Of a stretch of DNA of 50,156 bases, positions 1 to 50,156 are shown one piece after another. Origin of the DNA: Pseudoxanthomonas koreensis. GTDB lineage: Bacteria > Pseudomonadota > Gammaproteobacteria > Xanthomonadales > Xanthomonadaceae. A model generated the notes under the pieces. It saw nothing but the letters and a program-made list of their open reading frames with translations, was not told the origin of the DNA and ran no database searches. Position 1 is the stretch's first letter. Each line of letters starts with the position of its first letter. Location: positions 1-50,156 of the forward strand of contig NZ_PDWM01000021.1 of assembly GCF_010093225.1 (NCBI RefSeq), in the 5' to 3' direction. A program made the position numbers and the translations under genes.

Positions 1-89
1 GTGTGGGGCGGGTGACGGCGTCGTGCGACATGCGCGCATTCTAGACGGGCTGCGGCAACGGCGCCCGAACCGAGTGCCCTGCAGCACCC

Positions 90-222
90 TTGCAAGGGCT
101 CCCTTCAGGCGGTGACCCGGGGGTGGACGCAGCCTCGTGCAAACGCGACCTGCCCGGAAGTCCCGCGCTGAACGCGGCACCTTCCAACGGCGTCGGGTCG
201 CCCCTGAAGGGAGCTCCTACAG
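90..222. repeat. Family A inverted-repeat element, copy 1 (left arm degenerate)
   Basis: This is a MITE-like intergenic element of about 133 bp. The right arm (193-222) is the reverse complement of the arms seen at 7701, 12324 and 13187. The left arm (from about 90) has several mismatches. The interior shares short blocks with the other copies, such as a GCGCTGAACGC-like stretch. The right terminus CTACAG, read on the minus strand as CTG TAG, gives the last Leu codon and the stop of the GGDEF/EAL gene ending at 217. Confidence 0.75.
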
Positions 223-3177
223 GAGGCGGCGTTCGGCGGGGCGGCCGAGCAGGAAGCCCTGCCCGCAGTTGCAGCCCAGTTCGCGCAGGATCCCGCGCTG
301 GGTCTCGGTCTCGATGCCCTCGCCCACCGTCTCGATGCCCAGGGTGCCGGCCAGTGCCAGGATCGCGCGGACCAGGGCCAGGCTCTCCTGGCGGCCGGAC
401 TCGTCAAGGCCGGCGACGAAGCTGCGGTCGATCTTCAGCCCCGAGATCGGGAACCTGTGCAGGTAGGACAGCGCCGAGAAACCGGTGCCGAAATCGTCCA
501 GCTGCGCCAGCACGCCGTGTTCGCGCAGGGTGTTGAGGATGCGCAGGGTGCGCGGCGCGTCGTCCAGCAGCGCCACCTCGGTGATCTCCACCCGCAGCCG
601 CGCCGGGTCGGCATCGGCGGACTGCAGCAGGCCGAGCAGGCGGTCGGCGAAATCCGGCGAGCGGAAATGCCGCGGCGAGACGTTGACCGAGATGTAGCCG
701 CTGCCGCCGCGCGCCAGCTCGCCGATCACCTGCTCGTACAGCTGCCAGTCCACCTGTTCGATCAGGCCGCTCTCCTCGCCCAGGGCGATGAACGCGGCCG
801 GTGGCAGCAGGCCATGGCGCTCGTGCCGCCAGCGCAGCAGTGCCTCGTGGCCGACCACCGCGCCATCCTCCAGGCGCACGATCGGCTGGTAGTACGGCAG
901 GAAGTCGCGGCTGATGATCGCCCGGCGCAGGTCCGCCTCCAGGTCCAGGCTGCGCACCGCCTGCTCGCGCATGGCCTCGTCGAAGATCGCGTAGCGGTCG
1001 CGGCCTTCGTTCTTGGCCCGGTACATGGCGGCGTCGGCGTCGCGCAGCAACTCCTCGCCGCTGTTGTAGCGCGGGTGCCACAGGGCCACGCCCATGCTCG
1101 CCGAGGGGAACAGTTCGCGCCCGGCCACCCACAGCGGGCGGCCGATGATCGCCAGCAGCCGCGGCGCGAGGTCGCGCACGCTTTCGCTGCCGTCCGGGCA
1201 GTGGACCAGGATCGCGAACTCGTCGCCGCCTAGGCGCGCGACCACGTCCTCGGCGCGCATCGCCGAGACGATCCGCTTGGCCACTTCCACCAGAAGTTCG
1301 TCGCCGGCGGCATGGCCGATGGAGTCGTTGACCAGCTTGAAGCGGTCGATGTCCAGGAACAGCACCGCGAACGGCATGCCGTCGCCCAGCTGCGCGCGCT
1401 CGATCGCGTTGGCCATGCAGTCGAGCAGGTAGGCGCGGTTGGGCAGCCCGGTGAGGGTGTCGTGCAGGGCCTGGTGGGTGAGCCGCTGCTCGGCGCGCAT
1501 GCGCTCGCCGATCTGCGCGACCAGCTGCTCGTTGGCCGCCTCCAGTTCGATGGTGCGCTCGGCCACGCGCCGTTCCAGCTCGGCGTGGGCCGCACGCAGC
1601 CGCTCCTGGGCACGCTGCCGGGCCAGGCCATTACTGATGTTGTGGGCGACGAAGGTGAGCAGGCGCTGGTCGTCGCTGGTGAAGCGGATGTCCTGGGTGT
1701 AGCTCTGCACCGCGATCACGCCCACCACTTCGCCGTCGCGGTGCAGCGGCACGCCCAGCCAGCTGAAGGCCTGGATGCCGTACTCGCGGACCTCGCCGCG
1801 GCGCGCCAGCGCGTCGATCCCGTCGCGGTCGGCCAGCACCGGCTCGCGGGTACGCAGCACGTATTCGGTCAGGCCGTTGCTGAGCCTGCGGGTCGGCCGG
1901 TGGTCGCCTTTCTCGTCGACCGAGTACACGAAGTCGATCGATTCCTCGTCCTCGCCGAGCAGGGCGATGTAGAAGTTGCGCGCGTAGATCAGCTCGTCCA
2001 CCGCCGCATGGACCTTGGCGTAGTACTGCTCCAGCGACTCGGAGCTCATCGCCATCTCGGTGATGCGGAACAGCGCATGCTGCAGGCGCTCGGCGCGCTG
2101 GCGCTCGACCACCTCCTCCTGCAGTTCACGGTTGGCGTGCTGCAGCTCCACGGTACGCTCGCGCACGCGGCGTTCCAGTTCCACCTGCGCCTGGCGGCGG
2201 TCGATGGTGGTGAGCACGTGCTGGGCGACGTAGCCCAGCAAGGCCCGGTCTTCGTCGGTGTAGCAGGCCGGGCGGTCGTAGCTCTGCACCACGATCGCGC
2301 CACCGACGCGGCCGCCGCGCTTCATCGGCACGCCCAGCCAGTCGTGGCTGTCGGGGCCCTGGTCCTCGCTGTGCCGGACCTGCAGCTTGCGCCGGATCAG
2401 GTTCGAGGGGCCGCGCAGCGCCCGCCCGTGCCGCAGCAGGGCGAAGGTCAGGCTGTTGGGCATCTCCTCCTCGGTCCACTCCTGCTCGGGATCGGGCAGG
2501 TACTGGTCGGCCTCGTCGGCGAAGTAGAGGAAACGGACCGACTGCCGTTCCTCGTCGTAGGTGACGATGTAACAGTTGGGCGCGTACATCAGCGAGCCGA
2601 TGATCGCGTGCAGGCGGTGCAGCAGCTCGCCCATCTCCACTTCGGCGCTGGCCAGCTCGGCAATCTCGTACAGCGCCTGCTGCAACAGCCGCGACTTTTC
2701 CAGCTTGTCCACCCGCGCCTGCGCGCGGGTCGCCTCCAGCGCCGAGCCGAGCAGGGTCCGGGCCGTGGCCAGCCAGCCATCGCGGGAAGCGGCGTCCATG
2801 TCCTCCGGCAGCCGCGCCACCAGCGACAGGCGCGCGTCCTCCGCGTCGGTCCAGGCCAACGAAAGCAGGCCCGGTTCGGCGGCCAGCGTGCCAGCCTCGG
2901 CCAGGGCCAGCTCCAGCCGCCGCGCCGGCCCAGCCTGGAGGACGGGCTCGACCAGGACGTGGCTGCCCAGCACCGGGTCGCGCCAGCCCACCGCCAGTTG
3001 CGCGCGATCGGGCAGGAGCGCGTACAGCGTGGCCGTGGCCCGCTCGAGCGATGTACGCGGGCCTGCCGTCGCCGGCAACGGCGGCGCGCCCTCGACTGTG
3101 ACTGCTGGACTCAAGGCATCCCCGACCGCGTCCCCTTCTGCCCAGCATAACGCCCTCCTGATTACATTGCGGCCCAT
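217..3177 (-). CDS. GAF-GAF-GGDEF-EAL cyclic-di-GMP signalling protein
   Basis: This is a 986-residue cytoplasmic sensor with no visible membrane segment. After a divergent first ~160 residues come two GAF domains (about 180-325 and 385-515), each preceded by a predicted coiled coil with ELERRVRERT-type heptads. A GGDEF domain follows (about 570-730) with an intact RLGGDEFAIL active loop near 651. The EAL domain (about 745-985) has EALLRW near 778, NVSPRHF, DDFGTG near 896 and LKIDRSF. Both catalytic centres look intact, so synthesis and hydrolysis of c-di-GMP are both possible; which dominates cannot be read here. The GAF domains suggest control by a small ligand or redox signal. It is divergent from the ECF sigma gene at 3383. 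The stop codon TAG lies in the terminus of a family A repeat. The ATG at 3177 has no strong ribosome binding site, so the true start could be further in. Confidence 0.92.
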   Translation of the reverse strand: MGRNVIRRALCWAEGDAVGDALSPAVTVEGAPPLPATAGPRTSLERATATLYALLPDRAQLAVGWRDPVLGSHVLVEPVLQAGPARRLELALAEAGTLAAEPGLLSLAWTDAEDARLSLVARLPEDMDAASRDGWLATARTLLGSALEATRAQARVDKLEKSRLLQQALYEIAELASAEVEMGELLHRLHAIIGSLMYAPNCYIVTYDEERQSVRFLYFADEADQYLPDPEQEWTEEEMPNSLTFALLRHGRALRGPSNLIRRKLQVRHSEDQGPDSHDWLGVPMKRGGRVGGAIVVQSYDRPACYTDEDRALLGYVAQHVLTTIDRRQAQVELERRVRERTVELQHANRELQEEVVERQRAERLQHALFRITEMAMSSESLEQYYAKVHAAVDELIYARNFYIALLGEDEESIDFVYSVDEKGDHRPTRRLSNGLTEYVLRTREPVLADRDGIDALARRGEVREYGIQAFSWLGVPLHRDGEVVGVIAVQSYTQDIRFTSDDQRLLTFVAHNISNGLARQRAQERLRAAHAELERRVAERTIELEAANEQLVAQIGERMRAEQRLTHQALHDTLTGLPNRAYLLDCMANAIERAQLGDGMPFAVLFLDIDRFKLVNDSIGHAAGDELLVEVAKRIVSAMRAEDVVARLGGDEFAILVHCPDGSESVRDLAPRLLAIIGRPLWVAGRELFPSASMGVALWHPRYNSGEELLRDADAAMYRAKNEGRDRYAIFDEAMREQAVRSLDLEADLRRAIISRDFLPYYQPIVRLEDGAVVGHEALLRWRHERHGLLPPAAFIALGEESGLIEQVDWQLYEQVIGELARGGSGYISVNVSPRHFRSPDFADRLLGLLQSADADPARLRVEITEVALLDDAPRTLRILNTLREHGVLAQLDDFGTGFSALSYLHRFPISGLKIDRSFVAGLDESGRQESLALVRAILALAGTLGIETVGEGIETETQRGILRELGCNCGQGFLLGRPAERRLL

Positions 3178-3382
3178 CCGTGCGCCAGCGGCGCAACCCC
3201 GGCCGGATTACACGTCCGTTACTGCCCACATGGCCATCGATTTCGCCTTGCCGCCCGCGCTCGCGCCCTGCGTCCACCCTGCCTGCCCGTCCCCGCTCCG
3301 TACCACCACGCAGCGCATCGACGCAGGGCCCGCGGATGCGTCCGTGCTTGCACCGCGCGCGTGGAACCGTAGGCTGGCGGCC

Positions 3383-3940
3383 ATGGACCAACCCGTGGCC
3401 GGATCGAACGATGAAGCGCTGATGCTCGCCTGGGCCAGTGGCGACACCGGCGCGTTCGAGGCGCTGTACGCGCGCCACCGCGGACCGCTGTTCCGTTTCA
3501 TGCTCGGCCAGCTGCGCGACCGGCCGCTGGCCGAGGAGCTGTACCAGGATGTCTGGCAACGGGTGATCGCCGCGCGCGCCGGCTGGCGCCCCGACGCGGC
3601 CTTCGCCACCTGGCTGTACCGGATCGCGCACAACCGGCTCAACGACCACTGGCGCGCGCAGCGGCACCGCCCGCCGGCGCCGGCCGACGCCGACCTGCGC
3701 ACCGCCGCGCTGGCCGACCCGGACGATCCGGAAGGCCTGGCCAGCCGCGACGAGACCCGGTTGCGCCTGCAGGAAGCACTGGACGAACTGCCCGAGGACC
3801 AGCGCGAGGCGGTCCTGCTGCGCCTGCAGCAGGAACTCAGCCTGGACGAAATCGGGCGCATCACCGGCGTCGGCCGGGAAACAGTCAAGTCGCGGCTGCG
3901 CTATGCGATGGACAAGCTGCGCGCGAGGTTGAACCCATGA
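3383..3940 (+). CDS. ECF-family RNA polymerase sigma factor
   Basis: This is a 185-residue sigma-70 factor of the extracytoplasmic-function type. Region 2 (about 15-85) has the family pattern FEALYARHRGPLFRF followed by LAEELYQDVWQRV and FATWLYRIAHN. Region 4 (about 130-183) has LPEDQREAVLLR and a helix-turn-helix ending in GRETVKSRLRYAMDKLR. The frame stays open for 800 nt upstream, but homology begins at the ATG at 3383, which fits the usual family length. It overlaps the next gene by 4 nt (ATGA). That gene encodes an anti-sigma-like membrane protein, the usual partner that holds an ECF factor inactive. The stimulus and regulon cannot be inferred. Confidence 0.9.
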   Translation: MDQPVAGSNDEALMLAWASGDTGAFEALYARHRGPLFRFMLGQLRDRPLAEELYQDVWQRVIAARAGWRPDAAFATWLYRIAHNRLNDHWRAQRHRPPAPADADLRTAALADPDDPEGLASRDETRLRLQEALDELPEDQREAVLLRLQQELSLDEIGRITGVGRETVKSRLRYAMDKLRARLNP

Positions 3941-5844
3941 ATCGCCGGCACGAACCCCTGGATCCGGAAGAGCGCGCCCTGGCGCGCCTGCTCGACGATG
4001 CGGAAGCCGCCGGGCCGCCGGCTGCGCTGGATGCGCGCATCCTCGCCGCGGCGCGCGCGGCCGCAGCACCGGCGCATGCCGGCACTCCAGTGCCGGCGAC
4101 CGCTCCGTCCGGCGGCACACGCCGGCGGCGCCCGCGTCGCTGGCCGCTGGGACTGGGACTGGCGGCTTCGGTGACGCTCGCCGTGGGCGTGGCCTGGCAA
4201 CTGCGCGAACCGCCGCCGGTGCCCGGCCAGGCGCGGGTGGCGATGGAAGCTGCGGATGAAGCCTCCGCTGCGGCGGCCGCGCCCGTGGCCGCGTCGCCAC
4301 AGGCGGCTGCAGCCGGCGCTGCGGATACCTCCGGTACTCCGGTCCCGGCTGCCGCAGGCACGACAGGCAGCGTGGCAGCAGCGAAGCCGGCGGAACCGAC
4401 CCTTGCCGGCGAGGCACAGGCAGTGGCGCGCATGCAGGAAGCGGATGCGGGTGCCGCAGCCACCGCAGCAGCGGATGCCGCCGTGGCCAAGGCCGCCGCG
4501 CACGCGCAGGAGCGCGAGGCCGCGATCGCCGCCGCCGAACGCCGCGCCACCCAGCGCAACGAGAAGGCCGCACGCCAGGCGGCCGCCGCAGCGCCGCACG
4601 AAGCTTCGCAGCCGCCCGCGCCGGCACCGGCCGCCGACGCTGGCGGATTCGTGGAGACCCCGGCGCCGGAGCTGCGGCAATCGCCACTGCCTGCGACGTC
4701 CAGCGAAGCGGCGCGCGCACGCGAACACGAAGCCGCAGTCGCCGCGGCGGCACAGCGCTCCGCGCAGCGCAGCGAAAAGGCGGCCCGCCAGGCCGTGCCC
4801 AGCGCCTTCCCCGCGCCTGCGTCGCCAGCGCCGCCGGCACCACCCGCTCCGCCTGCCGCGGCGGCGCCTGCCGCGGCGCCGGCAGCAACGCCCGCAGCGG
4901 GCGAAACGGCCCCGACGGTGTGGATGGACGATGCCGCGCCTGATGATCTGCAGCGGATCGCCACACCGCCCACCACCGACGCCTTCGCCGGCCAGGCCGC
5001 TGGCCTGGACGCCGACGACCTGGCCCGGCTCGAAGCCGATGCAAGCCTGCCCGCGGCGCAATGGCTGCAGAACATCCGCGCGCATCGCGACCGCGGTGAC
5101 GTTGCACTGGCCCGTGCCAGCCTGGCTCGCTTCGCGCAGGCGCACCCGGCCGTGGCGGTGCCCGAGGACCTGCGTGCGCTGCTGCCCTGCGCCCCCGCGG
5201 CGAGCGCAACCTCCGGCCCGGCTACAATACGCGGGCAAATGACCGACACGCTCGCCGCCCCGGCCTCCCACGCCATCGAAATCCGGCACAGCCGCTTCCT
5301 CGCCCAGGCCTCCCCGGTGGATGCACCGGCTGCGGCGCTGGATTTCATCGGCCGCGTGTCCGATCCGGACGCGACCCACAACTGCTGGGCCTGGCGGATC
5401 GGCCAGGACTACCGTTCCAGCGACGATGGCGAACCTGCGGGCACCGCCGGGCGCCCGATCCTGGCCGCGATCGACGGACAGGGCTACGACCGCGTCGCGG
5501 TGGTGGTGACGCGCTGGTTCGGCGGCACCAAGCTCGGGGCCGGCGGCCTGGTCCGCGCCTACGGCGGCGCGGCGGCCGAATGCCTGCGCCTGGCCCCGCG
5601 CCAGCCGCTGGTGGAGATGGTCGAGCTGGAACTGGCCTGCGCCTTCGACGACCTCGGCACCGTCCACGCCGCGCTGCACGCACACGCCGCGGAGAAGACC
5701 GGCGAGCGCTTCGAGGCCGATGGCGCGCACCTGTCGCTGCGCCTGCCCGCCGGCGAGGCCGCCGCGCTGCAATCGCGCCTGCGCGATGCCACCCGCGACC
5801 GGGTGCGCTTCGCCATCCCGGCGACGGCGACGGAGGCGTCCTGA
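3937..5844 (+). CDS. Anti-sigma-factor-like membrane protein, open frame fused to a YigZ-family domain
   Basis: This is a 635-codon open frame with two unrelated parts. Codons 1-434 start with an acidic N-terminus (LDPEERALARLLDD), which would face the cytoplasm and could bind the upstream sigma factor. One membrane segment follows at about 68-86, after an RRRRPRR-type positive patch. Then comes a long Ala/Pro-rich region containing two copies of an EREAAIAAAERRATQRNEKA-like repeat. This part ends in VPEDLRALLP, which looks like a natural C-terminus, yet no stop codon follows. The frame continues through a TACAAT-containing spacer into a complete YigZ-family protein from codon 435 (ATG at 5239). 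Either the stop has been lost and a fusion is made, a sequencing indel has removed it, or two proteins are made from one frame. The membrane topology would place a fused YigZ domain outside the cytoplasm, which argues against a working fusion. Confidence 0.7.
   Translation: MNRRHEPLDPEERALARLLDDAEAAGPPAALDARILAAARAAAAPAHAGTPVPATAPSGGTRRRRPRRWPLGLGLAASVTLAVGVAWQLREPPPVPGQARVAMEAADEASAAAAAPVAASPQAAAAGAADTSGTPVPAAAGTTGSVAAAKPAEPTLAGEAQAVARMQEADAGAAATAAADAAVAKAAAHAQEREAAIAAAERRATQRNEKAARQAAAAAPHEASQPPAPAPAADAGGFVETPAPELRQSPLPATSSEAARAREHEAAVAAAAQRSAQRSEKAARQAVPSAFPAPASPAPPAPPAPPAAAAPAAAPAATPAAGETAPTVWMDDAAPDDLQRIATPPTTDAFAGQAAGLDADDLARLEADASLPAAQWLQNIRAHRDRGDVALARASLARFAQAHPAVAVPEDLRALLPCAPAASATSGPATIRGQMTDTLAAPASHAIEIRHSRFLAQASPVDAPAAALDFIGRVSDPDATHNCWAWRIGQDYRSSDDGEPAGTAGRPILAAIDGQGYDRVAVVVTRWFGGTKLGAGGLVRAYGGAAAECLRLAPRQPLVEMVELELACAFDDLGTVHAALHAHAAEKTGERFEADGAHLSLRLPAGEAAALQSRLRDATRDRVRFAIPATATEAS
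5223..5228 (+). promoter_or_regulatory. Candidate -10 box for the YigZ-family gene
   Basis: TACAAT lies 10 nt before the ATG at 5239. It would give a very short leader. No matching -35 box is obvious in this GC-rich stretch. It supports independent expression of the downstream half of the open frame but is weak on its own. Confidence 0.35.
5239..5844 (+). CDS. yigZ: YigZ/IMPACT-family protein
   Basis: Starting at the ATG at 5239 this is a 201-residue protein, the normal size for the family. The N-terminal IMPACT domain shows the family signatures HSRFLAQ, DATHNCWAWRIG, DDGEPAGTAGRPIL and RWFGGTKLGAGGLVRAYGG. A smaller C-terminal ferredoxin-like domain (about 135-195) follows. The eukaryotic relative IMPACT/YIH1 acts in translational control through GCN1; the bacterial role is not settled. 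It is in frame with, and uninterrupted from, the anti-sigma-like gene upstream, so the start used in the cell is uncertain. It overlaps the ABC exporter start by 1 nt (TGATG), suggesting co-translation. Confidence 0.82.
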   Translation: MTDTLAAPASHAIEIRHSRFLAQASPVDAPAAALDFIGRVSDPDATHNCWAWRIGQDYRSSDDGEPAGTAGRPILAAIDGQGYDRVAVVVTRWFGGTKLGAGGLVRAYGGAAAECLRLAPRQPLVEMVELELACAFDDLGTVHAALHAHAAEKTGERFEADGAHLSLRLPAGEAAALQSRLRDATRDRVRFAIPATATEAS

Positions 5845-7676
5845 TGGCCTTCCACGGCTCGTCCGACCGCAACGCCCGCGGCGATGGCAACGGTACCGGC
5901 GGCGACACCGGCAACGACGCCGCCGCCGCGCGCGGTGGCCGCCTGCGCAAGCTCGGCAGCCTGCGCACGCTGTGGCCGTTCGTGGCCCGCCATCGCGCCC
6001 TGTTCGGCGCCTGGCTGGTGGCGCTGGCGGCATCCTCCAGCGCCACCCTGAGCCTGCCGGTGGCGGTGCGCTACATGATCGACCACGGCTTCGGCGGCGG
6101 CGCCCAGATCAACCAGGCCTTCGGCCTGCTGTTCGTGGTCGCGGTCGTGCTGGCGGTGGCCACGGCGGCGCGCTTCTTCTTCGTGTCGCTGCTGGGCGAA
6201 AAGGTCGTGGCCGACCTGCGCGGCCAGCTTTACGCACACCTGATCGCGCTGGACCCGGCCTTCCACGACCGCAGCCGCAGCGGCGAACTGGTCTCGCGCC
6301 TGTCGGCCGACAGCGAACTGCTGCGCAGCGTGATCGGCACCACCATGTCGGTGGCCCTGCGCAGCACGGTGACCGTGGTCGGCGCGCTGGTGATGCTGTT
6401 CGTGACCAGCCCGCACCTGGCCGCGTACTCGCTGGTGGGGATCCCGCTGTCGGTGCTGCCGATCGTGCTCGGTGCGCGGCGCCTGGAGAAGGCCTCGCGC
6501 GCCAGCCAGGACCGGGTCGCCGACGCCAACGCGCTGGCCGCCGAGACCCTGGGCGCGGTGCGCACGGTCCAGGCCTACGCCCGCGAGCCCTACGAGCGCG
6601 GCCGTTTCGGCGCGGCACTGGACGTGGCCGTGGCCACCGCGCGGCGGCGCATCGCCGCGCAGGCAGCGGTGACCGCCGCGGCCATCGTGCTGGTGTTCGG
6701 CGCGATCGTGCTGGTGCTGTGGTCCGGCGCGCACCAGGTGATGGACGGCACGATGAGCGCCGGCACCCTGGGCCAGTTCGTGCTGTACGCGCTGATCGGC
6801 GGCGGTTCGGTCGGCGCCCTGGCCGAGGTCTGGAACGAACTGCAGCGCGCCGCCGGCGGCATGGGCCGCATTTCCGAACTGCTGCAGGAGCAGCCGCTGG
6901 TGGCCGCCCCGGCACGCCCGGTCGCCCTGCCCTCGCCGCTGCGCGGCGAGATCCGTTTCGAACAGGTGGTGTTCCACTATCCCGGGCGCGTGGACGCGCC
7001 GGCGCTGGAAGGTTTCGACCTGCACGTGCGCCCCGGCGAGACCGTGGCCCTGGTCGGTCCTTCGGGCGCGGGCAAGAGCACGGTGCTGTCGCTGCTGCTG
7101 CGCTTCCACGACCCGCAGTCGGGCAGCGTGCGCATCGACGGCGTCGACCTGCGCGACACCGACCCGGCGGCGCTGCGCGAGCAGGTGGCGCTGGTGCCGC
7201 AGCATCCGGTGCTGTTCGCCGCCAGCGCGATCGACAACATCCGCTATGGCCGGCTGGAAGCCAGCGACGCCGAGGTCCGCGCCGCGGCCGCCGCAGCCGA
7301 GGCCGACGGCTTCATCGAGGCGCTGCCGCAGGGCTACGCCAGCGAACTGGGCGAACGCGGCGCGCGCCTGTCCGGCGGCCAGCAGCAGCGCGTCGCCATC
7401 GCCCGCGCCCTGCTCCGGGATGCGCCGGTGCTGCTGCTGGACGAGGCCACCAGCGCGCTGGACGCGCAGAGCGAGCGCGCCGTGCAGCACGCGCTGGAAA
7501 ACCTGATGCGCGGCCGCACCACCCTGGTGGTGGCCCACCGCCTGGCCACGGTGCTGCGCGCCGACCGCATCGTGGTGATGGACCACGGCCGGATCGTGGC
7601 CGAAGGCACCCACGCGCAACTGCTCGCGCAAGGCGGCCTGTACGCGGAGCTGGCGCGGCTGCAGTTCCTGGACTGA
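5844..7676 (+). CDS. ABC exporter, fused membrane and ATPase domains
   Basis: This is a 610-residue half-transporter of the MsbA-related type. A polar Gly/Asp/Asn-rich stretch of about 35 residues precedes six transmembrane helices (about 45-330). The nucleotide-binding domain has Walker [10 protein letters not shown] near 403, a Q-loop, the signature [15 protein letters not shown] near 508, Walker [13 protein letters not shown] near 529 and the H-loop VAHRL near 563. All ATPase motifs are intact, so a homodimer could work. It is distinct from the lipid A flippase MsbA at 42066-43817. The substrate cannot be told from sequence. It is translationally coupled to the YigZ-family gene, and a family A repeat starts 24 nt after the stop. 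Confidence 0.93.
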
Positions 7677-7700
7677 GCGCGTGGCGCGCTGGATCGCTTC

Positions 7701-7836
7701 CTGTAGGAGCCCACTTCAGGGGGCGACCCGACGGAGCCGTCCGCAGCGTCGTTTGACGCGGCGTGTCCGGAGACTGCGCGTTGAACGTGGCGCATCCAGG
7801 CGCCATCGGGTCGCCCCCTGAAGTGGGCTCCTACAG
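7701..7836. repeat. Family A inverted-repeat element, copy 2
   Basis: This 136-bp element has perfectly complementary arms of about 30 bp at 7701-7730 and 7807-7836, around a ~76-bp interior. The whole element could fold into one long hairpin. It sits between two convergent genes and could act as a bidirectional terminator, though no T-tract follows. The right terminus CTACAG gives the last Leu codon and TAG stop of the AidB-like gene on the minus strand. Confidence 0.88.
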
Positions 7837-9498
7837 GGGCAGCGCACGCTCGAGAATGGCATCGAAGTCGAGGTCGGTGGGCAGCGTGCCCATGGCCAGG
7901 CCGTGTTCGCCGCCGAGGCGGCTGCGCGCGAAGGCGCCGGCCAGCGAGCTGCCCACCGCGAACAGGGTCGAGGCCTGCAGCAGCAACGCCAGCCGTTCGA
8001 CCAGCAGGCGCGCACGCGGCTCCAGGGCCTCCGCGCCACCTTGCTGTTCCGCTCCGGCCAGCAGCCCCTGCAGCCGCGACGCCTCCCGCTCCAGCAGCGG
8101 ATGCCGCGCCGCCGCCTGCTCCAGCGCAAACCGCAGCGCCGGCATCGCGCCGGGCTCGCGCTCCAGCGCACGCAGCACGTCCAGGCACTGGATGTTGCCG
8201 CTGCCTTCCCAGATCGAATTGAGCGGCGCCTGCCGGTACAGCCGCGGCAGGATCGACTCCTCGACGTAACCCGCCCCGCCCAGGCACTCCTGCGCCTCGT
8301 TGACCAGTGCCGGCGCGCGCCGGCACAGCCAGTACTTGCCGGCCGCGGTGGCGATGCGCGCGTACGCGGCCGCCTGCGGGTCGCCTGCCGAGCGCTCCAC
8401 CGCCGCCGCGACATGCAGGGCGAATGCGGTGGCCGCCTCCGACTCCAGCGACAGGTCGGCCAGCACGTTGGCCATCAGCGGATGCGCCACCAGAGGGCGG
8501 CCGAACGCGACGCGGTGGCGCGCATGGTGCAGCGCATGGGCCAGGGCCATGCGCACCTCGGCCGCGGCACCGAGCATGCAGTCGAGCCGGGTCAGCATCA
8601 CCATCGCGATGATCGTCTGCACCCCGCGTCCTTCCGCGCCGACCGGCCAGGCCCGCGCGCCGCAGAACTCGACCTCGCTGGAGGCATTGGACCAGTCGCC
8701 GAGCTTGTCCTTCAGCCGCACCAGCCGGAACGCGTTCTTCGCGCCGTCGTCCAGGCGCCGCGGCATCAGCAGGCAGGTCAGCCCGCCCGGGGCCTGCGCC
8801 AGCACCAGGAAGCCGTCGGACATCGGCGCGGAGAAGAACCACTTGTGCCCGACCAGCGCATACGCATCGCCACCGGGCAACGGCATGGCGGTGGGGGGGT
8901 TGGCGCGCACGGCCGAGCCGCCCCGTTTCTCGGTCATGCCCATGCCCCGGGGCAGGCCGCGCTTGTCGGCCATCGCCACGTCGCGCGGGTCGTAGTACGG
9001 CGCGGCGGCCTTGTCGGCCCATTCGCGCAATGCCGGCACGCCCCGCAGCACCGGTACCGCGGCGTGGGTCATGGTCAGCGGGCAGCTGGTGCCGGCCTCG
9101 GCCTGGTGGTGCAGGTAGCTCAGCGCCGCGCGCGCCACCTGCGCGCCCGGCGGCGGCTCGCCGGCGGCGGCGTGCCAGGACAGGCCGGCCACGCCGTGCG
9201 CCTTGGCCAGCTCCATCAGCCGGTGGTAGGCCGGATGGAACTCGACCGTGTCGATGCGCCGGCCTTGGCGGTCGTGCGTGCGCAGCCGCGGCCGGTCGCG
9301 GTTGGCGTCGAAACCGAGCCGGTACAGTTCGTCGCCGGCCAGGCGCGCGTAGTCCTGCACCGCGCCGGCATGTGCCGCGACACCGGCGTGGGCCAGTCCT
9401 TCGCGCAACGCGGCATCGTCGGCCCACAGGTCGCGCGGCTCGAACGGCGGCGGCGTGTTGTCGACGCGGTGGGTCTCGAACGGCGGCAGCTCGTGCAT
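7831..9498 (-). CDS. aidB: AidB-like acyl-CoA dehydrogenase family protein
   Basis: This 555-residue flavoprotein is close in length to E. coli AidB (541). The acyl-CoA dehydrogenase fold is shown by TSCPLTMTHAAVP, GMGMTEKRGGS, GHKWFFSAPMSD, LLMPRRLDDG, the AFGRPL stretch and ECLGGAGYVEE followed by IWEGSGN. The early SCPLTMTHAAVP block and the length point to AidB/isovaleryl-CoA dehydrogenase-like members. AidB in E. coli binds FAD and DNA and belongs to the adaptive response to alkylation. No ada, alkA or alkB is next to it, so alkylation control cannot be inferred locally. The ATG at 9498 begins the conserved MHELPPFETHRVDN stretch. The stop is inside a family A repeat. Confidence 0.85.
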   Translation of the reverse strand: MHELPPFETHRVDNTPPPFEPRDLWADDAALREGLAHAGVAAHAGAVQDYARLAGDELYRLGFDANRDRPRLRTHDRQGRRIDTVEFHPAYHRLMELAKAHGVAGLSWHAAAGEPPPGAQVARAALSYLHHQAEAGTSCPLTMTHAAVPVLRGVPALREWADKAAAPYYDPRDVAMADKRGLPRGMGMTEKRGGSAVRANPPTAMPLPGGDAYALVGHKWFFSAPMSDGFLVLAQAPGGLTCLLMPRRLDDGAKNAFRLVRLKDKLGDWSNASSEVEFCGARAWPVGAEGRGVQTIIAMVMLTRLDCMLGAAAEVRMALAHALHHARHRVAFGRPLVAHPLMANVLADLSLESEAATAFALHVAAAVERSAGDPQAAAYARIATAAGKYWLCRRAPALVNEAQECLGGAGYVEESILPRLYRQAPLNSIWEGSGNIQCLDVLRALEREPGAMPALRFALEQAAARHPLLEREASRLQGLLAGAEQQGGAEALEPRARLLVERLALLLQASTLFAVGSSLAGAFARSRLGGEHGLAMGTLPTDLDFDAILERALPL

Positions 9499-9577
9499 GG
9501 TGGAAGCCCTCCTGCGCGAATGGCCGGGAGCCGGTTTCCGCCCCGCCAGGATCCCGGCACGATCGCCGGGTCCGCGC

Positions 9578-11626
9578 TCAGCCGAAGTCGAAGTTCATCG
9601 CCGCGCCCACCGGCGCGACGAAGCCACCGGCGACGAAATCCACGCCGGCGCTGAACAGCTGGCTCATCGCCTGCGCGTCGTCGACGTCCCCGGCCAGGGT
9701 GGTGATGCCCTCCTGGCGCGCCCGCGTGGTGATCTCGCGGACCTTGTCCTGCGCTTCGCCGGGCCGACCCATCTCGCCGGTCAGGGCCGGATCGATCTTG
9801 AAGAACGCCGGCTTCAGGTGCGACAGCAACTGGAACGAATCCAGGCCCGAGCCGAACTGCTCCAGCCCCAGCCGGCACCCCAGCGGCGCCACCGCGGCCT
9901 GGAACTGCTGTGCGTTGCGCAGGTGGGTGAAGACCTTGGCTTCCGGCGCCGCCAGCCACAGCCGCTCGCCCGGCACGCCCTGCGCGTCCAGTTCGCGCCG
10001 GATCAGTTCGACCATTTCGGCGCTGGCGAACGAAGCCGGGCTCATCCGCACCAGCAGCCGGGTCTGGCGGCCGGCGCGCTCGCGCTCGCCCAGCACCGCG
10101 ATCGCGCGGCGCACCACCCACAGGTCGATCTCGCCGAGCAGGCCGTGCTCCTCGGCGATGCCGAGGAAGCCCGAAGGCGTGACCAGCTCGCCATTGGCGT
10201 CCACCCGCAGGTGCGCCTCGTACAGTTCGCCAGGCTCGCCCTGCAGGTTCATCGCCGGCAGCCAGTGCAGGACGAAACCCTCGCCGACCAGGGCCTGGCG
10301 CAGGCGCTCCACCCACAGCTGCACGCGCTCTTCCTCGGCGCGGTCGGCGGCGCCCGGGTCGAACACCTGCACCGTGTTGCCGCCCAGCTCGATCGCCGCG
10401 TGCACGCACTGGTTCGCCTTGCCCAGGATCTGCGGGATGCTGGCGATCTTCTCGCCGACCTGCACCCCGCCGATGCTGGCGGTCACCGTGACCGAGCGCG
10501 TACCGACGCTGAACACATGGGTGGCGAAGGCCTCGCGCAGCGCATCGGCGGCCGCGCGGGTGCGCGCATGGTTGCCTTCCAGCAGCAGGGCGAAACTGTG
10601 CTCGCCGAAGCGCGCGACCTTGACCCCGGCATCGACCGAGGTGCGCACGCGCTCGGCCAGCGCCGCGATCAGCGCGTCGGCCGAATCTAGGCCGATGTCC
10701 GGCAGCAGCCGCGCGTAGTGGTCCGGCTCGACCAGCAGGAAGCCGTACTGGCCGCCGTCGCGGCCGGCCGCGGCGACCGCGTCCTCGAGCAGGTGCATGA
10801 AGGTTGGCCGGTTGAGCAAACCGGTGACCTGGTCGCGGCGACGCAGTTCCTCGACCTCGCGCGCCAGCTCCGGGTCCAGCTCCTCGCGGCGGCGGAACAC
10901 CACCTGCACGCAGGACTCGCCCTCGTAGGTGGCGGTGGCGAACTCCATCTTCGCCGGGAAGGTGCTGCCGTCGATGTGGCGCGCCTCCATCAGGTATTCC
11001 GGCGGCGGCGGCTCGCCCTTGGACAGCGACTTGAGCAGTTGCTTGAAGCCCTCGACGTGCTGCGGCCCGACCAGGTCCAGCAGCGACATGCCCTCCACGT
11101 CCTCGAACGACTCGAACCCGAACATCTCCAGGTAGGCGTCGTTGGCGCGGATGTGCATGCCTTCGTGGATGTAGGCGATCGGGTCGCGCGAGGAGGCGAT
11201 CAGCGAATCGCAGCGGCGCTCGGTCTCGCGCACCTGCGCCTCCAGCCGGCGCAGGCCGCGCCGCGCCTCCAGGTCGGCCCATTCGCGCTTCAGGGTCTCC
11301 AGCAGGTGCTCCGGGTTGTGCTTGAGCACCAGCCCGCGGGCGGCGCCGCCGAGGGTGCCCAGCACCGCGGCCTCGTCGATCCGGTCCACCAGCAGCAGCA
11401 GCGGCAGGTCCTTGCCGCTGGCGGCGACCTGGGCGCGGACCTCGTCCAGCGGCATGGCCGGGGTGTCGGAGGCCAGGACCAGGTCGATCGGCTGCGCCGC
11501 GACCATCTGCGCCAGTTCGGCCGGGTTCTGCGGCCGCAGCGGGCGCACCGCGATTCCGCCGTTGCGCAGGGTGCTGACGATCGCTTCGGCGTCCTCCACG
11601 CGGTCGTCGACGATGAGCAGGCGCAT
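9578..11626 (-). CDS. fimX: FimX-like REC-PAS-GGDEF-EAL regulator with degenerate catalytic domains
   Basis: From the ATG at 11626 this is 682 residues. The order is a receiver-like domain (1-115), a PAS domain (about 135-250), a GGDEF domain (about 270-430) and an EAL domain (about 440-680). The GGDEF loop reads FGEHSF near 342. The EAL motif reads EAHLRV near 472, and the DDFGTG loop is EQFGSG near 588. The canonical phosphoacceptor position in the receiver domain also looks altered (DLVLASD). Such degeneracy with this domain order is characteristic of FimX, a c-di-GMP receptor at the cell pole that promotes type IV pilus assembly and twitching through PilZ and PilB. The frame opens 38 codons earlier, but the REC fold begins at MRLLIVDDR, after a purine-rich AGAAAGA. 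No pilus genes are in the window. Confidence 0.85.
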   Translation of the reverse strand: MRLLIVDDRVEDAEAIVSTLRNGGIAVRPLRPQNPAELAQMVAAQPIDLVLASDTPAMPLDEVRAQVAASGKDLPLLLLVDRIDEAAVLGTLGGAARGLVLKHNPEHLLETLKREWADLEARRGLRRLEAQVRETERRCDSLIASSRDPIAYIHEGMHIRANDAYLEMFGFESFEDVEGMSLLDLVGPQHVEGFKQLLKSLSKGEPPPPEYLMEARHIDGSTFPAKMEFATATYEGESCVQVVFRRREELDPELAREVEELRRRDQVTGLLNRPTFMHLLEDAVAAAGRDGGQYGFLLVEPDHYARLLPDIGLDSADALIAALAERVRTSVDAGVKVARFGEHSFALLLEGNHARTRAAADALREAFATHVFSVGTRSVTVTASIGGVQVGEKIASIPQILGKANQCVHAAIELGGNTVQVFDPGAADRAEEERVQLWVERLRQALVGEGFVLHWLPAMNLQGEPGELYEAHLRVDANGELVTPSGFLGIAEEHGLLGEIDLWVVRRAIAVLGERERAGRQTRLLVRMSPASFASAEMVELIRRELDAQGVPGERLWLAAPEAKVFTHLRNAQQFQAAVAPLGCRLGLEQFGSGLDSFQLLSHLKPAFFKIDPALTGEMGRPGEAQDKVREITTRARQEGITTLAGDVDDAQAMSQLFSAGVDFVAGGFVAPVGAAMNFDFG

Positions 11627-11816
11627 CGCGCTGTCTTTCTGCATGCGGGAACCGGGGGAAAGCACCAGGGGAGCCGGTTTAATACACGATGGCCACGGGG
11701 GGCGTCCATGCCGCGCTGCGCGAAAGCCGGCGCGCGTCACCCGGCAGGTGGCGCGGCCCCGCTAGGATATGCGCCGGCCCCGCCCATCGCGGGCGCAAGG
11801 CGGAAGGAGACCGGGC

Positions 11817-12329
11817 ATGGGGATCGAGATCGAACGCAAGTTCCTGGTCGTCGATGAAGGCTGGCGTGCGGCGGCCAGCCGCGTGCAACCGATGGCGCAG
11901 GGCTACCTGAACGACCTGGCTGCGGTCGAGGGTGGCCTGCAGAAGGCCTCGGTCCGCGTCCGGATCGAGGGCGACCTTGCGTTCCTCAACCTCAAGTCGC
12001 GCCAACGCGGGCACACCCGGCAGGAGTTCGACTATCCGATCCCGGTGGACGACGCGCGCCAGCTGCTGGCGCTGTGCACGGGCGGACTGGTGGAGAAGAA
12101 CCGGCATTACGTCGAGCACGAAGGCCACCTGTGGGAGGTGGACGAGTTCCTCGGCGCGAACGCCGGGCTGGTGGTGGCCGAGCTGGAACTGGATTCCGCC
12201 GACGAGCCCTACGCGCGACCGCGATGGCTGGGCGCGGAAGTGACCGACCTCGCCCGCTACTACAACCTGGCCCTGGCCGAGCGCCCCTACTCGGCCTGGT
12301 CCACCGAAGAACGCACCGCCCCCCTGTAG
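11817..12329 (+). CDS. CYTH-domain protein (triphosphate tunnel metalloenzyme family)
   Basis: This 170-residue single-domain protein opens with the CYTH signature EIERKFLV directly after the start. It has the alternating charged strands of the tunnel fold (SVRVRIEGD, FLNLKSR, RQEFDYPIP, LWEVDEFLG, LVVAELEL). Family members hydrolyse inorganic triphosphate or related substrates with a divalent metal; the substrate here cannot be predicted. The ATG at 11817 follows a good ribosome site (GGAAGGAGA). It is divergent from fimX. The final Leu and TAG stop are the first six bases of a family A repeat. Confidence 0.88.
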   Translation: MGIEIERKFLVVDEGWRAAASRVQPMAQGYLNDLAAVEGGLQKASVRVRIEGDLAFLNLKSRQRGHTRQEFDYPIPVDDARQLLALCTGGLVEKNRHYVEHEGHLWEVDEFLGANAGLVVAELELDSADEPYARPRWLGAEVTDLARYYNLALAERPYSAWSTEERTAPL

Positions 12330-12459
12330 GAGCCCACTTCAGGGGGCGACCCGACAGCCTGTCCGAAGCCTGCGTTGGACGCGACTCCTCCGGATGCGGC
12401 GCGTTGAACGCTGCGTCACCCGGCGCCACCGGGTCGCCCCCTGAAGTGGGCTCCTACAG
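12324..12459. repeat. Family A inverted-repeat element, copy 3
   Basis: This 136-bp element is the same length as copy 2. Its ~30-bp arms (12324-12353 and 12430-12459) are complementary and carry the same sequence as copy 2. The interior shares a GCGCGTTGAACG block with copy 2. The left terminus CTGTAG is the last codon and stop of the CYTH gene. The right end lies 46 nt before the DsbA-like gene, so the element fills the whole spacer between two co-oriented genes. Confidence 0.88.
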
Positions 12460-12505
12460 GGACCCACCGCTTGCGGAAGGGCACAACCGGCCCCATCTTC
12501 GTGGC

Positions 12506-13192
12506 ATGAGAATCGACATCTGGTCCGACGTGGTCTGTCCCTGGTGCTGGATCGGCAAGCACCGCTTCGAGCGTGGCGTGCAGTCGCTGGGCGCCGAGGC
12601 GCCGGCACTGGACGTGCACTGGCATCCGTTCCAGCTCGATCCCGATGCCGGCACCGCGCCGGTACCGTTGCGTGAAGCCTATGCGGCCAAGTTCGGCACT
12701 GCCGAGCGGACGGAGCAGATCCTCGCCCAGACCCAGGCCACCGCGCGCGCCGAAGGCCTGCCGATGGATTTCGAACGCGGCCAGGTCCGGGTCACCACCC
12801 TGCCCGCGCACCGGCTGATGTGGCTGGCCGCGCGCGAAGGCGATGCGCAGGCGGTGGGCGAAGCGCTGTTCCGCGCCCACTTCGCCGAAGGCCGCAACCT
12901 GGCCGATCCGCGGACCCTGGTCGAGGCCGGCGCCGCCGGCGGCCTGGCAGCCGCGCGCGTGGAAGCCATGCTCGGTTCGGACGAAGGCCTGGCCGAAGTC
13001 CGCGCGCAGCTGGCCCAGGCCCAGGCCATGGGCATCCGCGCGGTGCCGACCTTCGTCATCGACGGCCGCTACGCCGTGCAGGGCGGGCAGGCGCCGGAGG
13101 TGTTCGCCCAGGCGCTGCGCCAGGCCCTTTCCGACGCACCGCCGGCACCTCCGCCCGCGGACGCCTGCGGCCCCGACGGCTGCTCCCTGTAG
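12506..13192 (+). CDS. DsbA-family oxidoreductase (FrnE-like)
   Basis: This 228-residue thioredoxin-fold protein has a helical insertion typical of the FrnE/HCCA-isomerase group. It begins with IDIWSDVVCPWCWIGK, containing the CPWC redox centre at about residues 12-15. The cis-Pro loop is AVPTFVIDGRYAVQGGQ near 180. No signal peptide is seen, so it is cytoplasmic. The C-terminus has two more cysteines (DACGPDGCSL), an extra pair that could be redox-active or bind metal. The role is presumably thiol-disulfide exchange; the partner is unknown. No clear ribosome site precedes the ATG, but homology starts there. The last Leu and TAG stop are the first six bases of a family A repeat. Confidence 0.88.
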   Translation: MRIDIWSDVVCPWCWIGKHRFERGVQSLGAEAPALDVHWHPFQLDPDAGTAPVPLREAYAAKFGTAERTEQILAQTQATARAEGLPMDFERGQVRVTTLPAHRLMWLAAREGDAQAVGEALFRAHFAEGRNLADPRTLVEAGAAGGLAAARVEAMLGSDEGLAEVRAQLAQAQAMGIRAVPTFVIDGRYAVQGGQAPEVFAQALRQALSDAPPAPPPADACGPDGCSL

Positions 13193-13321
13193 GAGCTCCC
13201 TTCAGGGGCGACCCGAGGCCCTTTGAATACGCCGGGTTCGACGCAAGTCCGCCGGAGCGGTCGCGATGGGCGCGGCTGCGTGCGGACGCCACCGGGTCGC
13301 CCCTGAAGGGAGCACCTACAG
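13187..13321. repeat. Family A inverted-repeat element, copy 4
   Basis: This 135-bp element has arms at 13187-13216 and 13292-13321 with few mismatches. They belong to the same sub-variant as copy 1 (CTCCCTTCAGGGG rather than CCACTTCAGGGGG). The left terminus CTGTAG supplies the last codon and stop of the DsbA-like gene. The right end is 99 nt before nagZ. Confidence 0.86.
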
Positions 13322-13420
13322 AAGGGCAAGGCGCCACCCAAGCCGCCCCACCCAGCCTGCCGCCCGCATCTGCGACAATGCCCCGGCGCGCGGACCGCGC
13401 ATGATCCGGAGTTCCAACGC

Positions 13421-14422
13421 ATGCTCGTGATCGGCGTCGCCGGCACCGAACTGACCGCGCAGGAGCGCGCCTGGCTGCAGCACGACGCGGTCGCCGGGGT
13501 GATCCTGTTCAAGCGCAATTTCGCCTCGCGCGACCAGGTCGCCGAGCTGTCGGCCGCGATCCACGCCGCTGCGCCGCGCCCGCAGCTGCTCTGCGTGGAC
13601 CAGGAAGGCGGCCGCGTGCAGCGCTTCCGCGACGGCTACAGCGCGCTGCCGCCGCTGCAGCAGTTCGATGCCATCTACCGCCGCGATCCGCAGGCGGCGC
13701 TGGCGCTGGCCGAAGAGCACGCCTGGCTGATGGCCAGCGAGATCCGCGCCAGTGGCGTGGACCTGAGCTTCGCCCCGGTGGTCGACCTGGCCCGCGGCAA
13801 CCGCGCCATCGCCGACCGCGCCTTCAGCGACGACCCGCAGGTGGTCGCCGCGTTCACCCGCGCCTACGTGCGCGGCATGCACAGCGTCGGCATGGCCGCC
13901 ACGCTCAAGCATTTCCCCGGCCACGGCACCGTGCTCGAGGACACCCACTTCGACGACGCCATCGACCCGCGCCCGCTGGACGTGCTGCGCGCCGAGGACC
14001 TGGTCCCGTTCGTGGCCGGCATCGAGGCCGGCGCCGACGCGGTGATGATGGCGCACGTGGCCTACCCGGCGGTGGCGCCGGAGCCGGCCGGCTATTCGAA
14101 GTTCTGGATCGAGGACATCCTGCGCCAGGAAATGGGCTTCCGCGGCGTGGTCTTCTCCGACGACATCGGCATGGCCGCCGCGTTCTCGGCCGGCGGGGTC
14201 AAGTCGCGGATCGACGCCCACCTGGACGCCGGCTGCGACGTGGTCCTGGTCTGCCATCCCGAACTGGTCGAGGAATCGCTGCGCGCGGTCGAAGGCCGCG
14301 CCCTCAACACCGCCGCGCTCACCGGCCTGATCGGCCGCGGCGCGCTGGGCTGGGACGGCCTGCTCGCCGACACCCGCTACAACGACGCGCAGTCGCGCCT
14401 GCCGCCCGCTACGCTGGCCTGA
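13421..14422 (+). CDS. nagZ: Beta-N-acetylhexosaminidase NagZ (GH3), peptidoglycan recycling
   Basis: This 333-residue cytoplasmic glycoside hydrolase is the usual length for Gram-negative NagZ. It removes GlcNAc from anhydro-muropeptides during cell-wall recycling. Diagnostic motifs are GVILFKRNF, CVDQEGGRVQRF, the KHFPGHG loop near 162 followed by DTHFD with the catalytic His/Asp, and VVFSDDIGM near 246, which carries the nucleophile Asp. It begins shortly after a family A repeat; GGAG upstream of the ATG is a possible ribosome site. The next gene starts 43 nt downstream in the same direction. Confidence 0.95.
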   Translation: MLVIGVAGTELTAQERAWLQHDAVAGVILFKRNFASRDQVAELSAAIHAAAPRPQLLCVDQEGGRVQRFRDGYSALPPLQQFDAIYRRDPQAALALAEEHAWLMASEIRASGVDLSFAPVVDLARGNRAIADRAFSDDPQVVAAFTRAYVRGMHSVGMAATLKHFPGHGTVLEDTHFDDAIDPRPLDVLRAEDLVPFVAGIEAGADAVMMAHVAYPAVAPEPAGYSKFWIEDILRQEMGFRGVVFSDDIGMAAAFSAGGVKSRIDAHLDAGCDVVLVCHPELVEESLRAVEGRALNTAALTGLIGRGALGWDGLLADTRYNDAQSRLPPATLA

Positions 14423-14465
14423 TCCTTCCCGCCACACCCGCACTCCTTTCCGGTAGCCTTTCCCG

Positions 14466-15050
14466 ATGTCCGAACTCCTGATCGCCGAAGTCCTCGAGAA
14501 GTCCGACCTGCTGGTCGACCGCCCCGTCATCGACGCGGCCATCGCGCAGATGGCCGACCGGATCGCCGCCGACTACATCGGCGAGGTCCCGCCGCACCGC
14601 CTGGGCGACAGCTTCGTGCCGGTGTTCCTGACGGTGATGCACGGCGCCCTGCCCTTCGCCGGCCAGCTGTCGCTGGAACTGGGCGCGCGCGGCCTGGACC
14701 TGCAGTTCGACTACCTGCACGCGACCCGCTACCGCGGCACCAACCAGGGCGGCGAACTGGTCTGGAAGCACCGCCCGGCCACCTCGCTGTACGGCCGCCG
14801 CGTGCTGATCGCCGACGACATCCTCGACGAAGGCCACACCCTGGCCGAGGTGCGCCGCTGGTGCATCGAGCAGGGCGCCACCGACGTGCGCATCGCCGCG
14901 CTCACGGTCAAGGACCACGACCGTTGCGTCGAGGGTGTCCGCGCCGACTACGTCGGCCTGCACCTGCCGGACCGCTACGTGTTCGGCTTCGGCATGGACT
15001 ACCACGAGCAGGGCCGCAACCTGCCGGGCATCTACGCGCTGAAGGAATGA
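14466..15050 (+). CDS. hpt: Hypoxanthine-guanine phosphoribosyltransferase
   Basis: This is a 194-residue type I phosphoribosyltransferase. The PRPP loop VLIADDILDEGHTL lies near 115-128. LTVMHGALPFAG and YVFGFGMDYHEQGRNLPGIYA match the hypoxanthine-guanine branch. It would convert hypoxanthine or guanine with PRPP to IMP or GMP. The next gene, 7 nt downstream, resembles an S-methyl-5'-thioinosine phosphorylase. That enzyme releases hypoxanthine, so the pair would form a two-step salvage route from the polyamine by-product to IMP. No substrate-specific residues were tested. Confidence 0.9.
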   Translation: MSELLIAEVLEKSDLLVDRPVIDAAIAQMADRIAADYIGEVPPHRLGDSFVPVFLTVMHGALPFAGQLSLELGARGLDLQFDYLHATRYRGTNQGGELVWKHRPATSLYGRRVLIADDILDEGHTLAEVRRWCIEQGATDVRIAALTVKDHDRCVEGVRADYVGLHLPDRYVFGFGMDYHEQGRNLPGIYALKE

Positions 15051-15057
15051 GGCGGGC

Positions 15058-15798
15058 ATGGACATCGCGCTGGCAGTGATCGGCGGCACCGGCGTCTATC
15101 GCCTGGCCGCGCTGGAGGATGTCGAGAGCCGGTACTTCGAGACGCCGTATGGCGCGCCGTCCGGGCCGCTGCGGATCGGCCGCCTGGGCCAGGCGCGGGT
15201 CGCGTTCCTCGCCCGCCACGGCGAAGGCCATGCGCTGCCGCCGCACCGGGTCAACTACCGCGCCAACCTGCACTCGCTGCGGCAGGCCGGCGCGACGCGG
15301 GTGCTGGCGCTGAACACCGTGGGCGGCATCACCGACGGCTACGGTCCGCGCGTGCTGGCCTGCCCGGACCAGCTGGTCGACTACACCTGGGGCCGCGAAT
15401 CCAGCTTCTGGGACGGCGAAGGCGAAGCGCTGCACGTGGACTTCAGCCATCCCTACACGCCGGCGTTCCGGCACCAGCTGCTGGCGGCGGCGCAGGCAGC
15501 CGGCGTGCAGGTGGTCGATGGCGGCTGCTATGGCGCCACCCAGGGGCCGCGGCTGGAAACCTGCGCGGAGATCGCGCGCATGCGCCGCGACGGCTGCGAC
15601 CTGGTCGGCATGACCGGCATGCCCGAGGCGGGACTGGCGCGCGAGCTTGGCCTGGACTACGCCTGCCTGGCGATCGTGGCCAACTGGGCGGCGGGCTGCG
15701 GCGATGCGCGCGAAATCACCCTGGACGAAGTGCTGGAGAACGTTGCCGCCGCTTCGGCCGGCCTGCCGCAACTGGTCGCGGAACTGGCGCGCGGCTGA
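15058..15798 (+). CDS. S-methyl-5'-thioinosine/thioadenosine phosphorylase family enzyme
   Basis: This 246-residue purine nucleoside phosphorylase belongs to the MTAP branch. Features are VIGGTGVYRL at the N-terminus (phosphate loop), RHGEGHALPPHRVNYRAN, NTVGGIT, the GCYGATQGPRLET stretch and GMTGMPEAGLARELGLDYACLAIVANWAAG. The shorter length and TGMPEAGLARE context resemble the Pseudomonas enzyme that prefers S-methyl-5'-thioinosine. That preference is inferred from family and from the adjacent hpt, since the product hypoxanthine is the hpt substrate. It starts 7 nt after hpt, in an apparent operon. Confidence 0.85.
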   Translation: MDIALAVIGGTGVYRLAALEDVESRYFETPYGAPSGPLRIGRLGQARVAFLARHGEGHALPPHRVNYRANLHSLRQAGATRVLALNTVGGITDGYGPRVLACPDQLVDYTWGRESSFWDGEGEALHVDFSHPYTPAFRHQLLAAAQAAGVQVVDGGCYGATQGPRLETCAEIARMRRDGCDLVGMTGMPEAGLARELGLDYACLAIVANWAAGCGDAREITLDEVLENVAAASAGLPQLVAELARG

Positions 15799-15852
15799 GG
15801 TTGCACGGCCCGCTGGTAGCGGTATCGGCGGCGGCGTCCGCCGCTGCGGCGA

Positions 15853-15881
15853 TTGTCAACGGTCCGCGGGCTTTGCATACT
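15853..15881 (+). promoter_or_regulatory. Candidate sigma-70 promoter of the cold-shock gene
   Basis: TTGTCA at 15853-15858 and CATACT at 15876-15881 are separated by 17 nt. Transcription would start near 15888, giving a leader of about 50 nt before the ATG at 15940. Confidence 0.45.
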
Positions 15882-15939
15882 CCGCGGCGCGGCCCACCAC
15901 CCCGCCGCATTCCGTCAATCGCAAGGACTACGCAGCATC

Positions 15940-16146
15940 ATGGCCAACGGTACCGTCAAGTGGTTCAACGACGCCAAGGGTTTCGGCTTCATTTCGCCGG
16001 AAGATGGCAGCGCGGATGTGTTCGCACATTTCTCCGCGATCAACTCCAAGGGTTTCCGCTCCCTCCGGGAAGGACAGCGGGTGAGCTACGAGGTCACCCA
16101 GGGCCCGAAGGGCGCGCAGGCGTCCAACATCACTCCGCTCGACTGA
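15940..16146 (+). CDS. Cold-shock domain protein (CspA family)
   Basis: This is a 68-residue single cold-shock domain. RNP1 (KGFGFI) and RNP2 (VFAHF) are intact, in the usual order after [10 protein letters not shown]. Such proteins bind single-stranded RNA and DNA and melt RNA structure. The frame is open upstream, but the ATG at 15940 begins the conserved fold and follows AAGGA 12 nt earlier. A strong intrinsic terminator follows the stop, so this is a single-gene unit. Confidence 0.96.
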
Positions 16147-16173
16147 CCTGGCACTCGCCGCAGTCGTGCTGAA

Positions 16174-16197
16174 CCCCGCCGCGAGGCGGGGTTTTTT
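16174..16197 (+). terminator. Intrinsic terminator after the cold-shock gene
   Basis: The stem CCCCGCC / GGCGGGG has a GCGA loop (16174-16191) and is followed by six T residues (16192-16197). It lies 28 nt after the stop codon. Confidence 0.9.
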
Positions 16198-16198
16198 G

Positions 16199-16678
16199 TT
16201 GACGCACTTCTGGCTTGGGGATACCTCGACTGGAAGCAAGAGCGTCGGCTCCGGCGGGGGCCGCCGCATCTGGAAACCTTCAAAGCGTCGGCTCCGGCGG
16301 GGGCCGCCGCACCTTGGGTATATGGCCCACCCTTCGGGACGACATCCTGTCTTTACGAAGGGCCGTGGCACATCCATGTGCCACTTGGGCCATATACCCA
16401 AGGTACGGCGTCCTTCGCGACCTTTTGGGGCGTGGCTTCTATTGGCCTACCGAAGCCGTGGACTCAACGTCGCTAGAGGACGTCGTTCTGTCGCATTGGG
16501 GGTCGAGCGGCACATGGATGTGCCGCGCTCGCGAACTGAGGCAGGGACGCCGACGTGAGCGACGACCCCCAGTGCGGCAGAACGGCGGCCCCCACCGTAG
16601 CCGGCGCAACCGGATGCTTTCAGCTCTTTTGCTACGGAAGCCCAGGACGATCGGGAGAGGAACCTGCCGGGCGCGCGA
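16199..16678. other. 480-bp gene-free stretch with direct repeats and two large stem-loops
   Basis: No convincing gene lies between the cold-shock terminator and the lipase stop. A 28-bp direct repeat occurs at 16241-16268 and 16284-16311. A perfect 19-bp inverted repeat (16311-16329 with 16386-16404) encloses a 7-bp stem (16330-16336 with 16356-16362) and the palindrome GGCACATCCATGTGCC (16367-16382). A second structure pairs 16492-16505 with 16563-16576 (one mismatch) around GCGGCACATGGATGTGCCGC (16507-16526). The shared CACAT/ATGTG core suggests related modules. It could be a decayed mobile element or a structured RNA. Confidence 0.6.
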
Positions 16679-17521
16679 TCACGACGACGGCTGGATTTCG
16701 TGCAGGAACCGGCCGTGGCGGAGGAAGTGCAGCGCCTGGGCGATGACCACCTCGTCCATCACCATGAAGGTGTGGTTGACCGGCAGGACCAGGAAATCGT
16801 GCATGCCTTCCAGCTTCGCCCGCTCGACCGCGACCTTGCCGTCGTTCTCGCCGGGGATGCGCGTGGCCAGGACGCTGTCGATCGCCGTCTGCTCGTTGCC
16901 GGTGATGATGCCCAGCGGGAAAGCGGCCAGGCCCAGCCGCGCCGCGATGCCGTCGGGGCCGGTCACCAGCTGGGCGCCGGCGGGGCCGTTGATGCGGTCG
17001 TAGAGCGGCGTGCCGGCGAGTGCGTCGGCCACTTCGCTGCCCTGGTTGGGCGGGCCGAGCATCACCACCCGGCCCAGGCCTTCGATCGGCTGGCCGGACA
17101 GGTAGTAGCGCAGCAGCATTCCGCCCATGGAGTGGGTGACGAAGTGGGTCGTGTGCGCACCGGCCTGACGGCACTGGCGCAGGCCCTGCGGGACTGCGAA
17201 CCGCGCGGACGCTTCGATGGTCTGGCTCTGCGAGGGGTAGTCGATGTTGGCGGTGGCGTAGCCGGCGTCGCGCAGTGCGGATTCGATCCGTGCCATCGAG
17301 CGGTAGGTCCGGCCCAGGCCGTGCAGCAGGACCACGCATTGGCCGCTGGCGGGCGGGTACGGTTGCGGGTCGTGCGCCTGCGGCAGTGCCGGCGGGGCTG
17401 CGGTCGCGGCCGTCGGGACAGTGGCCAGGCCCGCCAGCAGCGCCAGGACCCAGGCAAGTGCAGCCCCGGGGATGCCGCACCGGCACCGGAACCACAGCCA
17501 CCCCGGTGATCCGGTCGCCAT
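16679..17521 (-). CDS. Secreted alpha/beta-hydrolase, lipase-like
   Basis: This 280-residue protein has a hydrophobic N-terminal segment (about 19-42, ending AATAA), a probable Sec signal peptide. The mature domain shows CVVLLHGLGRTYRSM (oxyanion hole), the nucleophile elbow THSMGGM, the conserved GPPNQGSEVAD after it, PGENDGKV as the likely acid, and NHTFMV with the catalytic His. This pattern fits the triacylglycerol lipase/PGAP1-like group of alpha/beta hydrolases. The ATG at 17521 has a strong ribosome site (AAGGAAGGGG). A possible -10 box (TATAGT on the minus strand, 17578-17583) lies upstream without a clear -35. The gene is divergent from the lipoprotein hydrolase at 17751. The substrate is unknown. 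Confidence 0.85.
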   Translation of the reverse strand: MATGSPGWLWFRCRCGIPGAALAWVLALLAGLATVPTAATAAPPALPQAHDPQPYPPASGQCVVLLHGLGRTYRSMARIESALRDAGYATANIDYPSQSQTIEASARFAVPQGLRQCRQAGAHTTHFVTHSMGGMLLRYYLSGQPIEGLGRVVMLGPPNQGSEVADALAGTPLYDRINGPAGAQLVTGPDGIAARLGLAAFPLGIITGNEQTAIDSVLATRIPGENDGKVAVERAKLEGMHDFLVLPVNHTFMVMDEVVIAQALHFLRHGRFLHEIQPSS

Positions 17522-17750
17522 CGCATCCCCTTCCTTTCGTTTCCGTGGTCCCGCGCTCGCGCCAGGCCGTCGACGGGACTATAAGGCCAGTGCGCCGGCG
17601 GCGACGGCCAGCGCCGGCCCGGTTCCTCCGCCCGGTGGCCTCTGCTACAACTGGCTGGCGCCGGTGCCGCCTGCCTGCCCGGCGCGACGACCGCATCCGC
17701 GGCGACAGGGGTCCAGCGCCCTCCACGCGTCACCACTCCGGGGAATCGAT

Positions 17751-19028
17751 GTGATCCGTCCTGCCGTCTGCCTGGCCGCCCTGTTCGCGCTCACCGCCTG
17801 CCAGCCGCCGGTGCGGCTGATGCCGGCGCCGGCGCTGTTCCTCAACGGCGAACACAACCTGTTCGCCGCCAACGCCAACCTCGACCGCAGTGCGCGGATC
17901 CAGGTGTTCTACGCCACCAACCGCCTGGCCTTCGGTCCGGACGCGGCACCGGCGTACACGGTGTTCCCGGGCGACGAACTGAACCTGGGCGTGGCCACGC
18001 TCGACATCGGCGGTGGCGCGCAGTCGTGGGACTGGCTGTACGAACAGTCGACCAGCGCTTCGGCCGAACGGCGCCCGCAACTGCTGGTCAATTCGATGGA
18101 CCAGCAGGCCACGGTCGCCATCGGCGCCGACCCGGCCTCGCCGGGCGCCGAAGCACTGGCGTACCTGGCCCGGATCGACCAGGCGCTCGCCGAATCCGCC
18201 GATCCGGACCTGACCATCTACGTGCACGGCGCCAACACCAGCGTCGGCCGCGCCACCGCGCAGGCCGCGCAGTACCGCCACTTCACCGGGCGCAACTCGG
18301 TGGTGCTGTCCTACATCTGGCCGTCGGCCGAGAACTTCATGCGCTTCTCGCACGACGTGTCCAAGGCCGGCCAGACCGCGCCGGCGTTCGCGCAACTGGT
18401 GCGGATGCTGGCGCAGCACACCCGCGCGCGGCACATCGACGTGATCGCCTACAGCTCCGGGGCCATGGTCGCCTCGCCAGGGCTGGCGATCCTGGGCACG
18501 CCGGCGCCCGGCTACGATCCGGCTTCGGTGCGCCTGGGCGAGGTCTATTTCCCGGCGCCGGATGCGGACTTCCGCACCTTCGTGCGCGAGTTGCAGGTCT
18601 ACCACGGCTGGCCCGAGCGGGTGACGGTGACGGTGAACATGCGCGACTCGGTGCTGGTGCTGTCGCGCCTGCACCAGCGCGGCTCGCGCGCCGGGCGGCC
18701 GGACCCGAACGAGCTCGACGAAGAGCAGGCGCAGTGGATGGCCGAAGCCTCGCGCCAGCTGGATTTCGACCTGGTCTCGGCGCGCGCCGGCGACCTGCCG
18801 GGCATGGAGCGGCGCTCGCACATCTTCTGGTACGACCACCCCTGGGTCAGCAGCGACGTGCTGCTGAAGATGCTGTTCCACATGCCGCCGGAACAGCGCG
18901 GGCTGCAGCGCAACCGCACCGGCGACGGGCTCGAGTACTGGAGCTTCCCCGTCGACTACGAAGCCCGGCTGGACGGCGTGATGGACGACCTCGTGCAGAC
19001 CGCCGCCCGGCGCGACCCCGCCCCGTAG
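17751..19028 (+). CDS. Lipoprotein alpha/beta-hydrolase (DUF900-like)
   Basis: Using the GTG at 17751, this is 425 residues with a short signal peptide and a lipobox LTAC (Cys about residue 18), so it would be a lipid-anchored envelope protein. The DUF900-type hydrolase domain includes QVFYATNRLAF, LTIYVHGANTSVG (oxyanion region), SYIWPSAENFMRF and VIAYSSGAMVA as nucleophile elbow, with a His in HIFWYDHPWVSSD. The frame is open for 330 nt upstream, but the signal peptide fixes the start; GGGGAA precedes it. It converges on the macroglobulin gene. The last codon and stop (CCG TAG) are part of a family B repeat arm. The substrate is unknown. Confidence 0.82.
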   Translation: MIRPAVCLAALFALTACQPPVRLMPAPALFLNGEHNLFAANANLDRSARIQVFYATNRLAFGPDAAPAYTVFPGDELNLGVATLDIGGGAQSWDWLYEQSTSASAERRPQLLVNSMDQQATVAIGADPASPGAEALAYLARIDQALAESADPDLTIYVHGANTSVGRATAQAAQYRHFTGRNSVVLSYIWPSAENFMRFSHDVSKAGQTAPAFAQLVRMLAQHTRARHIDVIAYSSGAMVASPGLAILGTPAPGYDPASVRLGEVYFPAPDADFRTFVRELQVYHGWPERVTVTVNMRDSVLVLSRLHQRGSRAGRPDPNELDEEQAQWMAEASRQLDFDLVSARAGDLPGMERRSHIFWYDHPWVSSDVLLKMLFHMPPEQRGLQRNRTGDGLEYWSFPVDYEARLDGVMDDLVQTAARRDPAP

Positions 19029-19106
19029 AGCGGGGCTTGCCCCGCTGCGTTTCCCGAACCCGCGCCGCACCCCTAGTGGAACAGCCGGGCAAGCCCGGCT
19101 CTACGG
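19023..19106. repeat. Family B inverted-repeat pair between convergent genes
   Basis: The two arms are 19023-19046 and 19083-19106. Each is itself a small hairpin (GCGGGGCTTGCCCCGC on the left, GCCGGGCAAGCCCGGC on the right), and both end in CCGTAG when read outward. The left CCGTAG is the last codon and stop of the lipoprotein gene. The right one, on the minus strand, is the last codon and stop of the macroglobulin gene. It resembles REP-type palindromes. Confidence 0.8.
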
Positions 19107-22100
19107 GTCGGCGATGGTGATCGTGGCGGGACGCGCCACGCCGGTGCCGCGCAGGGTCGGCTGGTACATGTCCTCGGCCTGCGGTGGTGGCACGGTGTAG
19201 CTGCCCGGGGTCACCGCGCGCACCAGGTAGTACAGCCGCGCGGTGGCGCCCTGCCCCAGCGACAGCGCCGCCACGTAGCGGTCGTCGCGGTACTCCTCGT
19301 GGCGCAGTTCGGCCTGGCTGGCGCGGTCGGACAGGGCCACGCCCTCGATCTGCACGCCGTCCCACGCCGCGCCGTCGCCGAGGTTGAGGTTCTCCGCCTC
19401 CAGCCCGGCCGGCAGCAGGTCGGTGACCAGTGCGTCGCGCATCGCGTCCTGCGCCTGCACGGTCAGGCGCGCGACCAGCACCTGGCCCTCCTTGAGCGTG
19501 CCGCCCTTCCACGGCGTGCCGTCGGGCAGGAACCAGTCGCGGGCAATGCCGACCCTGCGCTTGTCCTCGGCCGGTGCCTGGGCCGGAATGCCGGCGATCT
19601 CGATGCTGGCGAAGTACGGACCGCCCTGCGGCTCGAAGCGCCCGCCGCGCGCCAGCGCCGCATGGTCGAGGCTGCGCGCGAACACAGCGGCAGGCCCGAG
19701 TTCCACGGTTTCGCCCGCGCCCACGTAGCGCCCGGCCAGCGCGCGCCCGCCACCAGCGTCGAGCGCCCGGCCCAGCCGCGCCAGCGCCATCTGTTCCTGG
19801 GTGCTCAGCCACAGCCGGCCGCGGCCTTCGTCGCGGCGCGCGCGCAGCACGCGGGCCAGGTCGACCGCGCGGGCGTCGTCCTTCGCGTCGGCGCGCTCGC
19901 GCTCGTGCAGCAGCGCGACCATCAGTGCGTCGTCGCGGATCCGGCTGCCGTAGTCGCCCAGCCACTGCGGGCGCTGGTCGGGATCGCGGGCGAAGCCGTC
20001 GGCAACTGCCAATGCGCCCCGCTTGCCATCGCCCTGCAGCGACAGGGCCAGGCCCAGCTGAACCAGCGGCAGGCCGGGGAGGCTGCTGCCCTTCTCCTGG
20101 GCGTAGAGCGCGCGCAGCGTGCCCAGCGGCGCGCGGTTGACCCGCGCCAGCACGTAGCCGGCGTAGGCGCGGTTGGCGAAGCGCAGGTGCTCGCGGTGGT
20201 CGCGGCCGTAGAACTGCGCACCGCCGGCGAGCAGGTCCTCGGAAAGCCGGTCCAGCGCCTTCTGCAGCACGCCATCCGGCACGGCGAACCCGGCCTCGCG
20301 CGCGTCGAGCAGGAAGTCGACGATGTACGGCGTCAGCGCCGGCTCGGTATCGCCGTCGCCGCCCCACATCGAAAAATGCCCGCTGCCGGCCTGCATCGCC
20401 GCCAGGCGGCCGAACGCGCCTTCCATGCGCGCGCGCCGCGCCGCCGGCTCCAGCCCGGTCGCACCCAGCCGGCTGGCGGTGGCCGCGTCCATCACCAGCG
20501 CCGCATAGCCCTTGCTGGTGGTCTGCTCGGCGCAGCCGTACGGGTAGTCGAGCAGGCCCTGCAGCGCGCTGGCGAACGGGATCGGTGGCGAAGCGGTGAC
20601 CCGCAGCCGCGCCTGCACCGTCTCCGGGACCAGGCCTTCGGCCAGCGATGCGTCCAGCAGCAGCGGCACGCCGTCCTCCAGCGTGCGCGCCTCGGCGCGC
20701 AGCACGCCCGGCCAGGCCGCGCGCACCGGCAGGTCGTAGCGGCGATCCACCGCGTAGCCGCCACCGTCCACGCGCACGCGTACCTTCGCCACCGTGTTGC
20801 CCGGCCGCGCCTGCAGCGGGAACGAGAGCGTGGCCTTGGCGCCGTCGTCCAGGCGCAGGCGGCGCTCGCCCTCGGCCACCGCCAGCGGCCCCTCGCCCTC
20901 GACGCGGACGCGGAACTCGCCGGACTTGCCGCTGAAGTTCTGCACGTCCAGGCTGACCGCGCCGCGGTCGCCCGGCGCCATCACCCGCGGCATGCCCGCT
21001 TCGGCCACCACCGGCGCGCGCACCAGCACCTCGCCGTCGCGCTTGCCGTAACGGTCGTCGGAATACACCAGCGCCGACACGCGCAGGGTGCCGTTGAAAT
21101 CCGGCAACGGCAGCTTCAGCCGCGCATTGCCCTGCGCGTCCAGCGCCACCGGGCCGGAGAACAGGTCCACCGTCTGCACCCGCGCGGTCGGGCGCCGCGC
21201 CTGCGGCAAGGCCTCCAGCGCCAGGTCGCCACCGAAGCGCAGCCGCGCCTGGCCACCGGCGAAACTCTCGATCACCCGGCCGTAGACGTCGTAGGCATCG
21301 GTGGCCAGGCGGCGTTGTCCGAAGAAGTGCGCGCTGGCATCGGGCACCGCGAATCGGGTGATGTTGAGGATGCCGACGTCGGTGGCCGAAATGGTGACGT
21401 GCGCCTTGCGCCCGGCCAGCTGCGGCGCGCTCACCGTCACCGGCAGGTCCTGCTGCGGCCGGCTCTGCGCCGGGAAGCGCAGGCCCACCGCCACGCGCCG
21501 GTCGTCGCGGCGCATCGGCACGTGGACCACGCCGACCGCACGCGCCGGGGTCACCTGGCTGGCCGCCGAGCCGCCGCGGAACACCAGCGCGGTGACGTAC
21601 ACGTCATGCCGCTCCCAGTCCGCGGTCACCGGGATCGTGAAGCGGCCGGAGGCCTTGCCGTCCTGGCCCCGCAGCTCGATCTCCTGCACGTGCAGCAGGC
21701 GGTCGCTTTCCACCAGCAGCACGCCGCGGCCGGCATGCGGCGGGGTCACCGTCACTTCCAGGGTGTCGCCGGCGCGGTAGCCGGTGCGGTCCAGGGCCAG
21801 CTTGACCTTGTCCGGGCGCGCGTCCGGGCCGCGGTTGTCGTCGCCCCAGCTCCAGCCGGCGCGGAACGGGTAGCGCATGGTCAACCCGGTGGCCGGATCG
21901 AGCACGTCGACGCGGTACTCGCCCCATTCCACCGCGAAGTCGAAGCGAGCCGCGGTGGCGCCGGCGTCGAGCGTGCGGGTTTCCACGTCCTCGAAGCGGC
22001 GGGTGAAGTCGTAGTCCCAGCCGCCGTCGTCGTCGTGGCGCCAGTGGTAGTCGCGCAGTTCGCGCACCAGGGTGAGCTTCAGCCCCTTCGCCGGTTGCGG

Positions 22101-24086
22101 CCTGCCCTGCGCGTCCACCCGCACCAGTTCGAAGCGCGCACTGGCATTGGCATCGGCCCCGTCCTCTTCGTCGAACAGCGGGCGCACCCCGACCAGCGCC
22201 GGCGCCGGCCACAGCACCCGCTGCAGGCTGCGGCTGACCGGGCGGCCGCCGCTCTCGTGCACGCTGCCGGCGACGGTCACCTGCACCGGCGTCATCGCCT
22301 TGGCCGCTTCCTCGGGCAGCGCCAGCGGGGACTCGATCCGGCCCTGCGCATCGAACGTGGTGTCGAGCACGTCGCGCGGCGCGGTCGGCAGGGGCACCGT
22401 CGGATCCCCGAACACGAAGCCCGGCAGCCTGCCCGGCAGCGGTTGCCGCGCCACCGCCAGCGCCAGCTTCGCGCTGAAGCGGTTGCCCGCCGCCGGCGCG
22501 CCATAGAGATAGGCGGCGTCGGCGCGCAACTGCAGCGCCTCGCCCGGCTTCAGCGTTTGCTGGCCCGGCGGCGTGGACAGGTCCAGCTTCAGCCGCTCCG
22601 GCAGGAATTCCTCGATGCGCAGGGTCATGCCCTGCACCACGTCCTTGCCCGCCGGGTCGGTGCGGAACTCGACCTGCCAGCGCCCGGTGGGCGCGTCGGC
22701 GGGGATCGCCTGCTCGAACGCGTAATAGCCCTGCGCGCCCGGTTCCAGCCGGGTCTCGCGGAACACGCGGCCATCCGGCTGCTTCAGCCGCAGGAACAGC
22801 GGCTGGCCGCTAGCGGCCTTGTCGCCCGCCGCCGCCGGCAGCGCGCGGCCGTCGCCGTCGCGCAGCAGCGCCGACAGGCGCACGGTCTCGCCTGGCCGGT
22901 ACAGGTCGCGCCCGGACCAGGCGAACACGTCGAAGTCCGCCTGCGCGCGGCCGCCGACCGCGAACTCGGACAGGTCCAGCGCCGGCTGGTTGAACGGCAG
23001 CAGCGACACGTCCTTGCCGCGCCGCGCGACCAGCACCTGGCCGGCGTCGAGCCGGTAGTCCAGCAACGCGTTGCCATTGCCATCGGTGGCCGACTTCAGC
23101 AGCGCCTCGCCGTTGCCGTCGAGCACGCGCAGCTCCACGCCCTTCAGCGGCGCGCCGTCGTGCAGCGAGGCGGTGTGCACGTACAGCGTGTCGCGGTAGG
23201 CGCGCGCGTGCAGGCCTACGTCGCTGACGGTGAAGAACGCGGTCTCGTAGCGGTCGGCGAAGCGTCCGGGCTGGCGCAGCACGGCGAAGTACAGGCCCGG
23301 CTGCTGCAGCTGGGCGATTTCCTGCACCGGCAGGTAGTTGAGCACCCGCTCGTTGCGCTCGCCGCCGAGGACGAAGCGGTTGAGGTAGACCGGTTCGGCC
23401 AGGTCGCGCAGCGAGGTGCGCTCGTCGTACTCGCGGTCCAGCTCCCAGCCGCCGCGGCGGCCGCCGCGCTGGAACTGGGCGAAGAACCGCGGCAGTGCGT
23501 CGTCGCGCACGCGCAGGAATTCCACGTCCACTTCCGCCACGTTCACCGACACCACCGGCAGGCCGCGACTCTCGCGCGCCGGCAGCACGCTGCCCTGCGA
23601 AGCGAAACCGGCCACCGGTTCCAGCTCGCCGGTATGCACGGTCTTTTCCAGCGCCGTCTCCAGGCGGCTGCCGTCGGCGGCGAGCAGGCCGGCGGCGATG
23701 GTGACGGTGTAGTCGCGCGCCGGCTCGACGAAGGGATAGCGCAGGGTCTTGCCATCGTCGGACAGCGACCAGCCGCTGGCGTCGGTGCCGGCCGGCTCGA
23801 CCTTGAGCAGCGCATCGAAATCCTGGGTGCCGACCAGCGGCCGCGAGAACTCCAGCGCCAGCGCCAGCTGCCCATCCGCCTGGTCCGGCCAGGCGCGGAC
23901 CAGGGCGAAGCCTTCGACCTGCTCGCGCTTGGCCTGCAGCTTCTCGCCGCCCACTTCGGGCAACTGCCCGCCGGGGTCTCGGCGGCAGCCCGTCGCCAGC
24001 AGCACCAGCAGCGCCAGCGCGACCCATGCGAAACGGCCTACGCCATCACGCGCCATCCCTTGCCCGACCGCCGCCTTCCGCATCAT
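19101..24086 (-). CDS. Alpha-2-macroglobulin family lipoprotein with intact thioester motif
   Basis: This very large protein (1661 residues) is normal in size for bacterial alpha-2-macroglobulins. A signal peptide ends in lipobox LATGC (Cys 34), so it should be lipid-anchored in the periplasm. An N-terminal array of MG domains is followed by the bait region and the thioester domain with YPYGCAEQTT near 1184, an intact CxEQ site able to trap an attacking protease covalently. The alpha-helical region around the thioester (DYGSRIRDDALMVALL) and a C-terminal receptor-like segment follow. The family is thought to protect cells from host or competitor proteases. In E. coli the yfhM gene sits beside pbpC; no transglycosylase is adjacent here. 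The ATG at 24086 has GGGGAG 8 nt upstream. The stop lies in a family B repeat. Confidence 0.94.
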   Translation of the reverse strand: MMRKAAVGQGMARDGVGRFAWVALALLVLLATGCRRDPGGQLPEVGGEKLQAKREQVEGFALVRAWPDQADGQLALALEFSRPLVGTQDFDALLKVEPAGTDASGWSLSDDGKTLRYPFVEPARDYTVTIAAGLLAADGSRLETALEKTVHTGELEPVAGFASQGSVLPARESRGLPVVSVNVAEVDVEFLRVRDDALPRFFAQFQRGGRRGGWELDREYDERTSLRDLAEPVYLNRFVLGGERNERVLNYLPVQEIAQLQQPGLYFAVLRQPGRFADRYETAFFTVSDVGLHARAYRDTLYVHTASLHDGAPLKGVELRVLDGNGEALLKSATDGNGNALLDYRLDAGQVLVARRGKDVSLLPFNQPALDLSEFAVGGRAQADFDVFAWSGRDLYRPGETVRLSALLRDGDGRALPAAAGDKAASGQPLFLRLKQPDGRVFRETRLEPGAQGYYAFEQAIPADAPTGRWQVEFRTDPAGKDVVQGMTLRIEEFLPERLKLDLSTPPGQQTLKPGEALQLRADAAYLYGAPAAGNRFSAKLALAVARQPLPGRLPGFVFGDPTVPLPTAPRDVLDTTFDAQGRIESPLALPEEAAKAMTPVQVTVAGSVHESGGRPVSRSLQRVLWPAPALVGVRPLFDEEDGADANASARFELVRVDAQGRPQPAKGLKLTLVRELRDYHWRHDDDGGWDYDFTRRFEDVETRTLDAGATAARFDFAVEWGEYRVDVLDPATGLTMRYPFRAGWSWGDDNRGPDARPDKVKLALDRTGYRAGDTLEVTVTPPHAGRGVLLVESDRLLHVQEIELRGQDGKASGRFTIPVTADWERHDVYVTALVFRGGSAASQVTPARAVGVVHVPMRRDDRRVAVGLRFPAQSRPQQDLPVTVSAPQLAGRKAHVTISATDVGILNITRFAVPDASAHFFGQRRLATDAYDVYGRVIESFAGGQARLRFGGDLALEALPQARRPTARVQTVDLFSGPVALDAQGNARLKLPLPDFNGTLRVSALVYSDDRYGKRDGEVLVRAPVVAEAGMPRVMAPGDRGAVSLDVQNFSGKSGEFRVRVEGEGPLAVAEGERRLRLDDGAKATLSFPLQARPGNTVAKVRVRVDGGGYAVDRRYDLPVRAAWPGVLRAEARTLEDGVPLLLDASLAEGLVPETVQARLRVTASPPIPFASALQGLLDYPYGCAEQTTSKGYAALVMDAATASRLGATGLEPAARRARMEGAFGRLAAMQAGSGHFSMWGGDGDTEPALTPYIVDFLLDAREAGFAVPDGVLQKALDRLSEDLLAGGAQFYGRDHREHLRFANRAYAGYVLARVNRAPLGTLRALYAQEKGSSLPGLPLVQLGLALSLQGDGKRGALAVADGFARDPDQRPQWLGDYGSRIRDDALMVALLHERERADAKDDARAVDLARVLRARRDEGRGRLWLSTQEQMALARLGRALDAGGGRALAGRYVGAGETVELGPAAVFARSLDHAALARGGRFEPQGGPYFASIEIAGIPAQAPAEDKRRVGIARDWFLPDGTPWKGGTLKEGQVLVARLTVQAQDAMRDALVTDLLPAGLEAENLNLGDGAAWDGVQIEGVALSDRASQAELRHEEYRDDRYVAALSLGQGATARLYYLVRAVTPGSYTVPPPQAEDMYQPTLRGTGVARPATITIADP

Positions 24087-24191
24087 GCGTCATGCTCCCC
24101 GCCGTCCTGCGTGGAGTATAGGCGCGACCGCCTGCGCCGCAGGATGTGAAGAACGCCATGTACGCCGCCGCCCGGCCCCGGAAAGCACGAA

Positions 24192-24209
24192 GGCCGGCGT
24201 TGGCCGGCC
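24192..24209 (-). terminator. Possible terminator downstream of tRNA-Val
   Basis: GGCCGGC / GCCGGCC with a 4-nt loop is followed on the minus strand by a T-poor tail (TTCGTGCTTTCC). It lies 22 nt past the tRNA 3' end. The stem is strong but the T-tract is weak. Confidence 0.45.
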
Positions 24210-24230
24210 CCGCGGGATGATGCTTTGACG

Positions 24231-24305
24231 TGGTGGGCGGTGCAGGGATCGAACCTGCGACCCTTGCCGTGTGAAGGCAATGCTCTACCGCTGAGCTAAC
24301 CGCCC
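24231..24305 (-). tRNA. tRNA-Val (CAC)
   Basis: The minus strand folds as a full cloverleaf with acceptor GGGCGGT, a D arm containing AGCTCAGCGGTAGAGC, anticodon stem TTGCC/GGCAA with loop TTCACAC (anticodon CAC), and T arm GCAGGTTCGATCCCTGC. CCA is encoded. Confidence 0.96.
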
Positions 24306-24342
24306 GGATGACGCGTGCCGCACCTGCCGATGCGGGCTGCGC

Positions 24343-24371
24343 ATGTTAAAGGGGCATGGCGATCCGGTCAA
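24343..24371 (-). promoter_or_regulatory. Candidate promoter of tRNA-Val
   Basis: On the minus strand TTGACC (24366-24371) and TAACAT (24343-24348) are spaced 17 nt apart. Transcription would start about 30 nt before the tRNA 5' end. Confidence 0.55.
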
Positions 24372-24463
24372 CGCCGGACGCGTTCAGCCGCCGCTCCGCC
24401 ATCGCCCCTCCATCTCCCGGTAGCGGCCTGTCGCGATGGGCTGCGCCGCGGCAAGCGTGCCCC

Positions 24464-26101
24464 TCAGCAGGCCTTGCTCCGGCGCAATGCAGCCACCCGT
24501 GCCGGCGGCAGGAAGGCATCGCTGCGCGCCTCGGCCCAGAAGTCGTGGAACACGGCGTGGTCGGGGATCCGGTCGAGCAGCTCGCCCGGGCGCAGGTAGC
24601 GGTACAGCGAGGCCAGCGAACGGATTTCCACCGGCGAGACCCGGCGCAGGATGTGTTCCGGCCCCAGCTCGGACGGGTGCTCCAGGCCGGCCGCGCACAG
24701 CAGGTCGTGCAACGCCTGCAGGGTGTTGTCGTGGAAGTGGTACACGCGGGTGGCCTTGTCGGCCGGGTCCAGGTGCTTCCAGCGGTGCGGGTTCTGGGTG
24801 GCGATGCCGGTCGGGCAGCGGTCGGTGTGGCAGCTCAGCGACTGGATGCAGCCCAGCGCGAACATGTAGCCGCGCGCGGCGTTGCACCAGTCCGCGCCCA
24901 TCGCCAAGGTCCGGGCGATGTCGAAGGCGCTGGTGATCTTGCCGGCCGCGGCCACCTTCACCCGGTCGCGCAGCCCCAGCCCGACCAGGGTGTTGTGGAC
25001 CAGCAGCAGCGCCTCGTGCATCGGCACGCCGATGTGGTCGATGAATTCGGCCGGTGCCGCGCCGGTGCCGCCCTCGGCGCCATCGACGACGATGAAGTCC
25101 GGCAGCAGGTCGGGCTCCATGCCCGCGCGTTCCTGCATCGCCTTGGCGATGCCGAACCATTCCCAGGGGTGGCCGATCGCCAGCTTGAACCCGACCGGCT
25201 TGCCGCCCGACAGGTCGCGCAGCGTCGCAACGAACTGCAGCAGCTCCAGCGGCGTGGAAAACGCCGAATGCCGTGCAGGCGAAATGCAGTCCTCGCCCAT
25301 CGGCACCCCGCGGGTGGCGGCGATTTCCGCACTGACCTTGGCCGCCGGCAACACCCCGCCGTGCCCCGGCTTGGCGCCCTGGGAGAGCTTGATCTCGACC
25401 ATCCGCACCTGCGGCCGGGTGGCCTGTGCGGCGAAGCGTTCCGGGTCGAAGCCCCCTTGCGCGTCGCGGCAGCCGAAGTAGCCCGAGCCGATCTCCCAGA
25501 CCAGGTCGCCGCCGCTCTCCAGGTGGTAGGGCGAGATCGAACCCTCGCCAGTGTCGTGGTAGAAGCCGCCGCGCCGCGCTCCTTCGTTGAGCGCGCGCAC
25601 CGCGTTGGCCGAGAGCGCACCGAAACTCATCGCCGAGATGTTGAACACGCTGGCCGCATACGGCTGCGCGCGCCCTTCGCCGACGACCACGCGGAAATCG
25701 TGGCCGGCGATCGAGGTCGGCGCCAGCGAATGGTTGATCCATTCGTAGTCCACCGCATAGGCATCCTGCAGCGAGCCGAACGGGACCACGTCCATCACGT
25801 TCTTGGCGCGGCGGTAGACCAGCGCGCGCTGCTGCCGCGAGAACGGCGCCTCGACCGTATCGCCTTCGATGAAGTACTGCCGCATCTCCGGGCCGACCGA
25901 TTCGAGCCCGTAGCGGAAGTGCGCCAGGATCGGATAGTTGCGGCGCAGCGTGGTCCGGGTCTGCAGCAGGTCCCAGCTGCCCAGCAGCACCAGCACCGCG
26001 CCGATGCCCGCGCCCCACCACCATCCGGGCCAGCGCGCGGCCAGCGGCAGCGAGAGCAGCAGCAGGACCCAGGCGCCGATGTAGGCGGAATAACGGCTCA
26101 T
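24464..26101 (-). CDS. FMN-binding glutamate synthase family protein, membrane-anchored
   Basis: This 545-residue protein has two N-terminal hydrophobic helices (about 8-25 and 28-45), then a GltB-like FMN and iron-sulfur domain. Key parts are FNISAMSFGALSANAVRALNEGA, HDTGEGSISPYH, IKLSQGAKPGHGG, DFIVVDGAEGGTGAAP and the cysteine cluster CIQSLSCHTDRCPTG (about 420-436) for a 3Fe-4S centre. It lacks the glutaminase domain of full glutamate synthase, so ammonia or another donor would be needed if it makes glutamate; its real reaction is not established. It stands alone between two tRNA genes. The membrane anchor is conserved in stand-alone proteobacterial members as far as I know. Confidence 0.88.
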   Translation of the reverse strand: MSRYSAYIGAWVLLLLSLPLAARWPGWWWGAGIGAVLVLLGSWDLLQTRTTLRRNYPILAHFRYGLESVGPEMRQYFIEGDTVEAPFSRQQRALVYRRAKNVMDVVPFGSLQDAYAVDYEWINHSLAPTSIAGHDFRVVVGEGRAQPYAASVFNISAMSFGALSANAVRALNEGARRGGFYHDTGEGSISPYHLESGGDLVWEIGSGYFGCRDAQGGFDPERFAAQATRPQVRMVEIKLSQGAKPGHGGVLPAAKVSAEIAATRGVPMGEDCISPARHSAFSTPLELLQFVATLRDLSGGKPVGFKLAIGHPWEWFGIAKAMQERAGMEPDLLPDFIVVDGAEGGTGAAPAEFIDHIGVPMHEALLLVHNTLVGLGLRDRVKVAAAGKITSAFDIARTLAMGADWCNAARGYMFALGCIQSLSCHTDRCPTGIATQNPHRWKHLDPADKATRVYHFHDNTLQALHDLLCAAGLEHPSELGPEHILRRVSPVEIRSLASLYRYLRPGELLDRIPDHAVFHDFWAEARSDAFLPPARVAALRRSKAC

Positions 26102-26144
26102 CCTCGCTCCCGTGGCGTGTGGCGGCGACCGGTGGGCCGCGGCA

Positions 26145-26228
26145 TGCCCGGGGCGGGGGTCGAACCCGCATACCCTTTCGGATGGGGGATTTTAAGTCCC
26201 CTGTGTCTACCAGTTTCACCACCCGGGC
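26145..26228 (-). tRNA. tRNA-Leu (TAA)
   Basis: The minus strand gives a class II tRNA of 84 nt with a long variable arm (ATCCGAAAGGGTAT). The acceptor is GCCCGGG/CCCGGGC. The anticodon stem GGGGA/TCCCC has loop CTTAAAA (anticodon TAA). CCA is not encoded. Confidence 0.95.
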
Positions 26229-26283
26229 GCAGCGCAGGCATTGTGCCACCGGCCGCAACCGGCGGCGGCGGTGAAGCCCCACG

Positions 26284-26309
26284 AAAAAGCCCCTGATCGC
26301 TCAGGGGCT
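26284..26309 (-). terminator. Original chromosomal tRNA-Cys terminator, now detached from its tRNA
   Basis: The stem AGCCCCTGA / TCAGGGGCT has a TCGC loop, with a T-tract (TTTTT) on the minus strand at 26284-26288. It lies just beyond the attL copy of the tRNA-Cys 3' half. It must have terminated tRNA-Cys before the island inserted. Confidence 0.8.
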
Positions 26310-26312
26310 TCG

Positions 26313-26362
26313 GTATGGAGGCCTGGGTCGGAATTGAACCGGCGTACGCGGATTTGCAGTCC
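26313..26362. repeat. attL: 50-bp direct repeat, copy of tRNA-Cys 3' half
   Basis: This is identical to 35354-35403. It covers the tRNA-Cys sequence from the anticodon loop to the CCA end plus 3 nt beyond. The sequence diverges right after the shared CAGTCC, so no complete tRNA is encoded here. The distance between copies is 9041 bp. Confidence 0.95.
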
Positions 26363-26492
26363 CGAATGCCGAACTCCCGCCAGTCCCGCCGCTGTTACGT
26401 ATCCGGGACGTTCAGGTAATAATGGCAAGGGTTCAGCGTTGTCATACGCGGACAATGGGGGTACGCTCCGGGTCATAGGAAGTGCACCCTGT

Positions 26493-26514
26493 ACCGGATA
26501 TTTGCCGGATATGA
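26493..26514 (+). promoter_or_regulatory. Candidate integrase arm-type site, left end
   Basis: A 22-bp sequence ACCGGATAnnnGCCGGATATGA is repeated near the right end at 35266-35287 in the same orientation with two mismatches. Each copy is within about 130 bp of an attachment core, as expected for integrase or excisionase binding sites. It is also directly upstream of the likely integrase promoter, so binding could repress integrase. Confidence 0.5.
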
Positions 26515-26515
26515 A

Positions 26516-26545
26516 TTGACCGGCGGATACGCGGACAAGTAATCC
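26516..26545 (+). promoter_or_regulatory. Candidate integrase promoter
   Basis: TTGACC (26516-26521) and TAATCC (26540-26545) are spaced 18 nt apart. Transcription would start about 25 nt before the integrase ATG. Confidence 0.35.
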
Positions 26546-26577
26546 GGGGCCCTTCCTGCCACCCGCAGGAGCCCGCT

Positions 26578-27933
26578 ATGGCCAAGTTCCGTTTCACCGA
26601 CGACACCGTGCGCAAAGCCCAAGGGGCCCCCGCCCGCCCGGTTATCCACTACGACATGCCGGCCGAGTCGGGCAAAGGCGACTACGTGCGCGGCTTCGCC
26701 CTTCAGGTGACCCCGGCCGGCACCCGGACCTTCCTGCTGGTCTACGTGGCCAAGGCCACCGGCCAAGAGCGCCGCATGGTGGTGGGGGCCTACCCCGCCC
26801 TTTCCCTGTCTGCCGCCCGTAAGCGCGCCGAGGAACTGCGGTCCCTCGTCGTGGCTGGCCGCGACCCGTGGCAGGAACAGAAGGAATCCCGGGCGACCGC
26901 TCAGGCCAAGAAGGCCACAGACCAGCACACCTTGGGCGGGCTATTGGATGCCTACTGCGATGCGCTGGACCGGGCCAAGAAGCCGAGCGCGGCCGGCGTG
27001 CGCCGGGAACTGAAAGCCACCATTGCCGATCCGTTCCCCAAGCTCTGGAAGATGCCAGCGGCGGACGTGACGCTGGATGACCTGGTGAAGCCCCTGAACC
27101 GACTGACCCGTGCCGAGAAGTGGCGGCAGGCGGAAAAGACCCGCAGCTACCTGCGCGCGGCTTACACGATGGCGGCGGCCTCCCGAGGGAAGGCCAATGC
27201 GTCGGACCTGTTTACTGCCTACGCGCGCCTCCCTAACGTCGCCCGCGACCTGACCACGGTTGACCGGCCACGCATGGACGACGTTCAGGCCGACGAGGCC
27301 GAGGGAGAAGCCAAGCGGCCTCTCTCCCAGCCTGAGCTGGCGGCCTACTGGCAGCGCATCCGCGAGATGCAGACGCCCGCCGGTGCCCTGCTCCGCTTCC
27401 ACCTGCTGTCCGGGGCCCAGCGTTGCGCCCAGCTGGCAAGACTGACCGAGGCACACATAGACGGCGACGTGGCCGTGATCCGGGATATCAAAGGACGCCG
27501 CCGGCAGGCGCGCCGGCATGAAGTGCCCCTTACTCCAGAAGCTCTCGACGCACTGGACGCCATGCGAGGCGAAGCCGGCCCCCACCTGTTCACCTTGAAC
27601 GGCGGAAAGACCGGCGCGGGGCTGCACCAGGTACGCCGGGTAATGCTCACGGTCGCGCAGGCGATGGTCGAGGCTGGAGAGGTGGCCGAGACGTTCACCC
27701 CGGGCGAAATCCGAATCACGGTCGAGACGCGCCTACAGGCTGCGGGCGTGCCGATGGAAACCCGCGCGCACCTGCAATCGCACGGTCTCGGGGGCGTTCA
27801 GAACAAGCACTACGCCAAACATGACTTCGCGGCAGAGAAGCGCGAGGCGTTGGAGAAGCTGCGCTCCCTGTGCGAGCCGGTGCCCGACAACGTGACTCCT
27901 ATCGCTCCCCGCGCCAAGACTAAGGCGGCTTGA
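26578..27933 (+). CDS. int: Tyrosine-recombinase integrase of the satellite
   Basis: This 451-residue integrase has an N-terminal arm-binding domain (DUF4102-like: LQVTPAGTRTFLLVYVAKATG and MVVGAYPALSLSAARKRAEELR). The core-binding region is about 115-235. The catalytic domain has the first Arg in SGAQRCAQLARL near 279, a second Arg in GEIRITVETRL near 378 (the usual His three residues before it is Gly), then SHGLGGVQNKHYAKHD near 402-416 with His and the nucleophile Tyr. Such integrases insert into tRNA 3' ends, matching tRNA-Cys here. The ATG follows a good site (GCAGGAG). The gene is next to attL, away from the intact tRNA. It is followed with a 2-nt gap by the next gene. Confidence 0.93.
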   Translation: MAKFRFTDDTVRKAQGAPARPVIHYDMPAESGKGDYVRGFALQVTPAGTRTFLLVYVAKATGQERRMVVGAYPALSLSAARKRAEELRSLVVAGRDPWQEQKESRATAQAKKATDQHTLGGLLDAYCDALDRAKKPSAAGVRRELKATIADPFPKLWKMPAADVTLDDLVKPLNRLTRAEKWRQAEKTRSYLRAAYTMAAASRGKANASDLFTAYARLPNVARDLTTVDRPRMDDVQADEAEGEAKRPLSQPELAAYWQRIREMQTPAGALLRFHLLSGAQRCAQLARLTEAHIDGDVAVIRDIKGRRRQARRHEVPLTPEALDALDAMRGEAGPHLFTLNGGKTGAGLHQVRRVMLTVAQAMVEAGEVAETFTPGEIRITVETRLQAAGVPMETRAHLQSHGLGGVQNKHYAKHDFAAEKREALEKLRSLCEPVPDNVTPIAPRAKTKAA

Positions 27934-27935
27934 CG

Positions 27936-28376
27936 ATGACCACTGAGAACAACCGCCCGCAAAGCCTGCTTCGCCGATTCGATGAAACCCGTAAAGGAGA
28001 CGACCGCAAGCTGCTGTTTCGTGCAGTCGCGGAGCGAGTTAAGACCGGCCTACTGACCCATGATGAAGCTGAATTGATTGCCGGGTGGTTTGAGCGGCTT
28101 GCCGACGGCGAAAAGCCGGCAAAGGTTCTTCTTGGCGAAACGAGGGGGCGTAAGGCTGGCAGCAACGGCGTCAAATATCTGAAGGGGCAGGATGTATCCC
28201 TCCCCGATCATGTCGATTTGTGCTGGTCGCTACGGCAATGGATTGACCGGACCGGAGATGAAGATCGGATTTTTAGGGAAGCGGCAGCTAGGTTTGGCTG
28301 CACGAAAGACCATATCGAACGCATCTACGCCGAACATTTGCCCACGCTGGGGCCCGATCCGAGCCTAGAGAAATAA
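27936..28376 (+). CDS. Hypothetical satellite protein
   Basis: This 146-residue protein of unknown function starts 2 nt after the integrase stop. The ATG at 27936 is preferred over a TTG at 27930 that overlaps it in frame. The N-terminal half is charged and helical (LLRRFDETRKGDDRKLLFRAVAERVKTGLL). The C-terminal part REAAARFGCTKDHIERIYAEH looks like a helix-turn-helix. It is followed by a run of seven T without a clear stem, and a ~70-nt gap before the next gene. A regulatory role is possible but not shown. Confidence 0.75.
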   Translation: MTTENNRPQSLLRRFDETRKGDDRKLLFRAVAERVKTGLLTHDEAELIAGWFERLADGEKPAKVLLGETRGRKAGSNGVKYLKGQDVSLPDHVDLCWSLRQWIDRTGDEDRIFREAAARFGCTKDHIERIYAEHLPTLGPDPSLEK

Positions 28377-28446
28377 CGGCTTTTTTTATTCCGAGGACTT
28401 TGCATTTTCATAGGCAGCGCCCCCCAAATGAACCGGAGCGCTGCAC

Positions 28447-28677
28447 ATGCAAACCGATACAAACCCCGTCCGCCAGTGGGATTCCATCGCGGATGACAAC
28501 GCAACTCCTGTGGAGGCCGCCCGCTGGATTCGGCGGTCCCCGGAAACCCTGAAGCGCTGGCGCAGGATGCGGGTCGGCCCGCCATTCTTCACGGTCCAAG
28601 GCCGCGTCTTTTACTCCAAGCGCCAACTGCAGGCTTGGATCGAGCAGCAGCGAGACAACTCGCAGGCGGGTGCGTGA
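28447..28677 (+). CDS. MerR/AlpA-type helix-turn-helix protein, excisionase-like
   Basis: This 76-residue protein contains TPVEAARWIRRSPETLKRWRRM and GPPFFTVQGRVFYSKRQLQAWI, the pattern of a small winged-helix DNA-binding domain used by excisionases and AlpA-type activators. In P4-like satellites such proteins switch on excision and replication. It begins after a 70-nt AT-richer gap, which probably holds the promoter of the rightward operon, and has CCGGAGC as ribosome site. It overlaps the next gene by 1 nt (TGATG). Confidence 0.8.
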   Translation: MQTDTNPVRQWDSIADDNATPVEAARWIRRSPETLKRWRRMRVGPPFFTVQGRVFYSKRQLQAWIEQQRDNSQAGA

Positions 28678-28850
28678 TGAATATCACCATCACCCGCCCG
28701 TCCGTATCGGCCCACCTGCTAGTCCTGGCTGCCGTTGTCGCGGTCCGCGCAGTCCAGACCGCCAACCCGCCGAATCCGGCGTTGATCGACGCTGTCACCC
28801 GGTTGGTGAACTTGGCAACGGAAGCCATGGACCGCGAGGTGACTGCATGA
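28677..28850 (+). CDS. Small hypothetical satellite protein
   Basis: This is a 57-residue protein with a hydrophobic stretch (LLVLAAVVAVRAV, residues about 13-25) that may be one membrane segment, then a helical tail. It overlaps both neighbours (TGATG before, ATGA after), so translation is coupled. The function is unknown. Confidence 0.65.
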   Translation: MNITITRPSVSAHLLVLAAVVAVRAVQTANPPNPALIDAVTRLVNLATEAMDREVTA

Positions 28851-29071
28851 ACACCGCAGCCCACCTGAGCCAACTGCAAGCCCTGCACGCCCCGCGCGCT
28901 GCTGACCTGCTCCGCCCTCTTGTCGATATTGGCGATGGGCTGGCGGCCGCGTTTGCGACGCTACACCGCGACCCGCATCCGGCTGCCGCTGAGCAGCTCG
29001 CCATTCGCCTTGAAGGTGCCCGTCGGCACGTTCTCAAACTCGCAGACGCCCTGCGCAAGGAGGGAGTATGA
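28847..29071 (+). CDS. Small hypothetical satellite protein
   Basis: This is a 74-residue, strongly helical protein (LSQLQALHAPRAADLLRPL and AAEQLAIRLEGARRHVLKLADALRK). It overlaps the previous and next genes by 4 nt each (ATGA). The position in a tight replication operon suggests a phage-type accessory role. No family was recognised. Confidence 0.68.
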   Translation: MNTAAHLSQLQALHAPRAADLLRPLVDIGDGLAAAFATLHRDPHPAAAEQLAIRLEGARRHVLKLADALRKEGV

Positions 29072-29349
29072 CCCTCCAAAACGAGCGCGCCCCGGCCGCT
29101 GGTAACGGTCGAGGCGCAGGTACTGAGCTGGCGAGCGGAGTACCCCTTGATATTACTAAGCATATCCAACGCCTACAACGCCGGCTCAGTGCCTTTGCGC
29201 TGGCCGTAGATGTTGCCTGCGATGACGTAGAAACCGTCCAGCGCCACGCCAACACCTTGGCCGGCGGATTCGGCCTGACTGACGAGGAACGGCACGACCT
29301 GAACAAGATCGCCGCCCGGCTTTTCGACGCTCGGGTGGTGCTCGGATGA
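29068..29349 (+). CDS. Small hypothetical satellite protein
   Basis: This is a 93-residue protein with a polar Gly/Ala-rich N-terminus followed by two amphipathic helices (ITKHIQRLQRRLSAFALAVDVACDDVE and TDEERHDLNKIAARLFDARVVL). It overlaps both neighbours by 4 nt. No family was recognised. Confidence 0.68.
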   Translation: MTLQNERAPAAGNGRGAGTELASGVPLDITKHIQRLQRRLSAFALAVDVACDDVETVQRHANTLAGGFGLTDEERHDLNKIAARLFDARVVLG

Positions 29350-30971
29350 ACATCATGGACGACTCGTGGATGGACCCCAACCTGGCCGAGATTCCGGCTT
29401 CCGTTGAGGTGACTGACTCCGAAGGCAGGCCGCGACGCCAGCCGGACATTCTCTTGGACCTTGGCTGCCGCCATGAACTGTTCCACGCTCCTGATGGGAC
29501 CGCCTATGCCCGCACGGGTGTGGCCGTACACGCGGTCGAGTCACCCGGCTACCGCGAGGTGTTGGCGGGGGAATACTTCGCCCTGACCGAGCGTGGATGC
29601 AATCGCAACGCCCTGAGCGATGCGGTCACTACCCTGACGAGCATCGCCAAGTTCAGGGGGGAGTGCCGCAAGGTCTGGATGCGAGTTGGTGACGCTAATG
29701 ACGGTCGTGACGGTTGTTCCGCCGTTTGCATTGATCCCGGCCGGGATGACTGGCGAATCATTGAGGTCACTGCCGATGGCTGGCACTGGTCGCAATCTCC
29801 CCCGATGTTCAGGCGATCCCGTGCCTTCGGGAAGATGCCCGAGCCCGCAACGCCAGACTTCGGTCGCCTGTGGAAGTACCTGAACGCCCCGGTCGCGCTT
29901 CGGCCTTTGGTCGCCGCGTTCCTGCTCTCTGCAATGCGGCCACGTGGCCCCTACCCCGTACTTGTGCTGGAAGGCGAACAGGGCACCGGCAAGAGCACGT
30001 TCTCCCGCGTGCTGAAGATGATCGCGGACCCGTCTGCGGCGCTGGTGCGCTCCCCGCCGAAAGATACCCGCGACCTACTGGTGGGCGCACTGAACGCATG
30101 GCTCTTGGCCTTGGATAACCTGTCCTTCCTTGGGCCTGACTTGTCCGACTCGCTTTGCCGCATTGCCACTGGAGGAGCCATCTCTGAGCGCGCGCTCTAC
30201 TCCAACACGGACGAGGTGCTGGTCGAGGTGCAACGTCCGGTGGTCCTGAACGGCATCGAGGATCTAGCAGTACGCCCCGACCTGGCCGAACGCTCACTCC
30301 ATATCGAGCTGGACCTGATCCGCGAGCGGCGGACGGAAAGTGAGTTCTGGGAGTCCTTTGCCGCCGACTTGCCGCACATTTTGGGAGGGCTGCTGGCGGG
30401 GATCTCGATGGCAATTCGCGACCATCGGAACGTGAGGATCGAGCGCCTGCCGCGTATGGCTGATTTCGCGGTGTGGTCTGCCGCCGGGATGCCTGCCCTT
30501 GGGTTCACCGCCGACGAGTTCCTTAACGCTTACAGCAACAACTTGGACGAAGGACTGGGCGCTGGCGTGGATGGATCGCCGATGGGGCGCGTGCTGCTCA
30601 GCTTCATCCGGGCCCGTGCGGAGTGGTCGGGTACCGCTGCCGAACTGCTGTCTGCCCTTGCGGGCGTTGCCGAGGAATCTACCGTCCGGTCGCAAGGCTG
30701 GCCCAGGTCTCCCCGTGGCCTGTCTGGTGCCATTCGTCGACTCGCCCCGGCCCTGCGACTTCAAGGGATCGAGATCACCACGGATAGGAACGCCACGGCG
30801 CGCAACCTGCGCTTGTGCAGTACGGGGAAACAACCGTCACAACCGTCACAACCGTCATTTCGCCGGGAATCCAATGACGCAAATGACGCAAATGACGGTC
30901 ATCCCGCCAGTCTGCACAAGGAGCCGTGCCCCCACTGTGCTGGCGAAGGCTGCGCATGGTGCCGCCCATGA
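29346..30971 (+). CDS. P-loop replication ATPase (helicase-like) of the satellite
   Basis: This 541-residue protein has a conserved ATPase core: LVLEGEQGTGKSTFSRVLKMI (Walker A near 211-219), AWLLALDNLSFLG as a Walker B-like strand near 252-262, and PVVLNGIEDLAVRPDLAERSLHIELD with probable sensor and arginine-finger residues. The arrangement resembles superfamily 3 helicase-like replication proteins of prophages and satellites. No primase motif was recognised in the N-terminal ~170 residues. The C-terminus has CPHCAGEGCAWC, a possible zinc knuckle. The DNA contains 9-bp repeats at 29690-29716 and 30831-30902 that may form the origin, so the gene would carry its own start site. Confidence 0.85.
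   Translation: MNIMDDSWMDPNLAEIPASVEVTDSEGRPRRQPDILLDLGCRHELFHAPDGTAYARTGVAVHAVESPGYREVLAGEYFALTERGCNRNALSDAVTTLTSIAKFRGECRKVWMRVGDANDGRDGCSAVCIDPGRDDWRIIEVTADGWHWSQSPPMFRRSRAFGKMPEPATPDFGRLWKYLNAPVALRPLVAAFLLSAMRPRGPYPVLVLEGEQGTGKSTFSRVLKMIADPSAALVRSPPKDTRDLLVGALNAWLLALDNLSFLGPDLSDSLCRIATGGAISERALYSNTDEVLVEVQRPVVLNGIEDLAVRPDLAERSLHIELDLIRERRTESEFWESFAADLPHILGGLLAGISMAIRDHRNVRIERLPRMADFAVWSAAGMPALGFTADEFLNAYSNNLDEGLGAGVDGSPMGRVLLSFIRARAEWSGTAAELLSALAGVAEESTVRSQGWPRSPRGLSGAIRRLAPALRLQGIEITTDRNATARNLRLCSTGKQPSQPSQPSFRRESNDANDANDGHPASLHKEPCPHCAGEGCAWCRP
29690..29716 (-). repeat. 9-bp iteron-like repeats, cluster 1
   Basis: Three consecutive 9-mers (TGACGCTAA, TGACGGTCG, TGACGGTTG) share TGACGsT. 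The last is the exact reverse complement of the 9-mer repeated at 30831-30857. Confidence 0.5.
30831..30902 (+). repeat. 9-bp iteron-like repeats, cluster 2 (candidate satellite origin)
   Basis: CAACCGTCA is present in three perfect tandem copies (30831-30857). After 15 nt come three copies of AATGACG(CA/GT) (30873-30899), the inverted form of the core ACCGTCATT. The cluster is in the low-complexity C-terminal part of the ATPase gene, encoding QPSQPSQPS and NDANDAND. Direct plus inverted short repeats beside a replication protein are typical of replication origins. Confidence 0.55.
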
Positions 30972-31381
30972 CCGGGCTGACCTTGCGGGAGGCTGCCCGG
31001 GCGTTGGGCATCTCGCCCCGGACATTGCGCCGATGGCTCAGTGCCGGCGCTCCGGTTGCACGCCGAGGCCGGAGAGGTACAGGTGGCGCAGCACTGATTG
31101 ACCCCCACGCCGTGCTCGCGTGGCGGGATACCTGTGACGCCGACGCGGCCTTGCAGGCTTTTGCCGGGCGCGTCCCTGAACTGGTCGCCTGCGCGATAGC
31201 CGAGGCTCACCGCATGATCGAAGGCCCGCACAAACGAGCTACCGCCGGCGCACTGGCGGGAACCTGGTTCATCGTCTCGGCCGCGTTGACCGACGCGCTG
31301 AGGCAGCAGGTTCCGACGATCCCCGAGATCGGCAACGTGCCCCGCGAGATCGAGCGACTTAGGAAATGCGCCACCGAATGA
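30968..31381 (+). CDS. Nu1-like winged-helix DNA-binding protein (possible small-terminase homologue)
   Basis: This 137-residue protein has an N-terminal winged helix-turn-helix (LREAARALGISPRTLRRWLSAGAPVARRG) followed by GGAALIDPHAVLAWRD. This matches the layout of lambda Nu1 and related packaging proteins: recognition helix, wing, then a VIKWY-like helix. The rest is helical (TAGALAGTWFIVSAALTDALRQQ). It overlaps the ATPase gene by 4 nt and is 76 nt before the capsid gene. As a Nu1-like protein it could direct packaging of satellite DNA; a transcriptional regulator is the alternative. Confidence 0.7.
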   Translation: MTGLTLREAARALGISPRTLRRWLSAGAPVARRGRRGTGGAALIDPHAVLAWRDTCDADAALQAFAGRVPELVACAIAEAHRMIEGPHKRATAGALAGTWFIVSAALTDALRQQVPTIPEIGNVPREIERLRKCATE

Positions 31382-31457
31382 CCTATTAGAAGCACTTGTG
31401 GCCAACTGGCCATGCCGCGTCGAGACGACGCCGCCCCTCCTCTCAATGGAATAGACC

Positions 31458-32459
31458 ATGGACCACCTGCAGCACGCCGCCCTTTCCCGCGCGCACACCG
31501 CGCTCACCGTCGCCATGAACGGCGCAACCGAATCTTCCATCACCAACAAGGCGGCCGCCTTTGTGGAAGGCGCACTGACCGTGATGCGCGCCGGCCGTGC
31601 TGACGCTGCTGAGGGCCACCTGAGCCGGCACGCGAACCCACTTGTTTCGAAGGCCAGCGCTGAGATCGTCGATGGTCGCTGGGGGGAGGGCGCTGCTGCC
31701 GAGCTTGCCGCCAGCTACATCGAGTCGCACGCCGGCGGCAGTCTGCTGGATCAAATCGCGCGGTATGCGGCAGTTATCCCCGGCAACCTGAATTATGCCT
31801 TGGCCGCCTCTGGATTCACTGCGAACGTAGTCGCTGAAGGCTTCCCGATCGCGGTAAAGAATGCCGGCATCACTGTGGCCGATGCTGACCCGATCAAGGC
31901 TGCTGCGATAACGGTTCTCACGCAGGAGCTCGCGCGCGCTGCCGGCACGCGCATCTTTGAAACCGAACTTACGTCGTCGGTACTGGGTGCGACCAATGCG
32001 GCTGTCATCAGCTCGCTGACCGACACGTCCAGCACCATCGTCGCCGGGACTGGCGACCCGGTGGCTGACCTTCGCACTGCGCTTCAGGCAGCGCCGTCGA
32101 GCGCGGGCTATGTGGTGGCTGCCTCGCCCGGAACGGTTGCCGCATTGGCCCTGAGCGATGCCAACAAGTCTGGCTTGGGTATCTCCGGCGGGGAGCTGGT
32201 GCCCGGCGTGTCCATCGTCCCCGTGACTGGCATCGCTGGCATCACCGTTATTCCGGCAAGCCTGCTTGCACTGCGCGATTACGGCCTTGTCCTGCGTTCG
32301 GCAGGTCACGCTAGTGTGGATTTTAGAGATAGCCCAACTGCGCCCGCTGAGCTGGTGTCCCTCTTCACCACCAACTGCCTGGGCCTTATGGCGACCCGGA
32401 CCTTCCTGCTGACCGCTGCACCGGATGCCAACCTGGTGATCGTGCAGGAATCGCCGTAA
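31458..32459 (+). CDS. HK97-type major capsid protein
   Basis: This 333-residue protein has an N-terminal ~90-residue helical part (FVEGALTVMRAGRADAAEGHL), reminiscent of a delta/scaffold domain. The HK97-fold core follows: SLLDQIARYAAVIPG, ANVVAEGFPIAVKN, an A-domain with VIPASLLALRDYGLVLR, and the C-terminal strand region LVSLFTTNCLGLMATRTFLL, which matches the usual capsid ending. A protease gene of the same phage module overlaps it by 1 nt, which strengthens the call. Such a gene in a 9-kb element implies self-made, probably small, capsids. The ATG at 31458 follows GGAATAG. Confidence 0.78.
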   Translation: MDHLQHAALSRAHTALTVAMNGATESSITNKAAAFVEGALTVMRAGRADAAEGHLSRHANPLVSKASAEIVDGRWGEGAAAELAASYIESHAGGSLLDQIARYAAVIPGNLNYALAASGFTANVVAEGFPIAVKNAGITVADADPIKAAAITVLTQELARAAGTRIFETELTSSVLGATNAAVISSLTDTSSTIVAGTGDPVADLRTALQAAPSSAGYVVAASPGTVAALALSDANKSGLGISGGELVPGVSIVPVTGIAGITVIPASLLALRDYGLVLRSAGHASVDFRDSPTAPAELVSLFTTNCLGLMATRTFLLTAAPDANLVIVQESP

Positions 32460-33025
32460 TGACCACCATCGCACAAGAGGTCGCATCACTGCGGCGACGG
32501 CTGGACGTACTGGAAGGCCGCGCGATGGTGCAGAAGCGGATGGACCTGCAACTGGCGCACGTCCAGAAGTTCATGAGCGACGGCAAGCGGGTCATTACCG
32601 GCCTTGCCACTACGCGGAACGTTGACCGCCACGGCGACGTTGTAGAGCCATCCGGCGGCCGGTGGAAGCTGCCGCTGCCGCTGCTCTGGATGCACTCCCA
32701 CGCCCAGCCCATCGGCTGGGTCCGCGAGGCGACCGCGACCAGTGACGGCATCCGGATCAAAGCCGAGGTTGCCAGTGGCATCGCCAAGGCCGATGAGGTC
32801 TGGCAGCTGGTGGATGCCGGTTTAGTAGACGGGTTCAGCATCGGATTCCTTGGAATCAAGGGCGAACCCATCGGCACTGGCACGCGCTGGAAGTCTTGGG
32901 AATGGCTGGAGTGCAGCGTTGTGACGATTCCAAGCAACCGTGAATCCAAGATCGGCAAGAGCAAAGGCGGCATTCCTCTTGTCGACATGCGCGGCGCAGT
33001 CCGCCTAATCAGGAGCAATCCATGA
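32459..33025 (+). CDS. HK97-family prohead protease
   Basis: This 188-residue protein has the U35-type pattern: ITGLATTRNVDRHGDVVEP, LLWMHSHAQPIGWV with the catalytic His near 78, DGFSIGFLGIKGEP with the Ser near 126, and WLECSVVTIPSNRES. A short coiled coil (EVASLRRRLDVLEGRAMVQKR) precedes the fold. It would cleave capsid and scaffold during maturation. The order capsid then protease is the reverse of most HK97-like modules. It overlaps both neighbours by 1-4 nt. Confidence 0.9.
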   Translation: MTTIAQEVASLRRRLDVLEGRAMVQKRMDLQLAHVQKFMSDGKRVITGLATTRNVDRHGDVVEPSGGRWKLPLPLLWMHSHAQPIGWVREATATSDGIRIKAEVASGIAKADEVWQLVDAGLVDGFSIGFLGIKGEPIGTGTRWKSWEWLECSVVTIPSNRESKIGKSKGGIPLVDMRGAVRLIRSNP

Positions 33026-33306
33026 ACGAACACGACACTGAAGTATTTTTTCTGCCCACCGACCCGGAGCATCGCCATCCAGTGACCGGCGCTCAAATCC
33101 TCTCCGCCGCACGGGCAGCATTCGAACGGGCTTACGTGTCCGCATGTCGGCAGCTAGCGATCCAGCCGGGCGAGCACGCAGAGCGCATGGGTTCGATCAC
33201 GCCGGACGGCACATGGATGAGCGCGACCGTTACCGATGGTCTAGGACGCAAGCGGACCACCGCGTCCCGTGTGGTTTACCCCGGAATGGATGGGGTGCTG
33301 CACTGA
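33022..33306 (+). CDS. Hypothetical satellite protein
   Basis: This 94-residue protein has no recognised family. It has an acidic start (MNEHDTEVFFLPTD), a helix (ILSAARAAFERAYVSACRQLA) and a basic, strand-rich end (TVTDGLGRKRTTASRVVYPG). It overlaps the protease gene by 4 nt, so it is probably part of the head-assembly module. A 96-nt spacer with a run of eight G follows. Confidence 0.7.
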   Translation: MNEHDTEVFFLPTDPEHRHPVTGAQILSAARAAFERAYVSACRQLAIQPGEHAERMGSITPDGTWMSATVTDGLGRKRTTASRVVYPGMDGVLH

Positions 33307-33402
33307 CCGTCGGGGGGGGCCGTTCAGCAATTGGGGCATTCATCCCCGGAACCCGCATCGACCCGTGCACATCTTGAACTGCCCGTTTTCTCTGGAAAGA
33401 CC

Positions 33403-33828
33403 ATGCCCCGACCTGCCGCCAACCTGAACCTCTTTCCGCCCGCCCCCGATGGCATGACCCCGGAACAGGTAGCGCGGTGGGACGCGACCGTGCGCAGCTT
33501 CCCGACCGATTGGTTCAAGGCTTCGGACCTGCCGCTGCTGACGGAGCTGATCCGCGCGCACAGCATGGCAGACGACCTGGCCGAGCGAATCGCATCGACT
33601 ACGGACCTGGCCGAGTTAAAGACCCTGCTGGGGCTGCGAGATATGGAGGCACGCCGGGCTGCATCCATCTCAGTGAAGCTGCGCCTCCCGCCCCAGAGCC
33701 GCTCAGACCGCCACCTAGCCGGCCGTATGGCCCGTGATGCCGGCGGGACGCGCCCGTGGGAGTTCAACGCCTTCGACGAGTTCGACAACGATCCCGACCG
33801 CATCTTCTCTAGGAAAAAAACCCAGTGA
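33403..33828 (+). CDS. P27-family-like phage terminase small subunit
   Basis: The ATG at 33403, after GGAAAGA, gives 141 residues; an upstream TTG at 33331 is less likely. The pattern MTPEQVARWDATVRSFPTDWFKASDLPLLTELIRAHSMADDLAERI and the later LRLPPQSR matches P27-type small terminase subunits. These recognise the packaging site and hand DNA to the large subunit. In satellites the small terminase redirects the helper's large terminase to satellite DNA. No large subunit is encoded here, so a helper's would be needed. It overlaps the next gene by 4 nt (GTGA). Confidence 0.82.
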   Translation: MPRPAANLNLFPPAPDGMTPEQVARWDATVRSFPTDWFKASDLPLLTELIRAHSMADDLAERIASTTDLAELKTLLGLRDMEARRAASISVKLRLPPQSRSDRHLAGRMARDAGGTRPWEFNAFDEFDNDPDRIFSRKKTQ

Positions 33829-34085
33829 CCTACGACCCGCATTTCGTCATGGAAACTCTCCCGGCACTCCCGTCCGAAATGAGCCCCGGCGCTGCTGCCT
33901 TGTGGGCCGCTAACGTCCTAATGATCTCTGGCGTCGAACGCGGATGGCCGATGGATGAAGTGGCCGACCTGCTGTTTACACTGGCGGCGTTCTCGGCCGT
34001 GAATCGGAACACCGACGACGAACTACACGCCAGCCTGCAAGCCAAGCTGGACACAATCCGCAGCGCTCAGGCAGCTAAGAACTAA
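33825..34085 (+). CDS. Hypothetical satellite protein, GTG start
   Basis: This 86-residue acidic helical protein (GAAALWAANVLMISGVERGWPMDEVADLLFTLAAFSAVN) belongs to no recognised family. The GTG start overlaps the terminase stop by 4 nt, with AGGA ahead of it. Between a small terminase and an HNH nuclease it may be a packaging accessory protein. Confidence 0.68.
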   Translation: MTYDPHFVMETLPALPSEMSPGAAALWAANVLMISGVERGWPMDEVADLLFTLAAFSAVNRNTDDELHASLQAKLDTIRSAQAAKN

Positions 34086-34453
34086 TGCCCGACCTCCCGC
34101 CCAGTCACCGGCCAGCGCCTCCCCGGAAGCCCTTTGGTAATTCCAGAACAGCTGCGAACCGGCTAACCGGGCGAGCCCTTCAGCGGCGGAACGCACGCAT
34201 CGCTTTGCGGGACGGCTTCACCTGTCAGGAGTGCGGCAGGGTCACAGAGTCCGGGGAAGTCGATCACCGCGTACCGCTCGCCAAAGGAGGCACCGAGGAT
34301 GACTTAAATTGTCAGTGGCTCTGCGCGGAGCCCTGTCACCGTAACAAGACCATCCGCGAGAACGGCGGCAAGGCGAGGCTAGCCATCGGGCCGGATGGCT
34401 TCCCGGTATCGGCCCGCATCGCGGCCCGGAAGGGTGGGCACTGGGACCGATGA
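34085..34453 (+). CDS. HNH endonuclease, packaging-associated
   Basis: This 122-residue protein has a basic N-terminus and a compact HNH domain: LRDGFTCQECGR, VDHRVPLAKGGTEDDLNCQWLC and CHRNK, with paired cysteines for a structural zinc. HNH proteins of this size are encoded beside terminase genes in cos-type HK97-like phages and are needed for cutting during packaging. It overlaps the previous gene by 1 nt and is the last clear gene of the island operon. Confidence 0.88.
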   Translation: MPDLPPSHRPAPPRKPFGNSRTAANRLTGRALQRRNARIALRDGFTCQECGRVTESGEVDHRVPLAKGGTEDDLNCQWLCAEPCHRNKTIRENGGKARLAIGPDGFPVSARIAARKGGHWDR

Positions 34454-34544
34454 CCGCGGGGGGCGTCCGCCGAACGAGAGCTCGAAGCCTAGGACACCGT
34501 GCGCGCCGCTAACTTCTAGCGTCCACGCATCGTGGATGCCCTTC

Positions 34545-34793
34545 CTATGCCGGCGTGACACTAGGGCAAGGCCTGGCGGTTCGCCTACGGAGCGCAAGCA
34601 GCCGCGCCTCGACCTGCCGCTTCCCGTGCTCGATGGAGCCGCACACGCCTTCCAGCGGCGGCAGCGGAGCCTTCTTGCGGCCCCGGTTAATCGTCACTAG
34701 TCCCGGTCGCACGACCGCCAGGCAGGCGAAGTTGCGATAGAGGCATGACTGCCCATTAGAGTCAGACCAGCGGCAGTTGTCGGGAAGCGCCAT
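34545..34793 (-). CDS. Doubtful small ORF, possible satellite protein
   Basis: This 82-residue frame starts MALPDNCRWSDSNGQSCLYRN and has phage-like codon use for about 65 codons. It is opposite in direction to all other island genes. The ribosome site is weak. No family was recognised. Confidence 0.3.
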   Translation of the reverse strand: MALPDNCRWSDSNGQSCLYRNFACLAVVRPGLVTINRGRKKAPLPPLEGVCGSIEHGKRQVEARLLALRRRTARPCPSVTPA

Positions 34794-34905
34794 GCCGCCA
34801 TGCTACGGCCAGCAGTCTCGCAGGCTGGGACCAGCAGCCCCGGCCCAGCGGGCTGCGGCCATCTCGCGTCGCAGGGAGATTTGGGAAGCGCTGAATCCGG
34901 AATCT

Positions 34906-34932
34906 ACCAGACGCCGGATTCCGGCGTCTGGT
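34906..34932. promoter_or_regulatory. 27-bp palindrome of unknown role
   Basis: Two 13-bp arms (ACCAGACGCCGGA and its complement) flank a single central base. There is no T-tract, so it is not a typical intrinsic terminator. It could be a protein-binding or packaging site. Confidence 0.5.
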
Positions 34933-35245
34933 GGGCCACCGCCTCAGCCCGAGAGCTTTGCATCCGACACTGAGCGATCCACGGGGGAAGACCAGCGCCG
35001 TACCCGTGAGCATCTTCGCCGTGCCGAAGCTCTTGGACCTGATCTACAAGCCGTGGTCGGCACCTCGCTGGATAAGGGCGTTGAACTTGACGCTCTGAAG
35101 GAGACGGCGGCGGAGGTTCGCCAGCAGCCCCGGCATCCCTGCCGAGGCCCGCGCGGTGGATGGCCTGTGGCGCGAGCGTTTGCCAGCGGCTACAGGTTGC
35201 GCGGGCGGAAAGTGGCGCGCTATCGGAGCCCTGTCCGCGTATGTG

Positions 35246-35259
35246 TAGGAAATTTCCTA
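35246..35259. promoter_or_regulatory. 14-bp perfect palindrome TAGGAAATTTCCTA
   Basis: A perfect AT-rich palindrome lies 7 nt before the right arm-type site. It resembles an operator or a host-factor bend site in an attachment region. Confidence 0.35.
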
Positions 35260-35265
35260 GCCGCC

Positions 35266-35287
35266 ACCGGATACGTGCCGGATATGA
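35266..35287 (+). promoter_or_regulatory. Candidate integrase arm-type site, right end
   Basis: This matches 20 of 22 positions of the site at 26493-26514 in the same orientation, 67 bp from the attR core. Confidence 0.5.
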
Positions 35288-35324
35288 GGCCGGCACCGCC
35301 ATTCGCTCCCTACTCCCCAGAAAC

Positions 35325-35352
35325 GAAAAACCCCTAGAAAACTAGGGGCTTT
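35325..35352 (-). terminator. Island-borne replacement terminator for tRNA-Cys
   Basis: The stem CCCCTAG / CTAGGGG has an A-rich loop, with TTTTT on the minus strand and CTTTT on the plus strand, so it could work in both directions. It sits where the original chromosomal terminator (26284-26309) would have been before insertion. Confidence 0.85.
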
Positions 35353-35353
35353 T

Positions 35354-35403
35354 GTATGGAGGCCTGGGTCGGAATTGAACCGGCGTACGCGGATTTGCAG
35401 TCC
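35354..35403. repeat. attR: 50-bp direct repeat within intact tRNA-Cys
   Basis: This is identical to 26313-26362. It begins 3 nt outside the tRNA 3' end and runs through the anticodon loop. Confidence 0.95.
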
Positions 35404-35430
35404 GCTGCATGACCACTCTGCCACCAGGCC
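35357..35430 (-). tRNA. tRNA-Cys (GCA), integration target
   Basis: The minus strand folds with acceptor GGCCTGG/CCAGGCC, anticodon loop CTGCAAA (GCA) and T arm GCCGGTTCAATTCCGAC; CCA is encoded. Its 3' half was supplied or restored by the island, so the gene stays functional. Confidence 0.96.
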
Positions 35431-35445
35431 GGTGGCGCTCGCCGC

Positions 35446-35475
35446 AGTGTAGCGCCCTGCGGCCGGCCGACAAAA
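35446..35475 (-). promoter_or_regulatory. Candidate promoter of tRNA-Cys
   Basis: On the minus strand TTGTCG (35470-35475) and TACACT (35446-35451) are spaced 18 nt apart, starting transcription about 9 nt before the tRNA. Confidence 0.45.
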
Positions 35476-35497
35476 CAAAACCCCGTTGCCGGGGTCT
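35472..35497 (-). terminator. Terminator after tRNA-Gly
   Basis: On the minus strand the stem ACCCCG / CGGGGT with a GCAA loop is followed by TTTGTTTTG. It separates tRNA-Gly from tRNA-Cys and overlaps the -35 region of the latter. Confidence 0.75.
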
Positions 35498-35544
35498 GGT
35501 TTTCGAACCTTCCGGCGCCGGGCGCCTTCGGGTCCTGTCGTGTC

Positions 35545-35620
<76 letters not shown>

Positions 35621-35633
35621 TTGGGAGACGCGC

Positions 35634-35661
35634 ATTTTAGGGATTCCGGCGAGGCTGTCAA
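35634..35661 (-). promoter_or_regulatory. Strong sigma-70 promoter of tRNA-Gly
   Basis: On the minus strand a consensus TTGACA (35656-35661) is followed after 16 nt by TAAAAT (35634-35639). The -35 box overlaps the last codons of pgsA. Confidence 0.8.
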
Positions 35662-36314
35662 CCTTGTTTGCGCTTTTCCCCGCGGGCCCGGTCGGCGGCG
35701 GCCTGTTCGTCGGCACGCAGGGCCGGCCAGGCCGCGTGCAGGTACTGGAACCCGGACCACAGGGTCAGCACCGCGGCGGCGGCCAGCAGCCAGTCGCCGG
35801 CATGGAAGACGAACTCGCCGAACCAGATGCCCTCGCCGGGCCGCAGCGGATGGACGCCTTGGAGCACCTGGCGCGGGTTGATCGCATACAGCAGGCACGA
35901 CAGCGCCACCATCTGGGCCACGGTCTTGACCTTGCCGATCGTGGCCACCTTCACCGTGGCGCGCTGGCCCAGCTCGGCCATCCACTCGCGCAGCGCCGAC
36001 ACGGCGATCTCGCGCCCCACGATCACCGAGGCCCAGAACGCCATCCACGGGGTCGGATGCCCCTGCACGATCAGGAACAGGGCCACGGCCACCATCAGCT
36101 TGTCGGCGACCGGGTCGAGGAAGGCGCCGAACGCCGAGTACTGGTGGTAGCGGCGGGCGGTCCAGCCGTCCAGCCAGTCGGTCACCGCGGCCAGGGTGGA
36201 CACCGCCGCGGGGGCGAAATTGGTCCACTTGTACGGCAGGAAGAACACCACCACCAGCACCGGGATCAGCACGATCCGCAGCAGGGTCAGCCAGGTCGGG
36301 ATGGTCAACTTCAT
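35658..36314 (-). CDS. pgsA: CDP-diacylglycerol-glycerol-3-phosphate 3-phosphatidyltransferase
   Basis: This 218-residue inner-membrane enzyme makes phosphatidylglycerol phosphate. The CDP-alcohol phosphotransferase signature DWLDGWTARRYHQYSAFGAF and LDPVADK is intact (about 46-72). Helices are seen at about 5-27, 75-95, 125-145 and 170-190. A charged, basic C-terminus follows (RARGEKRKQG). It starts 10 nt after the uvrC stop; uvrC-pgsA is a common gammaproteobacterial pair. Confidence 0.95.
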   Translation of the reverse strand: MKLTIPTWLTLLRIVLIPVLVVVFFLPYKWTNFAPAAVSTLAAVTDWLDGWTARRYHQYSAFGAFLDPVADKLMVAVALFLIVQGHPTPWMAFWASVIVGREIAVSALREWMAELGQRATVKVATIGKVKTVAQMVALSCLLYAINPRQVLQGVHPLRPGEGIWFGEFVFHAGDWLLAAAAVLTLWSGFQYLHAAWPALRADEQAAADRARGEKRKQG

Positions 36315-36324
36315 CGAAACGGTT

Positions 36325-38229
36325 CTATCCGGGATCCGCCGGGGTGGCCAGCCCGTGCAGGGTAGCGTAGATGCGCGTGGCCAGCGCGGCGTTGATGCCC
36401 TCCACCCGCGCGATCTCCTCCTCGCCGGCGGCCTTGAGCCCGGCCAGTCCGCCGAAATGGCGCAGCAGCGCCGCGCGCCGGCGCGGGCCGATTCCGGGGA
36501 TGTCCTCCAGGCGGCTGCTGGTGCGCGCCTTCTGCCGCTTGCCGCGGTGGCCGGTGATGGCGAAGCGGTGCGCCTCGTCGCGCACCTGCTGGATGAACTG
36601 CAGCGCCGGCGAGGCCGCGCCCGGGCGCAGTTCGCGGCCGTCGGCCAGGACCAGGGCTTCGTCGCCGGCGCGGCGCTGCTCGCCCTTGGACACGCCGACC
36701 AGCAGCACGCCCTCCACGCCCAGCTCGGCCAGCGCCGCGCGCGCCTGCGCCAGTTGCCCGGCGCCGCCGTCGATCAGCAGCACGTCCGGCAGCACCGCGT
36801 TGCGCGGCAGTGCCGGCGGTGCGTCCGGCGGCGCGGGCGTGTCGGCCGCCGCCTCCAGCGCGCGGCGGAAGCGGCGCTCGATCGCCTGGCGCATCGCCGC
36901 GTAGTCGTCGCCCGGCTCGATCCCGGTGATGTTGTAGCGGCGGTACTGGTTGCGCACCGGCCCGGCCGGGTCGAACACCACGCACGAGGCCACCGTCGCT
37001 TCGCCCAGGGTGTGGCTGATGTCGAAGCATTCGATCCGCGCCGGCACCTCGGCCAGGCCGAGCAGGTCGCGCAGCGCCTCGCTGCGCGCCTGCTGCGCGC
37101 CGCGGCTGGCCAGCTCGGTGGCCAGCGCCAGCTGGGCGTTGCGCCGGGCCAGGTCCAGGTAGCCGGCGCGCTCGCCGCGCACGCTGGACTTCAGCGCCAC
37201 CTTGCGCCCGGCCGCCTCGGCCAGGGCCAGCTCGATCAGTCCGGCGTCGGGGATGGCGCGGTCGAGCACGATCTCCGAAGGCGGCGGCTGTTCGGCGTAG
37301 TACTGCGACACGAACGCGGCCAGCACTTCCTCCGCGCTGTCCTCGCCGTTGGTGCGCGGGTAGAACGCACGCGTGCCCAGGTTGCGGCCGTCGCGGAACG
37401 CCAGCAGCAGCACGCAGGCGCTGCTGCCCTGCATCGCCACCGCCAGCACGTCCAGGTTGGCCGCATGGCCGTCCACGTACTGCCGCGCCTGCAGCCCGCG
37501 CAGGGTCGCCAGCAGGTCGCGCAGGCGCGCGGCGTCCTCGAACTCGAGCTTCGCGCTGGCCGCTTCCATCGCCGCGGCCAGTTCCTCGCCCAGCTCGTCG
37601 CTGCGGCCTTCCAGGAACAGCGCGGCGCGGCGCACCGATTCGGCGTAGTCGCCGGCCTCGACCAGGCCCACGCACGGCGCGCTGCAGCGGCCGATCTGGT
37701 ACTGCAGGCACGGCCGGCTGCGGTTGCGGAACACGCTGTCCTCGCAGCTGCGCAGGCGGAACAGCTTGTGCATCAGGTCCATGGTCTCGCGCACCGCGCC
37801 GGCGCTGGCGTAGGGGCCGAAGTAGCGCCCGGGCACCGCACGCGGGCCACGATGGAACGCCAGCCGCGGCCACTGCTCCTGGGTCAGCAGCACGTACGGG
37901 TAGCTCTTGTCGTCGCGCAGCGAGACGTTGTAGCGCGGCGCCAGCGACTTGATCAGCTGGTTTTCCAGCAGCAGCGCCTCGGCCTCGGTGCGGGTGACCG
38001 TGACCTCCATGCGCGCGATCTGCGCCACCATCGCCTGGATGCGCGGCGTCCTGGGGGTGTTGGCGAAGTAGCTGGCCACGCGCCGCTTCAGCGCGCCGGC
38101 CTTGCCCACGTACAGCAGGCTGCCGTCGGCCGCGTACATGCGGTACACGCCCGGCGCGGTGCTCAGTTGCGCTACGAAGGCCTTGCCGTCGAACTCCCCT
38201 GCCCCTGGATCGCCCGCAGGGTCGTTCAT
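36325..38229 (-). CDS. uvrC: Excinuclease ABC subunit C
   Basis: This is a 634-residue nucleotide-excision-repair nuclease. The N-terminal GIY-YIG domain (about 20-100) has GVYRMYAADGSLLYVGKA. The UVR interaction motif lies near 205-240. The RNase H-like C-terminal nuclease has IECFDISHTLGEATVASCVVF and DVLLIDGGAGQL, and helix-hairpin-helix repeats finish the protein (DIPGIGPRRRAALLRHFGG, VEGINAALATRI). The frame is open far upstream, but the ATG at 38229 overlaps the upstream stop by 4 nt (ATGA) and gives the family length. Confidence 0.96.
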   Translation of the reverse strand: MNDPAGDPGAGEFDGKAFVAQLSTAPGVYRMYAADGSLLYVGKAGALKRRVASYFANTPRTPRIQAMVAQIARMEVTVTRTEAEALLLENQLIKSLAPRYNVSLRDDKSYPYVLLTQEQWPRLAFHRGPRAVPGRYFGPYASAGAVRETMDLMHKLFRLRSCEDSVFRNRSRPCLQYQIGRCSAPCVGLVEAGDYAESVRRAALFLEGRSDELGEELAAAMEAASAKLEFEDAARLRDLLATLRGLQARQYVDGHAANLDVLAVAMQGSSACVLLLAFRDGRNLGTRAFYPRTNGEDSAEEVLAAFVSQYYAEQPPPSEIVLDRAIPDAGLIELALAEAAGRKVALKSSVRGERAGYLDLARRNAQLALATELASRGAQQARSEALRDLLGLAEVPARIECFDISHTLGEATVASCVVFDPAGPVRNQYRRYNITGIEPGDDYAAMRQAIERRFRRALEAAADTPAPPDAPPALPRNAVLPDVLLIDGGAGQLAQARAALAELGVEGVLLVGVSKGEQRRAGDEALVLADGRELRPGAASPALQFIQQVRDEAHRFAITGHRGKRQKARTSSRLEDIPGIGPRRRAALLRHFGGLAGLKAAGEEEIARVEGINAALATRIYATLHGLATPADPG

Positions 38230-39638
38230 TCGCTGATCGACACGTCGTCCAGGCCGCCGGTGGCGATGTCGTAACGGAGCACGCCATGGGCGTCGGTCTC
38301 GGCGATCCACACCGCGCCGCCGGCGATGGCCAGCCCGGTGGGGCCGTGCAGGCGCCGCGGCAGTTCCACCGTGCTCAGTTCGCCGCCGCCCAGGCGCAGG
38401 GTGCGCAGCATGCCGTTGCCGCTGTCGGCGATCCACAGCAGCGGCGCGTCGGCGCTGAGGGCGATGCCCAGCGGATGCTGCAGGCGCGCGCTCAAGCGCG
38501 GGCCGTCGTCGTCGCCGAACTCCCATAGACCCTGCCCGACCAGGGTCTGGACCAGGTCGGTGCGCAGCTGCAGCGAGCGCACCGCCGAACCGAGCGCGTC
38601 GCACACGTACAGCACCTGCTGCACCGCGGCCAGGCCGACCGGCTGGGCGAACGCGGCCATCATCGCGTTGCCGTCGCGCAGTTCCAGGCGACCGGAGCCG
38701 GCGCGCAGGTGCAACTCGGCGCGACCCAGGTCGCAGCTCCAGATGCGGTTGTCGCCGGCACTGGCGATGTGCACCTGGTTGCCGGCCACGGCCAGCGCCA
38801 GCGGATGGTTGAGCGGGCTGCGTGCGTTCGGGTTGACCGCGCCTTCCACCGGGTCGCCGGCGCGGCCGTTGCCGCACAGGGTGTCGACCTGGCCGCTGCG
38901 CAGGTGGATCCGGCGCAGGGCATGGTTGCCGGTGTCGGCCACGTACAGGTATTCGCGCTCCAGGGCCAGGCCCTGCGGGCGGTTGAAGGCGACATGGTCG
39001 CCCGGGCCGTCGATGAAGTCGGCGGTGCCCAGCCCGAACTGGCGCAACACCCGGCCATGCGGATTGCATTCGAGGATGCGGTGGTGGCCGCTGTCGGCGA
39101 TGTACAGGCGGTCGCCGCTGGCGGCGATGCCGGTCGGGAACCGCAGCGGCAGGCGCGGCTCGGGCGAGGTTTCGGTCGACAGCAGGTCCTCGTCCAGCGG
39201 CCGCGGCAGGCCTTCGACCAGGGCGAACAGCGAACGCTCCAGGTCGCCACCGAGGCCGACGAAGCGCTCGCGCTCCTGGCCTTCGGCGTCCACCAGCACC
39301 AGCGTCGGCCAGGCCTCGATGCCGTAGCGCTGCCAGGCCGTCCAGTCGGCGTCGAGCAGCACCGGCGCGGCCACGCCCAACCGCCGCAGCAGCTTGAGCG
39401 AGCGCTGTGGCACCCGTTCGCTGTCGAAGCGCGGCACCTGCACCACCAGCACCTGGATGCGGCCGGGATTGCGCCCCTGCCACTGCGCCAGTTCGGCCAG
39501 CCGCTGCGCGCACCAGGCCGAGGCGGCGTTGACGAAGGCGAGCACGACCGGGCGGCCACGCAGCTCGTGCAGCGAAGCAGCCTGGGCGTTGAGCCACGGC
39601 AGTTCGCGGGGCAGTTCCTGGAGGGGGGCCGCGTTCAT
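38226..39638 (-). CDS. Thioredoxin-like/NHL-repeat protein
   Basis: This 470-residue protein has an N-terminal thioredoxin-like domain (about 1-150: RPVVLAFVNAASAWCAQRLAELAQW, APVLLDADWTAWQRYGIEAWPTLVLVD). It has a single Cys, in AWCAQR, where thioredoxins have CxxC. A six-bladed NHL beta-propeller follows (about 165-460) with repeated FPTGIAASGDRLYIADSGHHRI, FNRPQGLALEREYLYVADTGNHAL, LNHPLALAVAGNQVHIASAGDNRI and similar. This layout resembles NHLRC2. The loss of the second Cys makes redox activity doubtful. It overlaps uvrC and the upstream phosphatase by 4 nt each. The function is unknown. Confidence 0.88.
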   Translation of the reverse strand: MNAAPLQELPRELPWLNAQAASLHELRGRPVVLAFVNAASAWCAQRLAELAQWQGRNPGRIQVLVVQVPRFDSERVPQRSLKLLRRLGVAAPVLLDADWTAWQRYGIEAWPTLVLVDAEGQERERFVGLGGDLERSLFALVEGLPRPLDEDLLSTETSPEPRLPLRFPTGIAASGDRLYIADSGHHRILECNPHGRVLRQFGLGTADFIDGPGDHVAFNRPQGLALEREYLYVADTGNHALRRIHLRSGQVDTLCGNGRAGDPVEGAVNPNARSPLNHPLALAVAGNQVHIASAGDNRIWSCDLGRAELHLRAGSGRLELRDGNAMMAAFAQPVGLAAVQQVLYVCDALGSAVRSLQLRTDLVQTLVGQGLWEFGDDDGPRLSARLQHPLGIALSADAPLLWIADSGNGMLRTLRLGGGELSTVELPRRLHGPTGLAIAGGAVWIAETDAHGVLRYDIATGGLDDVSISE

Positions 39639-40150
39639 GGCCCGATTATGCCGGACGCCGGCGCGTGGCACAGGCGCGCCCCGACCGCCTGTGCCGCCGT
39701 ATCGACCAGTCGCCAGACATGCTCGAAGCCGGCGTCGTCGCCGTAGTAGGGGTCGGGCACCTCCCCGCCCTGCCCGCTGCCGGCCCAGTCCAGCAGCAGC
39801 GCCACGCGTTCGCGGGCTGCCGCCGGGGCCAGCCCGCGCACGTCGCGCAGGTTGTCGGCGTCGGCACACAGCAGCCAGTCGAAGTCGACGAAATCGCTGG
39901 CCCGCAGCTGCCGCGCGCGCAACCCGGCGATGTCCACGCCGTGCCCGCGGGCGCAGGCGATCGCGCGCCTGTCCGGTGCCTTGCCGGCGTGCCAGCCGGC
40001 GGTGCCGGCCGAATCCACCCGCACCCGCCCGGCCAGCGGCGAGGCTTCGATGCGCGCGCGCAGCGCGCCCTCGGCCAGCGGCGAACGGCAGATGTTGCCC
40101 AGGCACACCACCAGCAGCCGCGTGGCGCCGGCCGCGCGCGCCGGCGTCAT
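39635..40150 (-). CDS. Low-molecular-weight protein-tyrosine phosphatase
   Basis: This 171-residue protein has the phosphatase loop CLGNICRSP near residues 16-24 (CX5R), followed by [16 protein letters not shown], and [13 protein letters not shown] with the general-acid Asp near 133. All catalytic residues are present. Arsenate reductases share the fold, but the DPYYGDD loop favours the tyrosine-phosphatase branch. Its location between kdsB and the NHL gene, with 4-nt overlaps on both sides, suggests co-expression. The substrate is unknown. Confidence 0.92.
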
Positions 40151-40926
40151 GCGCCGGCCCCGCGCAGCCGCGCCTCGGCGCGGGCCAGGTCCTCGGGCGT
40201 GTCCACGCCCGGCGGGAACGGCTCCGGTGCCAGCGCCACGGCGATGCGGTGGCCGGCCTCGAGCACGCGCAGCTGTTCCAGCGACTCAATCCGCTCCAGG
40301 GTGCCGGGCGGCATCCGTGCGAAGGCCTGCAGGAAGCCGGCGCGGTAGGCGTAGATGCCGATGTGGCGCAGCCAGTGGCCGCCGCCAGGCAGGGTGTGGC
40401 GGTCGCGGGCGAAGGCATCGCGCGGCCACGGCAGCGGCGCGCGGCTGAAGTACAGGGCGTCGCCGGAGGCGGCGCGGACCAGCTTGACCGTGTTCGGATC
40501 GAACAGGGTTTCGACGTCGACCACCGGCTCGGCCAGGGTGGCCACCGGCGCGCCGCTGTCGACCAGCGCGCGGGCCACTTCGCGGATGCCGCTGGCCGGG
40601 GCGAAGGGCTCGTCGCCCTGCAGGTTCACCACCACCGTGTCGTCGTCCCAGCCGGCGACCGCGGCGCATTCGGCCAGGCGGTCGGTGCCGGAGACGTGGT
40701 CGGGCGAGGTCATCGCCACGCGCACGCCGGCGACACCGGCAACCGCATCGGCCACGCGCGCATCGTCGGTGGCCAGCCACACCTCGCGCGCACCGGCGGC
40801 CAGCGCGCGGCGGGCCACATGCAACACCAGCGGTTCGCCGCCGAGCAGGCGCAGCGGCTTGCCCGGCAGGCGGCTGGCGGCGCGGCGCGCGGGCACGGCG
40901 ACGACGAAGTCGGGTTGCGGATCCAT
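40147..40926 (-). CDS. kdsB: 3-deoxy-manno-octulosonate cytidylyltransferase
   Basis: This 259-residue cytoplasmic enzyme makes CMP-KDO for the lipopolysaccharide inner core. Motifs are [57 protein letters not shown] and [12 protein letters not shown] with a following [11 protein letters not shown]. The ATG at 40926 follows GGAGG; an earlier in-frame ATG is less likely. It is 78 nt downstream of lpxK, keeping the LPS genes together. Confidence 0.95.
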
Positions 40927-41004
40927 CGCATCCTCCGGGTATGCCGGGATTGTAGGAGGCATGGCGCCCCGGGCGCATCCTGCGCGGGTCGCGGCTCGCG
41001 GGCC

Positions 41005-42009
41005 CTACCCGCGCCGCCCCAGCCGCTCCAGCAGCGCCACCCGGAACGCCGCCGGCAATTCCGCATCCACCGGCACCATGAAACAGCGCGCGTCGGCGAA
41101 GGCCGCGCACTTCACCGCGTCCTTCTCGGTCATCAGCACCGGCAGGTCGTTGCCGAACTGCAGGTCCGCGGCGGTGTAGGCGTGGTGGTCGGCGAAGACA
41201 TGCGGCACCACGCCTATGCCCAGCCCGCGCAGGGGGTCGAAGAAGCGCTGCGGATTGCCGATCCCGGCCACCGCATGCACGCGCACGTCGCGGAAGGACT
41301 CCAGCGCGCGGGTGCGCCCGCCGGCCATCGGCACCGCGGCGCGCGCGTGCAGCCGCATCGGCCATTCGCCGAAGCCGGTGCCGCCCTGCCCGCCGTCCTG
41401 GCCGAGGTTGACCACGCGGAAATCGCAGTAGCGGCCGCGCTCGACCGGCTCGCGCCGCGGCCCGGCCGGCAGCAGGCGGCCATTGCCGTAGCGGCGCGTA
41501 CCGTCGACCACTTCGATCTCGATGTCGCGCGCCAGCCGGTAGTGCTGCAGGCCGTCGTCGCACACCACCACGTCGCAGCCGGCCTCGACCAGCGCGCGCG
41601 CCGCGGCGGCGCGGTCGCGGTCCACCCGCACCGGCACGGCCAGGCGTCGGGCGATCAGCACCGGTTCGTCGCCGCCTTCCTCCGGCGTGGTGTCGGCAGT
41701 GACCCAGCGCGGCGTGCCCGCGTCGCGGCGGCCGTAGCCACGGCTGGCCACGCCCGGGCGCCAGCCGGCCTGGACCAGCTGCCCGACCAGGGCCAGGGTC
41801 AGCGGGGTCTTGCCGGCGCCACCGGCGGCCAGGTTGCCGACCACCACCACCGGCGCGTCCACCTTGCGCTGGCGCAGCAGCCCAGCGCGGTACAGGCGCC
41901 GGCGCAGCGCCACCGCGGCGGCGTAAAGCGGCGCCAGCAACCGCGCCCACCACGGCACCGGTGCATCGCCGAACCACCAGGCCGGTGTCTGCGGAGCGCT
42001 CCTGCTCAT
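41005..42009 (-). CDS. lpxK: Tetraacyldisaccharide 4'-kinase
   Basis: This 334-residue membrane-associated kinase phosphorylates the lipid A precursor. An N-terminal hydrophobic helix (about 20-35) precedes the P-loop [16 protein letters not shown] (59-74). Further motifs are [32 protein letters not shown] and [24 protein letters not shown] and MTEKDAVKC. It starts 56 nt after msbA, the usual neighbour. Confidence 0.96.
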
Positions 42010-42065
42010 CCCTTTCCTTCCTCCCTGCCCAGATACGCCACTTCGTCCGCCACTCGCCCGCCGCT

Positions 42066-43817
42066 TCAGCCGCCGCGCCGGTCGCGGAACTGCGCGCTGT
42101 GCAGGTGCGAATACAGCCCGCCGTCCGCAAGCAGCCCGGCATGGGTACCGTGCTCGACCAGGCGCCCCTGGTCCAGCACCAGCACCTGGTCGGCGTGCTC
42201 GATGGTGGACAGGCGATGGGCGATCACCAGGGTGGTGCGGTCGGGCATCAGCTTCTGCAGCGCGTCCTGCACCAGCCGCTCGGATTCGTTGTCCAGCGCG
42301 GCGGTGGCCTCGTCCAGGATCAGCACCGGCGCGTCGCGCAGGATCGCGCGGGCGATGGCCAGGCGCTGGCGCTGGCCGCCGGACAGCAGCGCGCCGTTCT
42401 CGCCGATCGGCGTGTCCAGCCCCTGCGGCAGGCGCTCGATGAACTCCCAGGCGTTGGCCGCCTCGGCCGCGGCGCGGATCGCCGCCGGATCGGCCGGCGC
42501 GCCATAGGCGATGTTGGCCGCCACGGTGTCGTCGAACAGCATCACCTTCTGCCCGACCAGGGCGATCTGGCGGCGCAGGTCGGCCAGCCGGTAGTCGTCC
42601 AGGTCCACGCCATCGAGGGTGATGCGGCCGCTGCTGGGCTCGTAGAAGCGCGGCACCAGCCGCACCAGGCTGGTCTTGCCGCTGCCGGAGCGGCCGACGA
42701 TCGCGGTCACCGTGCCCGGCTGCGCACTGAAGCTGATGTCGTCCAGGGCGAAGCCGGGCTGGTCGCGGTAGCGCAGGCTGACCCGCTCGAAGCGCAGTTC
42801 GCCACGGGCGCGGCCGAGGCTGCGGCGGCCGCTGTCGGCCTCCTCCTCCGCGTCCAGGATCGAGAACAGCCGCTCGGACGCGGCCACGCCGCGCGAGATC
42901 GCGGTCTGCACGCTGGTGATCCGCCGCAGCGAGGGGATGATGCCCATCATCGCCGTCATCAGGCTGATGAACTGGCCGGCATTGAGCCGCCCGGCCAGCG
43001 CCTCGCGCGTGGCTACCGCCACGATCACCGCCAGCGCGATCGCCGCCAGCAGCTGGACCATGGCCGAAGCCGCCGCGCGGGTGGTCTCGACCTTCATGTT
43101 CAGGCCGAGGATGCGGTTGGCCAGCGCCGAATAGCGCGAGATCTCCAGCGCCTGCGCGCCATGGATCTTGACGTCCTGCTGCGCCGCCAGCGACTGCTCG
43201 GCGCTGGCCGCCATCCTGCCCATGCCGTCCTGGATGCCGCCGCTGATGCGCCGGTAGCGCTTGCCCACGTACCAGACGATCACCCCGATCAGCGGCGTGA
43301 TCAGCAGCATCGCCAGGGTCACCTTGACGCTCATGTAGAGCATCAGCGCCAGCAGGTAGACGATGGTCAGGCTGTCGGTGACCAGGGTCTTGAGCGCCTC
43401 GGAACTGGCCTGGGTGACCTGCTCGGTGTCGAAGTTCAGGCGGCTGACCATCACCGGCGTGGATTCGGCGTCGAACCGGGTCGACGGCAGGCGCAGGTAC
43501 TTGGCCAGCACCTGCTCGCGCAGGTCGCGCACCACGCTGCGGCCGGTGCGGGCCATGCCGTAGTCGGTGAGGAAGGTGGCCGCGCTGCGCAGCACGAACA
43601 GGCCGACGATGGCCAGCGGCAGCAGCACCGCCATCTGCGGCTCGGGCTTGACGAAGCCGCGGTTGGTCAGCGGCTCCATCAGCCAGATGAACGCCGCGCC
43701 GGCGGCGGCCTCCACCAGCATGCCCACCAGCGCCGCGCCGAGGAAGATCCGGTAGCGGCCGGTATAGCCGAGCAGGCGGCGGTAGATCGGCCAGACCGGC
43801 TGCTCGTTGCGGCTCAA
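42066..43817 (-). CDS. msbA: Lipid A export ABC transporter MsbA
   Basis: This 583-residue half-transporter flips lipid A-core across the inner membrane as a homodimer. Six transmembrane helices (about 20-325) are followed by the ATPase domain with Walker [10 protein letters not shown] near 376, signature [14 protein letters not shown] near 480, Walker [13 protein letters not shown] near 500 and IAHRLST. The position between exbD and lpxK is the standard xanthomonad arrangement. It overlaps exbD by 4 nt. Confidence 0.96.
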
Positions 43818-44248
43818 GGTTGCGGCTCCTGGGCGGTGGCATCCGGCGCGGTGGCGATCGCGATGCGGCGGAAGCCGAGCTGGGCCAGCGCGTCCTGCGC
43901 GGTCACCACCGCCTGGTACGGCGTGCGCGCGTCGGCGCGCAGCATCCCCGCCTGGTCGCGGTCGTCGCCGGCGGCTTCGGCGATCGCCTGCTTCACCGCC
44001 TCGATGCCGGTGCGCAGCACCTCGCGCTCGCCGATGAAATAGCGCCCGTCGGCATTCACCAGGATGTCCAGGGTGCGCGCCGGCGGCGGCGCCTGCGCGC
44101 TGGCCACCGGCAGCTGCAGCTGCAGGGTGGAACGCACGTCGAAGGTGGTGGTGATCACGAAGAAGATGATCAGCACCAGGATCACGTCGATCAACGGCAC
44201 CAGGTCGATGCCCGGCTCGTCGTAGTCGCGCTGGTCGCGGATGCGCAT
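43814..44248 (-). CDS. exbD: ExbD/TolR-family biopolymer transport protein
   Basis: This 144-residue protein has one N-terminal transmembrane helix (about 15-35, [20 protein letters not shown]) with the conserved membrane Asp (LVPLIDV) that carries protons. A periplasmic domain with [18 protein letters not shown] and [21 protein letters not shown] follows. With ExbB it uses the proton gradient to drive outer-membrane work. The ATG at 44248 starts the conserved part, 7 nt after exbB. Confidence 0.93.
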
Positions 44249-44255
44249 CGGCGCC

Positions 44256-44954
44256 TCAGCCGCCCGCCGCCGCGGCGCGCGCCGCGGCGGCCCGGGCCGC
44301 GGCCTGCGCGGCGGCCTGCGCCGGGGTCGCCTGCGCCGGCGAGGGCGCGGCGCGGGCATTGTCCAGCGCGTCCAGCAGCGCGGTCGCTTCCTGCTCCATG
44401 TCGATCACGTAGCCGGCGATGCGGCTGCGGAAGAAGCGGTGGAAGATCAGCGCCGGCACCGCGATGATCATGCCGGTGGCCGTGCACACCAGCGCCTTGC
44501 CGATGCCGCCGGCGAGCTGGTTCACGTCGCCCAGGCCGTGGTCGAGGATGCCCAGGAACATCTGGATCATGCCCACCACCGTGCCCAGCAGGCCCAGCAG
44601 CGGGCCGGCCGAGGCGATGGTGCCCAGCGCGCTGAGGAAGCGTTCCATCCGGAACACCAGGTGGCGACCGGTGTCCTCGATCCGCTCGCGGATCATCTCG
44701 CGCGGCCTGTGGCGCACGTCCAGCGCGGCGGCCAGCAGCGCGCCCAGCGGCGAATTGCGCCGCAACGATTCGATGTGGGCCGGGTCCAGCTGGCCGCGCG
44801 CGGCCCAGTTGCGGACCTCCTCGCCCAGCCGCGGCGGCATGACCTCGGTGCGGCGCAGGCTCCACAACCGCTCCAGGATGATCGCCAGGGCCGCCACGCC
44901 CAGCAGCAGCAAGGGCAACATCGGCCATCCACCGGCCTTGACCAGCTCCCACAC
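44256..44954 (-). CDS. exbB: ExbB/TolQ-family proton channel protein
   Basis: A GTG start at 44954 is preferred because GGAGG lies 8 nt upstream and MWELVKAGGWPMLPL-type beginnings are usual for the family; the frame is open further up. The 232 residues hold three membrane helices (about 12-30, 115-140 and 160-182) with the conserved IASAGPLLGLLGTVVGMIQMF and GGIGKALVCTATGMIIAVPAL. The C-terminus is a long Ala-rich tail (about 205-232) that is unusual and low-complexity. Confidence 0.92.
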   Translation of the reverse strand: MWELVKAGGWPMLPLLLLGVAALAIILERLWSLRRTEVMPPRLGEEVRNWAARGQLDPAHIESLRRNSPLGALLAAALDVRHRPREMIRERIEDTGRHLVFRMERFLSALGTIASAGPLLGLLGTVVGMIQMFLGILDHGLGDVNQLAGGIGKALVCTATGMIIAVPALIFHRFFRSRIAGYVIDMEQEATALLDALDNARAAPSPAQATPAQAAAQAAARAAAARAAAAGG

Positions 44955-45053
44955 CTGAACCACCTCCGGCCCGTGGCCGCATCGCACGAAGGCCAAGGAT
45001 GACGGCAAAGGCGGGGCCGGCGCCAGCCCGGCCGCCATGGACCGCGGCGTGGC

Positions 45054-47459
45054 TCACGTTGCCGGCGGCTGCGCACGCCGGTCCCACAGCCGCGCGCGCC
45101 AGGGCCGGCGCTCGCGCACCGAGACGCCGTCGGCACCGATCCAGACCCGGATCGCGCCCGAATCCGGGGTGCCGAGCACTTCGGCGCCCTGCCCGCGCCA
45201 GCGCCGCACCACCTCCGCGCGTGGATGGCCGAAGCGGTTGCCGTGGCCGGCGGCCACCAGCGCCAGCCGCGCGCCGCTGGCGGCGACGAAGCCGGCCGAC
45301 GAGGAACCGGCGCTGCCGTGGTGCGGCACCACCACCACCTCCGCGCGCAGCAGGTCCGGCGCGCGCAGCAGCCGTTGCTCGACCACCTCGCCGATATCGC
45401 CCGGCAGCAGCACCGCGCCATGCGCCGAGGCGATCCGCAGCACGCAGCCGGCCTCGTTGCCCAGGTAGGGGAAGTACTCAGGCGGATGCAGGAAGGCGAA
45501 GCGGACCCCGTCCCACTCCCAGCCCTCGCCGCTGCGGCACGGCGCCTGGACCCGCACCGGCGCCCCGTCCGGCGCCAGCGAATGCGCCCCCGGCACGCCG
45601 CGGCGCCCCGCCTCCCAGCCGCCGGCGTGGTCGCTGTCGCCATGGCTGATCACCCCCCGGTCCAGCCGCGCCACGCCCAGCGCGCGCAGCGCCGGCAGCA
45701 CCGCCCGCTCGCCGGCGTCGTAGCCGTCGCGCGCGGCCGGGCCGGCGTCGTACAGCAGCGCGTGGTGGGCGGTGCGCACCCCCACCGCCAGCCCCTGGCC
45801 CACGTCCAGTACGTGCAGTTCCAGTTCGCCGGGCGCCGGCAGTTCGCGTGGCGGATGCAGCAGCGGCAGCCACAGCAGCAGCGCCAGCCCGCGCCCCGGC
45901 AGGCCGCGCGGCAGCAGCAGCCAGAACGCGCCCAGCAAGGCCAGCGGCAGCGCCACGTCGCGCGCTTCCGGCAGCCACCACAGGGCGAAGCGGCTGGAGG
46001 CCAGCCCTTCGAACAGGCGCCAGCTCGGCTCGAAGCAGGCCGCCGCCGCGCGCCAGGCCCAGCCGCCGGTGCCCGGGTGCAGCGCCTCCAGCCCGGTACC
46101 GAGCAGCGACAGCGGCACCACCACCAGGCTCCACCACGGGATCGCCACCAGGTTGGCCAGCGGCCCGGCCAGCGAAGCCTGGTTGAACAGCACCACGCCC
46201 AGCGGCAGCAGCCCCAGCGTGGCCACGCCCTGGGCCGAGAGGAAATCGCGGACCAGGCGCCGGCGCCCGTCCTGCGGCGGCAGGCACCACAGCAGCCAGG
46301 CCACCCCGGCGAAGCTGAGCCAGAACCCGGCCTGCAGCACCGCCAGCGGATCGGCCAGCACGATCGCCAGCAGCGCCAGCGCCAGCGCGTGCGCCATCCC
46401 CAGCGGCCGCCGCGACAGCCGCGCCGCGGCCACCACCGCGATCATCAGCAGCGTGCGCACGGTCGGCAGGGCGAACCCGGCCACCGCGGTGTAACCGGCC
46501 GCGCCGAGCACCGCGGCCACCGCCATCGCCTGCGGTCGCGGCCAGCGCCGCGCCAGCCCCGGCAACAGCCACCACCCCGCCCACGCCAGCCAGGCGCAGG
46601 CCGCGGCGACGATGCCGACATGGAACCCGGAGATCGCGATCAGGTGGGTCAGCCCGACCGCGCGCAGCCGCTCCCAGTCGGCATCGTCCAGCACGCGGGT
46701 ATCGCCCAGCGCCAGCGCGCGGACGAAGCGCGCCGACGGCGACGGCACCGCGGCCACGATCCGCGCCGCCATCGCGTCGCGCCAGGCGTCGATGCCGGCG
46801 GCCGGCGCCAGTTCCCGCGGCGCCGGCGCCGCACGCACGTGGCCGCTGGCGGCGATCCGCTGCGCCAGCGCGTAGCGCCCGGCATCGAAGCCGCCGGGAT
46901 TGGACAGCCCGCGCGGCGCGCGCAGCTTCAGCGCCAGCTCCCAGCGCGCGCCCGGATGCAGGCCCAGGCGCGGCCCCGGTTCGCGCGCATCGAAGTCGTC
47001 GTACCAGGCCAGCTGCAGCAGGCGGCCGCGCAGGAATTCCGGTGCATGGGTATGGCCGTGCGCATCGGCATCGGCGTCGGCCCCGGTATCGACGCGGAAG
47101 CCGAAGCGCGTGCGCCGCGGCTCGTGTTCCGGCAGCCCGACCACCTGCCCGCGCAGCTGCACCTGCACGCCTTCGCGGTCGGCCGGCAACTGCGCCTGCA
47201 GCGCCCAGCCGGCGTGCAGCGCGGCCCAGCCGTAACCGAGCAGGCACGCCGCCGCCGCGCGCCCGCGCCAGGCCCGCATCCAGCCGGCCAGTGCCGCCGC
47301 CAGCGCCAGCCAGCGCAGCGGCGCCGGCGGCAGCGCCGGCAGGAACAGGCAGGCGACCACGCCGGCCAGCAGCGCCGCCGCGCAGGCCAGGCCCAGCGGG
47401 TGCGGCGGCCGGGCCGCGGTCGCCCGGGGTGCTTCCCGCAGCGATGGCGCCGCGTCCAC
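45054..47459 (-). CDS. comEC: DNA internalization channel ComEC/Rec2
   Basis: This 801-residue inner-membrane protein imports single-stranded DNA during natural transformation. The N-terminal region has hydrophobic helices and a DUF4131-like domain. The Competence domain (about 220-500) includes HLIAISGFHVGIVAA and many helices. The C-terminal metallo-beta-lactamase-like domain (about 535-770) has ELHVLDVGQGLAV, ISHGDSDHAGG near 606 and VVVVPHHGSAGSS, a complete metal-binding set. It begins with GTG, only 3 nt after the integron integrase stop, with no room for its own promoter except inside that gene. It is followed by exbB after 99 nt. Confidence 0.95.
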   Translation of the reverse strand: MDAAPSLREAPRATAARPPHPLGLACAAALLAGVVACLFLPALPPAPLRWLALAAALAGWMRAWRGRAAAACLLGYGWAALHAGWALQAQLPADREGVQVQLRGQVVGLPEHEPRRTRFGFRVDTGADADADAHGHTHAPEFLRGRLLQLAWYDDFDAREPGPRLGLHPGARWELALKLRAPRGLSNPGGFDAGRYALAQRIAASGHVRAAPAPRELAPAAGIDAWRDAMAARIVAAVPSPSARFVRALALGDTRVLDDADWERLRAVGLTHLIAISGFHVGIVAAACAWLAWAGWWLLPGLARRWPRPQAMAVAAVLGAAGYTAVAGFALPTVRTLLMIAVVAAARLSRRPLGMAHALALALLAIVLADPLAVLQAGFWLSFAGVAWLLWCLPPQDGRRRLVRDFLSAQGVATLGLLPLGVVLFNQASLAGPLANLVAIPWWSLVVVPLSLLGTGLEALHPGTGGWAWRAAAACFEPSWRLFEGLASSRFALWWLPEARDVALPLALLGAFWLLLPRGLPGRGLALLLWLPLLHPPRELPAPGELELHVLDVGQGLAVGVRTAHHALLYDAGPAARDGYDAGERAVLPALRALGVARLDRGVISHGDSDHAGGWEAGRRGVPGAHSLAPDGAPVRVQAPCRSGEGWEWDGVRFAFLHPPEYFPYLGNEAGCVLRIASAHGAVLLPGDIGEVVEQRLLRAPDLLRAEVVVVPHHGSAGSSSAGFVAASGARLALVAAGHGNRFGHPRAEVVRRWRGQGAEVLGTPDSGAIRVWIGADGVSVRERRPWRARLWDRRAQPPAT

Positions 47460-47462
47460 CGG

Positions 47463-48551
47463 CTACAGGTCCAGCGGGCTGCGCACCGCCGAGGCACCAC
47501 GGCCGAGCACATGGGTGTAGATCTGGGTCGTCGCCAGGTCCTTGTGCCCGAGCAGCTCCTGCACCGTGCGGATGTCGTAGCCGCTTTCGAGCAGGTGGGT
47601 GGCGAAGGAATGGCGCAGGGTGTGGCAGGTGGCCGGCTTGGCGATGCCCGCGCGCAGTCGCGCCCTGCGCACCGCCCGCTGCAGCACGCTCTCGTCCAGG
47701 TGGTGGCGGCGCAGCCTGCCGCTGCGCGGGTCGGTGGACAGCCCCGGAGAGGGGAACAGGTACTGCCAGCCGATCTCGCCCGGCGCCGCCGGATACTTGC
47801 GCTCCAGCGCATCGGGCAGCCACGCCTGGCCATGGCCGGCGGCCAGGTCGGCCGCGTGCAGCACCGCCACCCGTTCCACCGCCGCGGCCAGCGGTTCGCG
47901 CAGGCGCTGCGGCAGCGGCACCCGGCGGTCCTTGCCGCCCTTGCCCTCGCGCACCAGGATCTCGCCGCGGGCGAAGTCCACGTCCTTGACCCGCAGCCGC
48001 AGCGCCTCCATCAGGCGCATGCCGGTGCCGTACAGCAGCGCCGCCAGCAGCCCCGCCTGCCCGTCCATCAGCGCCAGCAGGCGCCGCACCTCCGGCACCG
48101 ACAGCACCACCGGCAGCCGCCGCGGCCGCTTGGCGCGGACCACGTTGTCCATCCACGGCAGGTTGATCCCGAGCACGTCGCGGTACAGGAACAGCAGCGC
48201 GGCCAGCGCCTGGTTCTGGGTCCCGGCGGCGACCTTGCCGCGGGTGGCCAGCACGGTGAGGAAGGCCTCCACCTCCGGCCCGCCCATCTCGCGCGGGTGG
48301 CGGCGGCCGTTGGCCAGGATGAAGCGGCGGATCCAGCCGACATAGGCCTGCTCGGTGCGCACGCTGTAGTGGCGCAGGCGCAGGCGCTGGCGGACCTGGT
48401 CGAGCAGGCGCGGCGGCGGCGGTGGCGACGCCGCGCCGTCCGCCGCCGGCGAAGCGCCGGGCGTGGCCGCGGCGACGGCCGGAATCCGCGTCCTGCCCGC
48501 CCCGCCCCGGATGGACCGGGTTACACCCCCATTCCTGCCCGATAACCCCAT
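47463..48551 (-). CDS. intI: Integron integrase
   Basis: From the ATG at 48551, which follows AAGGA at good spacing, this is 362 residues. A TTG at 48608 would add 19. A Pro/Ala-rich N-terminal extension of about 45 residues precedes the SAM-like domain ([25 protein letters not shown]). The catalytic set is complete: R in [11 protein letters not shown] near 177, K in [13 protein letters not shown] near 310, H in LLGHKDL and the nucleophile Y in IYTHV near 344. The integron-specific insertion [20 protein letters not shown] (about 240-262) separates it from XerC/D. It recombines attC with attI to gather cassettes. comEC follows 3 nt later. No LexA-type box is visible upstream. Confidence 0.95.
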
Positions 48552-48714
48552 GGCGCGTCCTTGCACCGGATAACACCGGCAGGCTAGCGCGCGGACCGGG
48601 CCGGCCAATCAGCCAGGGTATTGATCGGAGGTAGGAATTCGCGCCTTGCCGCCCCGGCCGGTGCCGGCATACGCTGCACAACACCCCGCTCCGGGGATCG
48701 AATAGCAGTTAGGC
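48552..48714. other. attI region of the integron
   Basis: This spacer between intI and the first cassette ends in the core site GTTAGGC at 48708-48714, the expected crossover G/TTAGGC. It contains a small CCCCGCTCCGGGG hairpin. Weak -35/-10-like boxes (TTGCCG 48646-48651, CATACG 48668-48673) may be the cassette promoter. The intI promoter must lie here on the other strand. Confidence 0.7.
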
Positions 48715-48732
48715 CTCTATGGAAGTCTCCTG

Positions 48733-49128
48733 ATGAACCGTGCAATCGCCAACGAAATAACTAGGCTCGGCGGCGATCCGACAGATGAGGTATGGGTCTG
48801 GCTTGTAACTCGCGGACCCCATGGGCCTTCCTTCACTTGGGGACAAACTCGCAATAAGCCCCCAGGATACGTTTCGGCATCGCACCTCCAGGACGTTGTT
48901 GGAGAACTGGCGCTTTCCATTCCGGCGTTTCAGGAGCGCGCCCTGCGCGTCGTAAATTTGGCTATGGATTCGGAGCATTCCGAGTTGACACGGCGTGCTA
49001 TCCAAGTTGCGGCGGTAATCGGCGGCAGCAATGAGTTGCGGCGTGTCAAACAACTTGAGTCCAGCCAAGACCCGGTCGTAGCCTCTGATGCTCGAGCCTC
49101 TGCGTTTTACCTCAAGGGTCGCTACTAG
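48733..49128 (+). CDS. Cassette 1 protein, HEAT-like, unknown function
   Basis: This 131-residue protein fills the first cassette (48709-49184). The first half is unlike families I know (GGDPTDEVWVWLVTRGPHGPSF). The second half has two short helical repeats (ALRVVNLAMDSEHSELTRRAIQVAAVIGG and NELRRVKQLESSQDPVVASDARASAFYL) resembling HEAT repeats. Codon use is much less GC-rich than in intI or comEC, as usual for cassettes. A 143-codon frame on the other strand is judged a shadow. Confidence 0.72.
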   Translation: MNRAIANEITRLGGDPTDEVWVWLVTRGPHGPSFTWGQTRNKPPGYVSASHLQDVVGELALSIPAFQERALRVVNLAMDSEHSELTRRAIQVAAVIGGSNELRRVKQLESSQDPVVASDARASAFYLKGRY

Positions 49129-49130
49129 CG

Positions 49131-49190
49131 GCCTAACCATTCATTCAAGCCGAACCCGCTTCGCGGGTCGGCTTAACTCAAGCGTTAGGC
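49131..49190 (+). other. attC site of cassette 1
   Basis: This 60-bp site runs from GCCTAAC (49131-49137) to GTTAGGC (49184-49190). Between them, inner complementary blocks (AAGCCGA with TCGGCTT, and ACCCGC with GCGGGT around a TTC centre) let the single strand fold into the hairpin used by IntI. Confidence 0.92.
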
Positions 49191-49193
49191 CTC

Positions 49194-49661
49194 ATGAACA
49201 GCATTCTCCTCGCCGTTGCTCTTCTTTCTGGCTCAGCCACCGACTTTGGTAGTGCCGTTACAGACGAGGAGCTTAGTCTCGGCGGTGTGACGCTTGACGA
49301 TTCGGAGAGCGAAGTCTTGGCCGTGCTTGGCCAACCAGTACGGCAATCTGATACGGGCGAGAGCATTGCGTTTGAGTACCCTGGACTGACCGTGATGATC
49401 GGTTGGCTAGAGCAGGCTGGTCCAGGCAAGTCGCGCCGCGTGCTCCAGCTCAACGCCACGGGGCAGAATGCTTGTACTCCTGCCGGGATCTGTCCGGGCG
49501 CTCCACTGTCAAAGGCCTTGGCGGCCTATGGTCAGCCCATCAAGTCAGAGCGAGAGTCTGGTAGCTTCTGGGAGTACTACAGCAATCAATCTTCTTGCTG
49601 GCTTCAGCTTGGCATATCTGGCGGCACAATTAGCTCAATCAGTGCAGTGTGCCAGCCATGA
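49194..49661 (+). CDS. Cassette 2 protein, secreted, unknown function
   Basis: This 155-residue protein has a probable short signal peptide (MNSILLAVALLSGSATDFGSA). Two related segments (GGVTLDDSESEVLAVLGQPV and CPGAPLSKALAAYGQPI) resemble the GMTKxxVxxxLGxP repeat of BamE/SmpA-like domains. Four cysteines could pair outside the cytoplasm. The ATG is 3 nt after the attC core; its TTAGG may act as ribosome site. The stop precedes the next attC by 1 nt. Confidence 0.75.
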   Translation: MNSILLAVALLSGSATDFGSAVTDEELSLGGVTLDDSESEVLAVLGQPVRQSDTGESIAFEYPGLTVMIGWLEQAGPGKSRRVLQLNATGQNACTPAGICPGAPLSKALAAYGQPIKSERESGSFWEYYSNQSSCWLQLGISGGTISSISAVCQP

Positions 49662-49662
49662 G

Positions 49663-49722
49663 GCCTAACAATTCATTCAAGCCGACGCCGCTCCGCGGCG
49701 CGGCTTAACTCAGGCGTTAGGC
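49663..49722 (+). other. attC site of cassette 2
   Basis: This 60-bp site runs from GCCTAAC (49663-49669) to GTTAGGC (49716-49722). It is close to attC 1 outside the hairpin tip, which differs (GACGCCGCTCCGCGGCGC). Equal length and near identity suggest both cassettes come from the same integron pool. Confidence 0.92.
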
Positions 49723-49741
49723 CTCTTAGGGGAAGGGTGTC

Positions 49742-50035
49742 GTGGTCACAGACATTGACAAAGACTTCTACAATCGTGCAGACGCCGTCATACACCTTGC
49801 TAATGATCAGCTCGCTGATATTTCTCGTGGCAAAGTTAGCGCTTCTTGCATGTATGCCACTGCTCGCTTTAATGCGTGGGTTAGTGCTTGTGGCCACGCT
49901 TCAGCCGAGGACATGGCCGCTGCAAAGGAGGAGACCGTTAACTACTTCACCAAGCAGTACCGCGCCATGCTTGAGGAGAACATGGATGACTACATTGGAA
50001 AGTTCAGTGAGTACATGCAGCCACCAGAGGCCTAA
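49742..50035 (+). CDS. Cassette 3 protein, DUF3144-like
   Basis: This 97-residue cytoplasmic protein starts with GTG after a strong AGGGGAAGG. DFYNRADAVIHLANDQL, KVSASCMYATARFNAWVSACG and ETVNYFTKQYRAMLEENMDDYI match the small DUF3144 family, whose function is unknown. The stop codon TAA is inside the first core (GCCTAAC) of its own attC site. Confidence 0.8.
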   Translation: MVTDIDKDFYNRADAVIHLANDQLADISRGKVSASCMYATARFNAWVSACGHASAEDMAAAKEETVNYFTKQYRAMLEENMDDYIGKFSEYMQPPEA

Positions 50036-50041
50036 CAATTC
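50030..50041 (+). other. Truncated attC of cassette 3
   Basis: GCCTAACAATTC matches the first 12 bases of attC 2, then the sequence changes completely. No GTTAGGC partner follows within the window. Confidence 0.75.
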
Positions 50042-50156
50042 CTGTATGGACTCCTCCGTCAAGCAGCTGTTGTCGAAGTGATCTGACCGGGGAAGCGGAA
50101 CGGTTGCAGTCGTGTATTCGGCCTTAGGGTGAGCCGTTGATGTGCTCGGGCCATCA
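50042..50156. other. Sequence interrupting attC 3, possible insertion-sequence end
   Basis: These 115 bases have no gene. They begin CTGTATGGACTCCTCCGTC, which resembles the subterminal repeat of IS1111-type elements as I recall it. IS1111-attC elements are known to insert into attC sites. No transposase is visible before the window ends. Confidence 0.35.

Follow-up and report, generated by a model that had tools for sequence, protein, structure and literature searches.

The window, a 50,156-nucleotide stretch of Pseudoxanthomonas koreensis DNA, harbors an island of ~9 kb inserted in a tRNA gene. The outer limits of a perfect 50-bp repeat, position 26313 for the left copy and 35403 for the right, are exactly those originally predicted; extended to 60 bp, the repeats are identical at 58 of 60 positions (97%). 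They end in tRNA-Cys, and the same insertion site is unoccupied in two genomes of the genus. From integrase to HNH endonuclease the gene string lies on one strand, the named genes run without breaks, and neither broken genes nor a missing att end, the marks of a decayed prophage, was seen. An integrase with a specific attachment site is a trait of Gram-negative phage-inducible chromosomal islands (PICIs), and the rightward, unidirectional order with an AlpA-type regulator after int is likewise PICI-like, this regulator matching the HTH_17 rather than the Phage_AlpA model.

Features of the island and its attachment sites (window positions; E-values of profile matches where given)
Feature	Position	Strand	Evidence or remark
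attL, left 60-bp repeat copy	26303..26362		repeat comparison; perfect 50-bp core 26313-26362; empty site in same-genus genomes
Possible integrase arm-type site, left	26493..26514	+	two CCGGATA copies 11 bp apart; matched by 35266-35287; function suggested by repeats
Tyrosine integrase (int), 451 aa	26578..27933	+	phrog_1 1e-25; Arm-DNA-bind_3 1.6e-16
148-aa protein, no assigned function	27930..28376	+	no family over cut-off; none in PHROGs
AlpA/excisionase-like HTH protein, 76 aa	28447..28677	+	HTH_17 1.8e-6; phrog_66 2.7e-6
Replication ATPase/helicase (rep), 541 aa	29346..30971	+	weak AAA/primase profiles; phage helicase/primase match
Candidate replication origin	30830..30897		two opposed 9-bp iteron arrays (30830-30857, 30873-30897); role proposed from PICI origins (PMC6092414)
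Nu1-like (small-terminase-like) HTH protein	30968..31381	+	phrog_57 1.1e-9, N-terminal part only; start codon assumed
HK97-fold major capsid protein, 333 aa	31458..32459	+	relatives' profiles, tree, AlphaFold2 model, fold search; N-terminal helical region, residues 3-69
Prohead protease, peptidase S78, 188 aa	32459..33025	+	Peptidase_S78 2.1e-8 (over cut-off); phrog_617 2.9e-32
94-aa protein, no assigned function	33022..33306	+	no family over cut-off; too short for portal
P27-like small terminase (TerS)	33331..33828	+	phrog_12559 5.4e-6; start probably ATG 33403 (141 aa), as in gene call
86-aa protein, no assigned function	33825..34085	+	no Pfam family
HNH endonuclease, 122 aa	34085..34453	+	PF01844 6.2e-9; phrog_589 4e-23; codon score negative
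~890 bp without convincing genes	34454..35343		candidate packaging-site location; gene calls, ORF scores
Possible integrase arm-type site, right	35266..35287	+	repeat matches 26493-26514
attR	35344..35403		repeat comparison, tRNA call; overlaps 3' part of tRNA-Cys (35357-35430, minus strand)

The genes named in the original prediction (integrase, replication ATPase, capsid, protease, P27-like small terminase and HNH nuclease) were all recovered, some of them by weak matches. Rep scores only 0.016 against AAA_16 and 0.0029 against phrog_2249, and aligns to a phage helicase/primase at 29.7% identity over 84%. For the P27-like protein, Pfam returned nothing, no match was found in phages, and phrog_12559 is the sole support; both small terminase calls are tentative, being weak or limited to an N-terminal HTH. 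Further features came to light besides these genes, namely the excisionase-like and Nu1-like HTH proteins, the iterons, and repeats lying immediately internal to the att sites. The iteron arrays lie within the 3' end of rep, where TGACG/CGTCA words occur six times within 150 bp, whereas 200 shufflings in 3-base blocks gave four at most (mean 2.7); the 15-bp spacer between them is not AT-rich, whereas PICI origins contain an AT-rich stretch.

On its own, the window capsid matches phrog_617 poorly (0.051), whereas four of its relatives score 2e-4, 6.2e-5, 7.9e-31 and 1.1e-31. A model built from 12 alignment rows was poor (pLDDT 48.8, no fold match at E 0.001) and was therefore rebuilt with 48 rows. 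The resulting AlphaFold2 model (pLDDT 86.3) matches HK97-fold capsids: the PDB search gave 201 matches with E no higher than 0.001, and the 50 listed are, judged by title, all phage capsids or heads or encapsulin-type shells. Comparison with HK97-fold profiles and structures thus supports an HK97 fold, through the 48-row model and the scores of the relatives, and the helical N-terminal region may be a delta domain.

That this capsid comes without a portal, large terminase or tail gene, as predicted, was borne out by Pfam and PHROGs profiles and by ORF sizes, which revealed none of the three in the element. Only four ORFs reach at least 280 aa, namely int, rep, the capsid gene and a 348-aa ORF antisense to the latter with a slightly negative coding score, which leaves int, rep and the capsid gene as the only genes of sufficient length for a portal or large terminase. 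A portal hidden among the hypothetical proteins, which had been raised for the 94-aa and 86-aa products, was rejected because both are too short. Lysis genes and a complete virion module were also not found among the genes scanned.

We compared 12 elements with related capsids. The family is rare, occurring in 6 of the 398 genomes sampled from the order, the window's own genome counted. Nine satellite capsids form one group in the tree (support 100/100), apart from the other rows, and elsewhere other tRNA genes carry islands of this capsid family. None of the 12 elements shows a match to the phrog_2 large terminase within the locus DNA examined. At locus L080, a 222-aa protein scores 0.0012 against a short family that bears the name large terminase. 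A portal is present in four elements (one broken), a protease in four and a tape measure in three; a 161-aa gene beside a Halomonas capsid was left out of the protease count because Pfam gave nothing. The window protease, searched alone in 149 genomes of relatives, matched three: that of the window and two remote genomes, where identity is 29-30%. Capsid dN/dS was 0.07-0.13 in all five pairs analyzed, which are pairs of relatives without the window copy, and in an off-frame control of one pair dN exceeded dS in both off-frame readings. The notion of a conserved unit holds in part: the capsid gene, preceded by a Nu1-like gene here and in 7 of the 11 other elements, recurs in bounded islands, whereas the whole gene set of the window is in no relative read; against the seven relatives compared, BLASTP at 1e-3 gave no match for its Rep, TerS, HNH, 94-aa or 86-aa protein. 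Replication genes and the late-gene set both vary among relatives.

The original prediction also held the satellite type to be undescribed, a claim that largely yields to capsid-bearing PICIs already published. A capsid gene is reported for 21 of 29 reference Gram-negative PICIs, in passages that do not state absence of portal or large terminase (PMC10111431); EcCICFT073, PmCI172 and SaPIbov5 are individual cases (PMC6092414, PMC8569155), and mycobacterial candidate PICIs are defined by integrase and major capsid protein (PMC10654092). EcCICFT073 and PmCI172 share with the island int, an alpA-type regulator, a replication gene with iterons, rightward transcription and a late capsid gene (PMC6092414, PMC10111431); unlike them, the island has a capsid from a group confined to satellites in the tree, a protease behind it, two TerS-like proteins, an HNH gene and a host that, judged from relatives, belongs to the family Lysobacteraceae. 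The mycobacterial elements belong to a different phylum and are compared by description: phiRv1 (9.3 kb) and phiRv2 (10.8 kb) are of similar size, and the five assigned genes of phiBN42_1, for integrase, excisionase, primase, prohead protease and capsid, are a set shared with the island (PMC3986857). SaPIbov5 likewise uses a satellite capsid homolog with helper assembly parts, but is Gram-positive, and its capsid homolog Ccm forms mixed shells with that of the helper (PMC8569155). cf-PICIs have their own capsid, protease, small terminase (weak in the island) and HNH in common with it, yet encode portal, large terminase and connectors (PMC10690885); as neither portal nor large terminase was found here, cf-PICI identity was rejected. 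PICMI, described as having no capsid-remodelling genes and integrating next to fis (PMC10803314), contrasts with the capsid gene and tRNA-Cys site of the island. The general kind is therefore known, while this branch, which has a separate shell-protein lineage, is apparently new; the literature searched contained no published account of the satellite capsid group.

Collectively, we regard the element as probably an intact Gram-negative-type PICI carrying a capsid module. The sequence describes a bounded island, from which we infer induction and particles. A helper phage would induce the island, Int and the AlpA-like protein would excise it, and Rep would copy it from the iteron arrays. TerS-type proteins and HNH could steer the large terminase of the helper onto island DNA, and the capsid, matured by its own protease, could make small heads or co-assemble with helper capsid, in either case on the helper portal; small heads would then receive helper tails.

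That the locus is instead one end of a decayed prophage is highly improbable. Its few phage genes and the failure to find lysis and tail genes would fit, but both att ends with matching repeats inside them, the empty site in two same-genus genomes, the unbroken named genes and the insertion of islands of this capsid family into other tRNA genes argue for a bounded satellite, as originally proposed. Within a satellite, building of its own shell by the island is possible, and the capsid might instead interfere with that of the helper: quite conceivably, if at somewhat under even chances, the island protein enters and shrinks the helper shell and forms none itself. Ccm sits in pentamers of small procapsids built with helper capsid protein (PMC8569155), and a protein of this kind would need no portal of its own. 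Against this, the island capsid has its own protease, while none is identified for SaPIbov5 in the passages on it (PMC8569155), and it has no relative at E 1e-5 among 50,697 named phage records, so that co-assembly partners are not evident; searched alone it found none in the viral contigs searched, although IMG/VR contigs do encode distant relatives (identity 30% or less).

The capsid and protease could also be captured helper late genes that chiefly counteract the helper or serve as spare parts and that transfer does not require. Deletion of the EcCICFT073 capsid gene c1499 left transfer unaffected and did not restore phage growth (PMC6092414), and genes of this type may therefore have no role in packaging. 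A published proposal has PICIs acquiring late genes and then losing many of them (PMC10111431), and the late-gene set of the relatives is variable. We consider this unlikely, since the capsid, the gene used to find the family, shows purifying selection in the five pairs of relatives, and the nine capsids cluster together instead of scattering among other rows. For the PICI with a capsid module favored above, a more specific and somewhat doubtful proposal is a satellite lineage with a dedicated shell protein, seen only in satellites in the tree and usually beside a Nu1-like packaging protein. Such a lineage would build its own heads on helper portal and motor, follow changes of helper by exchanging protease, portal or tape-measure genes, and form a stable intermediate between PICIs and cf-PICIs. 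If a satellite capsid does assemble around a helper portal and motor, shell and portal vertex can come from different genomes, which would bear on how cf-PICIs arose from PICIs. Because the EcCICFT073 deletion had no effect, the need for satellite capsid genes is in question, and the family provides sequence-defined elements in several hosts for addressing it.

Compared with phages, the island DNA gave no match; among plasmids, two short pieces (~1% of the query) matched one Xanthomonas sacchari record. Phage_portal (PF04860) had no match in the own genome, where three loci with phrog_2 matches (C1, C4 and C7) were read as possible helpers; tblastn with 14 window proteins found nothing in them. 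The C1 match (1.1e-6) was dropped as a large terminase, as it looks by eye like a helicase or recombination gene. Locus C7 is podovirus-like by eye, and C4 is a second satellite-like element.

The named genes of the island, a candidate phage satellite of the PICI type, lie on the + strand, in the order integrase, 148-aa unknown, excisionase-like HTH, small unknowns, replication ATPase, Nu1-like (small-terminase-like) HTH, capsid, S78 protease, 94-aa unknown, P27-like small terminase (TerS), 86-aa unknown and HNH. As had been read from the sequence, frames overlap, several sharing 1-4 bases, and the island ORF listing bears out the predicted lack of a portal and a large terminase, with sufficient length for either found only in the integrase, replication ATPase and capsid. 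The sole further ORF of at least 280 aa runs antisense to the capsid with a slightly negative coding score. The HNH gene also scores negatively, indicating atypical codon use, yet has clear profile support.

The 60-bp repeats flanking the island are identical at 58 of 60 positions, with a perfect 50-bp core; the 3' portion of tRNA-Cys lies within the right copy. Just within both ends lies a 22-bp repeat in which the word CCGGATA occurs twice at a distance of 11 bp, an arrangement typical of arm-type integrase sites, as which it may serve. Matches spanning most of the right flank are present in 16 of the 17 genomes from this genus, including that of the window, and short matches only in the remaining one (G006); tRNA-Cys is present in 13 of the 15 same-genus loci compared, in one of them at 82%. 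Two of these 15 carry the empty-site call because of their flank and att layout: in L097 the att core directly adjoins the final 22 bases of the island's left flank, and in L098 a stretch of ~300 bp holds the left-flank gene together with tRNA-Cys and an inverted tRNA-Leu. The capsid is absent from all 16 other same-genus genomes listed.

Coordinates in the window, in related loci (L) and on other contigs (C)
Feature	Locus or contig	Position
Island including repeats	window	26303-35403
Left 60-bp repeat	window	26303-26362
Right 60-bp repeat	window	35344-35403
Low-G+C kilobase	window	49001-50000
Interrupted portal gene	L081	11312-13938
Protease ORF with C-terminal extension	L015	10874-11989
Tape-measure-like gene	L018	6928-9009
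Tape-measure-like gene	L087	12454-15708
Tape-measure-like gene	L081	14558-16771
Tape-measure-like gene	L020	5771-7387
phrog_2 match, L087 genome	C16	25017
Second satellite-like element	C4	~30.3-41.6 kb (L090 10335 to L093 1736)

Taken alone, the window capsid gives a marginal profile match only (0.051) and has no relative at E 1e-5 among 50,697 phage records. Four relatives match the head-protein family phrog_617 (2e-4, 6.2e-5, 7.9e-31 and 1.1e-31), the L083 capsid matches a different one (phrog_10, 3.8e-4), and a profile of six close members, including the window, retrieves one solved major capsid protein, named in the fold search as that of phage Bxb1 (4.7e-5). An AlphaFold2 model from 48 rows reached pLDDT 86.3 and pTM 0.81, unlike an earlier, unsuccessful 12-row model. 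Compared with known structures via Foldseek, as the original prediction had proposed for HK97-fold proteins, this model gave 201 PDB hits at E ≤0.001, with phage Bxb1 first and HK97, SaPI1 capsids and encapsulins among the others. Because of the modest TM-scores over the query (0.28-0.41 for the best 50 of 201), the matches establish the fold but not close kinship.

Capsid dN/dS (NG86) ranges from 0.105 to 0.133 in three Xanthomonas-type pairs (L008, L019, L081) and is 0.072 for L018/L080 and 0.129 for L016/L017; in the two other frames of the L008/L081 pair, dN exceeds dS. In the 48-row tree, whose rows derive from searches seeded with this capsid family after removal of 12 near-copies, nine satellite capsids separate from the other 39 rows (support 100/100), and all 12 satellites together with L020 form one set (97/95). 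Satellites overall require 2 changes on the tree and never come out as a single group across 200 bootstrap trees (0%); the position of L083 is unsure because of its long branch.

The capsid occurs in 2/149 genomes of the relatives search and 6/398 of the order sample, each including the window's own genome. IMG/VR yielded at least 61 loci (among matches listed, two at 43% and 49%, others at most 30%) and genome contigs 11, three of them, judged by length and range, the same contigs as in G032, G322 and G408. We define the family as 12 elements: the window, L008 (also L079; Xanthomonas arboricola), L014 (L082; Pseudoxanthomonas wuyuanensis), L015 (L084; Luteimonas wenzhouensis), L016, L017, L018, L019, L080 (Bordetella hinzii), L081 (X. 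hortorum), L083 (Halomonas cupida) and L087 (Bosea). Outside this count stand L085, L086, L088, L089, the remaining IMG/VR loci and L020, an IMG/VR locus combining a related capsid with a tape-measure-like gene. As the window shares its family with X. arboricola, its host probably belongs to Lysobacteraceae. Direct repeats bound 7 of 11 elements (window, L079, L081, L014, L015, with 15 bp only, L016 and L083; L019 excluded), giving units of 8.4-11.9 kb in six tRNA types (Cys, Val, Thr, Ala, Ser, Pro). None was found in L017, L018, L080 and L087, L018 and L080 being cut by contig ends.

Large terminase (phrog_2) is found in 0/12 loci, all matches lying outside by coordinates, with a search positive in 11 of 14 control genomes. 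For L087, whose element may extend past the stretch covered, one match in the genome could be on the same contig, ~4 kb farther on. A 222-aa L080 protein matching a short family named large terminase (0.0012) is, at this size, too small for an entire one. Portal, counted across all 12 as PF04860 (positive in 4/14 controls), is intact in L008, L014 and L019 and broken in L081, where a minus-strand gene, transposase-like by eye, interrupts it. Protease is present in four by Pfam (window, L015, L018, L080), L019, L081 and L087 having been compared by BLASTP alone; the long C-terminal extension of the L015 protease ORF gives a weak portal C-terminus match (phrog_1289, 2.8e-4) and a CBM_5_12 match below cut-off (0.0035). 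A Nu1-like gene precedes the capsid in 8/12 (window, L008, L014, L015, L018, L019, L080, L081) and was not seen in L016, L017, L083 and L087. The replication genes are not of one kind: L014 has an O-like gene with a DnaC-like loader, L015 a gene of the primase/polymerase type and L017 another helicase. BLASTP at 1e-3 against seven relatives matched none of the window's replication ATPase, TerS, HNH, 94-aa and 86-aa proteins. The expectation of a conserved unit thus holds for the capsid, in most cases with its Nu1-like partner, within an integrase-bearing island, and not for the whole gene set.

Tape-measure-like genes lie downstream of the capsid in four loci; three are in the family (recognized in L018 and L087 from profile matches and in L081 from its resemblance to L018), which suggests that some satellites may also set tail length. 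Titles and abstracts of the papers listed contain nothing on this point.

Capsid genes are reported in 21/29 reference Gram-negative PICIs, where they are dispensable for transfer (PMC10111431). Mycobacterial candidate PICIs are defined by integrase and capsid and are tied to phiRv1/phiRv2 (PMC10654092), and phiBN42_1 is listed in PMC3986857. Further sources cover the features of PICIs, PmCI172 and the gene deletion in EcCICFT073 (PMC6092414), Ccm (PMC8569155), PICMIs (PMC10803314) and cf-PICI make-up (PMC10690885, introduction). Among the open-licence papers listed we found nothing on this capsid group or on Lysobacteraceae satellites with it.

At the sequence level, the evidence covers integration, gene content, capsid fold and selection on the relatives' capsids. 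A helper phage would induce the island, which would excise and replicate from iterons, TerS and HNH redirecting the helper's motor; heads would then form with a shell made either of island protein throughout or of island and helper protein together.

In four satellite-bearing genomes or records (G322, G440, G442, G443), a ~600-aa large terminase with a nearby Phage_portal match lies outside the satellite, marking possible helper prophages. The window's own genome, which has no PF04860 match, harbors a second satellite-like element on C4, with 48-bp repeats (one copy in tRNA-Glu), an integrase-like gene by eye, and genes for Rep, scaffold, major head protein (phrog_247, 9.4e-91), TerS and large terminase; judged by its genes, it is the reverse gap, a motor without a portal. 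Within the window, G+C drops to 0.558 in the low-G+C kilobase, versus at least 0.69 in the five kilobases before.
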